Assembly (NCBI GenBank): GCA_036567785.1
Contig: DATCTV010000037.1
Location: forward strand, 62,001-126,000
Direction of reading: 5' to 3'
DNA from: Desulfomonilia bacterium
GTDB lineage: Bacteria; Desulfobacterota; Desulfomonilia; UBA1062
Length of the DNA stretch: 64,000 nt
Shown here in pieces: positions 1-64,000 of the stretch. Under the pieces are notes generated by a model. The model saw nothing but the letters and a program-made list of their open reading frames with translations, searched no databases and had not been told where the DNA came from. Numbering within the stretch: position 1 is the first letter of the stretch; the number at the start of each line of letters is the position of its first letter. The position numbers and the translations under genes are program-made.

Positions 1-264
1 CACATCGACCTGCCTGAAGAGATGCAGCGTGCCATGGCGAAGCAGGCCGAGGCGGAGCGTGAGAGAAGGGCGAAGATTATAAACTCCGAAGGCGAGTTCC
101 AGGCGGCCCAGAAGCTGTTTGAAGCGGCGCAGATAATAGCAGCCGAACCTATCGCTCTTCAGTTGAGGTTCCTTCAGACAATCAGGGAAATATCGACAGA
201 AGGCACCACAAACACGCTTATCCCGGTGCCGATAGACATCCTGTCGGTATTCATGAAAAAGTGA
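1..264 (+). CDS. Stomatin/SPFH (band 7) family protein, C-terminal part only
   Basis: The reading frame is open from base 1, so the start lies outside the window. The visible 87 residues begin with the family signature [20 protein letters not shown], followed by the alanine/glutamate-rich helix that ends the SPFH domain and the usual tail ([15 protein letters not shown] ... IPVPIDIL). These are membrane-anchored scaffold proteins that form oligomers in lipid microdomains; the N-terminal membrane anchor is not seen here. An NfeD-like partner often precedes such genes, but cannot be checked. The family call is firm; the cellular role is not known. Confidence 0.88.
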
Positions 265-276
265 CGTCCTTGATGA

Positions 277-1011
277 ATGGAGCCGATCCGGAGCAGAAAC
301 AACGAGCGCTTCAAGGCGCTCATGGATGCAAAGAACGATAGAAGCCTGCTTATGCTGGAAGGCAGGCGGCTTGCTGAAGACGCCCTTTCGCGCGGCTATG
401 AACACGTTTTTTCTGCTGTCACACCTTCCTATATCGAATTGCACGGAATTCCCCGGTTCGACTTTGTCCTGCTTTCGGAAGAGCTTTTTTCAAAACTTGC
501 AGACACTCGAACGCCGCAGGGTATAATCATTTTCATTAAGCGTCCTTATAAAACAATAGGTGATCTGAAAAAGCATGACAGGCTTATCATACTCGACGGG
601 CTGCAGGATCCGGGGAATGTCGGGACCATAGTGAGGACTGCTGAGGCATTCGGTTTTGAAGGCATCATAGTGACGCCGGGCACGGCATCGCCTTTTTCAG
701 AAAAAGCGGCAAGGGCGTCTATGGGTTCCCTGCTTGGAGTTGATATCGTTCAGGCGGCAGAGGATGAAATCGCTTCCCTTGATCATGAGATAATAAGCCT
801 GATACTTGACGAGGGAGAGCCTGTCAGGCAAGAAATATTTACTGGCCGTTTTGCCGTGTGTCTTGGACAGGAGGGCTCGGGCCTGAGTTCCGGTATCCTT
901 TCGCTGTCGGGCAGAAAAGTATTCATCCCCATGAAGGGCCGGACTGAATCGCTCAATGTAGCTGTTGCTGCAGGGATAGTAATGGCTATTGCGGCAGGCG
1001 CTGCGAAATGA
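277..1011 (+). CDS. TrmH/SpoU-family RNA 2'-O-ribose methyltransferase
   Basis: A 244-residue SPOUT-class methyltransferase. All three knot motifs are present: motif 1 DPGNVGTIVRTAEAFG near residues 110-125, motif 2 LGQEGSGLS near 195, and motif 3 GRTESLNVAVAAGI near 220. The N-terminal ~95 residues (RNNERFKAL...LEGRRLAEDAL) look like the substrate-binding domain of RlmB/TsnR-like enzymes, which modify rRNA or tRNA riboses with S-adenosylmethionine. The exact RNA target cannot be told from sequence. It starts 12 bases after the stomatin gene with only a weak ribosome-binding site, so translation may be coupled. Confidence 0.9.
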   Translation: MEPIRSRNNERFKALMDAKNDRSLLMLEGRRLAEDALSRGYEHVFSAVTPSYIELHGIPRFDFVLLSEELFSKLADTRTPQGIIIFIKRPYKTIGDLKKHDRLIILDGLQDPGNVGTIVRTAEAFGFEGIIVTPGTASPFSEKAARASMGSLLGVDIVQAAEDEIASLDHEIISLILDEGEPVRQEIFTGRFAVCLGQEGSGLSSGILSLSGRKVFIPMKGRTESLNVAVAAGIVMAIAAGAAK

Positions 1012-1044
1012 CATCTCGGATGTCAAGGAATGAAGGAGATTCAC

Positions 1045-1833
1045 ATGGATTTTTTTAATAAAAAAGTTGTCCTTATAACAGGGGCTGCAAGGGGTATTGG
1101 TTTCGCTACGGCTGAACTCCTGGCAGGCCGCGGGGCCTCGGTGGTAATAACCGACATACTGGAGGAGAGGCTGAAAGAATCCGCTTCCCTGTTAAAGTCC
1201 AAGGGCCTGGATGTAATGGCCGTTTTTTCCAGTGTCATTGATTATGAAAGCTGTGCCCTTGCAGTAAAAAAGACCCTCGAGAATTACGGCAGGCTGGACA
1301 TTCTCATAAACAATGCAGGCATAAGCATAGTGGCCAATTTTGAAGAATGCACTTCAGGCACATGCGCCAAGCTCATGGATGTAAATTTCATGGGTTCCGT
1401 GAATATGACCCTTGCCGCACTCGATGCGCTCAAGGCCTCCAAGGGGCATGTCATTTTCGTTTCAAGCGTCAGCGGCATCAGGGCGATACCTACAGGCAGC
1501 ATTTACGGCGCTAGCAAGGCCGCACTGAGAAGCCTCGCCGAATCCTTGAGGCTTGAATTCAAACCCTATGGGATCCATGTCGGTGTCATAACCCCGGGCT
1601 TCACGACATCGGATCCGACGAAGACCGTTATGAAGGGCGACGGGACACCGCGTCCAATAGACAGGGCGCCGCACGACACGCCTGCAGGTGTTGCAGCAGG
1701 GATTGCGATTCTCATTGAAAAAAGACAGCGTGAGCGCATTCTCACCCCTGTCGGCAAGATAACCAATATACTCCAGAGAGTGAGTCCGTTCATCCTCGAC
1801 TTTGTACTTGCCCGCAAGGAACTGAGAAATTAG
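1045..1833 (+). CDS. Short-chain dehydrogenase/reductase (classical SDR)
   Basis: 262 residues, a classical NAD(P)-dependent SDR. The cofactor motif TGAARGIG (residues 12-19), the structural motif NNAG, the catalytic serine in SSVSG and the Y-x3-K pair in IYGASKAA are all intact. An upstream in-frame ATG at 1030 exists, but GAAGGAG at 1032-1038 sits correctly for the ATG at 1045, so I use that start. The aspartate in VVITDILEER after the second strand suggests NAD rather than NADP. The substrate is unknown; neighbours give no clear pathway. Confidence 0.88.
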   Translation: MDFFNKKVVLITGAARGIGFATAELLAGRGASVVITDILEERLKESASLLKSKGLDVMAVFSSVIDYESCALAVKKTLENYGRLDILINNAGISIVANFEECTSGTCAKLMDVNFMGSVNMTLAALDALKASKGHVIFVSSVSGIRAIPTGSIYGASKAALRSLAESLRLEFKPYGIHVGVITPGFTTSDPTKTVMKGDGTPRPIDRAPHDTPAGVAAGIAILIEKRQRERILTPVGKITNILQRVSPFILDFVLARKELRN

Positions 1834-1874
1834 CCGAAGGGTCAGGATAAGACATCTTTTCCAGGGAGGAGAAT

Positions 1875-2534
1875 ATGGTGCAGCATTATCCGGTAATACT
1901 GGTGATAGCAGCTTTTCTGCTTGCAGGACTTCTGTTTTTTGAAAAAAAGGAATCGACCAGGGGACTTTTGAGTGTCAAACCCGTTCTGTCCCTGCTTTTT
2001 ATTTTGGCAGCTCTGCTTCAAACGCACATGAACATGACATATTTCTATCTTGTATTTGCCGGGCTGATACTGTGTCTGATCGGGGATGTCTGCCTGATAT
2101 TCTTTTTCAATAAAAAGGTTTTTACCGCAGGACTCGGGGCTTTTCTTGCCGGACATGTCATGTATACGATAGCATTTTTTTCCTGCGGCACTGCAGGCGC
2201 CGTAATGTGGGTGACCACGGTTTCCTGTGTTGCCCTGAGCATGGGTGTGTTTTTCTGGCTCAAACCCACTCTGGGAAGCATGCTGGGGCCGGTGATTGCC
2301 TATATTCTCATCATCTCGGCAATGGTCATGGGCGCTTCGGCGTTAAAGAGCAACTCGATGCTGGATATGACAGGCAAGATACTGGTTTATGCAGGGGCTA
2401 TACTCTTCTATGTGTCCGACATATTTGTTGCCAGGCACAGGTTTGTGAAAAAGGAATTCCTGAACCGGGTCATCGGGCTGCCCATGTATTATACGGCACA
2501 GTTCATGATTGCGTTTTCGACAGGGCTCATCTGA
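1875..2534 (+). CDS. YhhN/TMEM86-family membrane protein (lysoplasmalogenase-like)
   Basis: 219 residues made almost entirely of hydrophobic helices (about seven to eight), with the family features LCLIGDVCLIFF, FLAGHVMYTIAFF and YVSDIFVARHRF. The TMEM86B member is a lysoplasmalogenase that cleaves the vinyl ether bond of lysoplasmalogens. Plasmalogens are common in strict anaerobes, so a lipid role is plausible, but this is inference from family. A good ribosome-binding site (GGAGGAGA) precedes the ATG. The gene ends eight bases before the LarA-like gene. Confidence 0.8.
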   Translation: MVQHYPVILVIAAFLLAGLLFFEKKESTRGLLSVKPVLSLLFILAALLQTHMNMTYFYLVFAGLILCLIGDVCLIFFFNKKVFTAGLGAFLAGHVMYTIAFFSCGTAGAVMWVTTVSCVALSMGVFFWLKPTLGSMLGPVIAYILIISAMVMGASALKSNSMLDMTGKILVYAGAILFYVSDIFVARHRFVKKEFLNRVIGLPMYYTAQFMIAFSTGLI

Positions 2535-2541
2535 AGCGGAT

Positions 2542-3843
2542 ATGCTTGTTGAAATCCCATACGATAAATCGGTTCTGGCTGTTGATGTGCCTGAAGATGC
2601 AAAGGTTTACAGGTCGAGTTATCCAGAGCCCGCCGCGCCCGCTTCGAGTATAGTATCTGATGCGCTCAGAAACCCCATCGGTTCGCCCGGACTCAGGCAG
2701 TTGCTTGCGGCCAGACGTGAAGGCAAAGTGGTTATTGTTGTTTCGGATATAACGAGGCCTGTTCCCTACAGGGAATTTCTTCCCGAACTTGCAGGAGAGA
2801 TCGAATCCACAGGAGTCAGGCCTGAAGAGATATTGATTCTGGTGGCTACAGGCATGCACAGGCCGAGCACGCCTGACGAGAGGGAGTATATGTTCGGCGA
2901 TGCTGCAAAAAAATATGCGATCGTTGACCATGATTCAACCGGTAAATTAAAAAGAATAGAAGGCCTGAGTTTCTCAGGCAGGCCTGTATTTCTGAACAGG
3001 GATTTCGTCGAGGCCGGCTTCAGGATAGTGACAGGCCTTGTTGAGCCGCATTTCATGGCCGGTTTTTCTGGCGGAAGAAAGGCTGTATGTCCCGGCCTGG
3101 TATCGCTTGATACGATTCAGGCGTTTCACAGCCACGATTTTCTGGCCAGCCCCGGGGCGGCTAATGCGATACTTGAAGGCAACCCCTGCCATGAGGAGGC
3201 CCTTTCCATTGCAAGGCTTGCGGGCGTCGATTATTCTCTGAACGTTGTCCTGGATTCAGGAAAGAGGCTTGTCGCTGCATTCGCAGGCGGACTTGAGGCG
3301 GCACATGAAAAGGCCTGCTCTTTTGTCCGCAGGCATGCCTGCCCGGTTGTTGAAAACGAGTCGGATGCAGTTATAACCGGCTCGGGCGGCTATCCGCTTG
3401 ATACGACATTTTATCAGTGCGTAAAAGGGATGGTGGGTGCAATCCCCGCCGTAAAGCCGGGCGGTAAAATCATTTCCGCAGGTTTTTGCAGGGAGCACCT
3501 GGGCTCGCAGGAATACCGCGACATCATGTTTGCCCACTCGCAGGATTGTCACGGATTTATTGAGCATATAAAGAAATCATGCCGGGTGGAAAAGGATCAG
3601 TGGGAATTTCAGATGCAGATAAGGGCTGTGGATAAAGTCGGAACCGGCGGACTGATCTTTTTAAGCAGCGGGCTTGATGAAGATGAAGCGGAACATATCT
3701 CGGCCTTGTCGATCAATAAAGAACCGCACCTGGTTAAAAGAGCCCTTCAGGATATGGTAGACACGCTGGTCTCGGAAAATAAGACGATTGCCGTTATACC
3801 GGAAGGGCCGTACTGTACGCCTTTATCAGGGGGCGGCAAATGA
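2542..3843 (+). CDS. LarA-family nickel-dependent 2-hydroxyacid racemase-like protein
   Basis: 433 residues, DUF2088/LarA family. Lactate racemase LarA uses a nickel-pincer nucleotide bound by histidines and a lysine. Here the corresponding motifs are visible: DITRPVPY, ATGMHRPSTPDE (His of the GxHR motif) and EPHFMAGFSGGRKA (His and Lys). So the active site seems complete. The open frame extends back to 2509 inside yhhN, but the ATG at 2542 gives the usual N-terminus. LarB, LarC and LarE, which make the cofactor, are not in this window. The substrate may be lactate or another 2-hydroxyacid. Confidence 0.82.
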   Translation: MLVEIPYDKSVLAVDVPEDAKVYRSSYPEPAAPASSIVSDALRNPIGSPGLRQLLAARREGKVVIVVSDITRPVPYREFLPELAGEIESTGVRPEEILILVATGMHRPSTPDEREYMFGDAAKKYAIVDHDSTGKLKRIEGLSFSGRPVFLNRDFVEAGFRIVTGLVEPHFMAGFSGGRKAVCPGLVSLDTIQAFHSHDFLASPGAANAILEGNPCHEEALSIARLAGVDYSLNVVLDSGKRLVAAFAGGLEAAHEKACSFVRRHACPVVENESDAVITGSGGYPLDTTFYQCVKGMVGAIPAVKPGGKIISAGFCREHLGSQEYRDIMFAHSQDCHGFIEHIKKSCRVEKDQWEFQMQIRAVDKVGTGGLIFLSSGLDEDEAEHISALSINKEPHLVKRALQDMVDTLVSENKTIAVIPEGPYCTPLSGGGK

Positions 3844-4259
3844 GCATAATCTTTGAACCTGTCGGAATTATCCATTCTCCGATAAAGGATGCCAGGGATG
3901 CGCCCAGGTTTTTCACGATATCCGACATCAAAGGGACAATCGAGATTTATCCCGAATATGCAGAAGGCCTCAAATTTATTGAAAGGGAAGAAAGTATAAT
4001 CGTTCTTTTTCATTTTCACCTCTCAAAAGGATACGAGCTTATACAGCGAAAATGCACAACAGGTGAGTTGAAGGGCGTATTCACACTCTGTTCGCCAAAA
4101 AGGCCGAACCCTATAGGCATGTCCGTGCTCAGGCTTGAAAAGGTTGAAGACAATATCCTTTATGTTGCAAACCTTGACATGGTCGACGAAACCCCAGTTC
4201 TTGACATAAAACCTTACCGTCATTTCACGGAGCAGGAAATCTCACATACCAACAGCTGA
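3840..4259 (+). CDS. trmO: TrmO-like tRNA (t6A37) methyltransferase, TsaA/YaeB family
   Basis: 139 residues matching the compact UPF0066/TsaA beta-barrel domain: FEPVGIIHSP at the N-terminus, then the conserved SPKRPNPIGMSVLRL segment and LDIKPYRHF near the C-terminus. In E. coli TrmO N-methylates t6A at position 37 of tRNA-Thr. The gene overlaps the LarA-like stop codon by four bases (ATGA), which implies translational coupling. The E. coli enzyme has a longer C-terminal domain that this protein lacks, so activity on tRNA is likely but not certain. Confidence 0.8.
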   Translation: MSIIFEPVGIIHSPIKDARDAPRFFTISDIKGTIEIYPEYAEGLKFIEREESIIVLFHFHLSKGYELIQRKCTTGELKGVFTLCSPKRPNPIGMSVLRLEKVEDNILYVANLDMVDETPVLDIKPYRHFTEQEISHTNS

Positions 4260-4278
4260 TTGAAAAAATCGGATTTTT

Positions 4279-4314
4279 GTGGTTTTATTGTCTGTCCAGA
4301 AAAAATAAAACCAC
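4279..4314 (+). promoter_or_regulatory. 11-bp hairpin next to the radical SAM gene's ribosome-binding site
   Basis: GTGGTTTTATT (4279-4289) pairs exactly with AATAAAACCAC (4304-4314) across a 14-base loop. The stem ends two bases before AGGAG at 4316-4320, the ribosome-binding site for the start at 4331. It could end the upstream transcript or control initiation of the next gene. There is no clean U-tract after it. Confidence 0.45.
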
Positions 4315-4330
4315 CAGGAGAATTAAAGCC

Positions 4331-5203
4331 ATGCGGTATGATATGCCCCTGTACAGACCGCCGTCCGAGGCGCGTGCCCTGATTTTTCAGGTGACGCTCG
4401 GCTGCTCGTGGAATAAATGCCTTTTCTGCGGCATGTACAAGACCAAGCGTTATCAGGTGAGACCGTGGGATGACCTTCAGAAGGACATACTCGAGATGGC
4501 CTCGATCTACCCTCACACAAAACGGATATTTCTTGCCGACGGCGACGTGATGGGCGTCGAGACTGGATATCTTATCAGGGTCCTTAGGCTTTTAAACGAG
4601 AAGTTTCCGCGCCTCGAAAAGGTCAATGTCTATGCCGGACCCACAAACCTTCTTGCCAAGACAGAAGATGAACTCAGGGCTTTGAGGGACCTCAAGCTCA
4701 GCACCCTTTATCTCGGCATAGAAACCGGAAATGACGAGTTGCTCAAGAAGATAAAGAAGGGCGCAACCGCGGCGCAGATAATAGACGGCTGCACAAAGGC
4801 GCTGAGGGCGGGGCTGAGGATGTCAACGATCATACTCTTAGGACTGGGAGGCGTGGAGGGCAGTTTCGTCCATGCAAAGGATTCGGCAAGGGTGGTCAGC
4901 GCCATCGACCCGCAGTTTGTAGCATGCCTGACTCTCATGCTCGGGCCTTATAAAGAGCTGTATGAAAAGAAGCTTATGGGGGGCGGTTTCACGCTTCCGG
5001 ACAAACTGGGTACGCTCAAGGAACTCAGGTGGTTTGTTGAAGACCTCAACCTTACCAATTGCCGCTTCGGCACCGAGCATGCGTCGAATTATCTGCCCAT
5101 TAGCGGTGATATCCCGGCTGACAAGGAAAAAATATTAGGTTTGATAGACAGGGCCCTGAACGACGAAAAGATGCTCAGGCCCGAATGGGCCAGAGGCCTG
5201 TAG
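4331..5203 (+). CDS. Radical SAM protein with CX4CX2C cluster motif
   Basis: 290 residues. The Fe-S/SAM motif is TLGCSWNKCLFCGMYK, which has four residues between the first two cysteines instead of the usual three; this variant marks a recognised branch of HemN/Elp3-like radical SAM proteins. Further radical SAM features are ADGDVMGV after strand 2 and LYLGIETGNDELL in strand 4. I chose ATG 4331 over an in-frame ATG at 4277 because AGGAG lies 10 bases upstream of 4331. No partner domain is attached and the reaction is unknown. Confidence 0.8.
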   Translation: MRYDMPLYRPPSEARALIFQVTLGCSWNKCLFCGMYKTKRYQVRPWDDLQKDILEMASIYPHTKRIFLADGDVMGVETGYLIRVLRLLNEKFPRLEKVNVYAGPTNLLAKTEDELRALRDLKLSTLYLGIETGNDELLKKIKKGATAAQIIDGCTKALRAGLRMSTIILLGLGGVEGSFVHAKDSARVVSAIDPQFVACLTLMLGPYKELYEKKLMGGGFTLPDKLGTLKELRWFVEDLNLTNCRFGTEHASNYLPISGDIPADKEKILGLIDRALNDEKMLRPEWARGL

Positions 5204-5204
5204 A

Positions 5205-5232
5205 TTGACAAGCCAAGCTCAGGTGATATACA
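5205..5232 (+). promoter_or_regulatory. Sigma-70 type promoter for hisS
   Basis: TTGACA at 5205-5210 and TATACA at 5227-5232 are separated by 16 bases, with a short leader before GGAGGG and the TTG start at 5255. Confidence 0.6.
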
Positions 5233-5254
5233 CCTTGATTCTGGAGGGAATAAA

Positions 5255-6496
5255 TTGATTACAGCAGTCAAGGGAATGAACGATATCCTCCCTGCCGAAA
5301 TTGCAAAATGGCGATTTGTCGAAGAAACGGCAAGGAGGGTTTTCAGCCTCTACGGGTTTTCCGAACTGAGGACTCCTGTTGTCGAAAAAACGGAACTCTT
5401 TTCAAGAGGCATGGGCCAGGATACTGATGTCGTTGAAAAGCAGATGTACACTTTTATCGACAAGGGCGATTCATCGCTCACACTCAGACCGGAGGCCACG
5501 GCCTCGGTCATGAGGGCCGTTATCGAGCATGGACTTCTCGGCCAGGAACCGGTGCAGAAGCTTTTCTCGATCGGCCCGATGTTCCGCTATGAAAGGCCGC
5601 AGAAAGGACGCTACCGCCAGTTTCACCAGATTAACTGCGAGAGGCTGGGAGAGTCAGGGCCGTTATCCGATGCGGAAACTCTTGCCCTTGCATATGACAT
5701 TGCCGTGGCGCTCGGGCTGTCTGATGTCGCTCTTGAAGTAAACTCGCTCGGCTGTCCGGTTTGCAGACTCGCTTTCAAGAAGGCGCTACAGGATTTTCTT
5801 GAGGCAAAAAAAGAAAGCCTATGCCCGGACTGTCTGAGAAGGATGTACATGAATCCGCTCAGGGTGCTCGACTGCAAGGTTGATGCATGCAGGACATCGG
5901 TTGAAGGTGCACCTGAAAATTCAGGATATCTCTGTGAGGAATGCAGGACGCATTATGATATGGTTCTGGCAGGGCTTGATGCCCTTCATGTCCCTTATCA
6001 AAAGAATCCCAGGCTGGTAAGAGGCTTGGATTATTATATACGTACCGCCTTTGAAATGACTGCAAAAGGTCTGGGGTCTCAGAATGCCGTAGGCGGCGGG
6101 GGCAGGTATGACGGGCTTGTCGCCGCGCTTGGTGGTAATGACGTGCCTGGAGTCGGTTTCGCCTTTGGAATGGAGCGGCTTCTGATGCTGATTCCTGATA
6201 TCGCTGAAGAAAAGAAGGGCTGCTTTATAACGGCTCTTGGCGAGAATACTAAAAAAGAGGCCTTGAGGCTTGCCGCACAGTTGAGGCGGGAGGGGATAAG
6301 AACGGAACTGGCGCCTGAGAAAAGCTTCAAGGTCCAGATGAGACTGGCAGGTAAATCCGGCTATCCGATATGCCTCATAATAGGCGATGATGAGATGGCC
6401 GGCGGGAGCGTTGCCATGAAGGACCTGAATACGGGCGTTCAGGAGCAGGTGAAACAGGAAGATCTGTTAAAAAAACTTGTAGATATTGTTGGATAA
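5255..6496 (+). CDS. hisS: Histidyl-tRNA synthetase
   Basis: 413 residues, the normal bacterial length. It charges tRNA-His in the cytoplasm. Class II motif 2 is MFRYERPQKGRYRQFHQ, the histidine-specific motif RGLDYYIRTAFE is present, and motif 3 is PGVGFAFGMERLL. The C-terminal anticodon-binding domain (~330-413) is complete. The start codon is TTG, supported by GGAGGG 6 bases upstream and by alignment of the N-terminus (VKGMNDILPAE). It lies just before aspS on the same strand, a common pairing. Confidence 0.97.
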   Translation: MITAVKGMNDILPAEIAKWRFVEETARRVFSLYGFSELRTPVVEKTELFSRGMGQDTDVVEKQMYTFIDKGDSSLTLRPEATASVMRAVIEHGLLGQEPVQKLFSIGPMFRYERPQKGRYRQFHQINCERLGESGPLSDAETLALAYDIAVALGLSDVALEVNSLGCPVCRLAFKKALQDFLEAKKESLCPDCLRRMYMNPLRVLDCKVDACRTSVEGAPENSGYLCEECRTHYDMVLAGLDALHVPYQKNPRLVRGLDYYIRTAFEMTAKGLGSQNAVGGGGRYDGLVAALGGNDVPGVGFAFGMERLLMLIPDIAEEKKGCFITALGENTKKEALRLAAQLRREGIRTELAPEKSFKVQMRLAGKSGYPICLIIGDDEMAGGSVAMKDLNTGVQEQVKQEDLLKKLVDIVG

Positions 6497-6577
6497 GTAA
6501 TTTTTAAAAAGCAAGAGGCGGGTAATGAAAAATTCTGAAACTGGAGCATTATTGAATCTGAATTTGATTTTGCCTTC

Positions 6578-6603
6578 TTACTCAGCACTCGTTACTCACC
6601 ACT
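6578..6603. repeat. Short GTGAGT-rich spacer repeat, copy 1
   Basis: The spacer before aspS holds TTACTCAGCACTCGTTACTC followed by ACCACT. Its reverse complement is a chain of GTGAGT/GAGTG units. A related tract in the other orientation lies at 11138-11169. Confidence 0.35.
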
Positions 6604-6625
6604 ATATTTGATTAAGGAGAATAGC

Positions 6626-8413
6626 GTGAGCTCAGAAACAGCCGGATTTAAGAGGACCCATTACTGCGGAGAAGTAGGCCTTGATGATTGTGGCAAGATG
6701 ATAACACTCATGGGCTGGGTGCAGAAAAGGCGCGATCTTGGAGGGCTTGTATTCGTCGATCTCAGGGACAGGAGCGGCATATGCCAGGTGGTATTCAATC
6801 CCGAGACCGAGCCCGAGGCGCATTCAACCGGCGGCATGCTGAAGATGGAATACTGTATAGCGGTTCAGGGGGAGCTTAACCCAAGGCCTAAGGAAATGCA
6901 GAATGCAGGCATGAAGACAGGAAGGGTGGAACTTACGGCAAAAAGAATAGCGATACTTAACGAGGCTAAAACGCCACCTTTCGTGATCGAAGACTCAACT
7001 GATGCAACCGAACTGCTAAGGCTCAAGTACCGGTATCTGGACCTCAGAAGGCCAGCACTGCAGAAGAACCTTATATTGAGGCACAAGGCGGCCTTCATAA
7101 CAAGGCGCTTCCTTGATTCGAAAGGATTTGTCGAGGTCGAAACCCCTGTCCTGACAAAGAGCACACCGGAGGGAGCACGCGACTACCTTGTGCCAAGCAG
7201 GGTTTTTCCGGGGAAATTTTTCGCTCTGCCGCAGTCGCCGCAGCTTTTCAAGCAGCTTCTGATGATCTCGGGATTCGACCGCTATTTCCAGATCGTAAAA
7301 TGTTTTCGTGACGAAGACCTCAGAGCCGACCGTCAGCCGGAATTCACCCAGATAGATATGGAATTCTCCTTCATGACCAGGGACGACATTCTCGATCTAT
7401 GCGAAGGGCTCATACGGACCATGTTCAAAGAGACGATTGGAGTTTCGCTGCCCGATCCTCTGCCCAGGATGAGCTATGAGGAGGCGATGAACTCCTATGG
7501 CGTGGACAGGCCGGATACCCGTTTCGGGATGCTGCTGAAGGATGTAACGGACATACTGAAGGACAGCACATTCAAGGTCTTTACCTCTACCGTCGAGTCA
7601 GGCGGGATAATAAAGGGATTCACAATCAAGGGGGGCTCGGGCATGTCGCGCAAGGAGCTCGATGACCTGGGCGGGTTCGTGGCGGATTTCGGCGCCAGGG
7701 GTCTCCTCTGGGCTAAGCTGGGCGACGACGGCTGGCAGTCGAGTATTGCGAAGTATCTGAATGACGAACAGAAAAAGGCCGTCCAGGAAAAGCTTGGTAT
7801 GGATAAAGGTGATGCGGCGGTCTTCATTGCGGGAGACGCTGCCATGGTAAATGCAAGCCTCGGTGCGCTCAGACTTCATGTCGGGGCGAAGCTTGGTATG
7901 ATTCCCGAAAACGAGTTCAGCGCATTATGGGTCATCGACTTTCCTCTGTTCGAGTACAACAAGGAGGAGAAGAGACTTGTTGCAGTACACCATATGTTCA
8001 CGGCGCCTCACGAATCAGATCTGGGCCTTATGGACACAGACCCGTTGAAGGTTCGTGCACAGGCTTATGATATGGTCATTAACGGAAGCGAAGTAGGCGG
8101 CGGAAGTGTACGTATCCACAGAAGGGATGTCCAGCAGAAGGTTTTCAATTCGATCGGCTTTACCGAAGAGGAGGCAAAAACCAAGTTCGGCTTCCTGCTC
8201 GAGGCGCTGGAGTTCGGTGCACCCCCGCACGGCGGAATCGCGTTCGGCCTGGACAGGCTGGTGATGCTTCTTGCCGGGGCCTCGTCGCTCAGGGATGTCA
8301 TAGCTTTTCCCAAGACGCAGAAGGCGTATTGCCAGATGACTGATGCGCCTTCGGAGGTTAATTCGGCCCAGCTTACCGAACTGGGAATTAACCTGCTGGA
8401 TGTCAAATCATGA
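6626..8413 (+). CDS. aspS: Aspartyl-tRNA synthetase (bacterial type)
   Basis: 595 residues with N-terminal OB-fold ([20 protein letters not shown]), class II catalytic core split by the bacterial GAD insertion (~290-410), motif 2 [19 protein letters not shown] and motif 3 [14 protein letters not shown] use the GTG at 6626 because AAGGAG at 6614-6619 precedes it; the frame is open to a TTG at 6608. Whether it also charges tRNA-Asn cannot be decided here, since no GatCAB genes are in the window. Confidence 0.96.
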
Positions 8414-9219
8414 AAAGGTTATCATTTTTTATACTGATTCTACTTATGGCGGCAGGGTGCGCCACGACATCAAAGGATAAGAAACCGGCCGGTCCTGTCC
8501 AGAAACCTGAGACGGAGGAGGCTTTGATTTCCGAGAGCCTTGAATGTTTCAAAATTGCGGCAGAGGCCAGAAAGAAGGGCAATACCAGCGATGAAAAGGC
8601 GGCGCTTGATCTTGCGCTTAAATATCTCAGGGGTGTTGATAGTGAAAACCGACAGATTCTTAACGATTCAACAGAGAGATTGCGCAGCATAATAGCCATC
8701 TCGGGTTTTGAATATGCATCAAAGGAATCCAACGAATTGTTTTTGGTCTATATGGAAATGCAGAACGCCTATGCCGATAATGACAGTGAGAAGATGAAAG
8801 CCCTTAAGGCGACTTTTGACGCCAAGTTTGAAAATGCAAGGGCCGCTACGGCAGAGGCAAAGCAGAAAAAGATTGAAGCCCTCGGGAAAGAAGTGGTCAT
8901 AAAAAAAGACGATACAAGAAAGCAGGGGGAGCCGGATTCAAGTTCCACCCTTCCATCTGTATATACTGTCAAGAAGGGGGATACCCTTCCCAGTGTTGCT
9001 TCAAGGCATGATATCTATAACGACTCGTTCATGTGGCCCCTCATATACAAGGCCAACAGGGATCAGATTAAAGACCCCAAGGTGCTTTATGGCGGACAGG
9101 AGCTTAAAATACCAAGAGACATGAGTCTCGAAGAAATAATTCAGGCGCGCAGGGAAGCAGGTGCAGGTGAACCTGAAAAGATTCCAAAGGATGCATTGAT
9201 TCCAAGGAGGACCAAGTAA
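8410..9219 (+). CDS. LysM-domain lipoprotein
   Basis: 269 residues. The N-terminus is a lipoprotein signal with lipobox MAAGC (Cys17). A helical, charged central region (about 35-175) is followed by one LysM domain (about 190-236) with [16 protein letters not shown] at its start and the tail [10 protein letters not shown]. LysM binds peptidoglycan glycan chains, so this protein probably links a membrane-anchored helix bundle to the cell wall. It overlaps the aspS stop by four bases (ATGA) and ends one base before the citrate synthase gene, so the three may be co-transcribed. Confidence 0.85.
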
Positions 9220-9220
9220 G

Positions 9221-11131
9221 ATGGCAAGATGGGACGATAAATTGAAGCTGTTCTACTACACGCCTGGCAAGAATTTTCCGTCGGGCATCGAGGACAGGAA
9301 AGAAGGAAATTATTACCGTAATATTTTCAATTACGAGGAAGTTCCCAAAATAGATTTCGACATGAGGATCATCCCGGTTCAGCCCGCCGATGATATATTT
9401 ATCACGGATACGACATTCAGAGACGGCCAGCAGTCTATGACGCCTTTCTCTGTGAAACAGATAGAGACAATCTTCGATTTCCTGAGCAGGATCAGCGGAG
9501 AGAATGGTCTCATAAGGATGAGTGAATTCTTTCTTTATACGAAAAAAGACAAGGCTGCAGTGGAGGCATGCCGGGGAAAAGGTTACAAATATCCGAAGAT
9601 TACGTCATGGATAAGGGCCCACAAGGATGACCTCAAGCTTGTCAAGGAAATGGAGATGGATGAGACGGGCATACTGACCTCGGTCTCCGATTATCACATA
9701 TATCTAAAGATGGGGCTCGACCGGAAAAAAGCTCTTGACGAGTATCTGGGGATCGTCAAGGAGGCCCTTGCTCTCGGTGTGATACCCAGGTGTCATTTTG
9801 AAGATGTGACGCGAGCCGACATATTCGGGTTTTGTGTACCCCTGGCCAGGGAGCTTATGAAGCTCAGCGAAGAGTCCGGGATAGACGTCAAGATAAGGTT
9901 GTGCGACACGATGGGATATGCCGTGAGCTTTCCGGGAGCGGCACTGCCAAGATCGGTTGACAAACTGGTAAGGGCGTTTATCGATGATGCAGGAGTACCC
10001 GGCAGGCTTCTTGAATGGCATGGGCATAACGACTTTCATAAAGGGCTAGTCAATGCAACCACTGCATGGCTTTACGGCTGCCACGCCGTCAATTGCGCCA
10101 TACTCGGATTCGGTGAAAGGACGGGCAACACCCCCCTCGAGGCCATGGTGTTCGAATATCTGCAGTTAAGGGGTATGGATAAGAGCGTGAATACGGTCGC
10201 CGTGACCGAGTTGGCCAATTATGTGAATTCGGAAATGAACTATAACATACCGCCTAATTTCCCTTATGTTGGGGAGAACTTTAATGTGACAAGGGCCGGC
10301 ATACACGCCGACGGTCTGGTCAAGAACGAGGAAATCTACAATATCTTCGATACCGCCAAGATACTCGGTAAACCCATAGCAATAGCAATCACGGACAAGT
10401 CGGGAAAAGCGAGCCTCGTGCACTGGATAAACAACCATTACAAGCTTGACAAAGACAGTCTCATTGACAAAAGACATCCCGGCATCACGAAGATGTATCA
10501 GCAGATTATAAAGGAATATGAGGACGGCCGCATGACCACGATGAGCGACGAAGAGCTGGAAAAGCTTACCATGCGCTTTATCCCGCAGCTCTTCCTGTCA
10601 GGCTTTGACCTTATCAAGGCTGAGGTCTCGGAATATGCCAGCAAGCTTATCGAGAAGCTCCTTGAAAACAAGAATATGACCAGCATGAAGCGCGACAGGA
10701 TGGAGGAGGCGCTCACCGAATTCATCGAGCAATACCCGTTCATTCAGTTTGCCTATGTAACCGATATGAAGGGTATCAAGGTGACGCGCAACATTACGCA
10801 GCCTGAATACCGCGGACATTTCCTGCATAAGATAAAGGAGCATGAGGACTGCTCCGACCGCGAGTGGTTCAGAAATACGGTCGAGGACGGCAAGCTTCAT
10901 GTGAGCGGCATCATGTCATCAAGAATAACCGGGGCCCTTATCATGACCGTCTCTGCGCCGATAACTAATGAAGATGATGATATGATCGGTGTTCTGGGTC
11001 TGGATATACGCTTTGAAGACGTGGTCAAGGTCATCCAGAGCGTCTATGAATCCCAGGGCATGGCCATGAGCCCAAGGGACATTCATAAGTACCACGCCCT
11101 GATGTGGGAGGAGATGAATAAACAGATATAA
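9221..11131 (+). CDS. Re-type citrate synthase (HMGL-like) with Cache-like C-terminal domain
   Basis: 636 residues. Residues ~55-400 are a DRE-TIM barrel of the isopropylmalate/homocitrate synthase family: TDTTFRDGQQ (62-71), WHGHND (metal-binding His267/His269), GFGERTGNTPLE and AGIHADG. Its immediate neighbour is isocitrate dehydrogenase, and I see no Si-citrate synthase here, so Re-citrate synthase (acetyl-CoA + oxaloacetate) is the best call; homocitrate or isopropylmalate synthase are alternatives. Residues ~495-605 add a domain like the Cache/PDC sensor fold (AYVTDMKGIKVTRN, DREWF, MTVSAPI, GVLGLDIRFED). From memory the Syntrophus enzyme has a similar subunit size. AGGAGG precedes the ATG. 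Confidence 0.75.
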   Translation: MARWDDKLKLFYYTPGKNFPSGIEDRKEGNYYRNIFNYEEVPKIDFDMRIIPVQPADDIFITDTTFRDGQQSMTPFSVKQIETIFDFLSRISGENGLIRMSEFFLYTKKDKAAVEACRGKGYKYPKITSWIRAHKDDLKLVKEMEMDETGILTSVSDYHIYLKMGLDRKKALDEYLGIVKEALALGVIPRCHFEDVTRADIFGFCVPLARELMKLSEESGIDVKIRLCDTMGYAVSFPGAALPRSVDKLVRAFIDDAGVPGRLLEWHGHNDFHKGLVNATTAWLYGCHAVNCAILGFGERTGNTPLEAMVFEYLQLRGMDKSVNTVAVTELANYVNSEMNYNIPPNFPYVGENFNVTRAGIHADGLVKNEEIYNIFDTAKILGKPIAIAITDKSGKASLVHWINNHYKLDKDSLIDKRHPGITKMYQQIIKEYEDGRMTTMSDEELEKLTMRFIPQLFLSGFDLIKAEVSEYASKLIEKLLENKNMTSMKRDRMEEALTEFIEQYPFIQFAYVTDMKGIKVTRNITQPEYRGHFLHKIKEHEDCSDREWFRNTVEDGKLHVSGIMSSRITGALIMTVSAPITNEDDDMIGVLGLDIRFEDVVKVIQSVYESQGMAMSPRDIHKYHALMWEEMNKQI

Positions 11132-11137
11132 AAAAAA

Positions 11138-11169
11138 GTGGTGAGTTGTGAGTGGGAAGTGGTGAGTTG
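11138..11169. repeat. Short GTGAGT-rich spacer repeat, copy 2
   Basis: Between the citrate synthase and icd genes lies a tract of GTGGTGAGTTGTGAGTGGGA followed by AGTGGTGAGTTG. It is the inverted relative of the tract at 6578-6603. Both are non-coding spacers. Confidence 0.4.
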
Positions 11170-11239
11170 ATATAAATTCCATTCATTTTACTCATTAATG
11201 GTATTTCAAAGTTCACGACAATAATTTGAGGGAGAGAAA

Positions 11240-12445
11240 ATGACTGGAAGCAAGATTACTTTCGAGAATGGAAAACTGAATGTGCCCGATAATCCGGTAA
11301 TATGTTTTATCGAGGGCGACGGAATCGGCCCGGATATATGGAAGGCTTCACAGGCCGTGATGGATGCGGCTGTGGAGAAGGCGTATGCAGGAAAGAAAAA
11401 GATATCATGGCACGAGGTCCTTGCAGGAGAGAAGGCTTTCAATAAAACAGGCAAATGGCTTCCCGAAGAAACGCTTAAAGACCTTGAGGAATATCTTGTG
11501 GGCATAAAGGGCCCCCTGACGACTCCGGTGGGCGGAGGCATAAGGAGCCTTAATGTCACGCTAAGGCAGGTGCTTGACCTTTATGCCTGTGTGCGGCCGG
11601 TGAAGTATTACGAAGGCACGCCTGCCCCGGTGAAAAGGCCCGAACTCGTCGATATAACAGTATTCAGGGAGAACACCGAAGACGTCTATGCTGGCTTCGA
11701 ATGGCAGCAGGGGACGGAAAAGGCGGAAAAGCTGATTAACTTCCTGAACAACGAACTCGGGACAAAGATAAGGCCTGATTCAGGTGTCGGCATAAAGCCT
11801 ATCTCCATAACCGGAACAAAGCGCCTTGTCCGCATGGCGATGGAATTTGCGGTCAGGATGAAGAAGCCTGTTCTGACTCTGGTACACAAGGGCAATATCA
11901 TGAAATATACCGAGGGCTCTTTCAGGGACTGGGGATATCAGCTTGTCAGGGACGAATTCTCGGATGTCGCGGTAATCGAAAGCGAACTCAATGGTGCGAA
12001 GGTCCCTGAGGGCAAGGTTCTTGTAAATGACCGCATTGCGGATTCCATGTTCCAGCAGGTGCTTTTGAGGCCCTCCGAATACAGCGTTCTGGCGGTTCCG
12101 AACCTGATAGGCGATTTCATATCCGATGCGCTGGCCGCTCAGGTAGGCGGACTCGGCATGGCCCCTGGCGCGAACATAGGCATTCCGGTTGCGGTGTTCG
12201 AGGCGACACACGGTACGGCTCCCAAATATGCCGGACAGGACAAGGTCAATCCCGGATCTCTCATGCTCTCAGGCGCCATGATGCTCGATCATATCGGCTG
12301 GGTGGAAGCGGCAGACCTTGTCAGAAAGGGCATAGCTCAGGCCATATCCGATAAAAAAGTCACCTATGACCTTGAAAGACAGATGGACGGTGCAACGCTG
12401 GTAAGCTGTTCGGGATTTGCAAACGCAATAATCGAAAGAATGTAA
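11240..12445 (+). CDS. icd: NADP-dependent isocitrate dehydrogenase
   Basis: 401 residues, full-length E. coli Icd type. It converts isocitrate to 2-oxoglutarate. The substrate loop [14 protein letters not shown], the catalytic region [24 protein letters not shown] and [18 protein letters not shown] are all present. The Lys-Tyr after the HGTAP motif and the Tyr/Arg pair in [11 protein letters not shown] match the residues that select NADP in E. coli. Following Re-citrate synthase, it fits the oxidative branch that supplies glutamate; aconitase is not in the window. Confidence 0.95.
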
Positions 12446-12469
12446 AAAAGATACCAGAGGTTTTGAATT

Positions 12470-12498
12470 GGTGCTGCATCAGATACAGATGCAGCACC
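12470..12498. terminator. Bidirectional hairpin between icd and the acylase gene
   Basis: GGTGCTGCATC (12470-12480) pairs perfectly with GATGCAGCACC (12488-12498) across a 7-base loop. It lies between two convergent genes. The flanks are AT-rich but there is no strong T-run, so termination efficiency is uncertain. Confidence 0.6.
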
Positions 12499-12516
12499 AA
12501 GAATTATTCTCTTTGA

Positions 12517-14694
12517 TTATTTCTTTCCCCTGATCTCTTCACCGGGCCTGTATTCCTTTTCCAGATGCTGACGTATTTCGGACTCATCGCGCCACACGGG
12601 TTTGAGCTGACACTTAACGAAGAGAGGCGCCTGGTCCGCATAATGCGGCGATGACTCATCCAGCGTGGCGCTGCCGTACTGATGGATGCTCTCGGAGTGA
12701 ACCAGCCCGTTTTTGTCCCAACTGACCATAAGGATATAGGAGTCACCTTCTTTTCCCTTTAACCGTCCGTCTTTCTGAAGATCGCCATCCACTGCATGAA
12801 GCACGTCAGGGCCTCCGCCGAGACCCAGATCGACATGTCCCCTTATCAGCCTGTTGACCTGATTCCATTCGACATCAACTCTGCCGAAGTTCTTTTTCAA
12901 GGTAGCAGCCGCCTTTTCGAATCCGGCTCTCATTTGTTCATCAGTGATATCCTTGACTTCAGGTTTTCCCTTTGTGGCCACAATGTTCATATAGCTCAGC
13001 ACCGCCAGTGCCGCACCACGGCTCTCAGGATTTGTCTGAAGATCCCAGTTGCATAGGGTGGTCCTTGCATCCTTGAGCGTATTTTCGTCAGGTTCAGGAA
13101 GGGCAAGGATACGGCTTACCATCCCGGCCATCTTGGACTGAGGGGCATAGGCCATGTCGTATTTGTAGGTGTAAAAAGCCTTTTCAGTAATCGAAGGATC
13201 GGCTCCCAGAAGTGCAAGCGCCCTCATTGAGCGGTTGGTCATGCGGTCTTCTATGCCGAATTCCGGGGCGTAATCCTCTTTTTTCGGATTCTCAGGGTCA
13301 AGGGTCGTATGGAAGGGGGTATTGTTGCAGTTAATGACAAAGCCGGAAGCCGGATTTTTAACCTGCGGGAGTTTGTCATACGGCAGATACTCAGTCCACA
13401 GCGTTTGCGAGGTATTGCCCGGCACGGTCTTTTTCCAGTCGAAGCCTTTGGCCCTCAGCGGCAGAAGCGCCTGATAGTGGTAGAGGATATTTCCCTCCTT
13501 ATCTGCATATGTGCAGTTGAACATGGGCAGCGTCGACATGCGCACGGCCTGTTCCCATTGATCCATTGTGTGTGCCTTGTTCATCCGGTACCACTGTTCC
13601 ACCTGTCGAATGTCTCCCATGCCCGCCCAGCGGATGGCATAGACCCCGTGCGGCCTGCGTACTACCGGCCCGTAAACGGACCAGCAGACTTCCATGTTTA
13701 CAGTCCAGTGGATAGGCCCAAACAACTTTACCCGGATGGGGGCCTTGCGTACCTCCAGATCGCGCCACTGCCCGTCAAAGCGGTACTGATTGGGGTTATC
13801 GGGATTGATATCAAGGACATAGGTATCCACCAGATCGGGATAGTTATTCGTATGCGCCCAGCCCAGGTATTCATTGTGGCCGTGAAAAACAACGGGAGAG
13901 CCGGGAAATATCCCGCCGGTCATGTTCCATCCCTCGTCGCTGTGCACCTGCACTTCATACCAGGTCACAGGCCCCTCCCAGGGCTGGTGCGAGTTGATTG
14001 CCAGAAGGGTCTTGCCGTCGGCAGCGCGCTTCGGGGATACCGCAAAGGCGTTTGAACCAGCTCTGGTACCGTAAAGTGAGAAGTTCTCGTTTTTAAATGA
14101 CAAAGCGAGCGTGTTATCTGCTGTTGAGACAGCAGGTTTTTTATCCTTGAAGAGATCTTCCAGCACTTTGTCTGCTCCCACCATCAAGGGCATCTTGTGT
14201 ACAAAGCCTGCTACGATATGCTTTCCGCTGACCGGGGGGAGTCCGGGTAACACCTCATCAGGATGAAGGGCTGCATAATAATTGACGCCGTCGGCATATG
14301 CCTCGCAAAGCGCTCTCGTCTCAGGGCTTAAGTCTGTCTCGTATTTTTCATTGACGGTATCCCACAATCGCATGAGCTGCACCAGATAATCGTTTCCGGC
14401 CCATTTTTTTCCGGCAATTGTTGCGAGCCTGCCGTTCACTGCCATCAACACCAGCTGGCTCGTCTTGAAATCATCTTCAGCTTGCGCATAAGCTAGACCG
14501 AAAGCCGCATCCGTATCCTTCTTGCCGAATATGTGCGGCACACCCCAACTATCGCGCAGGATCCGCACATCGTATCTGGCAGCTGTCCTGGACGGGTCGA
14601 CTTCAGAGGCATTGACGGTACTGGTTAAAATCAGGCTCAGGGTGGTTATTAAAATTACGGAAATGCAGGAATATGAATTGATTCTCTTGTACAT
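12517..14694 (-). CDS. Penicillin acylase family N-terminal nucleophile hydrolase, exported
   Basis: 725 residues with an N-terminal signal peptide ending near ...STVNA (residue 29). The protein has the acylase layout: alpha chain (~35-190), a spacer, then the beta chain starting at the conserved Ser214 in RAGSNAFAVSPKR, which becomes the free catalytic N-terminus after self-cleavage. NSHQPWEGPVTWYE, PGSPVVFHGHNE and WAHTNN are typical beta-chain motifs. The family includes penicillin G, aculeacin and acyl-homoserine-lactone acylases; the substrate here cannot be fixed. A periplasmic amide hydrolase is the safe reading. GGAGGAG precedes the ATG. Confidence 0.88.
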   Translation of the reverse strand: MYKRINSYSCISVILITTLSLILTSTVNASEVDPSRTAARYDVRILRDSWGVPHIFGKKDTDAAFGLAYAQAEDDFKTSQLVLMAVNGRLATIAGKKWAGNDYLVQLMRLWDTVNEKYETDLSPETRALCEAYADGVNYYAALHPDEVLPGLPPVSGKHIVAGFVHKMPLMVGADKVLEDLFKDKKPAVSTADNTLALSFKNENFSLYGTRAGSNAFAVSPKRAADGKTLLAINSHQPWEGPVTWYEVQVHSDEGWNMTGGIFPGSPVVFHGHNEYLGWAHTNNYPDLVDTYVLDINPDNPNQYRFDGQWRDLEVRKAPIRVKLFGPIHWTVNMEVCWSVYGPVVRRPHGVYAIRWAGMGDIRQVEQWYRMNKAHTMDQWEQAVRMSTLPMFNCTYADKEGNILYHYQALLPLRAKGFDWKKTVPGNTSQTLWTEYLPYDKLPQVKNPASGFVINCNNTPFHTTLDPENPKKEDYAPEFGIEDRMTNRSMRALALLGADPSITEKAFYTYKYDMAYAPQSKMAGMVSRILALPEPDENTLKDARTTLCNWDLQTNPESRGAALAVLSYMNIVATKGKPEVKDITDEQMRAGFEKAAATLKKNFGRVDVEWNQVNRLIRGHVDLGLGGGPDVLHAVDGDLQKDGRLKGKEGDSYILMVSWDKNGLVHSESIHQYGSATLDESSPHYADQAPLFVKCQLKPVWRDESEIRQHLEKEYRPGEEIRGKK

Positions 14695-14754
14695 ATCTCC
14701 TCCGTGAAAAACTTTAAGCGAAAAAAGGTATATAAAGTTATGCCGGTCTGAAAT

Positions 14755-14967
14755 TTATGACTTCTTTTTACCCAGCAGGTATCCGAAGCCCAGACCGATT
14801 ATGAATGTACCTGAAACTATTATCCACTTGGGTCCGGAAAAGAGCGTCCAGATGAGAAATTGAAAGGATGTCTGCTCGAAGTTCTGGAGGATGAAAATGA
14901 TTCCGAATAGGATAACAATGCCTATTATTATCCATTTCGAGTTTGACTTTATCCCGTCAACATCCAT
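14755..14967 (-). CDS. Small two-helix membrane protein, LapA/DUF1049 family
   Basis: 70 residues. A first helix (WIIIGIVILFGIIFILQN) runs into the conserved Q-N motif, followed by the linker FQFLIWTLFSGPKW and a second helix (IIVSGTFIIGLGFGYLLG) ending in KKKS. This is the layout of the LapA (YciS) domain, which in E. coli helps LPS assembly with LapB. No lapB is adjacent. The gene lies between the acylase and rpsT on the same strand. Confidence 0.75.
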   Translation of the reverse strand: MDVDGIKSNSKWIIIGIVILFGIIFILQNFEQTSFQFLIWTLFSGPKWIIVSGTFIIGLGFGYLLGKKKS

Positions 14968-15050
14968 CTTTAAACACTCCGAGTTAAATAGATGAAAGAA
15001 TATTGCATGTGCGGGCTTGAAGTGTCAACAGACTTTAGACCTGAAAAATA

Positions 15051-15080
15051 AAAATCCCGCCTGAATAACGGCGGGATTTT
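15051..15080 (-). terminator. Intrinsic terminator of rpsT
   Basis: AAAATCCCGCC (15051-15061) pairs perfectly with GGCGGGATTTT (15070-15080). Read on the minus strand, the stem is followed by a T-rich run, just after the rpsT stop codon. Confidence 0.9.
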
Positions 15081-15097
15081 GCAGCCGGCAGGATATT

Positions 15098-15370
15098 TTA
15101 TGCCTGGGTTGAGGTTTCGTTGAATTTCTTTGTAAGCCTTGATATCTTGCGTGATGCGGTGTTTCTGTTCAACACGCCCTTGTTCACAGCGCTGTCAAGT
15201 TTTGCAACCGCTGTCTTGAACGTAGCCCTTGCTTCATCTGTGTTCTTTTCTTCAAGCAGGGTGAATGCCTTTTTTATGGTTGTATTGATGGTGGACCTGG
15301 TGCTCTTATTTTTTATACGCCTTTTTTCGCTCTGCTTGACCCTTTTTAATGCAGACGGATTGTTTGCCAT
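15098..15370 (-). CDS. rpsT: 30S ribosomal protein S20
   Basis: 90 residues, highly basic, with the S20 signature MANNPSALKRVKQSEKRR at the N-terminus and SRKISRLTKKF near the end. S20 binds 16S rRNA as a helical bundle during early 30S assembly. AGGAGG precedes the start, a strong promoter lies ~45-70 bases upstream, and a perfect terminator follows the gene, so it appears to be its own transcription unit. Confidence 0.97.
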   Translation of the reverse strand: MANNPSALKRVKQSEKRRIKNKSTRSTINTTIKKAFTLLEEKNTDEARATFKTAVAKLDSAVNKGVLNRNTASRKISRLTKKFNETSTQA

Positions 15371-15413
15371 ATCTTTGTATATCCTCCTAATTATTCTCGC
15401 TGTGAGCTAAAAC

Positions 15414-15442
15414 CTAATATATAGGGCTTAAATATATGTCAA
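15414..15442 (-). promoter_or_regulatory. Promoter of rpsT
   Basis: On the minus strand TTGACA (15437-15442) is followed by a 17-base spacer and TATTAG (15414-15419); the sequence TATATT overlaps as an alternative -10. It sits just downstream of the terminator at 15482-15501. Confidence 0.6.
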
Positions 15443-15472
15443 GGTTTTTATAGTGCAGGGTTTCAATCAGGC

Positions 15473-15560
15473 AAAAAAAAAGCAGGTCCTTGGCGACCTG
15501 CAACATATGAGGAGGTTCTACGGGGAATGAACCTTGAAGAACCTATTATTCCATATCGGT
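15473..15560 (-). ncRNA. Putative small RNA ending in a perfect terminator
   Basis: On the minus strand two hairpins stand in series: AGGTTCT/AGAACCT (15538-15544 with 15513-15519, 18-base loop) and GCAGGTC/GACCTGC (15495-15501 with 15482-15488), the second followed by nine Ts (15473-15481). No gene upstream on this strand needs this terminator, since the next gene, rarA, is divergent. That leaves a short untranslated transcript or a leader that attenuates rpsT. The 5' end is my estimate. I do not recognise an RNA family. Confidence 0.45.
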
Positions 15561-15626
15561 ATGATTTAAAAATACTTAACAGTTTTTTTTATTTTTTTTG
15601 AAATTTTTTTTATTCTCTTTTTTTGA

Positions 15627-15641
15627 TATATTATTCCAATG
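15627..15641 (+). promoter_or_regulatory. Promoter -10 placed to give a leaderless rarA transcript
   Basis: TATATT at 15627-15632 lies seven bases before the rarA ATG at 15639, so transcription would begin at or next to the start codon. No ribosome-binding site is visible. Upstream (15583-15624) are four runs of seven or eight Ts, typical of curved promoter DNA. Confidence 0.4.
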
Positions 15642-16916
15642 AGGAAATCCGCTCAGCCGCTAGCTTTCAGGATAAGGCCAATCAGCCTTGATAACCTCAT
15701 CGGACAGGCCCAGGCGAAAAAATATATTACCGATTTTCAAAAAGGCGCCGCCAAGTCAGCCATATTATGGGGTCCCCCGGGCAGCGGTAAGACCACTGTA
15801 GCAACGATTATCAGCAACCTGTTCCCTGAAAGGTTCAATTCTCTGAGTGCCGTAACGAGCGGACTTCAGGAATTGAGAAAGGTAACCGGCGACGCCGATA
15901 ACAAGGCCGAAACCCCGATTGTTTTCATCGACGAGATACACCGCTATAATAAGGCACAGCAGGATGCGCTATTGCCCCATGTGGAGAGCGGAAGAATAAT
16001 ATTTATCGGCGCAACTACTGAAAATCCTTCTTTTTCCATTATTTCCCCACTCCTTTCAAGGGCAAGGGTCGTTGTGCTCAAATCACTTTCAACAAAAGAA
16101 ATCCTCATAATTCTGGAAAGGGCGCTTACTGACGAATCACTCAAAACCCTTGGAAAGGAAATAGAACCGGACGCTCTTGCCTCTATAGCCTCGGCGGCAG
16201 ACGGTGATGCGAGGGCAGCGCTTAACCTTCTTGAATTCATAGTAACGAGGTCGGAGGATTCCGTCATCAGAAAGGCTGACCTGGCCGGGCTGCTTGAAAG
16301 GCCGCTTTATCATGACAGGATGGGAGATTATCACTATGACCTCATAAGCGCGTTTCATAAATGCGTACGTGCCTCCGATGTCGATGCCAGTGTTTACTGG
16401 CTTGCAAGGATGATGGAAGCAGGCGAGGACAGGCTCTACATACTGAGGCGCATGATCCGGATGGCCTCCGAGGACATCGGGATGGCAGATCCCAACGCAC
16501 TGCGCATGGTTATGGCTGCAAGGGATGCGTTCACCTCGGTAGGCATGCCTGAGGCCGATATTGCACTGTATCAGGCTGCGGTTTACCTGGCTCTGGCGCC
16601 TAAGAGCAATGCCCTTTATATTATGGAAATGAAGGCAAAAAAACTGATAGCAAAAACAGGGACACCGCCTGTACCCCTTGCCATAAGAAACGCCCCTACA
16701 AAACTGATGCAGGAACTTGGCTATGCAAAGGGCTATGCATATGCGCCGGATGACCCCCTGGGGGCGCTTCAAATGGAGTACATGCCGGAAGGTCTTGAAG
16801 GGACAAGACTTTACAACCCCGGAAACGAGGGTTTTGAAAAAAGGCTCAAGGAGATAATCGATGCTAGAAACAAGGCTAAGAGAGCTGCATCAGGACAGAC
16901 TCGCAGACCTGATTAA
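15639..16916 (+). CDS. rarA: Replication-associated AAA+ ATPase RarA/MgsA
   Basis: 425 residues. RarA is a clamp-loader-like ATPase acting at stalled replication forks. Walker A GPPGSGKTT, Walker B IVFIDEIHRYNKAQQDALLP, sensor 1 IGATTENPSF and the arginine-finger region LLSRARVVVL are intact, followed by the C-terminal tetramerisation domain (RMMEAGEDRLYILRRMIRMA). The N-terminus (QPLAFRIRPISLDNLIGQ) aligns with the family, supporting this ATG even though it lacks a ribosome-binding site. Its last 56 bases overlap the next gene. Confidence 0.95.
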   Translation: MRKSAQPLAFRIRPISLDNLIGQAQAKKYITDFQKGAAKSAILWGPPGSGKTTVATIISNLFPERFNSLSAVTSGLQELRKVTGDADNKAETPIVFIDEIHRYNKAQQDALLPHVESGRIIFIGATTENPSFSIISPLLSRARVVVLKSLSTKEILIILERALTDESLKTLGKEIEPDALASIASAADGDARAALNLLEFIVTRSEDSVIRKADLAGLLERPLYHDRMGDYHYDLISAFHKCVRASDVDASVYWLARMMEAGEDRLYILRRMIRMASEDIGMADPNALRMVMAARDAFTSVGMPEADIALYQAAVYLALAPKSNALYIMEMKAKKLIAKTGTPPVPLAIRNAPTKLMQELGYAKGYAYAPDDPLGALQMEYMPEGLEGTRLYNPGNEGFEKRLKEIIDARNKAKRAASGQTRRPD

Positions 16917-18219
16917 AAGAGGTGCCCCTTACATCAGAAAGGATCAGATTGAAGCTGATCTCGATGCGTTCGACCCTCAGGTCGTGAAGAATCTGATCAA
17001 CGGGCTCAACATGTATAAACCGCTCGAAGGTGCAATCGAACCGGTCGAGATAATATCTGCCGGATTTGCTTCAACTGCCGAGGCCGGGCCTTACTTTTCG
17101 TCTGGTGAAAATCTTATATCCGAAGGCAAGGTGGCTGTAGTCGTTGTAGCAGGCGGACAGGGTTCGCGACTGGGGGTTTCCGTTCCCAAGGGTACTGTCG
17201 AAGTGAGCCCGGTAATGCACAAGAGCCTTTTTCAAATACATTCGGAAAAAATACTTGCCCTTAGAAACCGCTATGGTGCGCCGGTGCATTTTTTCATCAT
17301 GACATCGAGGATTAACGATAAGGATACAAAAGAGTTTTTTATCAAAAACAATTATTTCGGACTTAATGAAAACGAGGTTCATTTTTTCATACAGGGCATG
17401 CTCCCGTCGTTTACCTCTGAAGGCAGATTTGTTCTTTCGCGGACCGGAGGGCTTTTCATGAATCCCGACGGTCACGGCGGCACTTTCGCCGCACTAAGGC
17501 GAAACGGATGCATCGAATTAATGAAAAACCTGGGTATTGAAGAGCTGTTTTATTTTCAAGTGGACAACCCGCTGGTCAAGATATGCGACCCGCTTTTTGT
17601 GGGTCTGCACAGGGAAAAATCGGCACAGATGTCTTCCAAGATACTCAAGAAAAGAAATCCCGAAGAGAAGGTAGGCGTGATTGCCAGAACAGGCGGCAAG
17701 ACATGCGTGATCGAATACAGCGACATGCCTCAGGACCTGCTTTATGCAAAGGACGAAAATGGTGACATGAGATACTGGGCAGGTTCGATTGCCATACACA
17801 TGATAAACGTGTCGTTTGCAGACAGGATAACCTCAGAAGGGCTTTCAATCCCTTTTCACAAGGCGCTCAAAAAGATCCAGACGCTCGATGAGTCAGGCAA
17901 GCCGCAGGAAATAATCGGTATCAAGTATGAGGGCTTCGTGTTCGATGCTCTGCCTTTGACCTCGTCATCGGTTACACTGGAGATAAAGAGGGAAGATGAA
18001 TTCGCACCGGTAAAAAACGCCACAGGGGAAGACTCTCTCGAATCCTCAAAAGAGATGCAGTCCGACCTGCACAGGTCATGGCTTTGCAGTGCAGGCATCA
18101 AAGTCCCCCGGGATACACTCGTTGAAATAAGCCCCCTCTTCGCCCTGGATGCAGTAGATGTGAAGAGGCGTGTTTCAGATATTCCGGATATTGCCGGGCG
18201 GAACATTTACATAGAATAA
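16861..18219 (+). CDS. UAP1/UDPGP-family uridylyltransferase (eukaryote-type UDP-sugar pyrophosphorylase)
   Basis: 452 residues of the UDPGP family, which makes UDP-sugars from UTP and a sugar-1-phosphate. The nucleotide-binding loop is VVVAGGQGSRLGVSVPKG (around residues 94-111), followed by PVHFFIMTSRIND, FFIQGMLPSF, the NPDGHGG substrate loop and FYFQVDNPLVKICDP. The pattern is closest to eukaryotic UDP-N-acetylglucosamine pyrophosphorylase rather than bacterial GlmU or GalU. AAGGAG upstream of 16861 supports this start despite the 56-base overlap with rarA. The sugar specificity is a guess (UDP-GlcNAc or UDP-Glc). Confidence 0.85.
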   Translation: MLETRLRELHQDRLADLIKRGAPYIRKDQIEADLDAFDPQVVKNLINGLNMYKPLEGAIEPVEIISAGFASTAEAGPYFSSGENLISEGKVAVVVVAGGQGSRLGVSVPKGTVEVSPVMHKSLFQIHSEKILALRNRYGAPVHFFIMTSRINDKDTKEFFIKNNYFGLNENEVHFFIQGMLPSFTSEGRFVLSRTGGLFMNPDGHGGTFAALRRNGCIELMKNLGIEELFYFQVDNPLVKICDPLFVGLHREKSAQMSSKILKKRNPEEKVGVIARTGGKTCVIEYSDMPQDLLYAKDENGDMRYWAGSIAIHMINVSFADRITSEGLSIPFHKALKKIQTLDESGKPQEIIGIKYEGFVFDALPLTSSSVTLEIKREDEFAPVKNATGEDSLESSKEMQSDLHRSWLCSAGIKVPRDTLVEISPLFALDAVDVKRRVSDIPDIAGRNIYIE

Positions 18220-18231
18220 CCGGAGGCCAGA

Positions 18232-20409
18232 TTGAACCTTCTTACCTCATTTACCGGCTATCTCAAAAAAACATACTGGGGGATTATCATCTGGGTGGGT
18301 TCCCTGATGGTACTCGGTTTTGTAGTAATCTTCGCCATGCATTCGTTCAGGATAGTGGAAAGGGAGATGGCCGCCCAGTTTAACCGCGAGCAGGAGCTTC
18401 TGGCCGAACAGATGGCAATGGGCATACAGCAGTACATGAACGACATTATCAATGTGATGAGCCTGACGTCACGCATCGAACCTGTTGCGGAAGGTGACAG
18501 AGAGCAAATTTCCATAGCCATGAAAAACGCCTACACGTCGCTCAGGAACAAGGTGAACTTCATATTCTGGGAAAATGACACGGGTATAATGCAGTATCAT
18601 TTTCCCTCGGATGTTCTGCCCGGGATTGACGGCAAGGATTTCAGCTACCGCACCTATTTCAGGGTGGCCCGGCAGATGAAGGTGCCTTATGTGTCTGATA
18701 TAATTCTTGTCGGCGGAGAGGAAAACCGGAATATTCCGGGCAAGTTCGAGACCTTTGTCATAGTATTTCCGCTTGTAGGGCCGGATAAGAAATTCAACGG
18801 GGTCATCGGATGCGCCATCGATATCAAGAACATAACCGCCCAGTATGTCGCAACTGTAAGGCCTTCAAAGACGGGTTACACCTGGCTGGTGGATGAGACC
18901 GGCATGCTCCTTTATCATCCCGATCCTTCCATGGTGGGTATGAACATACATGATGTGATACTGAAGATGAAAAACAACGGAATCCCGATTCAGGGCATAG
19001 AAGAAGTCAGACAGGAGATGGAGGTCAAAAACAGCGGAAGTTCCGAAATCGTATTTCCTCATTATCCCAATGGAGAGCTTACAAAAAAACTGCTCGCATT
19101 TTCTTCCGTTCATTTTCTGAACAGGCGGTGGGTCACTGTCGTCACTTCCCCGTACCGGGAGGTTGTGTACCTCATGCAGGGCACCTTCAAAAACACTCTT
19201 ACGCTTGGTTCAGTCAGCATAGCATTCATCGTTATAGCCACCCTGTTCCTTTTGAGAATAAACAGGGCGCGCACCAAGGCGGACGAACGCAACAGATGGG
19301 CGGACCAGGTGCTGACCGCAAATAAAAGACTTGAAGCAATATTCAACGGCGTTCCCCATTTTCTTGTTACCGTTGACGACAGAATGCTCATCAAGGATGC
19401 AAACGAGAATTTCTGCGGCCTTTACAAAAAAGAGCGCAGCAAGGTGACCGGCATGAACTGTATCGACGATTTCGACGAAAAACAGATATTCTGCCCCGAG
19501 GAGGTCATACAGGCCGCCTTTGATACCTCGGCAATCCAGACGCTCAGAGACAGGATGATTGAGATCGACGGCGAGAAGAGATATTTTGATATAAGCGCCA
19601 TACCCCTTGCAGGCATGTCCGGCAGCGTTGATCTTGTGGTACAGTACGGAGTCGAGATAACAGAGAAAAAGGCCCTTACTGAAAAGCTTATTCAAGCGGA
19701 GAAGCTTGCCTCTGTAGGTCAGATATCGGCCCACATGGCCCATGAGATCAGGAACCCGCTCACCTCGATAATGCTTCATTCCGAGCTTCTGGAGGATGAA
19801 GTTAAGGGGGTTACCGGCGAGAACGCCGAGGCCTTGAGGCTTTTAAAAGTGGTTATCAACGAGATAGACAGGCTCTCGAACATTACCGAGGAATACCTTG
19901 CATATGCAAGGCTTCCCATGCCTAAAAAACAGGTGATCGAAGCGGACTCCGTTGTTTCATCGGTACTTGATATGATGCTGCCGGAGATGAGCAGGCGCAA
20001 TATCATTCTGAAATATACCGAACCTGCGGTTTCAACAAAGATCAACATCGATAACGGGCAGTTCAGGCAGGTGCTTATAAATCTCATCAAGAACGCCATC
20101 GATGCTATGCCGTCGGGGGGAGAAATCGAGGTTCAGATGATGGAAAGGGGCAAGCATCTTGTATTATTTATTAAGGATACGGGATCGGGGATTCCGAAAG
20201 ATATAAAGAGGCGCATATTCGACCCGTATTTTACGACAAAAGACAACGGCACGGGTTTGGGGCTGTATCTGGTTCAGTACATAGCCAATGCCCATGACGG
20301 GTGGGTGGATGTGGAAAGTCAGCGCGGCTCGGGCACCACTTTCATGCTGACGCTGCCGGTTTATAACGGGGAAATGGAGAAAGAAGATGTTAAGGAAAAC
20401 AATAATTAG
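18232..20409 (+). CDS. Sensor histidine kinase, dCache-PAS-HisKA-HATPase
   Basis: 725 residues. TM1 (~17-37), an extracytoplasmic double-Cache domain (~45-320) containing YRTYFRVARQMKVPYVSDI and GYTWLVDETGMLLYHPD, TM2 (~328-346), a PAS domain (~365-470), HisKA with phospho-acceptor His504 in AHMAHEIRNPLTS, and a complete ATPase domain (NAIDAMPSGG, DTGSGIPKD, TKDNGTGLGLYL). The start is TTG with GGAGG upstream. It belongs to the NtrB/AtoS-like class that phosphorylates sigma-54 activators; the partner is two genes downstream. The Cache fold suggests a small carboxylate or amino-acid ligand, by inference. Confidence 0.93.
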   Translation: MNLLTSFTGYLKKTYWGIIIWVGSLMVLGFVVIFAMHSFRIVEREMAAQFNREQELLAEQMAMGIQQYMNDIINVMSLTSRIEPVAEGDREQISIAMKNAYTSLRNKVNFIFWENDTGIMQYHFPSDVLPGIDGKDFSYRTYFRVARQMKVPYVSDIILVGGEENRNIPGKFETFVIVFPLVGPDKKFNGVIGCAIDIKNITAQYVATVRPSKTGYTWLVDETGMLLYHPDPSMVGMNIHDVILKMKNNGIPIQGIEEVRQEMEVKNSGSSEIVFPHYPNGELTKKLLAFSSVHFLNRRWVTVVTSPYREVVYLMQGTFKNTLTLGSVSIAFIVIATLFLLRINRARTKADERNRWADQVLTANKRLEAIFNGVPHFLVTVDDRMLIKDANENFCGLYKKERSKVTGMNCIDDFDEKQIFCPEEVIQAAFDTSAIQTLRDRMIEIDGEKRYFDISAIPLAGMSGSVDLVVQYGVEITEKKALTEKLIQAEKLASVGQISAHMAHEIRNPLTSIMLHSELLEDEVKGVTGENAEALRLLKVVINEIDRLSNITEEYLAYARLPMPKKQVIEADSVVSSVLDMMLPEMSRRNIILKYTEPAVSTKINIDNGQFRQVLINLIKNAIDAMPSGGEIEVQMMERGKHLVLFIKDTGSGIPKDIKRRIFDPYFTTKDNGTGLGLYLVQYIANAHDGWVDVESQRGSGTTFMLTLPVYNGEMEKEDVKENNN

Positions 20410-21448
20410 TCTGGCGGTAATCCTCTTTGCAGCAAAGGCTGCAATGGCTGACGGGTCAAAGGTAATTGCTGTTGTCCCTCCCGGGACGGGCGAGGTGTTT
20501 CTAATGTCTCAGGGTACCGGCGAGGTACTCAGTTTCATTCATGGGAAATACAATTCGAATATCAAGAGTATTCAAGCCCGTTACAACCTTCCGGAATTGA
20601 AAGCCCTGGCGGATAAGGCCCTTGTTTCGAGCAGGTCCGACAATGATGCGGTGAATGCTAAGATCAAGGAAATCAAAAATGAGTATATTTCAAAACTTGA
20701 CATTAAAATAAACAAGGTGAAGTCTTTCATATCTCCTGAAACATCCGCTACCGGAGAGATTGAGTTTACCTATACGGCAGTAAACAATTCGGACAGGATA
20801 ATTGCGGATGCAGTCTATACGCCCGTGATCGGAAAAATGCAGATACAGACATCGTCTAAGCTGGTCCTTGATTTCGTCGACAGGACGACGCTCAAGGCAG
20901 GCATCGCCCCCGGTAAAAGCCTGATTACGACGGAGGAGAACTCTGACAGCTTTTCTTTCCTTCTGGGACAGATGAGTAAGAACGATCTTGCCTATGTCAG
21001 AGAAAATGCCGAAAAGGGATTGTCACTTAAAGTAACCGATATCCATTTTACCAACTCGGTCGAATACAAGGACCAGAGCAAAATCCTGACTGCCGAGCAG
21101 GCATTTCAGGACAGGCTTCAGGGCATCTTGGCAAGGACCTCGAGCGAGAATTTATCGGCGCAGGAAGATACTGTTAAATATAATGAGGCCAAGAAGGAAT
21201 TTGATGCCGCTAAATCGGCGGCCCTCCTTGAATTTACCCGCGAGGCGGGGGAGCTGAAAAAATCGGCAGTGCGGTATTCATCCAGGGCAAGCGAAAAAGG
21301 CCGGGCGGTTTTTGAAGGGGTGGCACCCGGAAATTATTTTGTCTATGCAAGCAAAGACGGTCAGGCGGTTTTCAAGGAAATTTCAGTTAAGAACCGCAAG
21401 CTTAAAGTCAAGGCGAATGAACTTCGAAAGGACCCGTTCAAGCCATGA
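20387..21448 (+). CDS. Exported protein of unknown function between kinase and response regulator
   Basis: 353 residues with a signal peptide cut near AKAAMA-DGSK (~22). The middle is mixed alpha/beta with charged helices. The C-terminal ~55 residues (GRAVFEGVAPGNYFVYASKD) resemble the small beta-sandwich seen in carboxypeptidase-regulatory-like domains. It overlaps the kinase gene by 23 bases and the regulator gene by four, so all three are translated together. A periplasmic partner of the Cache sensor, or an effector of the system, are both possible. I do not recognise the family. Confidence 0.75.
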   Translation: MLRKTIISLAVILFAAKAAMADGSKVIAVVPPGTGEVFLMSQGTGEVLSFIHGKYNSNIKSIQARYNLPELKALADKALVSSRSDNDAVNAKIKEIKNEYISKLDIKINKVKSFISPETSATGEIEFTYTAVNNSDRIIADAVYTPVIGKMQIQTSSKLVLDFVDRTTLKAGIAPGKSLITTEENSDSFSFLLGQMSKNDLAYVRENAEKGLSLKVTDIHFTNSVEYKDQSKILTAEQAFQDRLQGILARTSSENLSAQEDTVKYNEAKKEFDAAKSAALLEFTREAGELKKSAVRYSSRASEKGRAVFEGVAPGNYFVYASKDGQAVFKEISVKNRKLKVKANELRKDPFKP

Positions 21449-22800
21449 GCAGAAGGATACTGGTTGTCGATGACGAAGTGGGTATAAGGGAATCGCTCAA
21501 GGTCATACTGGAAAAGGAAGGGTATGCGGTTGATACGGCCTCGAACGGAGAGGACGCCTTCAGAATAATCAGGTCCGGCGGGATTGATCTTCTGATTACA
21601 GATATCAGGATGGCGGGAATGGACGGCCTTGAACTCTTGAAACTCTGTAAATCGGTCTCGCCACATTCGGAAGTTATAATGATAACCGGTTATGCTGCCG
21701 TGGATACTGCTGTCGAGTCGATGAAGGAAGGGGCCTATGACTATATAACCAAGCCTTTCAAGAAGGCGGAAATACTCAAGGCCGTGAACAAGGCGATAGA
21801 AAAGCAGACTCTGGCGCTGGATAACCTCAAGCTCAAGAAGCAGGTCGAATCGCTTGAATCGGGCCTCATTGTGGGCGTCGAGAGCCGCGCCATGCAGGAT
21901 GTCATCAACATAGTCAATCAGGCCGCACCGAGCCAGGCTACAATCCTGATACTCGGAGAGACCGGTACGGGAAAAGAGGTCATTGCCAACATGATACACC
22001 GCCTTTCCCCGAGGGCGGCCAGGCCCATGATAAGGGTCAACTGCGCGGCCATTCCCGAGACTTTGATCGAGGCGGAACTTTTCGGACATGAGAAAGGCGC
22101 GTTCACGGGCGCCGAAGGCCGCAGGGAAGGAAGATTCGAAGCGGCCGACAAGTCGACCATCTTTCTTGATGAAATAGGAGAAGTCCCTCAGCCGGTGCAG
22201 GTCAAGCTTCTGCGCATACTTCAGGAAGGCCAGTTCGAGAGGCTCGGCAGTAACAAGACCATCACCGTCGATGTAAGGATTATCGCCGCAACGAACAGAA
22301 AAATCGATGAGATGGTCAGGGAAGGCCGGTTCAGGGAAGACCTTTACTGGAGGCTCAATGTCATAACGATAAACCTACCACCGCTAAGGGAAAGGAAGGA
22401 GGACATTCCGGCGCTCGTCCATCATTTCCTTACGCGCTATGCAATGAAGAACGGCAAGACCGTAAGCGGCATCGAGTCCAGGGCAATGGACATACTCATG
22501 GATTATGCCTGGCCGGGAAACGTACGAGAGCTTGAAAACATAGTCGAAAGGAGTGTCGTACTCGACAGGGACGGAGTGCTCGGAGAGGACGACCTGCCGC
22601 GCAACATGGCCTCGTCCGGTATTGCGCAGACAAAAGAGATGCTTACATTCACGGTGGGGACGCCCCTTGAAGAGGTTGAGCGCCAGCTCATGGAGGAGAC
22701 ACTCAAATATACGAAGGGTGATAAAGCCATGGCCTCACGCCTGCTCGGCGTGTCAACCAGAACTCTCTACAGAAAATTTGACAAGACCGAGGATGAATAG
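21445..22800 (+). CDS. Sigma-54-dependent NtrC-family response regulator
   Basis: 451 residues: receiver domain (1-120) with Asp53 as phospho-acceptor in LLITDIRMAGMDG and the conserved TKPF lysine; AAA+ activator domain with Walker A GETGTGKE and the sigma-54 loop GAFTGA; and a C-terminal Fis-type helix-turn-helix (DKAMASRLLGVSTRTLYRKF). It activates RpoN promoters when phosphorylated, most likely by the kinase encoded two genes upstream. Its ATG overlaps the previous stop. Target promoters are not apparent in the flanks. Confidence 0.95.
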   Translation: MSRRILVVDDEVGIRESLKVILEKEGYAVDTASNGEDAFRIIRSGGIDLLITDIRMAGMDGLELLKLCKSVSPHSEVIMITGYAAVDTAVESMKEGAYDYITKPFKKAEILKAVNKAIEKQTLALDNLKLKKQVESLESGLIVGVESRAMQDVINIVNQAAPSQATILILGETGTGKEVIANMIHRLSPRAARPMIRVNCAAIPETLIEAELFGHEKGAFTGAEGRREGRFEAADKSTIFLDEIGEVPQPVQVKLLRILQEGQFERLGSNKTITVDVRIIAATNRKIDEMVREGRFREDLYWRLNVITINLPPLRERKEDIPALVHHFLTRYAMKNGKTVSGIESRAMDILMDYAWPGNVRELENIVERSVVLDRDGVLGEDDLPRNMASSGIAQTKEMLTFTVGTPLEEVERQLMEETLKYTKGDKAMASRLLGVSTRTLYRKFDKTEDE

Positions 22801-22802
22801 CG

Positions 22803-22955
22803 GTTCCGTTTCGCATTCAAGTGCTACCGTTGTCGTCTGCGTCGGAATGCTCCTCAAGAATGGGATCATGAGCATCCTGTTTCGCTCCTCGAGCCGAGCG
22901 TAGCGAAGGCGAGAGACATAGCCTCCTAGGTATCATCTTGAATGCATAACGGAAC
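22803..22955. repeat. MITE-like inverted-repeat element, copy 1 (153 bp)
   Basis: The ends GTTCCGTTTCGCATTCAA (22803-22820) and TTGAATGCATAACGGAAC (22938-22955) are imperfect inverted repeats (16 of 18 match). The inner part begins TGCTACCGTTGTCGTCTGCG and continues TCGGAATGCTCCTC, a stretch shared with copy 2 at 26242-26366. It starts two bases after the response regulator stop codon. It encodes no protein. Confidence 0.75.
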
Positions 22956-23391
22956 TCTGCATAGAACTGTATAACTTTACATATCAATCCGGCAAAGATG
23001 TTCTTAAGTAAAGTTCTTGCAGACACATAAATGTTGGGGAGAAATTAGGGGACGCTGATGATAATATGACAATAGACTTGAAATGATTTTAAGAACCATA
23101 GGGTGTCAGCCCTTGAACCGGGACAAAATAATTTATTCGTCATGGATCAAGGCCAGGCACCTTTTCCTTTCCCAACTGATATATGGATTGAATTCCCTTT
23201 TTTAATTGAAAAGTATATTAATGGTAACAGCACAAAGGTGTTTCAGAGAAAGTACTGCTGAGCGGCGGGAATTTTGAGGCGGCACAATGGGGCTTTCGCG
23301 GTCCTCATCGATGCCTCTTCCGGAATCTCTCAGGGTTGGATGTCAAAGATTTAAAGCTTCAGCTCAAAAAACTTTTCAAGGAGATATGAAT
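22956..23391. other. Non-coding spacer with relic repeat sequence
   Basis: About 435 bases without a supportable gene. It contains GTGTCAGCCCTTGAACC from 23103, continuing GGGACAAAATA, which resembles the tract at 49255-49290 beside a transposase remnant. The rest is AT-rich with no clear terminator or promoter that I would defend. The amidohydrolase frame is open back to 23287, but its ribosome-binding site fits a start at 23392. Confidence 0.5.
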
Positions 23392-25221
23392 ATGGATATC
23401 AGCGGAAAAGATGAAACAGTCATCGAGACAAAGCATTCCAGACGGAAATTCCTCGCCCTTGCCGGGAAAGTGATGGCATTCTTTGCGGCACTGCCTGTTC
23501 TGAACATTGCAGGCGGCAAAGCCAGGGCCTCGGGTGTGCCCGCCGTTGAGCCGCAAACAGCCGTTTCCGTGAAAAGCGGGAATTATACGCTCCTTAAAAA
23601 CGGTTTTATTGTGGACGGAACGGGCAGGAAGGGTTTTCAGGGGAACCTGCTTATTGCTGATGACAAAATAGTGAAAATATCGGAGCAGGAAATCAATGCC
23701 GAAGGCAAGGTCGTCGACTGCACGGGATTGACCGTGATGCCGGGCATTATCGACGCGCATTCCCATATGGACTGGTATCTGCCGATCAAAGGCCATGATG
23801 AGCTCAAGCTTCCGTTCACGGCCCAGGGGATCACCACTTTTATGGCCGGACAGTGCGGCTTCGCAATTGCCGGGTACCGCAAAAGCTCTCCTTTCATGGG
23901 CAAGATAGGGAACAGCCTGTTCCCGATGGAACTCATCCATATCCAGTGGGACACCATGCAGGATTATTTTGATTATTTGAAGAAGAACGGAATGACCCAC
24001 AACATGATGAGCCTTGTGGGGCATGGCACAACAAGGACTTCAATACGCGGATTTGACGCCTCGCCGATGAGTAATGACGAAATGAAGGAAATGCTGGGTC
24101 TGCTTGAAAACGCCATGGACCAGGGTGCTTCCGGCGTCTCATTCGGCCTGCAGTATGAGCCGGGAATCTTTGCTCATGGCGACGAACTGCGTGCAATCGC
24201 CAGACTCGTCAAAAAGAAGGACAAGCTGATGACGGTTCATCTGAGGGCATACTCGGCTCTGGCTCCGGGATATCCCATGAGCACGCCGAAAATCCTTCTG
24301 GATTACATGATGCCTTTTGACGGGTATGAACCGCACAATCTCATAGCCATAGACGAACTGCTCGATGTTGCGCGGGAGACGGGTGTCCGCCTGCAGATCT
24401 CACACCTGATATTTGTGGGGGAGAGGACATTCAAGACATGCGATGAGGCGCTCAGCCGTATTGACAAGGCGATAAAGGAAGGGGTGGACGTCAAGTTCGA
24501 CACCTACTCGTATCATTGCGGCCAGTCTATACTCGGTTCCATTTTCCCTGCATGGTTCCTGGCGCAGGCGCCAGCCGCCTATACCGATACAAAAATGCTT
24601 AAAAGGCTCAGGAGCGAATTCGGGCTGGCTCAGCGTTTCCTGGGTTTTGGTGTAAATGACATCCAGATTACCTATGCAAATAATCCGGAGTTGAACGAGT
24701 TCAACGGAATGTTCCTCTCGGAGATAGCGAAGAAAAGAGGGGTGGACTGGTTTGATGCAACCATGGATATAGCCAAGAAAACCAATGTATCCGCTGCGGT
24801 GCTCAATCACAGGTATTCCAATCTGACGGTTGTCGAGTCCCTGATGAGGCATCCGGCCTCATTGTTCATGACCGATGCCCTGCCTGAAGAGCACGGTGTT
24901 CAGAATCCTGCTGCCTACGGGAATTTCCCGCGGTTCTTCCAGCTGGCGAGAGAGAAAAAGATAATATCTCTTGAAGAGGCTGTCTGCAAGATGACCGGTG
25001 CTACCGCACAACGCTACAGTATAAAGGACAGAGGGTTCCTGAAAGAAGGGCTGGCGGCTGATATCACGGTTATCGACTTCAAAAACATAAGGGACAACAA
25101 TACGGTTACGGAAACCAGCAATAAACCCACCGGAGTGGAGGCTGTATTCATCAACGGCATGCAGGTGGCTGATAAAGGTAAAGCCGACGGTTCGATCATG
25201 GCAGGTAAAGTTCTGGTATAA
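23392..25221 (+). CDS. Tat-exported N-acyl-D-amino-acid deacylase/D-aminoacylase family amidohydrolase
   Basis: 609 residues. The N-terminus carries a twin-arginine signal (HSRRKFLALAGKVMAFFA), so the enzyme is folded before export. The amidohydrolase features are the metal-binding HxH in IIDAHSHMDW, the cysteine in MAGQCGFAIAG that parallels the GNCG cysteine of D-aminoacylase, and a C-terminal composite barrel (LKEGLAADITVIDF). The family removes acyl groups from D-amino acids or dipeptides. I prefer ATG 23392, since GGAG (23380-23383) is 8 bases upstream. It faces a sugar operon whose end lies 47 bases away. Confidence 0.85.
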   Translation: MDISGKDETVIETKHSRRKFLALAGKVMAFFAALPVLNIAGGKARASGVPAVEPQTAVSVKSGNYTLLKNGFIVDGTGRKGFQGNLLIADDKIVKISEQEINAEGKVVDCTGLTVMPGIIDAHSHMDWYLPIKGHDELKLPFTAQGITTFMAGQCGFAIAGYRKSSPFMGKIGNSLFPMELIHIQWDTMQDYFDYLKKNGMTHNMMSLVGHGTTRTSIRGFDASPMSNDEMKEMLGLLENAMDQGASGVSFGLQYEPGIFAHGDELRAIARLVKKKDKLMTVHLRAYSALAPGYPMSTPKILLDYMMPFDGYEPHNLIAIDELLDVARETGVRLQISHLIFVGERTFKTCDEALSRIDKAIKEGVDVKFDTYSYHCGQSILGSIFPAWFLAQAPAAYTDTKMLKRLRSEFGLAQRFLGFGVNDIQITYANNPELNEFNGMFLSEIAKKRGVDWFDATMDIAKKTNVSAAVLNHRYSNLTVVESLMRHPASLFMTDALPEEHGVQNPAAYGNFPRFFQLAREKKIISLEEAVCKMTGATAQRYSIKDRGFLKEGLAADITVIDFKNIRDNNTVTETSNKPTGVEAVFINGMQVADKGKADGSIMAGKVLV

Positions 25222-25268
25222 CAGCTTTATAGAAAAGGTTTTGCAGGGTTACACGATGGAAGACAATC

Positions 25269-26237
25269 TTAAGGCTTGAGTGATATACCTGCAATGGAAG
25301 CCGCCTGCGCGGCCGACGGCGCGGTTTTGGTACCGCCTATGCCTTCGAGCGTGCAGGCCGCGACCGTTGAGGCGAACCGGGCGGTTTTCTCAAGTTCCCA
25401 CCCTTTGAGCACTCCATAGATGAAACCGGCATCGAACGCATCTCCGGCGCCTATCGAATCCTGAAAACTCGCTGGCTTTATCGCAGGCACATTCAAGACC
25501 TTATTCGCCGTCGCTATCAATGAGCCCTCAGCGCCCTTTTTTACGACTACAAGCTCTGGTCCCCGGGCAAGCAGGTCACTCGCTGCAGCTTCGATTGAGT
25601 CAAGCCCGGTTATACTGAGTGCTTCGACGTCGTCTGTGAAAAGGATATCCACATAATCAAGCAGGTTGTCGAAGTGCTTTATCCAGGGCAGTTCGGCCTG
25701 TGTCATCGGGAACTGGGTATCAAGTGCCGTTTTGAGCCCGAACTGTCTTGCCTTTCTGAAAAGCTCTACTGTAGGTGTTCCCCACATCTGAGGGTAGTGC
25801 AGATATCCCGCACATAGCAGCATGCGGGAATGCCTGAGCAGGTTTTCCTGCGCCCCGGTAAGCCGGGCAGGCCACGGCGCATGGGTGGAAAGCCTGCCCG
25901 TGAGGGGGCGCTTCCTGTCTCCGAAGAGAAGAATATATATGCCTATGCCGCTTTTCCCGCCTGTGATGACATCCACATGGCTGACATCGGCGCCCGCTTT
26001 TGTAAGGCTTTTCAATATCCATTCGCCGAAAAAATCATCCGCCACGCATGAAATGACCCCAACTTTAAGACCGAGCTTTGCCATGTCGGAAGCGCAGTAT
26101 CCCATCGAACCTGCGGGTGTAAGCTCGACCTCGGAAATATCGACCCATCTGGTAAGGGCCTCAATGTCGTGAGGTGCATTGCCCGAAATGATCATGTCCA
26201 GGTTCAGCGTTCCTACGGCTGCGACATCATATTTCAT
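25269..26237 (-). CDS. PfkB/ribokinase-family sugar kinase
   Basis: 322 residues. The first PfkB region (PAGSMGYCASDMAKLGLKVG) and the C-terminal ATP/anion-hole motif DSIGAGDAFDAGF are intact, with VVVKKGAEGS before it. The substrate may be a sugar, sugar phosphate or nucleoside. The start is ATG 26237; its ribosome-binding site GGGGAGG (26243-26249) falls inside the end of the repeat element at 26242-26366. It is the last gene of the four-gene minus-strand operon. Confidence 0.88.
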   Translation of the reverse strand: MKYDVAAVGTLNLDMIISGNAPHDIEALTRWVDISEVELTPAGSMGYCASDMAKLGLKVGVISCVADDFFGEWILKSLTKAGADVSHVDVITGGKSGIGIYILLFGDRKRPLTGRLSTHAPWPARLTGAQENLLRHSRMLLCAGYLHYPQMWGTPTVELFRKARQFGLKTALDTQFPMTQAELPWIKHFDNLLDYVDILFTDDVEALSITGLDSIEAAASDLLARGPELVVVKKGAEGSLIATANKVLNVPAIKPASFQDSIGAGDAFDAGFIYGVLKGWELEKTARFASTVAACTLEGIGGTKTAPSAAQAASIAGISLKP

Positions 26238-26241
26238 ATGG

Positions 26242-26366
26242 CCTCCCCTTCGCATTCAAACGCTACCGTCGTCGGCTGCGTCGGAATGCTCCTCGACATA
26301 CGTCAAAGTATGCCTGCGTCGCTTCCTCCTTGCCTCCTTGGTATCATTTTGAATGCAAAGAGGAAG
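26242..26366. repeat. MITE-like inverted-repeat element, copy 2 (125 bp)
   Basis: Left end CTTCGCATTCAAACGCTACC and right end GGTATCATTTTGAATGCAAA GAG are inverted repeats. The inner tract CGTCGGCTGCGTCGGAATGC matches copy 1. It lies between the SIS gene and the last kinase gene, and its end provides the kinase's ribosome-binding site. Confidence 0.75.
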
Positions 26367-26400
26367 TAGAATGTCTTGTCTGTCCACAGCTGTTAAAGCA

Positions 26401-27645
26401 TCAATGAGACCCCGGCGGGAACAGCTGCATCCAGACCCGCGCGTGTTTGGGAATGTTCGAGCGCTGGCAATCGGGATTGATATCTCCTAATTCCACGGCG
26501 CAGTAATAAGGCAGCAGCTGGATGACAAAGGTCGAAACAACCGCGAAGATGTGCTCATCGACATCCGGCAGGCGCAACACATAGTCCATCATCGGCGCGA
26601 TGTCGTTGTCGTTTTCCGAAACGATTCCGATCGCGGGAGTCTTGAGCCCGAGAGTCGCCTGCGCAATCTGCTTTAGCCAGGGGTACGATGGTCCCTCAGG
26701 GGCGATGATGGCTGTCACGATGCGTTCATCCGTAAGGCCGAGTGCTCCGTGAATGTGACGGTCAGGGCACATTCCCTTGCATGGGATGTGGGCCATTTCG
26801 TCGAACTTGAGCGCGAGTTCCTCGGCGGTCGCCAGGTTCGGCCCGCCGCCGACTGAAATGAAGCATCGCGCGTTCCTGTACCTTTTTGCGATGGTCCGGC
26901 ACCTGGCATCGAGGTCCTTCTTGTTGGCGTCAAGCCAGTCCGGCATTTCATAAAGCTGTTTGCGGAGCTTGTCGTAGTTCACTCTGCCGGGTGTGACACG
27001 TCTGCCCAGTTCGAGCGCAAGCAGGACGCCTGCCGCAAACCTTGTCGCATAATGAAAGGTATCGGAACCCCCGGTGTCGAACCCGCCCTGACATATGATT
27101 GCGTCCTCGGTGATCTTCGTAAGCGGGCTGTGCGGAACGCTTGTCACGGCGACAAGGTATGCGCCTCCGTCTGCCGCTTTTTTTGCTGCGGCATTCGCGT
27201 CGAACGTCCGGCCGCTGCCGGAGAACACAAGGAACGCCGATTTCTTAAGGTTCCAGTTACGCCGGCTTGTGATGAATTCGCCGCTGTCCGCCTGGTCTGC
27301 GTCGAAATCTGCGAATGCCCCGAATGCGGCCGCCGCGCCCATGCACACGAACTGCGACGTGCCGAGGCCGGTGCCGATTATGCGTGTTAGCTTCCTTTTG
27401 GCGATCTTTTCCGCAACGACGGCCACCTGGTCAGGAATGGTATCGAGCGTGTCGCGCAGCGCCTGGGGGATGCTCAATATATCCCGGTAAAGATTGAACG
27501 GATGCTCTGTTCTGGGCTCGGATCCTAGCGCAATGTACATCGTGGGATATTCACCGGTCCCCTCGATTGTCCTTTCGCCTCCGCCTTCGAGCCAGTCCCA
27601 TCGCTTCCTTGGTTCTACTCCTTCGGACTTTTTCTTTTTCGCCAT
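26401..27645 (-). CDS. Two-domain SIS protein (GlmS isomerase-like sugar-phosphate isomerase/deaminase)
   Basis: 414 residues with two SIS domains, the layout of the GlmS isomerase half. The N-terminal SIS domain opens with PFNLYRDILSIPQALRDTL, comparable to the GlmS linker, followed by IIGTGLGTSQFVC and FLVFSGSGRTFDA. The second domain has ISVGGGPNLATAEELALKF and the metal- or substrate-site residues CPDRHIHG. No glutaminase domain is present, so it would act as an isomerase or deaminase on a (amino)sugar phosphate. AAGGAG precedes the ATG. It sits between an aldolase and a kinase gene. Confidence 0.82.
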   Translation of the reverse strand: MAKKKKSEGVEPRKRWDWLEGGGERTIEGTGEYPTMYIALGSEPRTEHPFNLYRDILSIPQALRDTLDTIPDQVAVVAEKIAKRKLTRIIGTGLGTSQFVCMGAAAAFGAFADFDADQADSGEFITSRRNWNLKKSAFLVFSGSGRTFDANAAAKKAADGGAYLVAVTSVPHSPLTKITEDAIICQGGFDTGGSDTFHYATRFAAGVLLALELGRRVTPGRVNYDKLRKQLYEMPDWLDANKKDLDARCRTIAKRYRNARCFISVGGGPNLATAEELALKFDEMAHIPCKGMCPDRHIHGALGLTDERIVTAIIAPEGPSYPWLKQIAQATLGLKTPAIGIVSENDNDIAPMMDYVLRLPDVDEHIFAVVSTFVIQLLPYYCAVELGDINPDCQRSNIPKHARVWMQLFPPGSH

Positions 27646-27686
27646 TACCCACGCTCCTTTTACTTTATTATAGTAAAATCTATTCT

Positions 27687-27737
27687 AATTCCGCTTTGCA
27701 TTTTGACGAAGGTAGCGCTTGAATGCGAAGTGGAATT
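27687..27737. repeat. MITE-like element, copy 3: ends only (51 bp)
   Basis: AATTCCGCTTTGCATTTTGA at the left and AATGCGAAGTGGAATT at the right are inverted repeats, and GGTAGCGCTTGAATGCGAAG is the reverse complement of the left end of copies 1 and 2. The middle is missing, so this is a deletion derivative. It overlaps the aldolase stop codon by two bases. Confidence 0.6.
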
Positions 27738-28593
27738 ACCATGCTTGACCACTGCTCCCGAACAGCCGCATCTTCTTTCTTACTGCTTCCTTCATATTGT
27801 CTATGCCTGGTTTGAATATTTTCCGGATGTCTATGGCATCCGTATTTTCAGCTAGATACTCCCTCACTCCTGCAGTGAAGCTTTTCTGGAGTTCAGCACC
27901 GATATTGATTTTCCTGATACCGCGGCGGATGACCTCCTTAAAGATATCGTCAGGCACGCCGGATGCCCCATGAAGCACAAGGGGGACTTTAACGGCTGAC
28001 GCAATGGCGGATATGCGCTCGAGATCAATTTTAGCGGTCTGCTTCCTCATTCCGTGAACCGTGCCCACGGCTACCGCAAGAGAGTCCACCATGCTTTCTT
28101 CGGCGAATCTTGCTGCATCATCCGGGTCAGTGAGGATTTCCTCGTCACGAACCTCAGCAGGGCCTGCATCTTTACCGCCGACATGGCCGATCTCTCCCTC
28201 AACGCTCACACCTTCGGACCTTGCCACGGCCACGACCCGCCTCATCTGTGCCGCGTTTTCCGCAAGCGGAAGCTTCGAGCAATCATACATTACCGATGTA
28301 AAACCGCCCATTATGGCCATTACCACGCTTTCAAACGTTTCGCCGTGGTCGAAATGTACGGATACAGGAACAGGAGAGGCATCCGCCATCCCAGTCAGGG
28401 CCTTGCTGAAGAGAGGCCAACCGGCATATCTCACAGCGCTTTCGGTTACCGCAACTATGACAGGCGCCTTCTCCTCGACGGCCGTCTCCAGGACTGCGCG
28501 GATCTGCTCTATATTGTTCACGTTGAATGCCCCTACCGCATAGCCGTGAGAGGCGGCGTGATTTAAAAGATCGCTGTTGTTTTTGAGCGACAT
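27736..28593 (-). CDS. Class II ketose-bisphosphate aldolase (Fba/GatY/KbaY/IolJ type)
   Basis: 285 residues. Zinc-dependent aldolase features: AVGAFNVNNIEQIRAV at the N-terminus, VSVHFDHGETFE (zinc His and catalytic Asp), VEGEIGHVGGKD, AVAVGTVHGM, LVLHGASGVPDD and the phosphate site KINIGAELQ. It cleaves a ketose-1,6-bisphosphate (fructose, tagatose or a 5-dehydro-deoxy sugar acid) into two trioses. The frame is open to 28704, but MSLKNNSDLL at 28593 is the natural N-terminus; its ATG overlaps the upstream stop (TAATG), showing coupling to the first kinase gene. Confidence 0.88.
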   Translation of the reverse strand: MSLKNNSDLLNHAASHGYAVGAFNVNNIEQIRAVLETAVEEKAPVIVAVTESAVRYAGWPLFSKALTGMADASPVPVSVHFDHGETFESVVMAIMGGFTSVMYDCSKLPLAENAAQMRRVVAVARSEGVSVEGEIGHVGGKDAGPAEVRDEEILTDPDDAARFAEESMVDSLAVAVGTVHGMRKQTAKIDLERISAIASAVKVPLVLHGASGVPDDIFKEVIRRGIRKINIGAELQKSFTAGVREYLAENTDAIDIRKIFKPGIDNMKEAVRKKMRLFGSSGQAW

Positions 28594-29534
28594 TACCGCT
28601 TTTCCTTTAAGAGCGACATCACCTGCTTCAGTGATGGTATGCCTGCCCGCGCGCCGATTGCTCCGCAGGAAAGAAAAGCCGCCGCGTTGGCAAATTCGGC
28701 GCATTTTACAGGTGGCCAGCCTTTTAATAATCCGAAAATGTATCCTCCGTGGAAGACGTCGCCTGCACCGGTGGTGTCGACAACGAAGCCTTTGCGGCTT
28801 ATCCCATGCACGCGGAACTTGCCCCCGGCAGTTGCACCGATGCAGCCCTTTTCACCGAGGGTGATAAGGGCCACTTTCGGGCCGCGCTCAAGGATCTTCC
28901 ATACTGCATCTTCGGGCGTCGCCTTTTCGCCGAAGAACTTCTTGACGAATGTATGGGAAGCGATGAAGTGATCCGTGTGCGTGAAGAGTTCATCCATATG
29001 CTCTCGCGGTCTGCCCAGGTCTATAACCGTTTCGCCACCGCGCTCGCGCACGAGCTTCATCGCTTTGAGCGCAACATGGGCCTCGTTGCCGTCCACGTGC
29101 AGAAACCTGCACAGCGGAAAATTCTTTTTGTAAGCAACGCTGGCGGGCAGCGGTATAACACGTTCGCGGCCAAGCACCATCGTTCGGGTTCCCTTTGACA
29201 GGTCGATCCACACGAACGCCTTTTTCGTCTCGGTTTTCCTGGTCAGAATCATATGCGATGTGTCCACCCCGTAACTCGCCATCTCTTTCGTGATAAAGCG
29301 GCCTTCGTCATCGTCGCCTGCAATGCCTATCATCGCAACATCACGTTTCCATTTTCCCAGTGCAACCAGAGCCGTCACAACCGGCGCGCCGCCTTGGTGG
29401 ATGTATTTCTTCGCAACCGTCTTGTCGTCTATTGCCGGAAACTTGTCGAGCAGGCACTGATAATCGACGACACAGAATCCCAGGCCTACGCAATCATAAA
29501 CGCGCCTGCAATCGGGAGAAGCTTCTTTTTTCAC
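28593..29534 (-). CDS. PfkB-family sugar kinase, first gene of the operon
   Basis: 313 residues. FPAIDDKTVAKKYIHQGGAP is the substrate-side motif and DTTGAGDVFHGGYIFGLL is the ATP/anion-hole signature. It differs clearly from the second kinase of this operon, so the two probably act on different intermediates, for example a sugar and then its phosphate. The next gene, an aldolase, overlaps its stop codon. No transporter or regulator is linked within the window. Confidence 0.88.
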   Translation of the reverse strand: MKKEASPDCRRVYDCVGLGFCVVDYQCLLDKFPAIDDKTVAKKYIHQGGAPVVTALVALGKWKRDVAMIGIAGDDDEGRFITKEMASYGVDTSHMILTRKTETKKAFVWIDLSKGTRTMVLGRERVIPLPASVAYKKNFPLCRFLHVDGNEAHVALKAMKLVRERGGETVIDLGRPREHMDELFTHTDHFIASHTFVKKFFGEKATPEDAVWKILERGPKVALITLGEKGCIGATAGGKFRVHGISRKGFVVDTTGAGDVFHGGYIFGLLKGWPPVKCAEFANAAAFLSCGAIGARAGIPSLKQVMSLLKEKR

Positions 29535-29849
29535 TTCATTGATCTCCTGAAAGATATTTCCCGTTTAAGCCCGTGCGCCTTGCATGACTTCGGTGATTAT
29601 ATTAAGCCGCATCGGGATAAGCTGACTAAACAAAAAGAGGGAGTTGTATGTCAAGAAGAATAACAGCAGGATATAATGCAGATGTCAGTATGATCAATAA
29701 AATAGTTACTTGTAATTTCTTAAACATCCCGTCGCAAAATATCTTTACAGCCGGCCATTTACTCATTATTTATACACATATACGCATTTTATTATTTTAC
29801 CTGCTATTAATTCGGGTTGAGAATACAACATCCTTTAAAGGAGGCGTTT
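29535..29849. other. Divergent intergenic region between the sugar operon and CoA-transferase genes
   Basis: 315 bases. It must hold the promoters of both flanking operons, but I cannot place them confidently. A 69-codon open frame at 29648-29857 (+) has AGAGGGAG six bases upstream and a hydrophobic C-terminal half; it overlaps the CoA-transferase start by eight bases. I do not count it as a gene. Confidence 0.4.
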
Positions 29850-30896
29850 ATGCCTGAATCGTCGAACAAGGTTATGACCGCCAAGGAAGCAGTAAACAGG
29901 TTTGTTCATGACGGCGATCATCTGGTCATCGGCAACTACACGGTCGGAACATGTGCTGCGCTGGTTTTCGAAATCATAAGGCAGCAGAAAAAGGGATTCA
30001 CGCTCTATTCCCAGTCAGGTGTCTTTGACGTCGAGGTGCTTGTCGGAGGGGGATGTGTGGACAGGCTCGTCACCACATACGTCTACAGGGCCGGAGGAAA
30101 AGAGGGCGGTTCCGCCGTAGAACGTGCACTTCGCGACGGCTCGCTTGAAATGGAGGACTACACGAACTTCCAGTACAATGCGAGGCTGGTCGCCGGAATG
30201 CACGGATTCAGCTTCATGCAGGTGCTTGAAGGTCCCATGGTTACGGATTTATTCAGCAAGCGCTCTTTCATGGCCGACGACAAGTACAGGATCATCAAAT
30301 GCCCTTATACAGGGAAAGATATCCTCACGGTGCCTGCAGCAAACCCCGATGTATGCATAGTGCACGTGCAGAGGGCCGACAAGTTCGGGAACGCGCAGTA
30401 CTGGGGTGCGCTCGGAAGTGTTGCCGCTGCTGCGCTTTCGAGCAAGAGGATAATAGTCTCCTGCGAGGAGATAGTGGAGCACGACATCATCCAGTCGAGT
30501 CCGCAGCTCACGATAATCCCGGCCTACAGGGTTGACGCCGTGGTCGAGGCCCCCTGGGGAGCGCATCCGACCGAGGTCCTGGGATACTACAACCTGGACA
30601 AGATGGCATATGCCATGTTCTTCATGTCCGATATGACGGGTGACGGTCTGAAGGCCTGGATGGACGAATGGGTATACGGCTGTGCGAACCGTCAGGCGTA
30701 CATAGACCACTACATCGGAAAGTACGGCTCCGGGCTGCTGGATGCGATCAAGGCCAAGCCGTATTACTCGGCGCCGGCAAATTACGGTTCGGCGTACATC
30801 TCATCATGGGAAGACAACGGCAGGGAAAGAACCATGGGTGTTACCATCGAGGAAATGGAAAAGATAATGGAAGAAAGGGGACTGTTGTATGGCTAA
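29850..30896 (+). CDS. CoA-transferase family I, subunit A (GctA-like)
   Basis: 348 residues of the glutaconate CoA-transferase alpha type. It starts with MTAKEAVNRFVHDGDHLVIG and has VDVCIVHVQRADKFGNAQYW-like strands seen across the family (NPDVCIVHVQRADKFGNAQ). With the beta subunit it moves CoA between carboxylic acids such as acetate and a dicarboxylate or 3-oxoacid. I use ATG 29850 because AAAGGAGG lies 6 bases upstream; the frame also opens at 29817. It overlaps the beta gene by eight bases. The acyl substrate is unknown. Confidence 0.9.
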   Translation: MPESSNKVMTAKEAVNRFVHDGDHLVIGNYTVGTCAALVFEIIRQQKKGFTLYSQSGVFDVEVLVGGGCVDRLVTTYVYRAGGKEGGSAVERALRDGSLEMEDYTNFQYNARLVAGMHGFSFMQVLEGPMVTDLFSKRSFMADDKYRIIKCPYTGKDILTVPAANPDVCIVHVQRADKFGNAQYWGALGSVAAAALSSKRIIVSCEEIVEHDIIQSSPQLTIIPAYRVDAVVEAPWGAHPTEVLGYYNLDKMAYAMFFMSDMTGDGLKAWMDEWVYGCANRQAYIDHYIGKYGSGLLDAIKAKPYYSAPANYGSAYISSWEDNGRERTMGVTIEEMEKIMEERGLLYG

Positions 30897-31713
30897 GAGA
30901 TATTCGCTTGACGAACTTCTGATTATAACGGTTGCAAGGGAGATCAAGGACGGTGACCGCGTCATACTGGGAGTGGGACTTCCGACTACGGCCGGGGCCA
31001 TGGCCAAGGCCCTGCATGCGCCCAATGCGACCTTGATGATGGAATCCGGCATAATAGACATCGAACCGTGCGTACCGCCGAATCATATAGCGGATGCAAA
31101 CTCGTGCAGGGGCTTTTCCTACGCAACGGACCTGTTCTCGATGTTCACTATGACGTACAGGGGTTTCATCGATGTCTGCTTCCTGGGAGTGGCACAGATC
31201 GACCGCTTCGGCAATATCAACACGACGGTGATCGGCGATTACTTCAAGCCCAAGATGCGTCTGCCCGGTTCCGGAGGAGCCTCTGACTTCATGTCATACG
31301 CCAGGCACACGATCCTTACCATGCGCGGCGGAGAATTTGTAGAGAAGCTGGACTACTTCACATCGCCGGGATATCTTGAAGGCGGCAACAGCAGAGACGA
31401 CAGCGGCCTTTTTCCCAAAGGTTCCGGCCCCTCGATGCTCCTTACGACAAAGGGCGTCTTCAGGTTCGACGATACAACGAAAGAGCTCTATCTTTCAAAG
31501 CTTCATCCCGGTGTGACCGTGGACATGGTTAAGAAAGACGTGCCCTGGGATCTCAAGATAGCGGCCGATCTTTCGGTGACGGAAAGACCTACGGATGCGG
31601 AGATCGATTTCGTCAGACGCTTTGCACCGACCGAAGCCGTGGGCAGGAAGCTTATGTACGAACTCGGAATATCGAACGCGCTCAACAAGGCGGCAGCGAG
31701 GCAGAACAACTGA
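30889..31713 (+). CDS. CoA-transferase family I, subunit B (GctB-like)
   Basis: 274 residues. Glu52 in MMESGIID corresponds in position to the catalytic glutamate (Glu54) of Acidaminococcus GctB, which forms the enzyme-CoA thioester. Other motifs are GVGLPTTAGAMA, GVAQIDRFGNINTT and LPGSGGASDFM. The pair would activate or exchange acids at the expense of acyl-CoA, fitting the acyl-CoA chemistry encoded elsewhere in the window. There is no nearby dehydratase that would prove glutaconate as substrate. Confidence 0.9.
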   Translation: MAKRYSLDELLIITVAREIKDGDRVILGVGLPTTAGAMAKALHAPNATLMMESGIIDIEPCVPPNHIADANSCRGFSYATDLFSMFTMTYRGFIDVCFLGVAQIDRFGNINTTVIGDYFKPKMRLPGSGGASDFMSYARHTILTMRGGEFVEKLDYFTSPGYLEGGNSRDDSGLFPKGSGPSMLLTTKGVFRFDDTTKELYLSKLHPGVTVDMVKKDVPWDLKIAADLSVTERPTDAEIDFVRRFAPTEAVGRKLMYELGISNALNKAAARQNN

Positions 31714-31889
31714 GGAAAAGCTAACGAAGATTCACGGCACATGGCTTGTGCCGGCGTGCAGAGTTAACGACTGAACAGATATGTTTCGGTGCGTTGATGA
31801 TGATATGTTCAATAAACGATTTATTCATAATTTCATCAACGCTCCGGATCATCTCCGGACTAAAGCTTGTGAAATCAGACATGACTTCC

Positions 31890-31918
31890 TTGAAATCACA
31901 GGGGTTCATCACTAATAT
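31890..31918 (+). promoter_or_regulatory. Sigma-70 promoter of clpB
   Basis: TTGAAA (31890-31895), a 17-base spacer and TAATAT (31913-31918) lie 32 bases before the clpB start. No CIRCE element (TTAGCACTC inverted repeat) and no convincing sigma-32 -10 motif is present here. Confidence 0.6.
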
Positions 31919-31950
31919 CCTTAATAAAGATTACATAATTGGAGATGATT

Positions 31951-34551
31951 ATGGACGCCAACCGACTCACCGAAAAATCACAGGAAGCTTTTGCCGAGGC
32001 ACAGAATATCGCCGTAAAGTTCGGCCATGTGGAAATCGATGTCGAGCACATGCTTCTGGCCCTCATAACACAACAGGACGGACTTGTTCCAAGGCTGTTC
32101 GTGAAAATGGATGTTCCTCTGGAGCCGTTCAAGGCAGAGGTCGAGAAGGACCTGAACAAGAGGCCCAAAGTCTCTGGTCCGGGGGCTGAAGCGGGCAAGG
32201 TCTACATCACTCAGCGGCTGAACAGGCTTCTTGTGAAGGCCGAGGAGGAGGCCAAGAGACTGAAGGACGAATATGTCTCGGTCGAGCACATCCTCCTTGC
32301 AATGCTTGATGAAGGCAAGTCTCATCCTGCCGGGAAAATGCTTTCACAGTTCAATATAACGAAGGAAAGGGTTCTGGCCGCACTCACGGCCATACGCGGA
32401 AACCAGCGCGTTACGAGCCAGAATCCGGAAGCAGCTTATGAGGCGCTTGAAAAATACGGGGTTGACTTGGTCAAGCAGGCAAGCCTGGGCAAACTCGACC
32501 CGGTCATAGGACGTGATGCAGAGATCAGGCGCGTCATCAGGATCCTCTCACGCAAGACAAAGAACAACCCGGTTCTCATAGGCGAACCGGGCGTAGGAAA
32601 GACCGCCATAATAGAGGGCCTTGCCCAGCGCATAGTGAAGGGCGATGTGCCGGAGGGACTGAAGGACAAAACTGTCTTTGCGCTCGATCTGGGATCGCTC
32701 GTTGCAGGTGCGAAATTCAGGGGCGAATTCGAGGAGAGGCTGAAGGCCGTCCTTTCAGAGATAAAGTCAAGCGAAGGCAGGATATTGTTATTCATAGACG
32801 AGCTGCACAACATCGTTGGCGCGGGCCGCGCAGAGGGCTCGATGGATGCGGGCAATATGCTCAAGCCCATGCTTGCGAGAGGCGAACTCCACTGCATCGG
32901 CGCTACCACGCTCGACGAGTACAGGAAGCACATAGAAAAGGATGCCGCACTCGAGCGCCGCTTCCAGCCCGTTATGGTAGACCCTCCGACTGTGGAGGAT
33001 ACGGTATCGATTTTAAGGGGCCTGAAGGAGCGCTTCGAAGTCCATCATGGTGTGAAGATTCAGGACGGTGCGCTCGTCTCTGCCGCTGTCCTTTCCAACC
33101 GTTACATATCCGACCGCTTTCTCCCTGACAAGGCAATAGACCTTGTTGACGAAGCCTGCGCCATGATACGCACCGAGATCGACTCCATGCCCGCCGAACT
33201 CGATGAGGTGACACGCAAGGTAATGCAGCTTGAGATAGAAGAGGCGGCGCTCAAGAAGGAGACCGACAAGGCGAGCCATGCGAGACTGGCCGAACTCAGG
33301 AAAGAGCTGGCAGACCTGAAGGATCAGACCGCGACGATGAAGGCCAAATGGGAAGAGGAGAAAAAATCTATCCAGTCACTGCGCGGGATAAGGGAAGAGA
33401 TCGAGCAGACGAGGCTCGAAATCGAAAAGGCCGAGCGCGACTATGACCTCAACAAGGCCGCCGAACTCAAGCACGGAAAACTGCCGCAGCTCATGCAGAG
33501 GCTTCATGAAGCAGAGGAAAAGAACAATGCGACCATGCTGAGTGAAAGTGTCAGCGAGGATATCATCGCCGAGATCGTTTCCAAATGGACAGGCATACCG
33601 GTGACACGGCTTGTCGAGGGTGAACGCGAAAAGCTGTTGAGGCTCGATTCCATCCTGCACGAGCGCGTGATCGGCCAGGACGAGGCCGTGCAGGCGGTTG
33701 CGGACGCTGTCATAAGGGCGCGCGCAGGCATCAAGGACCCGAAGAGGCCGATCGGTTCATTCATATTCCTTGGCCCAACAGGCGTGGGAAAGACCGAACT
33801 GGCGAAAACGCTAGCAAACGCGCTTTTCGATACCGAAGAAAATATGGTCCGCATAGACATGAGCGAGTACATGGAAAAATACGCGGTCTCCAGGCTCATA
33901 GGTTCGCCCCCGGGCTATGTCGGTTATGAAGAGGGCGGCCAGCTGACGGAGGCGGTGCGCAGAAAGCCATATTCGGTAGTGCTCTTCGACGAGATTGAAA
34001 AGGCTCACCCGGACGTTTTCAACGTGCTGCTGCAGATACTGGACGACGGCAGGCTGACGGATTCGCACGGCAGGACAGTCGATTTCAAGAACACGGTCAT
34101 AATCATGACAAGCAATATAGGCTCACAGGACCTGATCGAGGGGCTCGACAAAAACGGCGAGCTTACTGAAAAGGCGCGGAACGCCGTCATGAACGAACTC
34201 AAGCGAAGCTTCAGGCCGGAGTTCCTGAACCGGGTGGACGACACCGTGCTGTTCAAGTCGCTGACGCTCGCTGAGATAGAAAAGATTGTCGTGCTGTTGA
34301 CCGGCGATCTGAAGAAGCGGCTCGAAGACAGGGACATTGCGCTTGATCTGACCAAGCCTGCCTTGGAGTTCATAGCCAAGGAAGGCTTCGATCCCGTCTA
34401 TGGCGCAAGGCCTTTAAAGCGCTTCATTCAGCGAGAACTCGAGACAAGGATAGGCCGCTCAATAATAGCGGGCGACGTGATCCCCGGAGGCACCATCCAT
34501 GTTGATGTAAAAGCGGGCGAGCTTGCATTCAGGATAGACAATCCGTCATAA
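31951..34551 (+). CDS. clpB: ATP-dependent disaggregase ClpB
   Basis: 866 residues, full length. N-domain (1-145), AAA+ domain 1 with Walker [14 protein letters not shown] and Walker [16 protein letters not shown], the coiled-coil M-domain (~400-530, rich in Lys/Glu heptads) that separates ClpB from ClpA/ClpC, and AAA+ domain 2 with [14 protein letters not shown] and [15 protein letters not shown]. It works with DnaK to rescue aggregated proteins. The frame opens at TTG 31939, but GGAG at 31941-31944 fits ATG 31951. Confidence 0.97.
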
Positions 34552-34585
34552 ACAATTCGCCACAGGCACGAACTGTTTCGTTTCC

Positions 34586-34613
34586 TCGTTCCAAAGCTCC
34601 GGCTTTGGAATGA
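34586..34613. repeat. Palindromic repeat / hairpin downstream of clpB
   Basis: TTCCAAAGC (34589-34597) and GCTTTGGAA (34602-34610) pair perfectly around the tetraloop TCCG. The CGTTCCAAAGCTCC.. form resembles a palindromic repeat common in bacterial spacers. It may also act as the clpB terminator, although no T-run follows. Confidence 0.6.
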
Positions 34614-34745
34614 ACTGAATTTATGAAGTCCTTGCATCGATTGATTTTATGCATATGTTAGATTAGTTAATGTAGTAATTATTGTTAAAGCTGCAGTTTA
34701 AATTTATTGCTATTACCAAGTCGGGATTTTATGATGGGTTAAAAA

Positions 34746-35273
34746 ATGAATCACAAAAATGACAAATTTTTAGAAGAATTAGAAGAAGCAATTAAGAAAT
34801 GGGAAGAATCCATCAAATGGATTGCAATGGGGTGGGATTGTATTGAGGAGTACACACATGATCTGAGTTTTCGCGAAGGCCTTGATGAAACAATATTGGA
34901 ATTGCCATTGAACAATACAATTCCGGATCCATTGCTTCTAAGAATCACTGCGGCCGATAATCTGTTTCGCGAGGTTACTGTTGCCTCACGTTTATGCGTC
35001 TGGCATTGTGATCCACAGTATAGATATTATTCGGATGATCAGATTGAGCTAACATTTAAACATTATGATGAGAAGACTTACTGGTACTACTATCGCTGGC
35101 AACCCGATTGTCCATACGCATGGAAGGAAAACGACGGGATAAGTTTTCAACGAAATGGATATGGTCTTGATTTTGAAAAAATGACTGTATCTGAGCTTAA
35201 AGATGCTGTCAGACGCAATGTGGCACAAATGGAAGAAGAATTAAAAAAGCTGAAATGCCGAATTAAGAGGTGA
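34746..35273 (+). CDS. Hypothetical protein, AT-rich gene
   Basis: 175 residues, no signal peptide or membrane segment. It starts with an acidic/lysine helix (FLEELEEAIKKWEESIKW), has an aromatic-rich middle (YWYYYRWQPDCPYAW) and ends in a basic coiled-coil-like tail. The base composition is visibly richer in A and T than neighbouring genes, suggesting recent acquisition. The ribosome-binding site is weak. The next gene starts six bases after its stop, so both may be one unit. I do not recognise the family. Confidence 0.6.
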   Translation: MNHKNDKFLEELEEAIKKWEESIKWIAMGWDCIEEYTHDLSFREGLDETILELPLNNTIPDPLLLRITAADNLFREVTVASRLCVWHCDPQYRYYSDDQIELTFKHYDEKTYWYYYRWQPDCPYAWKENDGISFQRNGYGLDFEKMTVSELKDAVRRNVAQMEEELKKLKCRIKR

Positions 35274-35278
35274 ACTAT

Positions 35279-35689
35279 ATGAGATATGCCTGTATGACTC
35301 TGGCGGTTTTAGTCAGTATGTTCATGTTTGCCGGATGTGGCGGCCACGGAAAAAAACCGGATATAAAGGATGTGTACCCGCTCATCGAGGAATATCTCAC
35401 GGCCCGGAAGGCGAAAACCTGCAGCGGCGACGTCACCATCGACAGCCTGAGGGTGAACAGGGTGGGCGATTTTTCAAAAGAGTTAGGCGGCTGGCCGGTA
35501 TATTCCGATTTTGAGGTGAAATGCCATTCGGAAACCATCACCACCACATGGAAGGGCACCGACGACGGGAAGACTATAACCGCCCTTGTCCGTCAGACCT
35601 CCCCCGGAAAATACGAATGTTTTATCCCCGAGATGTTCCAGCAGGCTCAGGACATGCTGAACAATATGGATTTAAACAAAAGGCCCTGA
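35279..35689 (+). CDS. Small lipoprotein of unknown function
   Basis: 136 residues. Lipoprotein signal with lipobox MFAGC, then a ~115-residue domain (DVYPLIEEYLTARKAKTCSG...SDFEVKCHSETITTTWKG) that looks like a small cystatin/NTF2-like alpha-beta fold. AGAGG before the ATG at 35279 supports this start over the in-frame GTG at 35270. It follows the AT-rich hypothetical gene almost directly. Confidence 0.65.
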   Translation: MRYACMTLAVLVSMFMFAGCGGHGKKPDIKDVYPLIEEYLTARKAKTCSGDVTIDSLRVNRVGDFSKELGGWPVYSDFEVKCHSETITTTWKGTDDGKTITALVRQTSPGKYECFIPEMFQQAQDMLNNMDLNKRP

Positions 35690-35720
35690 TGCTGGAGAAT
35701 ATATTCTAACAATCAGCAGT

Positions 35721-35740
35721 TGCCCGCTTTCCGGGTTTTT
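35721..35740 (+). terminator. Weak intrinsic terminator candidate
   Basis: CCCG-CTTTC-CGGG followed by five Ts lies 32 bases after the lipoprotein gene. The stem is only four base pairs, so this is tentative. The following ~190 bases up to the hydrolase stop show no gene I can support. Confidence 0.3.
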
Positions 35741-35929
35741 CTCATAAATGCCTTCAACCGTCATGCTCGCTGCGCTTTTTGTGCTTGACTTTGCGCGGCA
35801 GTTTCCCCTTTTCCGATTCAATGGCCCCGGCCTTACGGAAATGGGCACCCACGGCCAGCAGATTGCGAGCTTTGGTTTTTTTTATTTTCACAGGCATGAC
35901 GGCCAATATTGTTCAATAATTTTTTGCAG

Positions 35930-36676
35930 TCAAGACCTGCATGAATTTATGAACTCCCTGATCCTCTCCCGGTATTCTCCTGCATGCGGGGATGATATGG
36001 AGCCGATATGGGATACCCCTTCCATGAGCATCAGCTCTTTCGGCGGTGCCGCGACTTCGAACATCTTTTCCGAATGCGAGAAAGGCACGACCTCATCGGC
36101 TGTGCCGTGTATGAAGAGTTTGGGAACACTGCTCAAGGGGAGCGTTTCAAGAGATGATATATCGGGCACATCGCATGCGTACATGGGGTAGCCTTCCATG
36201 AAAAGCGCGCGGAATGAATGAAGTGCGCAATCGAATATGGCGCCTTTGAGCGCAGGAATCTGAGGCAGGACCCGGCCCAGAGTAAAGCCTCCCATCGACT
36301 GACCGAACCCGAAAACGTCCTTCCCGAATACAAGCGGGTTTGAGAAGATGTGGCCGAACACGTTGAGCGCGTCCTCCTGAATACCCGCAAGGCTCGGTTC
36401 CCCGGGCGACCTCCCGTATCCCCTGTAATCAAAGGTCAAAAGGTTCAGACCCATTTCAAGGAAAAAGAGCGAGCCCAGCACATGAGAGGTCATATTCTCG
36501 GCGTTGCCGTGAAGATGCACGACGGTTGCCGGGGCGCCTGATGGTTTCCCTGGGTGAATAAGCCAGCAGTGGATGATTTCATCGATAAAGAACTCGTCGG
36601 TCTTCAATCCGTCCTGTGACGGGTGGTAATACGGGAAAGGATCGGGATAAAAGCAGTTGCGTTCTGTAATGGTCAT
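35930..36676 (-). CDS. Alpha/beta hydrolase, BEM46/ABHD13-like
   Basis: 248 residues. The oxyanion motif HLHGNAENMTSH, the strand FDYRGYGRSPGEPS, the nucleophile elbow GFGQSMGGF, the acid in IHGTADEVVPF and the catalytic histidine in EGVSHIGS form a complete Ser-Asp-His triad. There is no signal peptide, so it is cytoplasmic or membrane-associated. The substrate (ester, thioester or amide) is unknown. It converges with the small lipoprotein gene. Confidence 0.85.
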   Translation of the reverse strand: MTITERNCFYPDPFPYYHPSQDGLKTDEFFIDEIIHCWLIHPGKPSGAPATVVHLHGNAENMTSHVLGSLFFLEMGLNLLTFDYRGYGRSPGEPSLAGIQEDALNVFGHIFSNPLVFGKDVFGFGQSMGGFTLGRVLPQIPALKGAIFDCALHSFRALFMEGYPMYACDVPDISSLETLPLSSVPKLFIHGTADEVVPFSHSEKMFEVAAPPKELMLMEGVSHIGSISSPHAGEYRERIREFINSCRS

Positions 36677-36747
36677 AATGCCATATTACAGCCTTTTACG
36701 GCCTGTCTGCAAGGCGTAAAGCTGTCTTGTCTTGACTGGAAATTATA

Positions 36748-36960
36748 ATGACGGCCAATGTGGGATATTATGAGATGCTCCTTGATGATTCGATCAGATT
36801 TGCAGACAAGGCGAAAAAAGCTGGTGTTGATGTAAAACTGGAACTTATGGAAGGGATGTTCCACTGCCCTGAGCTCTTTGCCTTGAAACTGCCGCAGGGA
36901 CAGAATGCTGTTAAGAACGCCTGGCATTTCATCAGTCAATCAATTCATCGGATAAAGTAG
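36748..36960 (+). pseudogene. C-terminal remnant of an alpha/beta hydrolase (hormone-sensitive-lipase type)
   Basis: 70 codons. The sequence VGYYEMLLDDSIRFADKAKK followed by AGVDVKLELMEGMFH is the conserved C-terminal segment of the HSL-like esterases, including the catalytic-histidine region GMFH. The first ~80% of such a protein, with the serine nucleophile, is absent, and an in-frame stop lies at 36733. So this is a truncated gene left after a deletion or rearrangement. Confidence 0.65.
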
Positions 36961-36981
36961 ATCGCAGTACTTCTTTCCGGG

Positions 36982-37380
36982 TTATATGAAGCTGATATCC
37001 TGTGTTGCTGCCGTGATTACATAGCAGCGGTCGTTATTTGAGTCTGCATCTGCCGGAACTACGAAAAATCCTGAACGCTCCGGGTGGTATCCTACTGTAG
37101 TTCCAACAAGTACTTCGCCATCCTTGAACACCACCTTAATCCTGCGGCCTACCGGAGGGTGCTTGGGGTCGAACTCGTTCTGTTTGACGTGCTGAGGATT
37201 TCCTGTGAGGTCTTTGACGAAGAACACTGCTTTCATGTTCCTGATATTTATTTCTACAGGTTTTGTTCCGGCCGGCGCATTCGCAACACTCACGTGGAAG
37301 ACATCCTTCCCCGGAAAGAAGTCGGTGGTAACACCCTTTATCAGATTACCGTCAATCAGCCTTACTACCACTTTGTTCAT
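36982..37380 (-). CDS. Small protein with two tandem Sm/SH3-like modules
   Basis: 132 residues made of two similar halves: VVVRLIDGNLIKGVTTDFFP and IKVVFKDGEVLVGTTVGYHP, each followed by a hydrophobic strand pair and a closing segment. The repeat pattern suggests two small beta-barrels. I recall no characterised function; members occur beside regulators in Desulfobacterota. A palindrome GTTCTAGAAC (37402-37411) lies in its upstream region. GGGAAGG precedes the ATG. Confidence 0.7.
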   Translation of the reverse strand: MNKVVVRLIDGNLIKGVTTDFFPGKDVFHVSVANAPAGTKPVEINIRNMKAVFFVKDLTGNPQHVKQNEFDPKHPPVGRRIKVVFKDGEVLVGTTVGYHPERSGFFVVPADADSNNDRCYVITAATQDISFI

Positions 37381-37563
37381 TGGAACCTTCCCTTTAAGAT
37401 AGTTCTAGAACGGTTTTATGCTCAAATTTATAAAATAATATATAACGTATCGGCATTATTATAATTAATCATTAGCGTTTTCATTACACAAATAAGACAG
37501 GTTTCGTTGTCAGAGAAATATCTTTATGAAAATTGATTATTGGCGATAACGGCCGGGTAGTCT

Positions 37564-38400
37564 TCAGCGTTCAAACTCAAGCCGCCTTCTCAGGAGTTCC
37601 CTCTGCCGCTTGAATATGTAATGTACGATATCCTCTTTTGTTTCGGGATCCATATGCAGGAACCGGGCCACGATGGAGTGCTGTTCCCTGCCTTCCACGG
37701 CAAGTGTTTTTACCCTTATAACCTCTGAAACCACCCTGATATACAAAAGCGGCGACATGGGAAGAGCCATATGAAGCTCTATGATATCCATTACATCCAG
37801 AGGGGTCTGTGAAATAAACCTTATACCTGCCGCGCTAATGTTAACCTCTTTCGGGGTGGACCGGATCAGATTCTTGAATTCATCCGTGAGAAACATATAA
37901 ATAAGGAGGTCGAGTTTTCTGTTCAGTTCCCAGACCTCCTGATTTGTCTGAGCATCATGGCTGTACGGAGCATCGTCCGAGCCGGTCATTCCGTATCTGC
38001 CCTTGATGAATGAATTTATTATGAGCTTTTCCGAATGGATTCTTGTCATGGCGGATGATATCAAGTCCTCGCTTTCATGGACATGTCCCAACAGTGTCGC
38101 CTTATAGAATATCTTGTCATTGATTCTGACGTCTTCACGTCGTTCATCGGGAGGTTTCGCCTGGGTCTCAATGCTCAATCTTATGCCGGCCTTTGTCGAT
38201 TCGATAACCTTTGCAAGAACCGAATCCCTGCCGTCAGAGACCTTGATCAGCTTTTCAGGCTCAATGTTGACGGGAGTACCCGGTTTGAATATGAATATAT
38301 CTTCACCGATAATGCTGGTTATAATGCCTTCGATACTCTGGCCTGTAGCCGTATGCGCCGACAGCGGCATCCTGATATCCAACAGCTTGTCAATATTCAT
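37564..38400 (-). CDS. PilZ-domain c-di-GMP-binding protein with inserted helical segment
   Basis: 278 residues. An N-terminal YcgR-N-like beta domain (1-90: GQSIEGIITSIIGEDIFIF) precedes the PilZ motif RREDVR (RxxxR). The second PilZ motif, NISAAGIRF, comes about 90 residues later, with a mostly helical stretch (~120-190) between. In ordinary PilZ domains the two motifs are ~20-35 residues apart; a helical insertion is known in tetrameric PilZ proteins such as XCC6012. Both ligand motifs are intact. Motility or exopolysaccharide control is likely, but no such genes are adjacent. A diguanylate cyclase lies at 46813. Confidence 0.8.
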   Translation of the reverse strand: MNIDKLLDIRMPLSAHTATGQSIEGIITSIIGEDIFIFKPGTPVNIEPEKLIKVSDGRDSVLAKVIESTKAGIRLSIETQAKPPDERREDVRINDKIFYKATLLGHVHESEDLISSAMTRIHSEKLIINSFIKGRYGMTGSDDAPYSHDAQTNQEVWELNRKLDLLIYMFLTDEFKNLIRSTPKEVNISAAGIRFISQTPLDVMDIIELHMALPMSPLLYIRVVSEVIRVKTLAVEGREQHSIVARFLHMDPETKEDIVHYIFKRQRELLRRRLEFER

Positions 38401-38493
38401 ACTATTTTTTTATCGGCATGTGAGCCTTCAGATATTAACAAATTATTTCAAAACATTGTTTTTTTCCCCTTATTATGCAAGGTATAGGTCTTG

Positions 38494-38518
38494 TAATAGC
38501 GGTATTGTTGCGCTATTA
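38494..38518. promoter_or_regulatory. Inverted repeat upstream of the Lrp-type regulator
   Basis: TAATAGCG (38494-38501) and CGCTATTA (38511-38518) are perfect inverted half-sites with a 9-base centre, 24 bases before the regulator's start. It is a candidate autoregulatory operator for the Lrp-por operon. Confidence 0.45.
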
Positions 38519-38542
38519 AGAAGTTTTAAGGAGAAAATTGCC

Positions 38543-38995
38543 ATGAAAGAGAAGTTTGACGAGACCGACTGGAAGATTATCGGACTGCTTGCCGCTGATG
38601 GAAGAACGACGGCAAAGACCATGTCAAAAAATCTGGGGCTTGCCGAAGCGACAATAAGAAACCGGCTTACAAAGCTTGCCAGGTCAAATCAGGTTAGAGT
38701 AGCAGGTCTTATCAATCCGGACTCATTCGAGGACAAGGTAGTTGCGCTTATTGCCCTTGAAGTGAAGGAAGTGGCAAACCTAGATTCAATCGGGCAGCAT
38801 ATTTCCGAACTCCCTAGTGTACAGAATGTGATTATAGCCTCGGGACGCTATGACCTTATCGTCGAGGTTCTTGTTGATTCGAACAAGGGGATTATCAAGT
38901 TTCTGGAAGACGAGCTTGCCAGGATAAAAGGTGTCGGAAAAACCGAGACATTCCTGATTCTGAAAAGCTTCAACAAGTGGATTATCCCGGTTTAA
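38543..38995 (+). CDS. Lrp/AsnC-family transcriptional regulator
   Basis: 150 residues: N-terminal helix-turn-helix (IIGLLAADGRTTAKTMSKNL ... ATIRNRLTKL) and a RAM ligand-binding domain (VVALIALEVKE, IASGRYDLIVEV). AAGGAGA at 38528-38534 fits ATG 38543; the open frame upstream is accidental. It directly precedes the 2-oxoacid oxidoreductase genes by 32 bases, which suggests control of that operon in response to an amino acid or 2-oxoacid. Confidence 0.9.
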   Translation: MKEKFDETDWKIIGLLAADGRTTAKTMSKNLGLAEATIRNRLTKLARSNQVRVAGLINPDSFEDKVVALIALEVKEVANLDSIGQHISELPSVQNVIIASGRYDLIVEVLVDSNKGIIKFLEDELARIKGVGKTETFLILKSFNKWIIPV

Positions 38996-39027
38996 AACAG
39001 ATAAATACTGCATGGAAAGGTGCATTC

Positions 39028-39588
39028 ATGAATAAGGAATTTATCGGAATCCGCTGGCATGGCAGAGGCGGGCAGGGAGCTATCACTGCGGCAAAGATCG
39101 TTGCCGGAGCCGCCTTTGCTTCAGGTTATTCGGGCGTCGTAATGGCTCCCACATTCGGTACCGAGCGCAGAGGCGCCCCTGTACTTACATCTCTTAAAAT
39201 ATCCAGGGAAAAGATTTATGACCTGTCTCCCATCGAGACACCTGATATAGTGGTCGTTCTTGACCATCTCCTGCTTAACGAGGCGGATGTGACGAGCGGC
39301 CTCAAAGAAGGAGGAATAATCGTTCTGAACACTCCAAAGCACCTGGATGCATACTCATTCAAGGGCTTCAAGCTTGCGGTTGCGGACATCACGGCCATTT
39401 CGGTCGAGGCGGGCCTTCCGCACGGCATGGTAAACACGGGGATAATCGGTTCTCTTGAAAAAGCGACATCCCTTCTGGGTCTGGATATACTTATTAAAGG
39501 TATCGAAGAGGAATTCAGCACAAGAAAACCTCAGAAAAACTCGCTGGCTGCCAAACTGGCCTATGAGAGAACGGTTGTGGGAGGCTGA
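39028..39588 (+). CDS. porG: 2-oxoacid:ferredoxin oxidoreductase, gamma subunit
   Basis: 186 residues, PorG/VorC type: GIRWHGRGGQGAITAAKIV at the N-terminus, PTFGTERRGAPVL and the closing PHGMVNTGIIGSLEKAT. The gamma subunit helps CoA binding and assembly. The frame opens at 38977, but ATG 39028 gives the family N-terminus and AAAGGTG lies upstream. First of four contiguous subunit genes (gamma, delta, alpha, beta). Confidence 0.93.
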   Translation: MNKEFIGIRWHGRGGQGAITAAKIVAGAAFASGYSGVVMAPTFGTERRGAPVLTSLKISREKIYDLSPIETPDIVVVLDHLLLNEADVTSGLKEGGIIVLNTPKHLDAYSFKGFKLAVADITAISVEAGLPHGMVNTGIIGSLEKATSLLGLDILIKGIEEEFSTRKPQKNSLAAKLAYERTVVGG

Positions 39589-39590
39589 GA

Positions 39591-39902
39591 ATGGGGACCA
39601 GGAATTACAGAAGAAAGACTTCTCACAGTGAAAGCGGACCCGGAGACGGGGGAAGGACAGGCTCGTGGAGGGTAACAAGACCTGTATTGAACAGAAGCCT
39701 TTGTATCCCATGCAAAAGGAATGCAGAGGCGTGTTTTATATGCTGGCTTTTTTGCCCGGATGTTGTGATTGCAAGGACCATCCCGCCAGCCATCGACCTC
39801 GAATACTGCAAGGGTTGTGGGATCTGCGCCGAGGAATGTCCTACAAAGGCTATAACAATGGTGGATGAGTCGGAATTTGCCGACGAAAATGACAAGGGGT
39901 AG
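39591..39902 (+). CDS. porD: 2-oxoacid:ferredoxin oxidoreductase, delta (ferredoxin) subunit
   Basis: 103 residues with two 4Fe-4S motifs that carry electrons to external ferredoxin. The second is standard (CKGCGICAEECP). The first is unusual: CIPCKRNAEACFICWLFCP has five cysteines, with a six-residue gap after the first pair, where homologues usually show CxxCxxCxxxCP. The basic, Ser-rich N-terminal 35 residues are typical of this subunit. It starts two bases after porG. Confidence 0.88.
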   Translation: MGTRNYRRKTSHSESGPGDGGRTGSWRVTRPVLNRSLCIPCKRNAEACFICWLFCPDVVIARTIPPAIDLEYCKGCGICAEECPTKAITMVDESEFADENDKG

Positions 39903-39907
39903 ACGCC

Positions 39908-41107
39908 ATGCATATTATTGAAAACGGAAATGTTGCTGCAGCACTCGGCGTCAGGCTCTGCGGGGTAAATGTGATTGCCGCATATCCGATAACACCTCAG
40001 ACGCCGGTAACGGAGAAACTCTCGGAATGGGTTGAAGCGGGCGAAATGAAGGCCGAATATATTCCGGTCGAAAGCGAGCATTCGGCGCTGTCCGTCTGCA
40101 TTGCCGCAACCTCGGCAGGTGCAAGATCATTTACGGCGACAAGCTCCAACGGTCTTCTATATATGCATGAACAGGTGCAATGGGCATCCGGTGCAAGGCT
40201 TCCCATCGTCATGTGTGTTGTAAACCGTGCAGTGGGGGCACCTTGGAACGTCTGGAACGACCAGCAGGACTCGATATCACAGCGTGATACCGGGTGGATG
40301 CAGATGTACGCAAGTGACCATCAGCAGATAATCGATACGGTAATAAAGGCATATTACCTGGCTGAGAAGACGAGCATTCCTATCATGGTATGTTATGACG
40401 GATATATACTATCGCATACATACATGCCCTTTGAAGTGCCTGATGCGGATAAGGTCAAAGCGTTCCTCCCGCCGTTCAAGCCGGACTATGCGCTTGACCC
40501 GAATGATCCGGCCAACCTCAACACTGTCACGCTCCCGGATGTCAGGATGGATGTCAGGGGCGAACTTGCGCACGGATACATGGAGATAAGATATCTGCTT
40601 CAGGAAGAACTGAGGGGGGCTCTGGCCGTAGCGGCAGAGACGGAAAAACGGTTTGACGAGATATTCGGCAGGGGAGGCGATCCTTACATAGAGCCTTATC
40701 TCTGCGATGATGCAGAGTATGTGGCCGTAGGGCTTGGTTCCGTAACATATCAGCTCAGGGTGGCTGTTGACGCCTTAAGGGCTGAGGGCATAAAGGTCGG
40801 CGTCATGGGAATTAAATTCTACAGGCCATTCCCCGACGAGGCCATAGCAAAGGCATTGAAGGGCAGAAAAGGCGTCATCGTCTATGAAAAGGCGCTCAGC
40901 TACGGCTATGAAGGCGCTCTTGCTTCGGATCTGAAATCCGCTCTTTATGACAGCCTTGCCGGGACAGGCTCAATGCCATATGTCCAGAATTTTGTTCTCG
41001 GCATAGGCGGACGCGATATAAAGACCCATGATCTTACAGAAACGCTGAGGGCTGCTACGAAAGGCAGAGTTGCCAAAGAGCCGGTATGGATCGGGCTCAA
41101 GCTATAG
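39908..41107 (+). CDS. porA: 2-oxoacid:ferredoxin oxidoreductase, alpha subunit
   Basis: 399 residues. AAYPITPQTPVTEKLSEW at the N-terminus, the substrate loop PVESEHSALSVCIAA, and WNVWNDQQDSISQRDTGWMQ point to the pyruvate-type alpha chain, though branched-chain or aromatic 2-oxoacids cannot be excluded. Domain II at ~250-390 (EYVAVGLGSVTYQLRVAVDAL) is the transketolase C-terminal fold. The enzyme interconverts a 2-oxoacid plus CoA with acyl-CoA, CO2 and reduced ferredoxin. Confidence 0.92.
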   Translation: MHIIENGNVAAALGVRLCGVNVIAAYPITPQTPVTEKLSEWVEAGEMKAEYIPVESEHSALSVCIAATSAGARSFTATSSNGLLYMHEQVQWASGARLPIVMCVVNRAVGAPWNVWNDQQDSISQRDTGWMQMYASDHQQIIDTVIKAYYLAEKTSIPIMVCYDGYILSHTYMPFEVPDADKVKAFLPPFKPDYALDPNDPANLNTVTLPDVRMDVRGELAHGYMEIRYLLQEELRGALAVAAETEKRFDEIFGRGGDPYIEPYLCDDAEYVAVGLGSVTYQLRVAVDALRAEGIKVGVMGIKFYRPFPDEAIAKALKGRKGVIVYEKALSYGYEGALASDLKSALYDSLAGTGSMPYVQNFVLGIGGRDIKTHDLTETLRAATKGRVAKEPVWIGLKL

Positions 41108-41117
41108 GAGAATTCAC

Positions 41118-42023
41118 ATGCAGGCTAAGACAACAATACTGAATTTACCGACGGAAGAATTTGTACAGCCCGGAACAAGGGCTTGTACAGGCTGCGGTCT
41201 TGCAATCGCGTACAGGATAGGACTCAAGGCCCTTGGCAAAGACACGATTCTGGTGGTGCCGCCGAGCTGCCTGACCGTGCTTCAGGGACTCTTTCCTGTA
41301 GCCTCGACAAAGCTCCCCTGTCTTAATGTGACATTCGCTTCAACAGCGGCGGCCGCATCTGGAGTACTGGCAACGCTCAGGGCATTGGGTAAAGATAATG
41401 TGAGAGTTGCCGGCTGGGCCGGTGATGGAGGTACAAGCGACATTGGGCTTCAGGCTCTTTCCGGTGCAGCAGAGAGAGGAGAGAAATTCATATATTTCTG
41501 TTATGACAACGAGGGATATATGAATACGGGCGTGCAGCGCTCGGGTACCACGCCGATAGGTGCTGTTACCGCCAATACGCCGCTGAAGGGAAAGCTACAG
41601 AACAAAAAGGACGTTCCGGCAATCATGGCCGCCCACAATCTAAGCTATGTGGCCGCATGTTCCGCTGCCTATCCTCTGGACCTTTATGACAAGATTAAAA
41701 AATGCATCGACATGCCTGGAACCAAATATTTTCATATACATATACCATGTCCTCCCGGATGGGGGTTCGACCCCAGATACGGGATTAAAATAGGCAGACT
41801 GGCTGTAGAAACAGGCTATTACGACCTTTATGAGGTGGTAAATGGAGAGTTCAAGCTCACCGCCGCTTCCGAAAAGCTTGTGGAAAAACGTAAACTCACA
41901 CCAGTCAGGGACTATTTCAGGGCGCAGTCAAGGTTCAAGACGCTTACCGAACAACAGATATCAGATATACAGCAGGCAATCGATGCCAAATGGTCCGGGT
42001 ATTATAAAAAGGATGAGGAATGA
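41118..42023 (+). CDS. porB: 2-oxoacid:ferredoxin oxidoreductase, beta (TPP) subunit
   Basis: 301 residues. The thiamine pyrophosphate motif is GDGGTSDIG with the downstream YDNEGYMNTGVQRSGTTP. CTGCGLAIAYRIGLKAL supplies the first cysteines of the proximal 4Fe-4S cluster. The ATG at 41118 is preceded by AGGAG (41106-41110), and the gene's start lies 10 bases after porA. A strong terminator follows, so the operon Lrp-porGDAB ends here. Confidence 0.94.
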   Translation: MQAKTTILNLPTEEFVQPGTRACTGCGLAIAYRIGLKALGKDTILVVPPSCLTVLQGLFPVASTKLPCLNVTFASTAAAASGVLATLRALGKDNVRVAGWAGDGGTSDIGLQALSGAAERGEKFIYFCYDNEGYMNTGVQRSGTTPIGAVTANTPLKGKLQNKKDVPAIMAAHNLSYVAACSAAYPLDLYDKIKKCIDMPGTKYFHIHIPCPPGWGFDPRYGIKIGRLAVETGYYDLYEVVNGEFKLTAASEKLVEKRKLTPVRDYFRAQSRFKTLTEQQISDIQQAIDAKWSGYYKKDEE

Positions 42024-42052
42024 AAAAGCCCGCCGGATGGCGGGCTTTTTTT
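42023..42052. terminator. Strong intrinsic terminator after porB
   Basis: AAAAAGCCCGCC (42023-42034) pairs perfectly with GGCGGGCTTTTT (42039-42050) around the loop GGAT and runs into seven Ts. The A-run on the left makes it functional on the minus strand as well, for the convergent dehydratase gene. Confidence 0.93.
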
Positions 42053-42094
42053 ATAATTCAATGCAGTCTTACATCGGTGATGCATCAAATATTT

Positions 42095-43075
42095 TCAGCA
42101 GATGGCTGATTTCAGCGTTACCATATTGAGATTGCCGCCAGACATGATCATGACCACTTTCTTGCCGGCAAGCCTGTCCTTTATCTTGACTGCCGCCATG
42201 ATGGATGCGGCTCCGGCCCCTTCGGCCAGGTTGTGCGTTGTATCAAGAGCAAGTTTGATGCCTTCCAGGATCTCTTCTTCGCTCAGGAGTATTACATCGC
42301 TGATTGTGTCCTTGAGTATTATGTAAGGCAGGTTGAAGACGCTCCTTGCCGCAAGCCCGTCCGCAACCGTGTGCGCATCATCCAGAATAACGATCTCGCC
42401 TTTTTTCCAGGAGCTGTAGAACGAAGGGGCGTTTCGCGCCTCAACGCCGATGATCTCTATTCCAGGCTTGAAGGCTCGCGCCGTTTTAATCAGAGATGCA
42501 CAGCCTGCTCCGCCCCCTATCGGGCAGATGATCGTATCGACATCGGGCAGGTCTTCGAGTATTTCGAGCCCCATCGTGGCAAGACCGTTCAATATTTCAG
42601 GTTCGTTGCCCTGCTGGACATAATAGTAGCCTGCACTGTCCACGAGTTCTTCACAGTAGGTCTGGGCATCGTAGAAATCTTCGCCGTGTACTATAAGTTC
42701 TGCACCATAGCTTTCGATTGTCCGGTTTATTTCAGGGTTGTTGTTTTCAGGAACGACGACAGTACAGGGCACATGGGAAAACTGACCTGCCCATGCCATG
42801 GCCAAACCGTGATTGCCCCTTGTCGCTACTAGGATGCCGTTCTCAAGCTCTTCCTTTGACATGTGATGATAGAAATTAAGGGCGCCCCTTATCTTGAACG
42901 ACCCGGTCGGGTTATGGTTTTCATGCTTTATGTATGCATCGCAGCCTATCAACCTTGAAAGTTCTGAATAGCAGATGAGGTTTGTCCTGTTCAGATATCT
43001 GTAAATTACGGACCTGGCCATCAACGCCCTTGTCAGGTTCACCTGTTCACTCAGCGCTTCGTATTTTTTTATCAT
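42095..43075 (-). CDS. Threonine/serine dehydratase-family PLP enzyme
   Basis: 326 residues, fold type II PLP enzyme. Lys61 in HNPTGSFKIRGA is the PLP-binding lysine; ATRGNHGLAMA and the phosphate-binding GGGAG (PIGGGAGCASLI) are intact, and MSGGNLN closes the domain. There is no ACT regulatory domain, so it resembles catabolic TdcB more than biosynthetic IlvA. It would make 2-oxobutyrate or pyruvate, both substrates for the adjacent oxidoreductase. A racemase is an alternative. Confidence 0.85.
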   Translation of the reverse strand: MIKKYEALSEQVNLTRALMARSVIYRYLNRTNLICYSELSRLIGCDAYIKHENHNPTGSFKIRGALNFYHHMSKEELENGILVATRGNHGLAMAWAGQFSHVPCTVVVPENNNPEINRTIESYGAELIVHGEDFYDAQTYCEELVDSAGYYYVQQGNEPEILNGLATMGLEILEDLPDVDTIICPIGGGAGCASLIKTARAFKPGIEIIGVEARNAPSFYSSWKKGEIVILDDAHTVADGLAARSVFNLPYIILKDTISDVILLSEEEILEGIKLALDTTHNLAEGAGAASIMAAVKIKDRLAGKKVVMIMSGGNLNMVTLKSAIC

Positions 43076-43100
43076 TCAGTCCTCCCTCCCTGATAATGAA

Positions 43101-43775
43101 TTAAAGTCTGTAGCCTGTCTGTCTGGATTTGCCCTTTAAAAGGTTTATTGCAAAACCCAGTACCAAACCTAATATAATAAATCCTCCTCCGATGAGAGTA
43201 AATTTAATCCTTTCGGAGAGCTTCAGTTCACGGTTCTCCTTCAACAGTTCTTCAAGCTGTCCGGCCTTCAGTTTTTCAGCTTCGGCAAGCTTGTTGTATG
43301 ACTGCTCGAGATTCAGATAATCGCTGGATGCCTCTTTCAACTTATTGAAGGCGTTCTTTGATTTCTGTATTTCGAGGGCGGAATTGCTCAACTTGTATTT
43401 GAGTTCGCGGTTTTCTTTTTCAAGCGCCTTGTTCGATTCCTGAAACATCCTTACGGAATCGTTCTGGGAGGCAATCTTTGCATTGAGCTGCTCGATAATA
43501 AGGCTCCTGGGCGATTCGTTTGTCAGGTATGATAAAGATGCCCAGCCCTCAACGCCCTTCGGGGTAACCACTTTCACCCAGTTTCCTGACTGGTCCCTTA
43601 CCTCCAGGTAGTCATCGGAACTGGCATAACCAGCGGCAGGGGAAGAGTCGGCCGGGGATTTCTTCAATGCAAGGGTTACGCGCTCCTTCACGTAATAGCC
43701 TCTTGCTTCGAGCATGCCGCAGGGTATCACGAAAAGGACCGCCGCAACCAATATCAGGATTATGAATTCTCTCAT
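43101..43775 (-). CDS. SH3b-domain membrane-anchored protein (YgiM/TIGR04211 type)
   Basis: 224 residues: signal peptide (1-25), a bacterial SH3 domain (27-90: YYVKERVTLALKKSPA ... GVEGWASLSYL), a long coiled coil (~95-190, many Lys/Glu/Asn heptads) and a C-terminal transmembrane helix (FTLIGGGFIILGLVLGFAIN) with a short basic tail. This order matches the YgiM family, envelope proteins of uncertain role. It begins one base from the phosphomannomutase stop. Confidence 0.82.
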   Translation of the reverse strand: MREFIILILVAAVLFVIPCGMLEARGYYVKERVTLALKKSPADSSPAAGYASSDDYLEVRDQSGNWVKVVTPKGVEGWASLSYLTNESPRSLIIEQLNAKIASQNDSVRMFQESNKALEKENRELKYKLSNSALEIQKSKNAFNKLKEASSDYLNLEQSYNKLAEAEKLKAGQLEELLKENRELKLSERIKFTLIGGGFIILGLVLGFAINLLKGKSRQTGYRL

Positions 43776-45136
43776 TATCGTTTCAGTTCCTTGATTATTT
43801 CTTCAAGTTTAGCCCTTGTGTCGTTCTCAAGATTATCAAGACGCTCTTTCGTATCCGCCTCGAACCTTAAAACGATTACAGGCTGAGTGTTTGAAGGCCT
43901 TGCCAGTCCCCATCCTCTTTTGTCCTCAAAACGCACACCGTCGATATCTATGCATGAAGGATATTTATCCTTTGCATAACACGTAAATTCTTCAACCGCC
44001 TTAAATTTTATTTCATCAGGGCAGTGGAAGCGGATTTCAGGGGTGTTATGCATCTTTGGAAGGTCATCGAATACAGCCTGCGGGGCGGGTGCTTTCGAAA
44101 GGACTTCGACAAGCCTGGCTGCAGCATAGATGCCATCATCGAAACCATACCACCTGTCTTTGAAGAATATATGTCCGCTCATCTCTCCTGCAAGTGCGGC
44201 GTTTTCTTCTTTCAGCCGGGCCTTCATCAGGGAATGTCCCACCTTGCCCATAACAGGGACTCCTTTTGAGGCCTTGATTCTTTCAAACAGAACTTTTGAG
44301 CACTTCACCTCTCCGATGATCTTTTCGCCGGGTTTCTCCTCAAGTATGGCATCGGCGAGGACGGCTGTTATCATGTCCCCGTAGACGACTTTTCCTGAGG
44401 CGTCCACTACGCCTATACGGTCGGCGTCGCCGTCAAGTCCTATGCCTATGTCTGCGCCGGTTTCGAGTACCTTATTTCTGAGCATCTCCACTCCCTCGGC
44501 TATGGTCGGGTCAGGGTGGTGGTTCGGGAAGTTGCCGTCGGGCTCAAGGCATATGCCCGTTACATCCATGCCGAGCCGCTCAAGGACCGCCAGGGCAGGT
44601 CTTCCCCCTGCCCCGTTGCCGGGGTCGAGGACTATTTTGAGTTTATTAGGGCAGGTCCTGATGCGTGAAACAATGTCTTCTATATATTCAGGGATAAGGT
44701 CATAAGAGGATGCAACACCTTCCCCTTTTACCCTGGTCCCCTTTTCCATATATGTCTTGATCTTCTGGATTTCACTGCCGTAGATTGTTGTTTTTCCCAG
44801 TGCTATCTTGAATCCGTTGTTGTCGGGCGGGTTATGCGATCCGGTAATCGCAACACCGCCTTCAATGTCGAGCCTGAAAAGTGCGAAATACATTACGGGT
44901 GTTGGCACAAGGCCGATATCTATAACGTCAATGCCGCTTGCGGTTATGTTTCTGACCATTATCTCTTTGAACCGCGGGGAACTCAGTCGGGCATCCATAC
45001 CCACCACAACCTTTTTTACGCCGTGATCCGTCCAGTATGCCCCAAGTGCGTTTGCAAGCCCTGATACGAAATAATCATCAAGATCTTTGTCAACGATGCC
45101 TCTTATATCGTATTCTCTGAACACCTGTGGATTCAT
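43775..45136 (-). CDS. Phosphomannomutase/phosphoglucomutase
   Basis: 453 residues, alpha-D-phosphohexomutase family. Phosphoserine loop AITGSHNPPDNNGFK, metal-binding loop GLDGDADRIGVVD, sugar-binding loop GEMSGHIFFKDRW and phosphate-binding loop RPSNTQPVIVLRFE are complete. It moves phosphate between C1 and C6 of mannose or glucose, feeding GDP-mannose or UDP-glucose. GGAGG precedes ATG 45136; the longer frame to 45199 has no such site. Confidence 0.94.
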   Translation of the reverse strand: MNPQVFREYDIRGIVDKDLDDYFVSGLANALGAYWTDHGVKKVVVGMDARLSSPRFKEIMVRNITASGIDVIDIGLVPTPVMYFALFRLDIEGGVAITGSHNPPDNNGFKIALGKTTIYGSEIQKIKTYMEKGTRVKGEGVASSYDLIPEYIEDIVSRIRTCPNKLKIVLDPGNGAGGRPALAVLERLGMDVTGICLEPDGNFPNHHPDPTIAEGVEMLRNKVLETGADIGIGLDGDADRIGVVDASGKVVYGDMITAVLADAILEEKPGEKIIGEVKCSKVLFERIKASKGVPVMGKVGHSLMKARLKEENAALAGEMSGHIFFKDRWYGFDDGIYAAARLVEVLSKAPAPQAVFDDLPKMHNTPEIRFHCPDEIKFKAVEEFTCYAKDKYPSCIDIDGVRFEDKRGWGLARPSNTQPVIVLRFEADTKERLDNLENDTRAKLEEIIKELKR

Positions 45137-45310
45137 CAAACCTCCGAATTCATTCGCCGTTGTTTTTTTAAATAAATGGGAGATGAGAGTCAATGTCAAA
45201 TGAAAAGGGTTTTAAAAGTGTCTTATCTTATAGCCTTTAAGCGCATCAGCAAAAAATTTTCGCAGCAAACAGAACTTGACATTGCGGGGGTTTGCATTTC
45301 TTATCCCCTC

Positions 45311-46837
45311 ATGAACATTCTGCTCATATATCCGCCTGTAGCCAAACCTTCCGAACCGCCGACAGGCATTGCCAGGCTGGCCGGATTTTTAAATGACAAC
45401 GGCGTCGGAGTAAAAACAATAGATGCATCCCTTTATGGACTGCTTAACCTTATGAACCCGGAAGGCCTCCCGGATGACATCTGGACATCGAGGTCCTCGA
45501 GAAGGCTTCAGAGGAATCTGGCCGTATTGAGAAGGATCGAGACATTTCACGGCACAGGAAGGTACACTCAGGCGGTAACGGAGATAGAAAGGGTGCTTTG
45601 GGCTTCGGGTAGAAAGATATCTGCCGGTTCAACCGTAAGCCTTGCAGACTATCACGACAAAAACCTTCTGCCCCTCAGGAGCGCCGATCTTCTTCTTTGT
45701 GCAGAACAGCCTGAGAAAAACCCGTTTTTCGGATATTTTTCCCGGCAGGTAATTCCGTTTATCGAAAAGGAATCGCCGGATATTGTGGGCCTGTCCGTCA
45801 ATTATCTAAGCCAGGCCATATGTGCATTCGCTCTGGCGGGCCTTATCAGAAGACTTTTCCCGGGCATGCGCATAATAATGGGAGGCGGGCTCATCACAGC
45901 ATGGAAGGGTCTTCCTGACTGGAAAAATCCATTTGAAGGCCTTATCGATGATATGGTCGCAGGAAGCGGCGAGAGGTTTTTCGGTGATGTCTTAAAGCTC
46001 AAAAGCATTCGGAATAAGATCGGATATAAATATGAATATGTAAAAGAAGACCTGCCGGAATATCTTTCCCCGGTCTCGATAATACCATTTGCCGCATCAT
46101 CCGCATGCTGCTGGAACAGGTGCTCTTTCTGCCAGGAAAGGGCTACCTCTACGGAGGGCTTCTCATGCCATGCCGTACCGGCACTCAAGTCCCTTTCGGC
46201 AATCACATATGAATATTCCCCGGGCCTCATTCATTTCGTTGACAGCACAGTTCCACCGGTCTTTTTAAAGAAGCTTGCCGTAGATCCTCCGGGTGTACCC
46301 TGGTATGGTTTCGCGAGGGTGACCGAGGAACTGGCCGATATGGATTTTTGCAGGGCTTTGAGACTCTCCGGGTGCAGGATGCTGAAGCTGGGCATCGAGT
46401 CAGGCGATCAGGACGTACTCGATAGCCTTGATAAGGGCATTGACATCGGGCTTGCGGCAAAGGCGCTTGAGGTCTTGAAAAGTTCGGGTATCGCCACATA
46501 TATTTATCTCCTGTTCGGGACACCGCAGGAAGACGGCGAATCGGCCCTAAAGACACTCGATTTCGTAAGGGAAAATGCGGCTTCCATAGATTTCATAAAC
46601 GCTGCAATCTTCAACCTGCCCGCCGCCTGCGCCCATGAGTCCGGTTTAGATCTGCGGGATTTCTATGAAGGCGACTTGAGCCTCTACAGGGATTTTATAC
46701 ACCCTAAAGACTGGGGTAGAAAAAAAGCGAGGATGTTCATTGACAGGGAATTTAAAAGAGACCCTTTTGTGTCTGCAATCCTGAGAAGGACTCCGAAGGT
46801 TTTCACATCAAATCATGCGCCGCTCTTTTTCCTTTGA
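45311..46837 (+). CDS. B12-binding-type radical SAM protein (BchE-like class)
   Basis: 508 residues. The N-terminus MNILLIYPPVAKPSEPP and GIARLAGFLNDNGV are typical of cobalamin-binding radical SAM proteins, and the radical SAM core has the motif CCWNRCSFCQE (CX3CX2C) and LKLGIESGDQDVLDSL. A DxHxxG cobalamin motif is not evident, so B12 binding is unproven. The start is chosen by homology; the in-frame ATG at 45176 would overlap the opposite gene. Its end overlaps the diguanylate cyclase gene by 25 bases on the other strand. The reaction is unknown. Confidence 0.78.
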   Translation: MNILLIYPPVAKPSEPPTGIARLAGFLNDNGVGVKTIDASLYGLLNLMNPEGLPDDIWTSRSSRRLQRNLAVLRRIETFHGTGRYTQAVTEIERVLWASGRKISAGSTVSLADYHDKNLLPLRSADLLLCAEQPEKNPFFGYFSRQVIPFIEKESPDIVGLSVNYLSQAICAFALAGLIRRLFPGMRIIMGGGLITAWKGLPDWKNPFEGLIDDMVAGSGERFFGDVLKLKSIRNKIGYKYEYVKEDLPEYLSPVSIIPFAASSACCWNRCSFCQERATSTEGFSCHAVPALKSLSAITYEYSPGLIHFVDSTVPPVFLKKLAVDPPGVPWYGFARVTEELADMDFCRALRLSGCRMLKLGIESGDQDVLDSLDKGIDIGLAAKALEVLKSSGIATYIYLLFGTPQEDGESALKTLDFVRENAASIDFINAAIFNLPAACAHESGLDLRDFYEGDLSLYRDFIHPKDWGRKKARMFIDREFKRDPFVSAILRRTPKVFTSNHAPLFFL

Positions 46838-47877
46838 TATCGTCCCTCCGGCCGGTTTTCCTTTGCCACATAGAGCCTTTCATCGGCTTTTTTAATAAGG
46901 GCTGACGGATCGTTCACGCCGTCGTCGCCTACAGACGAGATGCCGTATGTAAACTGGGCCAGTATCCGGTTTCCCTTGAAATTGAGGCTGTTGTCATTGA
47001 AGTATTCCCTGACCCTTTTTATGAATTTCTCCGCCTCGACAACCGAGGTCCCCGGCAATATAAGCACGAATTCGTCGCCTGCGAAGCGCGCTATTATATC
47101 ACTCTCCCTGGCCATTTCGGACAGGCTTGTTGCAACAAATTTGAGCAGGTCGTCGCCATAGTCATGCCCGTATGTGTCGTTTATTTTTTTAAAGTGGTCG
47201 AGGTCGATGAATATGAGCGACATCGGTATCATATACCGCCTGGCCCTTCCGAACTCACGCTTGAGAACGTTTTCCATGGCCCTGCGGTTGAGGAGCCCGG
47301 TCAGCGGGTCTTTGAATGCCAGCGTATTCAACTCCTCATGGGCGGCGACATTGGAAAGGCAGATGGAAACTACCATGCCCAACTGCTCTAAAAAGCCCGT
47401 GTCGATCCCAGGCTGATAACGCTCGGGTGAGGTATCGGCAAAATTGAGGCTTCCTGCCGGTTTGCCTTCGAATGTTATTGGAACCATGGCAAGGGACCTG
47501 AACGGCATGTTCTGGCCGAAGGGCAGGAGGTTTCTGTATATTTCAAGACCGGAATTTGCAAGCCTTGGCTTTTGCGAACCGTCCGTTATCTGAAGAAAGG
47601 CCTCGCGGTCTATGAAATTGAGATGCCTTAAAAAATCCTCGGAAGCGATGAAGGTCTTTACAAGCCGCGTCACCCTGCTGGATGTTATAAGCGAAACCCA
47701 TACATAAGGGACCCTGAATCTTTCCTCGATACCTTTTAAAAGCCTGTCGAAGAAGTCCCTGAAGTTGTGGATGGAGAGTACGCTTGCCTGGAGCTCGAAA
47801 AACTGGTGCGCGATTCTTTCATTCTCGTTGAGCCTTTCAATCAGTGCATTCCATTCATTTTCGGTCATGTTCCGCAT
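46813..47877 (-). CDS. Diguanylate cyclase with N-terminal GAF-like (DUF484) domain
   Basis: 354 residues. A coiled segment and a GAF-like domain (~20-180: RFRVPYVWVSLITSS, LAMVPITFEGKPAGSLNF) precede a complete GGDEF domain: DPLTGLLNRRAME, FIDLDHFKKINDTYGHDYGD and the active-site loop RFAGDEFVLILPG. The loop reads AGDEF; Ala or Ser in the first position is compatible with activity. The RxxD inhibitory site is not obvious. It would make cyclic di-GMP. AGGAGA fits ATG 47877. Confidence 0.9.
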   Translation of the reverse strand: MRNMTENEWNALIERLNENERIAHQFFELQASVLSIHNFRDFFDRLLKGIEERFRVPYVWVSLITSSRVTRLVKTFIASEDFLRHLNFIDREAFLQITDGSQKPRLANSGLEIYRNLLPFGQNMPFRSLAMVPITFEGKPAGSLNFADTSPERYQPGIDTGFLEQLGMVVSICLSNVAAHEELNTLAFKDPLTGLLNRRAMENVLKREFGRARRYMIPMSLIFIDLDHFKKINDTYGHDYGDDLLKFVATSLSEMARESDIIARFAGDEFVLILPGTSVVEAEKFIKRVREYFNDNSLNFKGNRILAQFTYGISSVGDDGVNDPSALIKKADERLYVAKENRPEGRYQRKKSGA

Positions 47878-47994
47878 CGTCTTCTCCTGAGACGCTTTAC
47901 GGTATTTCCGGTTTATATCTTGAGTGCTCTTCAATGTTGCCGGGGCAGGCTCATCGTGCTATTCTTTTCTAACCTGATAATGGAGGTGAAAAGC

Positions 47995-49242
47995 ATGTTT
48001 GATTTCATAATGGATGAAGACCGGATCAGGCTGAGAGACGAAGCGAGGGCATTCACGAAATGGGTTCCGAAGCAGCTGATACTGGATATGGATGCCGAAA
48101 AGATTCAATTCCCCCATGAATATCTTCTTGAAGCTGGAAGGAGAAATCTGCTGGGGATAAGGATTGCGAAACAATACGGCGGTCGGGGTCTTTCCTGGGT
48201 CGATGACGGGATAGTTGCCGAAGAGATAGGTGTTGCAAGCTATTCTCTGGCCTGTCTGTGGGGCGTTGGCGCCGACATTGTGGCTGAGGCGATATGTGAA
48301 TACGGCAGCGAAAAGCTTAAACAGGAAATTGTTGTCCCGCTGCTTGCCGGAAAAGTCTATGCAGCCGAGGGTCTTACCGAACCAAGAGGAGGTTCCGACT
48401 TCTTCGGTGCGACCACCAAAGCCGTAAAAGACGGAAACGGTTACAGGCTCACAGGCCAGAAGAGATTCATCGTAGGCGGCGAGGGTGCGGATTATTTCCT
48501 CATATATGCCAAGACGGACGAGGCTGCTCCTGCGCACAAGTCGCTTACCGCATTCATCGTGCCCAGGACCGAAGGACTCGAGACGAAATACATATACGGT
48601 CTTATGGGAGTGCGCGGAGGCGGCGCGGCAAGGCTTGTACTCAAGGATGTCTATGTGCCCGAAGAGAACATACTGGGAGGGCTCAACAACGGCTTCGAGG
48701 TTTTTCAGCGCATGATGATCCCTGAGCGTCTCGGCACGGCGTCCATGACAATAGGCAGTGTCCGTCCGGCGGTCGAGATCGCCACGAAATATACCAGCAA
48801 AAGAAAGGCCTTCGGGTTCGCCATACAGAACTTCCAGGCGGTCGGCTTCAAGGTGGCCGATGCGGTCATGCTGCTCGATGCGGCACGTTCAATGTGCTAC
48901 TCGACCTCGCTTGCGATAGATTCCGGCAAAGTGACACCTGGCCGTGCAAGGCGCATGGTATCGCAGTCCAAGAAGTTCGTGACCGAAAGCTGCTGGGAGG
49001 CCGTTAACAACGCCATGCAGGTCATGGGCGGCATAGGCTATACCAATGTATATCCGATCGAGAGGATGCTAAGGGACATGAGACTCTCGATGATATGGGT
49101 CGGCACGAACGAGATCATGCAGTACATAATTCAGACCGAGTGGTACAAGGAGTACTGGAAATCAGTGTCCAAGGTTGACCAGCGCGATGTGGAGGCTGAC
49201 GCTTTAAATGCGGATGCAGAAGAGGAAAAAGTCTACGAATAA
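47995..49242 (+). CDS. Acyl-CoA dehydrogenase (isovaleryl/long-chain-like catalytic base)
   Basis: 415 residues with the three ACAD domains: helical N-domain, beta-domain (AAEGLTEPRGGSDFFGATTK) and helical C-domain. In short- and medium-chain enzymes the base is the Glu of YEGT; here the site reads IWVGTNEI (Val369). Glu244 in MMIPERLG aligns with the catalytic Glu254 of isovaleryl-CoA dehydrogenase (LDLERL), so the base probably sits there. GGAGGTG supports ATG 47995. It oxidises an acyl-CoA to the enoyl-CoA, passing electrons to ETF; no etf genes are here. Confidence 0.87.
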   Translation: MFDFIMDEDRIRLRDEARAFTKWVPKQLILDMDAEKIQFPHEYLLEAGRRNLLGIRIAKQYGGRGLSWVDDGIVAEEIGVASYSLACLWGVGADIVAEAICEYGSEKLKQEIVVPLLAGKVYAAEGLTEPRGGSDFFGATTKAVKDGNGYRLTGQKRFIVGGEGADYFLIYAKTDEAAPAHKSLTAFIVPRTEGLETKYIYGLMGVRGGGAARLVLKDVYVPEENILGGLNNGFEVFQRMMIPERLGTASMTIGSVRPAVEIATKYTSKRKAFGFAIQNFQAVGFKVADAVMLLDAARSMCYSTSLAIDSGKVTPGRARRMVSQSKKFVTESCWEAVNNAMQVMGGIGYTNVYPIERMLRDMRLSMIWVGTNEIMQYIIQTEWYKEYWKSVSKVDQRDVEADALNADAEEEKVYE

Positions 49243-49254
49243 CCTCACGTGTCC

Positions 49255-49290
49255 GTGTCAGGCCTTGAACCTTGACAAAATATTCTCGAC
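49255..49290. repeat. Relic repeat GTGTCAGGCCTTGAACC, second copy
   Basis: GTGTCAGGCCTTGAACCTTG then ACAAAATATT resembles 23103-23135 (GTGTCAGCCCTTGAACCGGG then ACAAAATAATT). It lies directly before the transposase remnant at 49296-49520. Confidence 0.45.
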
Positions 49291-49295
49291 TTAAC

Positions 49296-49520
49296 TTATG
49301 AGTTTCCTGTTTTTGCCCGGTTCTTATGAGAAGCCGGAGTGCAGCGTGCTCCTGCCGTATAATGCATGCCGCCGAACAATTCGCCGATTCCCCGGTTGCA
49401 AAGCCCGGAATATCTCATCACAAGATATATCGTCGTATTCCTGTGAACATCTTTCGTCTTCAACTCGTCAGGAGTCATCAAAAACCTAGTGTCCAGCAGG
49501 TTCCTTCTAAAGATTTCCAT
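49296..49520 (-). pseudogene. Remnant of a REP-associated tyrosine transposase (Y1-type), C-terminal end
   Basis: 74 codons. The segment NTTIYLVMRYSGLCNRGIGE followed by LFGGMHYTAGAR matches the helix-turn-helix tail of REP-associated transposases (pattern: IYLL-K-TGL-N-EIG-LFG-SYSAV). The Y1 nuclease domain with the HUH motif is missing: the lipoprotein gene at 49507-50946 occupies the upstream position. So only the end of the element remains, degenerate. Confidence 0.5.
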
Positions 49521-50946
49521 TCATATCGAGCTTGATTACATAGAACATGTTTGTACTGCCATCTCTGCTCGTTTTTCTTCCGGCTGCGATGAAGCCTCCG
49601 TCAGAGGTCTGACTGATGGATTCAATAGAATAATTGTCAATCGTATCTCCGTAATATCTGCTCCATTCAAAATCGCCTGCAGAGTCAATTTTACTCACCC
49701 ATGCATCACTTGCGAATTCTTTGATCGGGAATAATCCGCAAAAAATCTTCCATCTGCAGATCCCGGCTATGCAATCATATATTGGTAAGCAGAAGTAACC
49801 TTCTATTGGGAAAAGCCTTGACGATCCTCCGATTATATAACCACCATCGTTTGCATGCTTTATCGTATGCAACGAATCTGAACGGTTTATCGGGTTTGTG
49901 ATACCCTTGAATTCCCACTGTGTATCGCCTTTCTGGTCAAATTTTGTCGTTAGCTTACCTGAATAAATCAAAAAACCCCCATGATCTGCAGGTATAATAC
50001 TGTCATTACAAAATCCACTGCAATATTTATTGTCTTTTTCCCATACAAAATTACCAGAAGAATCATATCTTTTTAAGTTTATGCCATAGTATTCGCCAAA
50101 CACGACATTAAAGCCACCATCATCAGTTTCTATTACTTCGGTTGGGTAACCAAATGATTCAAAATTTATTTCCCATGATATCATCAAGTCATCATCGAGC
50201 TTTATCAGTACTAGCCCAACAGGCAGTTTGTTGGCATATAGGAGATAGCCACCGTCAGTAACTTTTTTAAATGATATGAGTTTAGACTCGACATTTTTGA
50301 TATAATATTGAGACCATTCGACATTCCCTAATTTGTCCAGTTTTATTGCGATGACGTTTTCTTCATAATCACTATAACCAACCTCGATCGACTGTGTCAA
50401 AACAACCGCGAATCCGCCGTTCTTTGCCTGGGCTATCGAGATTTTTGGTTTGTTATAGTCATAGAAATTATCCAGTTTCCTATCCCACAGTCTGTTCCCT
50501 GCGCTGTCCAGCCTTAGTATGGTCAGCCTGCTGTCGGTGATGCCAGCGACCACATATCCTCCATCGTCTGTCTGTAAAACGGTGTTAGATGAGTATGAAA
50601 TGTTGGAACTGCCCACGTCATAGGTTTTCTCCCAGGTGATAGATTTTACAAGGACCTTCCATGAATGCCGGTCGCTGCCGGCAATCACTCTAACCTCATG
50701 CTCGCCTGTATCGGACTCGTCCGGTGTATATTCATAGCTATTCCCGGTGCCGTTCTGCCGTATACCGTCGAGTAACCATTCATACTCCTGGTAGACGGGG
50801 GAGGTTTTGATGGTGAACACCTGTGTTTCACCTGGCCTGACGGCAACTACAGAATCTTTTGGGGAAAAGCTTGTGATGCAGCCCGATAATGACGCAGCAA
50901 AAATAATGAACATGTAGAAAAAACAGTTGATTTTCTTAATCTCCAT
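49507..50946 (-). CDS. Lipoprotein with beta-propeller-like DGG repeats
   Basis: 479 residues. Lipobox SLSGC near residue 22, an Ig/PKD-like region (~30-105: VRPGETQVFTI, YEWLLDGIRQNGTGN), then about seven repeats built around DDGGYVVAG / NGGFAVV / SDGGFIAAGRK, each with a W-x-x-x-Y segment, typical of delta-60-type propeller repeats. It is exposed at the outer membrane or periplasm. The gene is AT-rich compared with its neighbours. The propeller is degenerate in one blade, where a Cys-rich segment (CLPIYDCIAGIC) is inserted. The function is unknown. Confidence 0.75.
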   Translation of the reverse strand: MEIKKINCFFYMFIIFAASLSGCITSFSPKDSVVAVRPGETQVFTIKTSPVYQEYEWLLDGIRQNGTGNSYEYTPDESDTGEHEVRVIAGSDRHSWKVLVKSITWEKTYDVGSSNISYSSNTVLQTDDGGYVVAGITDSRLTILRLDSAGNRLWDRKLDNFYDYNKPKISIAQAKNGGFAVVLTQSIEVGYSDYEENVIAIKLDKLGNVEWSQYYIKNVESKLISFKKVTDGGYLLYANKLPVGLVLIKLDDDLMISWEINFESFGYPTEVIETDDGGFNVVFGEYYGINLKRYDSSGNFVWEKDNKYCSGFCNDSIIPADHGGFLIYSGKLTTKFDQKGDTQWEFKGITNPINRSDSLHTIKHANDGGYIIGGSSRLFPIEGYFCLPIYDCIAGICRWKIFCGLFPIKEFASDAWVSKIDSAGDFEWSRYYGDTIDNYSIESISQTSDGGFIAAGRKTSRDGSTNMFYVIKLDMNGNL

Positions 50947-51149
50947 CGGAATCCCCCCCTAATACAAAATAAATTAAGATTTAATTATATAACAAGCATG
51001 AAGGCCGGTCAATTCTTAGGTAACGTCATATCCGCCCCCTATGATATTTTTAGGAACGATAGTAAAGAGTTGATAATTACTTGATTTTTAAAGACCTGAT
51101 AATCTAGTGTCTATGGACATTATGAGCGTGCCTTGTTAGATGTATTCCC

Positions 51150-52625
51150 ATGAAGAAAGGATATTCAATAAGGCCTTTTTCCGGGACGAATCCGGATCTC
51201 AGGCTCCTTGCCGAGCAGGCGTTCTCAAGGGCAGCGGGTGCACCTCTCATACAGGGAAACAGCGTTAGCATTCTGAAGGATGCAGCCGAAAATTATCCGG
51301 CCTGGCTTGAAGCCATGCACGGGGCCAGGAAAAGCATCCATTTCGAGACCTACATCATCTATGACGACGATATCGGCAGCGAGTTTGCCGAGGTTATGGC
51401 GGCAAAGGCGAGAGAAGGAGTCATGGTCAGGTTTATCTATGACTGGATGGGTGCTCTCGGCAGGACATCCGGACGTTTTATGAAAAAACTCAAGGCTGCA
51501 GGGGTGGAGGTGCGCTGCTTCAACGCGCCCCGCATTGACCGTCCGCTCAACTGGCTCAGCAGGGACCACCGTAAAATGATAGCGATAGACGGCAGTATCG
51601 GCTTTGTCTCGGGCCTTTGTGTGGGGCGTCCATGGGCAGGGTATCCGGAAAAGGGGATTGAACCGTGGCGTGATACCGGGGTCATGATTAAGGGGCCGGC
51701 TGTTGCGGATATAGAAAAGGCTTTTGCAGACGTTTGGGCAACAATGGGTCCGGGATTGCCCGAAGAAGAGATCCCTCAAGCAGGCGCCCTTCACCCGGAA
51801 GGAGACGTGATGCTGCGTGTTGTGGCGAGTGTCCCTAATATTGCAGGGCTGTTCCGGATGGATCAGCTCATAGCAGCTACTGCACGAAGATCTCTTTGGC
51901 TTACTGATGCGTACTTTGTCGGGCTTACCCCGTATGTTCAGGCGCTTATGGCATCGGCAAGAGACGGCGTCGATGTAAGGCTCCTTGTCCCGGGTACGAC
52001 CGACATTCCCGTATTGAGGGCGGTTTCAAGGGCCGGATACCAGCCGCTTCTAACATCAGGGGTGAGGATATTCGAATGGAACGGCCCGATGCTCCATGCG
52101 AAAACTGCGGTATCGGACAGTAGATGGGCAAGGATAGGCTCGAGCAACCTGAACATTTCAAGCTGGCTCGGGAATTATGAACTCGACGTGGCCATCGAGG
52201 ATGAAAATCTGGCCCTTGTCATGGAACGTATGTATCTCGAGGACCTGACGCATTCAACAGAGATCGTTCTGGACAAACGCCATGCAGCAAGACCCAGCGT
52301 GAAAAGGCCCAGAAAAGACCATCCGGCAAAGGGGGGAAGAAAGGGAAACCTGGGCCGTGCCGGGGTCGGCGTCATCCGGGCAGGCCGGGTGGTGGAAGCG
52401 GCCATTACAAGCCGCAGGATCCTGGATCCGGCGGATGCGAAGATCATGTTCAGTGCGGGGATTATACTGCTGGCGCTTGCAGCACTTGCAATATTATGGC
52501 CGCGAGTTCTGGCTGTTCCGTTTGCACTCTTGAGCATATGGTTTGCTCTGGTTCTTTTTTTAAGGGCGTTCAGAATCCGCGTAAAACACCGCAAAAATAT
52601 CCCGCCTCCACATTCCGATGATTGA
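51150..52625 (+). CDS. Cardiolipin synthase/phospholipase D-family protein
   Basis: 491 residues with two HKD motifs: HRKMIAIDG (~residue 140) and HAKTAVSDSRWARIGSSN (~315). Such enzymes transfer phosphatidyl groups to make cardiolipin. Unlike ClsA, it has no N-terminal transmembrane helices; instead a basic linker (~395-420, KRPRKDHPAKGGRKG) leads to two C-terminal helices (IMFSAGIILLALAALAIL, VLAVPFALLSIWFALVLFL). This resembles the ClsB branch with an added anchor. The ribosome-binding site is weak. Confidence 0.88.
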   Translation: MKKGYSIRPFSGTNPDLRLLAEQAFSRAAGAPLIQGNSVSILKDAAENYPAWLEAMHGARKSIHFETYIIYDDDIGSEFAEVMAAKAREGVMVRFIYDWMGALGRTSGRFMKKLKAAGVEVRCFNAPRIDRPLNWLSRDHRKMIAIDGSIGFVSGLCVGRPWAGYPEKGIEPWRDTGVMIKGPAVADIEKAFADVWATMGPGLPEEEIPQAGALHPEGDVMLRVVASVPNIAGLFRMDQLIAATARRSLWLTDAYFVGLTPYVQALMASARDGVDVRLLVPGTTDIPVLRAVSRAGYQPLLTSGVRIFEWNGPMLHAKTAVSDSRWARIGSSNLNISSWLGNYELDVAIEDENLALVMERMYLEDLTHSTEIVLDKRHAARPSVKRPRKDHPAKGGRKGNLGRAGVGVIRAGRVVEAAITSRRILDPADAKIMFSAGIILLALAALAILWPRVLAVPFALLSIWFALVLFLRAFRIRVKHRKNIPPPHSDD

Positions 52626-52642
52626 TGAATGTCATATGATCC

Positions 52643-52671
52643 TTATCCCCGACGGATTCATGCGGGGATAA
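52643..52671. terminator. Hairpin between convergent genes
   Basis: TTATCCCCG (52643-52651) pairs perfectly with CGGGGATAA (52663-52671) across an 11-base loop, between the cardiolipin synthase-like gene and the convergent lipoprotein gene. There is no long T-run, so it is a moderate terminator candidate. Confidence 0.5.
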
Positions 52672-52717
52672 AATCGCTGAACTTTTGATTTTGAGCTTTT
52701 CTTGCCGCAGTCTTTTG

Positions 52718-53743
52718 TTACCAGGACAGGCGCAGGCTAAAACCGCCGTTCATGGTCAGGCGTGACCCTTCATCCACCGATCCGTTATAGGTTTCAGTTA
52801 CCGAGAAGCTGCTGAACGCACAGTTGAATCCGATATTATTATCGGTTTTGCTGAAGTCGGTCAGGTATATGGTTCCATTGAAAAGGGCATCATGGTCACC
52901 CTCAGGGATATCCTCCCACCAGTTCGTGAATAAGCATGTAAAGCTGTCCCGTTGCCCCATGATGCCGTCGCCTGATGAATCGATCCAGTTTATGACAAGT
53001 TTTCCCGGCGTGCCGGTACCGGGGGGAAATGCCGTGCCGTCAATAGTAACCTTCTTATTGAGCGCAATGTCAGCGGCATTGTCATAAATGAGTTTCATGC
53101 TTCTGTATTCAATGCCCATAAGCTCATAATAGTACATCCATACCGAATAGCCGATCCAGCTGAAAAGCTGGTATGCGGGTGGATCATCCAGGTCGCCTAT
53201 GCCGTCAAGCTCATTCCAGGTCAGGTTTACAGGCATGTCATCAATCGGATTCTCGCTTAAGTAAGCTGTGATGGTTACGCCCGTATCAGTGATTTCCATA
53301 ATTATGCTGTCGAAGCCAAGCGATTCAAAATTCTGTCCGATAAATGTGATTTTCCAGGCACCTTGAGTGGGGAACTCGCCCTTGTTCATATGAATTTCAT
53401 CAAGGACAGTGACACGGCATGTGTTTACATATGAATTGTAGTCTTTCCAGAGCGTATTGCTCTGCACGGTTACGCTTCTGTTCTGTTCCACTGTGATATG
53501 GTTTGTCGTGGTGTCATAAACACCCTGCAGATCAGCCCAGACGTTAGTTAATCCGGTTTGGCCGCTGCTGATCTGAAGATACTGTTCATTATCATTATTC
53601 GATATTATATATGTGATAGGTCCTTCGGGGATCAGACTTTCTGAGCTGCCGCCCCCGCCACCGCCACCACACCCGGCTCCAACTATGGAGAAAAATATGA
53701 GAAACAAGGAAAAAACAAGACCTGTATAAGCATTCGGTTTCAT
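52718..53743 (-). CDS. Lipoprotein of unknown function with poly-glycine linker
   Basis: 341 residues. Signal and lipobox IVGAGC, directly followed by seven glycines and two serines, then a beta-rich protein (e.g. QNRSVTVQSNTLWKDYNSYV, ITDTGVTITAYLSENPIDD) without a domain I recognise. AAGGAG, nine bases upstream, supports ATG 53743; the frame opens at 53809. The glycine run is encoded by a GGC/GGT/GGG mixture, so slippage is unlikely to be strong. Surface or periplasmic location is inferred. Confidence 0.68.
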   Translation of the reverse strand: MKPNAYTGLVFSLFLIFFSIVGAGCGGGGGGGSSESLIPEGPITYIISNNDNEQYLQISSGQTGLTNVWADLQGVYDTTTNHITVEQNRSVTVQSNTLWKDYNSYVNTCRVTVLDEIHMNKGEFPTQGAWKITFIGQNFESLGFDSIIMEITDTGVTITAYLSENPIDDMPVNLTWNELDGIGDLDDPPAYQLFSWIGYSVWMYYYELMGIEYRSMKLIYDNAADIALNKKVTIDGTAFPPGTGTPGKLVINWIDSSGDGIMGQRDSFTCLFTNWWEDIPEGDHDALFNGTIYLTDFSKTDNNIGFNCAFSSFSVTETYNGSVDEGSRLTMNGGFSLRLSW

Positions 53744-53857
53744 CTGTGCACGCTCCTTTAATATGATAACGATAATAATAATGAAAGAAGCTATGTCAAG
53801 AAATAACACGACCTCATATACGGGTCTTAAAAAAGCTCTTTTTAGAAATGCCGCACT

Positions 53858-54628
53858 TCAGATATCTTCCGGGCATCCGAGCTGCGAGGAAATCTGTCTT
53901 GATGTAAGCCTCACGGCGGCTATTATATCCGTTTTCCTCTGCTCTATGTTCCGGGGATTGCCTGAAATGGTAAATGCCGCGATCAGCGTTCCGTCATGGT
54001 TGAAGATGGGGCCGCCTATTCCGGCCAGTCCGTTTATGGATTCCTGCCTGTCGTAGCTTATTCCGTCTCTTTTTACCTGTTCGAGTTCCTCAAGGAAGGC
54101 CTTTTTTGTCCTGATCGTATTCGGGGTGAAGACATCAAAAGAGTAATCCTTTAATATTTCGTCGCGCTTTGTGCTGTCCATATGTGCATAGAGCATCTTG
54201 CCGATGCATGTGCTGTGGGCCGGAATAACCGATCCAGCTTCAGGGAACACCATGTAACGGTTTTCCGGTTCTGTTCTTAATATGATTGTAACCTTTTCGC
54301 CTACAAGCACGCCTACGTTCACCGGCTCCATGAACTGAAAGCATAACCTCTCAAGCCAGGCCCTGCCTAGTGTGACCACATCCATGCTAGTGGCGCATCT
54401 CATGCCCAGCTGAAAAATCTGAGGCCCGAGCCTGTATTTTCCGCTCATGTGATCCTTTTCAAGAAAACCGAGGGCATCGAGAGTGACGACAATGCTTGAT
54501 ACGGTCGTCTTGGCAAGGCCGAGGCGTTTTGAAAAATCGGTTATACCTATCGGCTTCTTTTCGCTCAGGAAGAGCTCTAGTATATCGGAAGCCCTTTTTA
54601 TGGATTGAATAAGCCTTTTCTCACCCAT
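53858..54628 (-). CDS. IclR-family transcriptional regulator
   Basis: 256 residues: winged helix (IKRASDILELFLSEKKPIGI, LAKTTVSSIVVTLDALGF) and the IclR ligand-binding domain (GRAWLERLCFQFMEPVNVGV, IPAHSTCIGKMLYA, GIGGPIFNHDGTLIAAFTIS). These regulators bind small organic acids or acyl compounds. It is divergent from an acyl-CoA synthetase gene with a palindrome between them, so it most likely controls that gene and itself. Confidence 0.92.
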   Translation of the reverse strand: MGEKRLIQSIKRASDILELFLSEKKPIGITDFSKRLGLAKTTVSSIVVTLDALGFLEKDHMSGKYRLGPQIFQLGMRCATSMDVVTLGRAWLERLCFQFMEPVNVGVLVGEKVTIILRTEPENRYMVFPEAGSVIPAHSTCIGKMLYAHMDSTKRDEILKDYSFDVFTPNTIRTKKAFLEELEQVKRDGISYDRQESINGLAGIGGPIFNHDGTLIAAFTISGNPRNIEQRKTDIIAAVRLTSRQISSQLGCPEDI

Positions 54629-54652
54629 GATCTATCCCCTTCTATTTTTTCA

Positions 54653-54708
54653 TTGACTATGAAATTCATATAACATAAATTAATGGAACATGATACGATA
54701 ATATCGTA
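54653..54708 (+). promoter_or_regulatory. Promoter and operator of the acyl-CoA synthetase gene
   Basis: TTGACT (54653-54658), 17 bases, TAAATT (54676-54681) form a promoter. The palindrome TACGATA-A-TATCGTA (54694-54708) lies just after the expected transcription start, and a second small palindrome ATGAA-A-TTCAT (54659-54669) fills the spacer. Both are candidate IclR sites. Confidence 0.5.
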
Positions 54709-54749
54709 CAAAATGAAATTATCAAGAAGAAAACATTTAAGGAGGTTTC

Positions 54750-56594
54750 ATGAAGGCGCTCAATTTAAAATCGCTGATTCGCAAATATCTCTGGTTCGTA
54801 AATTTCGGGACCATGATAAAAACGAGCATGTGGTGGCTGTGGTTCCGCCGCAACCGTGTCTTTTTCATATTCGAAGACCGTGAATATACCTATGGAGAGG
54901 TTTATCAGCGCTCGCTCGATTTTGCACGATTCTTCGCCTCTGAGCGGGCAAGGCGTGTTGCCGAAGGAAAGATACCCGCAGAAGGCCGCCTAAGTGTAGG
55001 CATATATGTGGACAACGTGCCCGAATTCGTTTTCGCAGCACTCGGCGCCGGGCTCAGCAACTCCATACTGTTCGCCATCAATACCGGCTTCAGGGGCGAA
55101 ACGCTTGCAAACGTAATAGCCCAGGCAGACATTTCCATTCTCATCATCAACCCCAGTACCATAGTAGAAGCCGAGCGGGTTAAGGGAGAAACAGGGATAG
55201 CCGATGAGAATATTCTCTATATCGGCCACAGAACTGAGATCGAGGGCAAGTCCTACAGGGTGCTCAACGATGCGGTAAACGAGGCGACCGTAAAAAACGT
55301 TAAATACACGGTTCCCAGGGTCGATAATTTCAGCCCGGTCATTGTCATTTATACATCAGGAACGACAGGCCTGCCCAAGGGTGTGCCATGCACCCACATA
55401 AAGCTGTTCGGTGCAGGTTTCGTGGTGGAGGCGGCCGTACGGCTTACAAAAAAGGACAGGGGCTACATATCAATGCCGCTCTTTCATTCGAATGCATGGT
55501 ACATAGGCATACTCCCCCAGCTTATCGTTGGCGGCAGTTTTGTATTGAAGCGCAAATTCAGCGCGAGCGCCTTCGAGGAGGACATGCTTAAATACGGCGT
55601 GACCTTCCTCAATTACGTGGGTCAGCCGCTACACTACATCATCGATGCGCTTGAGAGGAAATACGGAAACGGCGAGGCTGTGGAAAAGGCGCTTGCAAAT
55701 CATCCTCAGAACAGGTTCAGGGTTGCCTACGGAAACGGGGCCTCGATCGTGGACCGCATAAAGTTCACGAAATATCTGGGAATGCAGCATGTCTTCGAGA
55801 TTTACGGTTCGACGGAAGCGGTCATAACCACGGCCAACCGGCCCGGTGACCCTATTGAGACCGTGGGAAGGGTCCAGAAGTCAGTAGTCATACTGGACGA
55901 GAACGGCAAGGAATGTCCTCCGGGTATTGTGGATGCGAACGGCAAACTCATCAACTATGACGAGGCGGTCGGCGAAATATGCCGCATCGTGGGCGACAAC
56001 AACCTCAGGTTCGAGGGCTATTTCGGCAATGCGAACGCGACCAGTCAGAAATTCAGAGACGGCATATTCCATTCCGGCGACCTCGGACATATAAGGATTG
56101 TCAAGGGCAAAAGATATCTATTTTTCAACGGCAGAACGGACGACTGGATCAGGAAGGACGGTGAGAACTTCTCAGCCGAAAATGTGCTCAAGTATGCTCA
56201 GGACATACCCGGAGTGGATGTGGCCATTGCATACGGAGCCCCCTGCGACGTATCAGACGAAAAGGTCATGATCGCCGTGCAGATGAAAGATGGTTGCGAG
56301 TTCAATCCGGACGAGACATATGCGTGGCTTGTCAGGCAGCAGAAGGAAGGCGGCATGGATCCCAAGTGGATGCCTGATTTCATAAGAATTATCGACAGTT
56401 TTCCCATGACCAATACCAACAAGATTGTTGTCAAGCCATACAAGAAGGAGAATTACAACCTGGGCAGCGATCCTGCAATGAAGGTTTTTTACCGTGAGAA
56501 GGGAGACACTACCTTCCACCCCATGACGAAGGAGAAATTCCAGTCGATCAGGGAATGCTTCATTAAGAACGGCAGGGAATCGCTTTTAGGATAG
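54750..56594 (+). CDS. Long/very-long-chain-type acyl-CoA synthetase (AMP-forming)
   Basis: 614 residues, adenylate-forming family. Motifs: P-loop YTSGTTGLPKGV, EIYGSTEAVIT, FHSGDLGHIR and FFNGRTDDWIRKDGENF; the C-terminal lysine is in TNKIVVKPYKKE. The N-terminal hydrophobic stretch (YLWFVNFGTMIKTSMWWLWF) and overall pattern resemble FATP/very-long-chain synthetases. It activates a carboxylic acid to its CoA ester with ATP, the entry step to beta-oxidation. AAGGAGG precedes the ATG. Regulated by the divergent IclR gene, by inference. Confidence 0.9.
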   Translation: MKALNLKSLIRKYLWFVNFGTMIKTSMWWLWFRRNRVFFIFEDREYTYGEVYQRSLDFARFFASERARRVAEGKIPAEGRLSVGIYVDNVPEFVFAALGAGLSNSILFAINTGFRGETLANVIAQADISILIINPSTIVEAERVKGETGIADENILYIGHRTEIEGKSYRVLNDAVNEATVKNVKYTVPRVDNFSPVIVIYTSGTTGLPKGVPCTHIKLFGAGFVVEAAVRLTKKDRGYISMPLFHSNAWYIGILPQLIVGGSFVLKRKFSASAFEEDMLKYGVTFLNYVGQPLHYIIDALERKYGNGEAVEKALANHPQNRFRVAYGNGASIVDRIKFTKYLGMQHVFEIYGSTEAVITTANRPGDPIETVGRVQKSVVILDENGKECPPGIVDANGKLINYDEAVGEICRIVGDNNLRFEGYFGNANATSQKFRDGIFHSGDLGHIRIVKGKRYLFFNGRTDDWIRKDGENFSAENVLKYAQDIPGVDVAIAYGAPCDVSDEKVMIAVQMKDGCEFNPDETYAWLVRQQKEGGMDPKWMPDFIRIIDSFPMTNTNKIVVKPYKKENYNLGSDPAMKVFYREKGDTTFHPMTKEKFQSIRECFIKNGRESLLG

Positions 56595-56619
56595 ATTGGA
56601 TTCTGTTTATCCTATCCGT

Positions 56620-56648
56620 ACCCCTGCACCATCGATTTGTGCAGGGGT
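56620..56648. terminator. Bidirectional terminator hairpin
   Basis: ACCCCTGCAC (56620-56629) pairs perfectly with GTGCAGGGGT (56639-56648) around a 9-base loop, between the convergent acyl-CoA synthetase and alcohol dehydrogenase genes. The T-tract after it is short. Confidence 0.65.
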
Positions 56649-56674
56649 CGTTAAACAATTCAGGCCTCGTTTTA

Positions 56675-57871
56675 TCAGATCTCAAATATGACCTTGATGA
56701 CGTGCCCGGGTTTTTCAAGGGCCAGCCTGAAGGCTGACTTGTAGTCATCCAGTTTGAAGCGGTGAGTTATAAAGCCGTCCAGTGATATGCGCTTCTCCGT
56801 GATCATCTCAATGGCCATCTCAAAGCTTGATAGGCTGCGACCCTGCCGGTTTTCCATGCCGTGCGAGTTTACGCCCATCATGGTAAGCTCCTGGTTCCAG
56901 AGTGGCGTATGGTCGAAGCTGATCGGGCTGAGCTGGTTTCCTATCATCACATAGGTTCCGTGCGCCTTGAGCCATCTGAGGGAATCGTGCACGATTGTGT
57001 TATAGCCCACACAGTCATAGATCAGATCGAATCCGCCCAGCATGGTCGTATTCTTAAGAGGCCCCCTGTAGACTTTGCCACCTGTAACGCGGGCCGCAGC
57101 CTCATAGGGGTCTCCCTCCAGGATCTCATTGGCTCCCAGCTTCAGGGCAAGCTCCTTTTTGAAAGGTATGCGTTCGAGCACATAAATAAAGCAGCCCGGA
57201 CTGAAAGCCCGCGCAAACTGTATGACATTGAGACCGATGGTGCCTGCGCCTATGACGAGGACTTTTTCACCCTCTGCTGGCGGCCTCCTGAGAACGGCGT
57301 GGAGCGAGACTGATACGGGTTCGATAAGTACGGCCTCTTCGTCGGCAATGGTATCAGGAACCTTCATCATCTGGCTTTCATGTGCGATGAACTGGTCACC
57401 GAAACCTGCGCCCGTATTGGACGGCATTTTCTTCTCCGAGAAATTCTCGCACAGTGGGTAGTTGCCCTCGGCGCACGGCCCGCATGGCGGGTTTATGCCC
57501 AGCATTGAGCAGCATGGCAGGTATCGCTGCATGGTCACCCTGTCGCCTGTTTTAAGATGTTTTACAGCGCTGCCGGTTTCTGTAACTATCCCGATGAGCT
57601 CATGCCCCATGAATGCGCGCGGTACGCCGGGCAGGGCCGCAATCGATATGGAGGGGCTCGCCTTGACAAAGAACAGCGAAAGGTCCGCCCCGCATATACC
57701 TGCAAGCACGGGCTTTACGCGTACCCAGTCAGACCCGGGCAGGGCCGGGTCGGGCAATGTGCCGTATCGAACAGGTGAAAGGCGGGAGAAGAAGACTTGA
57801 GGGAACAAGCCGCCCAGGGCCTTTGTGGCAAGTATGCGCGGAATGCTTACATCGAAATAGATGGATTTCAT
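56675..57871 (-). CDS. Zinc-dependent alcohol dehydrogenase (MDR family)
   Basis: 398 residues. Catalytic zinc ligands Cys60 (GICGAD) and His90-Glu91 (MGHE); structural-zinc cysteines in CCSMLGINPPCGPC and Cys141; nucleotide motif VIGAGTIGL. The N-terminal extension of ~45 residues (IPRILATKALGGLFPQVFF) resembles the part seen in a branch of threonine/sorbitol-dehydrogenase-like enzymes. The gene follows the Fe-S protein by 25 bases in the MarR operon, so the two may share an electron or substrate path. The alcohol is unknown. Confidence 0.88.
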   Translation of the reverse strand: MKSIYFDVSIPRILATKALGGLFPQVFFSRLSPVRYGTLPDPALPGSDWVRVKPVLAGICGADLSLFFVKASPSISIAALPGVPRAFMGHELIGIVTETGSAVKHLKTGDRVTMQRYLPCCSMLGINPPCGPCAEGNYPLCENFSEKKMPSNTGAGFGDQFIAHESQMMKVPDTIADEEAVLIEPVSVSLHAVLRRPPAEGEKVLVIGAGTIGLNVIQFARAFSPGCFIYVLERIPFKKELALKLGANEILEGDPYEAAARVTGGKVYRGPLKNTTMLGGFDLIYDCVGYNTIVHDSLRWLKAHGTYVMIGNQLSPISFDHTPLWNQELTMMGVNSHGMENRQGRSLSSFEMAIEMITEKRISLDGFITHRFKLDDYKSAFRLALEKPGHVIKVIFEI

Positions 57872-57896
57872 AAAGTCCTCCTTAAGCAGTTGTATG

Positions 57897-58721
57897 CTAA
57901 CGGTAGTCTATGAGACTGTCTATCCTGCCCATCAGGTCGCCGACTGCAGCATTAATATCACTGATACGAACCGTGACCGCTTTATTAGGGCAGACCGTCG
58001 CGCACCGGCCGCATCCCTTGCATGTAGAAGCATTATGTACGGCAATGCCGTTTTCGATCGTTACCGCATCCATGAAACACTCCGCCGCGCAGGTGCCGCA
58101 GCCTGTACAGAGCTTGCTGTCCACGACGATGTCAACGCCCTTGAGCATAACGAGCGATTTTGCAGCTTCGGGCGGGAAGTATTTGCCCGAGTTGAGTATG
58201 GTGCAGCAGCAGCGGCAGCAGTAGCAGACTGTCAGGAGCTTGCCCCGGTCACGCACGCCCCAGATGAAATTGTCCACTTTGACGCGTCCGGTCATGGGTA
58301 TGAGCCCGTCGGCAACGAGCTTGCGGTGATGCGCGATCGCCTCGTCAACGGGGATATGGCGCGCTATCCTCGAGTCTATCTCGCGTGTGCCGTCGCCCAT
58401 GAGCAGGCAACCGTATTCAACGGGATGCTCCCTGCACTGCTTTGCGTCCCTGCACGTACAGCGGTTTATTATTACTCGGTGCGATGAGCGTTTGATCAAT
58501 TCTTCGACTATTGCTCCGGGAAGCGGTGAATTCGTTGAGTCCTCAACCGTGGCATTGATCGGTATATATGAAATGTTGAGGTTTTTTTTCGAAAACATGG
58601 GAACGGTAATGCGTGCAATAAAACCGCCCACAACCGGCCACTTTGTTGCCTGTGCGCTGATCCATGTGATCGGCCAGATCTTTGCAAGAAAATAAAGCCA
58701 CCATTCAGGTCTGCGTGACAT
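57897..58721 (-). CDS. Multi-cluster Fe-S protein with C-terminal 2x[4Fe-4S] ferredoxin domain
   Basis: 274 residues with 18 cysteines in four groups: Cys88/90/96/105 (RCTCRDAKQC ... GC), the dense run Cys166-173 (CYCCRCCC, six Cys), Cys205/208/211/215 (CTGCGTCAAEC) and Cys234/237/240/244 (CKGCGRCATVCP). The last two are ordinary ferredoxin motifs; the first two suggest a further cluster or clusters. The N-terminus has a hydrophobic, Trp-rich segment but no clear signal. It lies between marR and an alcohol dehydrogenase gene. Electron carrier or Fe-S oxidoreductase; substrate unknown. Confidence 0.82.
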   Translation of the reverse strand: MSRRPEWWLYFLAKIWPITWISAQATKWPVVGGFIARITVPMFSKKNLNISYIPINATVEDSTNSPLPGAIVEELIKRSSHRVIINRCTCRDAKQCREHPVEYGCLLMGDGTREIDSRIARHIPVDEAIAHHRKLVADGLIPMTGRVKVDNFIWGVRDRGKLLTVCYCCRCCCTILNSGKYFPPEAAKSLVMLKGVDIVVDSKLCTGCGTCAAECFMDAVTIENGIAVHNASTCKGCGRCATVCPNKAVTVRISDINAAVGDLMGRIDSLIDYR

Positions 58722-58739
58722 AAAAACCTCCTATTGTGT

Positions 58740-59249
58740 TCAGCGCCGTCTCTTTATTGGAACGCCCTTTTCAATATTTGATGACTCCGGATCGCTGTTT
58801 AGTGGCGGCACTCCCAGAATCGAGCTCAGGTTTGCTGCAGCCTTCATTACGGCAGCAAGTTCCTCTGAACTGTAATCCTTCACACCGGACAGGATTGTTT
58901 CATACGAGTGGTCTTCGGATGCCTTCATCAGCTTAAGACCTGACTCGTTAAGTTCGACCAGTATATTGCGCTTGTCCGCCGGGTCTTTGCTTCGGCTTAC
59001 GAGCTTTCGTCTCTCAAGGCGGTCCACGGCGCGGCTCGCCGTGCTTATATGAACGCTCAGCTCCCGTGCAATATCGCTCATGCGCACAGGGGAGGAACGG
59101 CGCAGATAGTAAAGAAGATATGAATCCTGATAGGTCATGCCGAAGAGCTTTATCTTCTGCTGGTCGAACTGATAGACTGCGGCCATGGCATTATAGAGTA
59201 TTTCATCGACCTTCTTGCGCGGAAACGAATCGATCAGCCCTTTTTTCAT
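58740..59249 (-). CDS. MarR-family transcriptional regulator
   Basis: 169 residues: winged helix with MSDIARELSVHISTASRAVD and RLERRKLVSRSKDPADKR, flanked by dimerisation helices. The frame opens at 59267, but that ATG lies upstream of the predicted transcription start; ATG 59249 is preferred. The promoter would start transcription at about 59251, giving an almost leaderless message. The palindrome over its promoter argues for autoregulation together with the Fe-S protein and alcohol dehydrogenase genes downstream. The ligand is unknown. Confidence 0.88.
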   Translation of the reverse strand: MKKGLIDSFPRKKVDEILYNAMAAVYQFDQQKIKLFGMTYQDSYLLYYLRRSSPVRMSDIARELSVHISTASRAVDRLERRKLVSRSKDPADKRNILVELNESGLKLMKASEDHSYETILSGVKDYSSEELAAVMKAAANLSSILGVPPLNSDPESSNIEKGVPIKRRR

Positions 59250-59257
59250 GAAAATCG

Positions 59258-59292
59258 AGTTTAGCAAATTATTTGCGCATGTGCAAATAATT
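59258..59292 (-). promoter_or_regulatory. Promoter and MarR operator
   Basis: On the minus strand TTGCAC (59281-59286), 17 bases, TAAACT (59258-59263). Perfect half-sites AATTATTTGC (59267-59276) and GCAAATAATT (59283-59292) with a 6-base centre cover the -35 and spacer; a second overlapping palindrome GCAAAT-T-ATTTGC lies at 59264-59276. Binding would block polymerase. Confidence 0.7.
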
Positions 59293-59332
59293 CGAACCTG
59301 CGGCCCGTTGCCTTATTGATTGAAATAAGACT

Positions 59333-60505
59333 TTAACCTATGCTTCTGGCAGCGGGGCGGCTTTTCATCAGAAGACCGATCAGCCCTGAGACGAAAGGCA
59401 GCATAAACGTAACGCTCAACGCGGTATGCATTCCCCATGTGTCAGCGATATGGCCTAAGATTATCACTGCAAGCCCGCCTATGCCGCCTGCAAACCCCAT
59501 CGAGAGTCCGGCTGCGAACGCCTTGTTGTCCGGGATCGCCTCCTGCGCGGCAACTACTGTTACGGAAATGCTTGAAAGGAGTGCAGCGCCTGAGAGCATC
59601 ATGAACACGATCCTCAGGGTGCCCTCAGTTGAGAAAAAGGCGAACAACAGAGGGGTTGATATCATCAGCGATGATACGATAAGCGGCTTGCGTCCGTAAT
59701 TATCGGACAGATAGCCTCCGAGTATGCCTCCGAACACGCCTGAGAAGAGCATGATCGTGACCATGTATCCTATGGTCACATTCGTGTAGCCATTCGATTT
59801 GAAATAAAGCGGAAGAAAGGTTAAGAGCCCGACGAATGCTAGCGACCTTATGGCGATTACGCTTATTATTGCTGCAAGTTCGCGTGCGGCGCGCCATATT
59901 GAGCGGAACACCTCGGAGAGCGCAAGCGTACTGGGCGCAATGACTCTGTCTTTCGGCGTGAGGAAGATCAGAAGCAGCGAGACGAGGATCCCGGGAATTA
60001 TGATAAATGGCGTGACGCCGAGCCCGAAGGCCTGGAAAAGAGGTATGAATAGCAGCGGGGCGAGCGCAAAGCCTATGTTTCCGAACGCCACGAACCCCGA
60101 GAGTATAAGGGCCTTTCGGTTTCCGCTCAGAATATTGACCATTGTGGATGCCTGCGGGTGGAAGGCGGCAGTCCCGAGTCCGGCAAGGGTTGCAAGACTT
60201 ATAAGTGCGGTGTAGCTCTTGACCACGCCTGTCATGCTCAGCATTACGGACATCCATAGAGTGCCTACGTAAACGAGCCAGCGCTTGCCCTTGCGGTCCA
60301 GGAAAAAGCCGAAGAACGGCTGGGCTATGGAGGATGATATTGTGAAGGCGGAGATCAGGGCTGCCGCCCTTGTTGCAGTGAAATCAGGCCTTGCAACGAC
60401 CAGAAACAAGAGCATCTGTGGCAGATAGTTGCTGTACAGGTCGTTCAGCATGTGAGCGAGCGACAGCACGCCTATCGTCGTATATTTTCTATAAAGGCTT
60501 TTCAT
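59333..60505 (-). CDS. MFS transporter, fosmidomycin-resistance (Fsr)-like
   Basis: 390 residues, twelve predicted membrane helices. The N-terminus SLYRKYTTIGVLSLAHMLND and the loop FFLDRKGKRW (motif A-like), plus GGYLSDNYGRKPL in the second half, fit the Fsr/YfnC-type drug or metabolite exporters. The frame begins at 60538; I take ATG 60505 because it gives the usual N-terminus. The exported compound is unknown. It lies upstream of the MarR gene on the same strand with an 83-base gap. Confidence 0.85.
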   Translation of the reverse strand: MKSLYRKYTTIGVLSLAHMLNDLYSNYLPQMLLFLVVARPDFTATRAAALISAFTISSSIAQPFFGFFLDRKGKRWLVYVGTLWMSVMLSMTGVVKSYTALISLATLAGLGTAAFHPQASTMVNILSGNRKALILSGFVAFGNIGFALAPLLFIPLFQAFGLGVTPFIIIPGILVSLLLIFLTPKDRVIAPSTLALSEVFRSIWRAARELAAIISVIAIRSLAFVGLLTFLPLYFKSNGYTNVTIGYMVTIMLFSGVFGGILGGYLSDNYGRKPLIVSSLMISTPLLFAFFSTEGTLRIVFMMLSGAALLSSISVTVVAAQEAIPDNKAFAAGLSMGFAGGIGGLAVIILGHIADTWGMHTALSVTFMLPFVSGLIGLLMKSRPAARSIG

Positions 60506-60584
60506 CGGATTGCCCCAAATAAAGTCCGGACCTGTCATGCCGGCCCTCTGACCGGCATGATATACCCGGATGTTTCAATGATTT

Positions 60585-61004
60585 CTAGTCCCCTATTATC
60601 TTCACCAGCACACGCTTTCTGCGCATCCCGTCAAATTCACCGTAGAATATCTGCTCCCACGGCCCGAAGTCGAGCCTGCCGTTCGTGACCGCCACTACCA
60701 CCTCCCGTCCCATGACCTGGCGCTTGAGATGGGCGTCGCCGTTGTCCTCACCCGTCCTGTTGTGTTGGTAGAAGCTTACCGGCTCATGCGGCGCAAGCCT
60801 TTCGAGCCAGTTCCTGTAATCAGAATGAAGTCCGCTCTCGTCATCGTTTATGAATACCGAGGCGGTTATATGCATCGCATTCACCAAACAGAGTCCTTCA
60901 GTGATGCCGCTTTCCCTGAGCGCATCTTCAACGTCCGGCGTTATGTTTATGAACTCAACCCTTTTAGATATATTGAACCACAATTCTTTTCTGAATGATT
61001 TCAT
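60585..61004 (-). CDS. YjbQ-family protein (UPF0047)
   Basis: 139 residues. The conserved core [34 protein letters not shown] and [14 protein letters not shown] is complete, including the metal-binding histidines. Family members have weak thiamine-phosphate synthase activity and can replace ThiE when overproduced; the natural role is unclear. GGAG six bases upstream fits ATG 61004. It overlaps or abuts the upstream lipoprotein gene, so the two are probably co-translated. Confidence 0.9.
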
Positions 61005-61021
61005 TCCCATCTCCTTTTCTC

Positions 61022-61963
61022 TCATTCGGGAATCTCAGGGACAGGCATGACAAAAACACCGCGGCCGTTCATTTTCAGGCTTCTTCCTTTCATCCCGAAC
61101 TCGGTGATGTAAAGGAAATCGGGTCGGAAGCCTGGCCCTTTGCCGAACTTGCAGGATGACGGGGCTTTCAGGTCACCAGTCCGATATCCTGCCGTCACCA
61201 GTCCGTCCTTTACGCTGATTATCGCCATTTCTGAATTAAAGCACAGCCAGACGGTTCCGTCTGCTGCTGTGTCGAGGTCGTCGAAAATCTGAAGTTTTCC
61301 CGGTGAATAGAGGACCTTCTTTTCTCTGGTCTTCATGTCGACGGCCATGAGCACGCCGTTAAGATTGGTCACATACAGCTTCGATTCATCCGGGGAAAAG
61401 GCGAGGCCGTTGGTTATGCCGCCGGTCTCGATAAAGACCTCGGGGTTGATAAAGCTGTTGTCATCGCCAATTTTTGCACGCAGCACGCATCCTTTGGGAT
61501 TGAAGAAGGACAGGTTGGAAGACGCGATGTACAGATAACCGCTCCTGTCCTGCGCCATTCCGTTCAGGCCCTGTACCGGTGACGAGATAGGGGTCACGCT
61601 TGTGAAGTCCATGCTGATCCGGCAGATTCTGCTTATGCCTTTCTCATCCATGACGCCCGCATAAAGCATGCCGTCAGGACCGGCCTCAACATCGAGGCAC
61701 ATCTTTCCTATCTTCTTTTTATCTGCAATTTTGCCCCTGAACGGGTCATCTGTGGGAACCACGCGGTATATCATCCCGTCGAGGCCCGTTACGAACATGT
61801 TGCCCGCACCGTCAAATGTGAGGTTTTCGACCCCGTTCATGCCTGATACATAAGGCCCTGCCCAGGGCTTGTCCTGGCCTGTGTGAATTATCTTCAACCC
61901 GCTCGAACATGCCGTCAGACAGAAGAGGAGAAGAAGACTGATTATTGAAATCCTGATTCTCAT
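61022..61963 (-). CDS. SMP-30/gluconolactonase-like beta-propeller lipoprotein
   Basis: 313 residues. Lipobox CLTAC near residue 19, then a six-bladed propeller of the SMP-30/strictosidine-synthase type with repeats such as [48 protein letters not shown] and [15 protein letters not shown]. The metal-site Glu, Asn and Asp of the family appear in place (VENL, TNGL, DDLD). It is periplasmic or membrane-anchored and could hydrolyse a lactone; the substrate is unknown. Confidence 0.82.
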
Positions 61964-62063
61964 TTTTCACCGCCTGAAGATTTTATAATGGGATTGTATT
62001 CATAACAGGCTGCTTCTACAAACAAATATTTTCCCATTTCAGGAAGGGCCTGTACAAAAATTA

Positions 62064-62222
62064 CTAGGCTTGCAAGGTACAAACTTCTGTTGATTTTCCG
62101 CCCATGTCAGGCAGATCGATCTCGGATACTCTCAACGGGCCGTTAAGGAACCTGACGAAGGCATCTGCCGTCACTCCATATTTAAAGGCTGTTCCAAGAT
62201 CATTTGAAAAGGCTTGCGGCAC
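62064..62222 (-). other. 52-codon orphan frame downstream of the GH31 gene
   Basis: A GTG-initiated frame overlaps the end of the GH31 gene and reads into the spacer (FVRFLNGPLRVSEIDLPDMG then GKSTEV). The tail vaguely recalls the LGG-x-x-T end of isocitrate/isopropylmalate dehydrogenases, so it may be a fragment of a lost gene. No ribosome-binding site; probably not expressed. Confidence 0.25.
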
Positions 62223-64000
62223 CCGTTATCTCGATTCTGGCGGATCCGCTGAAATCAACACGCAGGAGCTTGGATTCACTGTCATAGGTGAAGCCTGACC
62301 CCTCGGTCAGAATCTCGCCGTTCCGTACGACCGTTTTGCAGCCGTTTACATAAATATCCGCCGTTCCGGGCATCGATGTTTCGCCTATTTCAATCGTTAT
62401 GACGCCGTCTTCGTTCGATGAGTTGATTCTGCAAACGCTTTCACCGGTGTAATAATCAAAAGAAGAGATACCTGAGGCGGCAGGGAAGAATTCGATCCTG
62501 ATGCGGGGTTCCCAATCCGGCGTCCAGGTGTTATTGGCCTTGAGTATGTCCCCTCTCGGTATTATCGCACCTTCTTTGGCAAAGACGGGGATGACGCCGA
62601 TGGGCGCGTCCGCCTTTACGAACGACCTGCCTTCATATATCGATGACCGGTCGTTGTAATCTATCCACCTGCCTTCGGGAAGGTAGACATCCCGGCTCCT
62701 GAGACCGCATGCCGCCACAGGGGCGACAAGGAGTTCGCTTCCATATAGGTATTCGTCCCATTTGTCATGAACGCTTTCATTTTCCGGGAAGGCGAGTGCC
62801 AGTGCCCTCATAACCGGCATGCCTGTTGTTACTGCCTGATGCATCATCGAGCGCGTATAAGGTATGAGGTCGTGGTGAGTGGCGGCAGAGGCCCGGGTTA
62901 TATCGAGAAGTTCGTCGTCGAAATTGTTGAAAACGGTTTTTTCCCACAAATTGCGGTTGGGTCCGATCATGACTTCCATCAGCGGCGAATAGGCGCTGAA
63001 TTCAAGCCATCTGGCGAAGAGCTCTTTTGTGAAAATAAGCCCGCCGATATAACCGCCTGTATCCGACCCCCAGAATGGATAATTTATCATGCCGCTTCTA
63101 AGACCGTTCTTGATGGATGCCCTAAGGCCTGCGAATGTCACATCCGTGTCGCCGTTCCACAGAACCGAGTAAGTCCTGCACCTGTCATAGGCGCTTCTGG
63201 CCAGCATTACTTGATCGCCGCCATTTCTTGCGGCAAGCCCTTCGGCACAGAGTTTGTGGAAATAGTATGTGACCTCGTTCTGTACCGTGAGCGGCATTTC
63301 GCCTTCTTCGCCCCTGTCGATTTTATAGCCCTTCACTCCCATGTTTACTAAGATATCCAGTTTCGATCTGAACCAGTCATAGACCTCTGGCTTTCTTACA
63401 TCCGCGGCCGGCCATGGTTCGCCGTATCCGTCGAACAGCCATCCGAGCGGTTCAGCCTCCTCATTCAGTCCATTCAGGCAGCGGTTGGTTACCCAGAGAA
63501 GGAGGTTGTAGCCGTCTGCGCGAAGGCTCGAAATCATTCCGGAAGGATCAGGGAACGAGGAATCGAAATCCATATTTCCCCAGCCCATTTCGCCGGTGCC
63601 ATAGGGCCTGTCTATCCAGATGGCGGAAGCGTGGATCCTGTTCTCCCTCAGATTCGATGCGGTGCTGAGCACGCTGTCCTGTGCATTTGCAAGGCCTCTG
63701 TCAAAAAGTCCCGGATGGTCGTCGTCCCGCCACCAGAAGGAACCGAAGGCCCACAGCGGAGGCATGACGGAAGGCCCTGCAATTTCATTGTAGGTTCTCA
63801 GCATGTCTGCGTATCCGGGACCGTAGATGATGTGATACTTGAGCTCAGGTGCGTCGAACGAGAACGATGTTCTGCCGAGCTGTGCGAGAGTGAAATGCCC
63901 CTTTGCAAATGTCTCGGCATATACAGCGTATTTTTTTGAGGTCATGTAAAACGGTGCGCGGCCGTTGCTGAAATTGACATTTTGCTTGTCCCTAACGCCC
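62200..64000 (-). CDS. Glycoside hydrolase family 31 enzyme, 5' end cut by the window
   Basis: About 600 codons visible; the frame stays open to base 64000 (reads NGRAPFYMTSKKYAVY near the edge), so the N-terminus lies outside. GH31 (beta/alpha)8 barrel: PLWAFGSFWWRDD, ASAIWIDRPYG, the nucleophile Asp in GYKIDRGEEGE, the acid/base Asp in WNGDTD and FWGSDTGGY, then the C-terminal beta domain with VYLPEGRWIDY. It releases terminal alpha-linked sugars (alpha-glucose, xylose or sulfoquinovose); specificity cannot be set. No signal peptide can be judged. Confidence 0.9.
   Translation of the reverse strand, partial: GVRDKQNVNFSNGRAPFYMTSKKYAVYAETFAKGHFTLAQLGRTSFSFDAPELKYHIIYGPGYADMLRTYNEIAGPSVMPPLWAFGSFWWRDDDHPGLFDRGLANAQDSVLSTASNLRENRIHASAIWIDRPYGTGEMGWGNMDFDSSFPDPSGMISSLRADGYNLLLWVTNRCLNGLNEEAEPLGWLFDGYGEPWPAADVRKPEVYDWFRSKLDILVNMGVKGYKIDRGEEGEMPLTVQNEVTYYFHKLCAEGLAARNGGDQVMLARSAYDRCRTYSVLWNGDTDVTFAGLRASIKNGLRSGMINYPFWGSDTGGYIGGLIFTKELFARWLEFSAYSPLMEVMIGPNRNLWEKTVFNNFDDELLDITRASAATHHDLIPYTRSMMHQAVTTGMPVMRALALAFPENESVHDKWDEYLYGSELLVAPVAACGLRSRDVYLPEGRWIDYNDRSSIYEGRSFVKADAPIGVIPVFAKEGAIIPRGDILKANNTWTPDWEPRIRIEFFPAASGISSFDYYTGESVCRINSSNEDGVITIEIGETSMPGTADIYVNGCKTVVRNGEILTEGSGFTYDSESKLLRVDFSGSARIEITGAASLFK

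Follow-up and report, generated by a model that had tools for sequence, protein, structure and literature searches.

The locus raises the question of what an iron-sulfur (Fe-S) protein with 18 cysteines does between a MarR-family regulator and a zinc-dependent dehydrogenase, and whether the three genes belong to one redox module. The preliminary description of this DNA had proposed an inducible module for an alcohol, an aldehyde or a toxic compound; nothing in our analysis points to the last of these roles. We give even chances to the reading that the Fe-S protein is a MarR-controlled multicluster electron carrier, which serves NAD(P)-linked dehydrogenases and is made together with the zinc dehydrogenase.

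Organization of the locus and the candidate operator

The window (the whole 64-kb stretch of DNA analyzed here) carries on the minus strand, from 59292 to 56675 and in this order, a palindrome, the MarR gene, the 18-cysteine Fe-S gene and the zinc dehydrogenase gene. The features of the region are as follows.

59333..60538, minus strand: MFS transporter upstream of the MarR gene, only a candidate member of the unit (open reading frame, Pfam)
59267..59292, no strand: putative operator, a 26-bp palindrome AATTATTTGCGCA/TGTGCAAATAATT with 12 of 13 pairs (palindrome scan)
59264..59276, no strand: shorter perfect palindrome GCAAAT-T-ATTTGC with a third half-site, overlapping the 26-bp palindrome
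58740..59249, minus strand: MarR-family regulator, 169 aa from the ATG at 59249 (PF01047)
57897..58721, minus strand: Fe-S protein, 274 aa, with a cysteine-rich N-terminal domain (10 cysteines) and a 2[4Fe-4S] ferredoxin domain at residues about 197-252 (open reading frame, Fer4 above cut-off, cysteine conservation in 81 members)
56675..57871, minus strand: zinc-dependent medium-chain dehydrogenase, 398 aa (PF08240 and PF00107 above cut-offs)
54750..56594, plus strand: acyl-CoA ligase, convergent with the zinc dehydrogenase (Pfam, NCBIfam)

The position of the Fe-S gene between the two others agrees with the preliminary description, and the gaps are short, 18 bp between the MarR and Fe-S genes and 25 bp between the Fe-S and dehydrogenase genes. 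The segment 57897-59292 singled out there holds the MarR and Fe-S genes, whereas the dehydrogenase gene lies outside it. AGGAGG-type ribosome-binding sites precede the Fe-S and dehydrogenase genes, and the genes are spaced as in a settled operon. The stop codon of the MFS transporter gene is 83 bp from the MarR ATG, on the same strand. On the far side, an IclR regulator is divergent from the acyl-CoA ligase (53858-56594 in the window), and the best NCBIfam match of this ligase is steroid-22-oyl-CoA synthetase, at 280.9 bits against a cut-off of 900. A search for plasmid carriage gave no matches at E 1e-15.

The winged helix of the MarR protein was identified with Pfam (PF01047, 51.2 bits against a cut-off of 24.6). 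All of its 18 NCBIfam matches were far below their cut-offs, and thus a ligand cannot be transferred from a named relative. By eye, no clear ribosome-binding site was seen before the ATG at 59249. A start at the TTG at 59267 is possible, but would fall inside the operator, and the MarR orthologue of a related genome, G001 (61% identity), has a start that aligns near the ATG.

Two overlapping perfect palindromes had been described as covering the promoter. They do overlap, and the 13-bp palindrome is perfect, whereas the 26-bp palindrome has one unmatched pair. Their placement over the promoter was not borne out, as a consensus scan of 56500-60700 gave two sigma-70-like sites, neither of them at the palindrome. 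Judged by eye, TGCTAAACT between the palindrome and the ATG resembles an extended -10 element.

The palindrome itself stands out from its background, being the only gapless one with at least 12 of 13 pairs in the window; none was found in 20 first-order Markov sequences of equal length. Its core, TTATTTG-N8-CAAATAA at 59269-59290, was searched for in the host genome and 59 relatives, allowing at most one mismatch. Exact copies were found at just two sites in the 60 genomes, in the window and at G001:C249:7767-7788, where the core is located between the MarR orthologue and a divergent dehydrogenase of 68% identity. With one mismatch the sites were many, scattered and about as frequent as control sites, and the operator inference uses only the two exact matches. 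The longer pattern TTATTTGC-N6-GCAAATAA has one mismatch at the G001 site, the shuffle expectation for at most three mismatches on this 13.6-kb contig being 0.13. Since the exact core occurs only beside orthologues of MarR and the dehydrogenase, these two genes and the operator belong together, and the proposal that the palindrome is a MarR operator gains support. The segment HISTASRAVDRLE, taken for the recognition helix, is identical in the window and G001 MarR proteins and differs in four remoter aligned MarR proteins. Among the 24 genomes of the order, just these two yielded a MarR orthologue this close, so that the operator comparison rests on one relative; genomes G007 and G008 have a close dehydrogenase and lack this MarR.

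A larger MarR regulon was also considered. The longer pattern with at most three mismatches gave 20 sites in the host genome, one of them exact, as compared to 35 with a reversed control pattern, and a wider regulon is therefore unsupported. Regulators of the MarR family that control metabolic operons are the subject of a review (PMC5487221). The regulatory part of this locus is ordinary in kind. The operator is defined from two genomes well enough for binding tests and a search for the inducer, which, if found, would reveal the substrate.

The dehydrogenase and the genomic partners of the Fe-S family

The zinc-dependent nature of the dehydrogenase is well supported by Pfam (ADH_N, 60.7 bits against 23.5; ADH_zinc_N, 60.8 against 31.8). 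The enzyme resembles the polyol/threonine-dehydrogenase type more closely than a classical alcohol dehydrogenase; the preliminary description had called it a zinc alcohol dehydrogenase. The nearest solved chain is the NADP(H)-dependent ketose reductase 1e3j, and the best NCBIfam match, IolM (scyllo-inosose 3-dehydrogenase), reached 116.8 bits, below the equivalog cut-off of 450. Downstream of the MarR gene in G001, on the same strand, are a threonine-dehydrogenase-like dehydrogenase, a short-chain dehydrogenase and a split transketolase. The paralogue in the host genome (58%, contig C34) is beside a split transketolase, a short-chain dehydrogenase and an aminotransferase, and the G007 enzyme (60%) is beside a transketolase half. 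This proximity of orthologues and a paralogue to transketolase and short-chain dehydrogenase genes suggests that the dehydrogenase acts on polyol- or ketose-like compounds. At two loci, L098 (host genome, C34) and L078 (G001:C249), the transketolase genes are split and have short-chain and zinc dehydrogenases as neighbors; L098 additionally has an aminotransferase and an epimerase. Zinc-dependent enzymes of this class work without an Fe-S partner.

Relatives of the Fe-S protein were detected in 9 of 60 near genomes at E 1e-20. Across the phylum, 21 of 394 genomes had them at E 1e-40 (at most six candidates scored per genome). The host genome is counted in both figures, and the distribution of the family is sporadic. 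A contig scan of named genomes gave ten loci. Four of these have full-length relatives, with 59-65% identity, from MAGs labelled Smithellaceae, Spirochaetota, Deltaproteobacteria and Desulfobacteraceae; in the remaining six, the match is mainly across the ferredoxin part. The survey of neighborhoods covered 65 loci (the window, four from named genomes and 60 others, several genomes giving many paralogues). The Fe-S reading frames were locked in against longer overlapping ones, and contig ends shorten some of the neighborhoods.

MarR and this dehydrogenase adjoin the Fe-S gene in the window only; neither does so in the other 64 loci, and a MarR-like gene within five genes was seen in two loci, one of which is the window. 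The G001 pair of MarR and dehydrogenase, with its operator, has no Fe-S gene beside it, and in the draft genomes G001, G007 and G008 the Fe-S and dehydrogenase genes are on different contigs. In view of the adjacency in 1 of 65 loci, a conserved module of all three genes was rejected.

The partners found elsewhere are very mixed. NAD-dependent epimerase/3-beta-HSD-like proteins are adjacent to the Fe-S gene in six loci and fused to it in five, together 11 of 65. The five fusions (L059:4330-6087, L160:4039-5850, L163:5905-7737, L166:7003-8763 and L174:7053-8858) join an N-terminal domain of this kind and the cysteine-rich Fe-S protein in a single reading frame. Within five genes, we counted acyl-CoA dehydrogenases in seven loci, acyl-CoA ligases in seven (window included), thiolases in six and AFOR in three. 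These counts come without a random-gene control, and thus only fusion and direct adjacency carry weight. The commonest Pfam family occurred in 5 of 101 operon-like neighbors (same strand, no more than 200 bp apart, 110 aa or longer; the window and five of the 65 loci are not part of this tally). Tandem or near-tandem Fe-S copies were present in 11 loci. A context of steroid catabolism was considered in view of the 3-beta-HSD-like fusion partners, pairs of acyl-CoA dehydrogenases and the ligase resembling a steroid-CoA synthetase below cut-off; with neighbors this mixed, it was set aside as suggestive only.

Two further observations concern the close relatives. In L038 and L039, the tandem Fe-S paralogues are separated by a gene for a small hydrophobic protein (92-99 aa; L038:1096-1371 and L039:5397-5693); the two small proteins share an FGFTWWLP motif, the L039 copy has no Pfam match, and such a protein could tie the Fe-S pair to the membrane. 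At L037:1924-3171, a redox protein with a C_GCAxxG_C_C motif and a nitronate-monooxygenase-like flavoprotein are found beside a 65%-identical Fe-S homologue.

These data make it a possibility to be taken seriously, although one that we do not favor, that the Fe-S gene joined a MarR-dehydrogenase operon recently, as a passenger. It would be co-expressed there but work with its usual partner elsewhere, for example the Fe-S paralogue of clade B encoded on contig C17 of the host genome, in acyl-CoA or other catabolism. Three of the four closest relatives (L038, L039 and L040) are in tandem with a clade-B paralogue and not with MarR or the dehydrogenase, while the fourth, L037, is on a 4-kb contig. 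The clade-B copy of the host genome is on another contig than the window, the G001 pair lacks the Fe-S gene, and the acyl-CoA dehydrogenases, ligases, thiolases and AFOR near the family elsewhere also fit this reading. However, the spacing in the window is that of a settled operon, and close relatives of the two proteins co-occur. In the 24 genomes of the host's family, six have a close Fe-S relative (E 1e-60) and four a close dehydrogenase (E 1e-115), all four being among the six. When the window genome is left out, the three genomes of 23 with a close dehydrogenase are all among the five of 23 with a close Fe-S protein (p 0.006, at thresholds picked after the data were seen). A link of the Fe-S family to this dehydrogenase is thus possible but not proven.

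Cysteine conservation and fold of the Fe-S protein

The Fe-S family is the interesting part of the locus. Its cysteine-rich domain turns up here and there among genomes, many of which have several copies. The 18 cysteines of the window protein are arranged as had been described: C88-x-C90-x5-C96-x8-C105, CYCCRCCC at residues 166-173, and two CxxCxxCxxxC motifs (205-215 and 234-244). The latter two belong to the 2[4Fe-4S] ferredoxin domain, which has a Fer4 match above cut-off and a ferredoxin fold in the model. The N-terminal domain holds the cysteines 88, 90, 96, 105, 166, 168, 169, 171, 172 and 173. Residues 1-195 matched no Pfam family at E up to 5 (with HMMER filters that drop most weak matches), residues 50-197 no NCBIfam family at E 0.01, and the N-terminal domain no sequence in the PDB at E 1. 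In particular, neither Pfam nor NCBIfam gave a match of the N-terminal part to the CCG domain (HdrB-type) or to other described cysteine-rich Fe-S domains, and the parts of the literature covered held nothing on such a protein. The domain thus appears so far undescribed, as the searches made turned up neither a Pfam or NCBIfam model for it nor a relative of solved structure. The remoter relative L004:1048-2157 in the host genome contains CxCR, CNCCGDCC and ferredoxin motifs, which suggests that the domain is part of a wider superfamily. A membrane anchor in the Trp-rich N-terminus was considered and rejected, as the top 19-residue hydropathy mean, 1.19, falls at residue 204 instead.

AlphaFold2 models built from 8 sequences had mean pLDDT values of 64.4 (full protein) and 71.8 (residues 50-197), which is a modest confidence, and they yielded no cluster geometry. 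The match list of the full model was filled by the ferredoxin half. The N-terminal domain alone gave a best Foldseek E of 1.5 and a best Z of 2.4, and such weak matches of a model of this quality do not show that the fold is novel.

A family profile at E 1e-30 identified 81 distinct Fe-S reading frames; being full-length, it favors rows that keep the motifs. C88, C90, R91, C105, G109, C166, C168 and the eight ferredoxin cysteines are present in all 81 members, C173 in 80 and H131 in 78. The other N-terminal cysteines are more variable: C96 is kept in 74, C169 in 70 (Asp in 10), C171 in 75 and C172 in 76. The conservation of these additional groups in homologues makes an extra cluster likely, as the preliminary description had supposed, and the N-terminal domain probably holds extra metal clusters.

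The variable positions change together. In the covariation table, C96 and the C171/C172 pair are both kept in 74 of 80 rows and both lost in five; C96 alone is lost in one (Ser in the first copy of L038), and C171/C172 alone in none (Fisher 2.5e-7, kinship ignored). The 81st row, L151, was left out as misaligned; by eye it has lost both, as it is without C96 and has CFCDDKC. On midpoint-rooted trees with the motif columns excluded, the joint loss amounts to three changes in a tree of 70 members, and to two in a tree of 81 members with L151 scored as not lost. All joint losses fall inside the paralogue clade B (support 1.0). L151 accounts for one of the three, and its position within the clade is weakly supported (0.12). 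Because C96 is retained or lost along with C171 and C172, we read the domain as having two sites. The pattern suggests that the six near-invariant cysteines form an obligate site, next to an optional four-ligand site, which gives a direct and testable partition of the ten cysteines.

A bolder reading, which we regard as rather unlikely, is that the N-terminal domain represents a new Fe-S fold in which two sites can be separated. It would link NAD(P)-dependent dehydrogenases, with which some of its relatives are covalently fused, to the low-potential electron pools of anaerobes. The six cysteines of the obligate site, arranged 3+3, would possibly hold a double-cubane or P-cluster-like [8Fe] cluster or an open-site cubane, and the four ligands of the optional site would be lost as a unit in some paralogues.

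It is improbable, in our judgement, that the domain acts as an enzyme and not as a wire, with a catalytic metal cluster fed by the ferredoxin half. C88, C90, R91, C105, G109, H131, C166, C168 and C173 would then form a site-differentiated or six-cysteine double cluster, and the near-invariance of the six cysteines, with R91, G109 and H131, is consistent with this, as are the five epimerase/3-beta-HSD-like fusions and the lack of similarity to known carrier domains in the Pfam, NCBIfam and PDB searches. However, the conserved Arg and His may equally tune or ligate an electron-transfer cluster, and activity, substrate and cluster type are not readable from sequence. Cysteine-dense motifs can bind zinc, and the clusters here are predicted from sequence, but that the upstream groups bind zinc or sense thiol redox and hold no Fe-S clusters is very improbable, given the ferredoxin domain attached in 81 of 81 members (which the full-length profile gathering favors) and the joint loss of the four-ligand set.

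Proposed role and comparison with known systems

On the reading of the Fe-S protein as a MarR-controlled multicluster carrier, MarR would repress its own three-gene operon through the palindrome at 59267-59292, and a ligand would release it, allowing joint production of all three proteins. The dehydrogenase would oxidize a polyol-like or other secondary alcohol, or reduce a ketone, with NAD(P). The Fe-S protein would be soluble, with two [4Fe-4S] clusters in its ferredoxin half, an obligate N-terminal site formed by C88, C90, C105, C166, C168 and C173, and an optional [4Fe-4S]-type site formed by C96, residue 169 (Cys or Asp), C171 and C172. Through this protein, electrons may move between the reactions of NAD(P)-linked dehydrogenases and either the cell's ferredoxin pool or a different redox partner.

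The ferredoxin half resembles known proteins by fold, namely HdrA (Z 11.0 over 64 residues, 2.6 A), PorD (Z 9.8) and RnfB (Z 8.7), and is like the polyferredoxin MvhB by sequence. In contrast, no counterpart of the added N-terminal domain of ~195 residues with ten cysteines was found. The regulator is like other MarR-family proteins in its winged-helix Pfam match and in the palindrome beside its own gene, and unlike the named relatives in that it reaches none of the 18 NCBIfam cut-offs. The dehydrogenase shares ADH_N and ADH_zinc_N with the polyol/sorbitol/threonine-type enzymes (1e3j, Tdh, IolM), which also give its best solved matches, and the GHE motif and the cysteine-rich zinc loop are retained in all four aligned dehydrogenases, window included. 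It differs from them in length, with 398 residues as compared to about 350, and its scores are below every equivalog cut-off. Compared with these systems, the unit in the window is a regulator, operator and dehydrogenase common to one relative, to which one member of a cysteine-rich, ferredoxin-like family is added.
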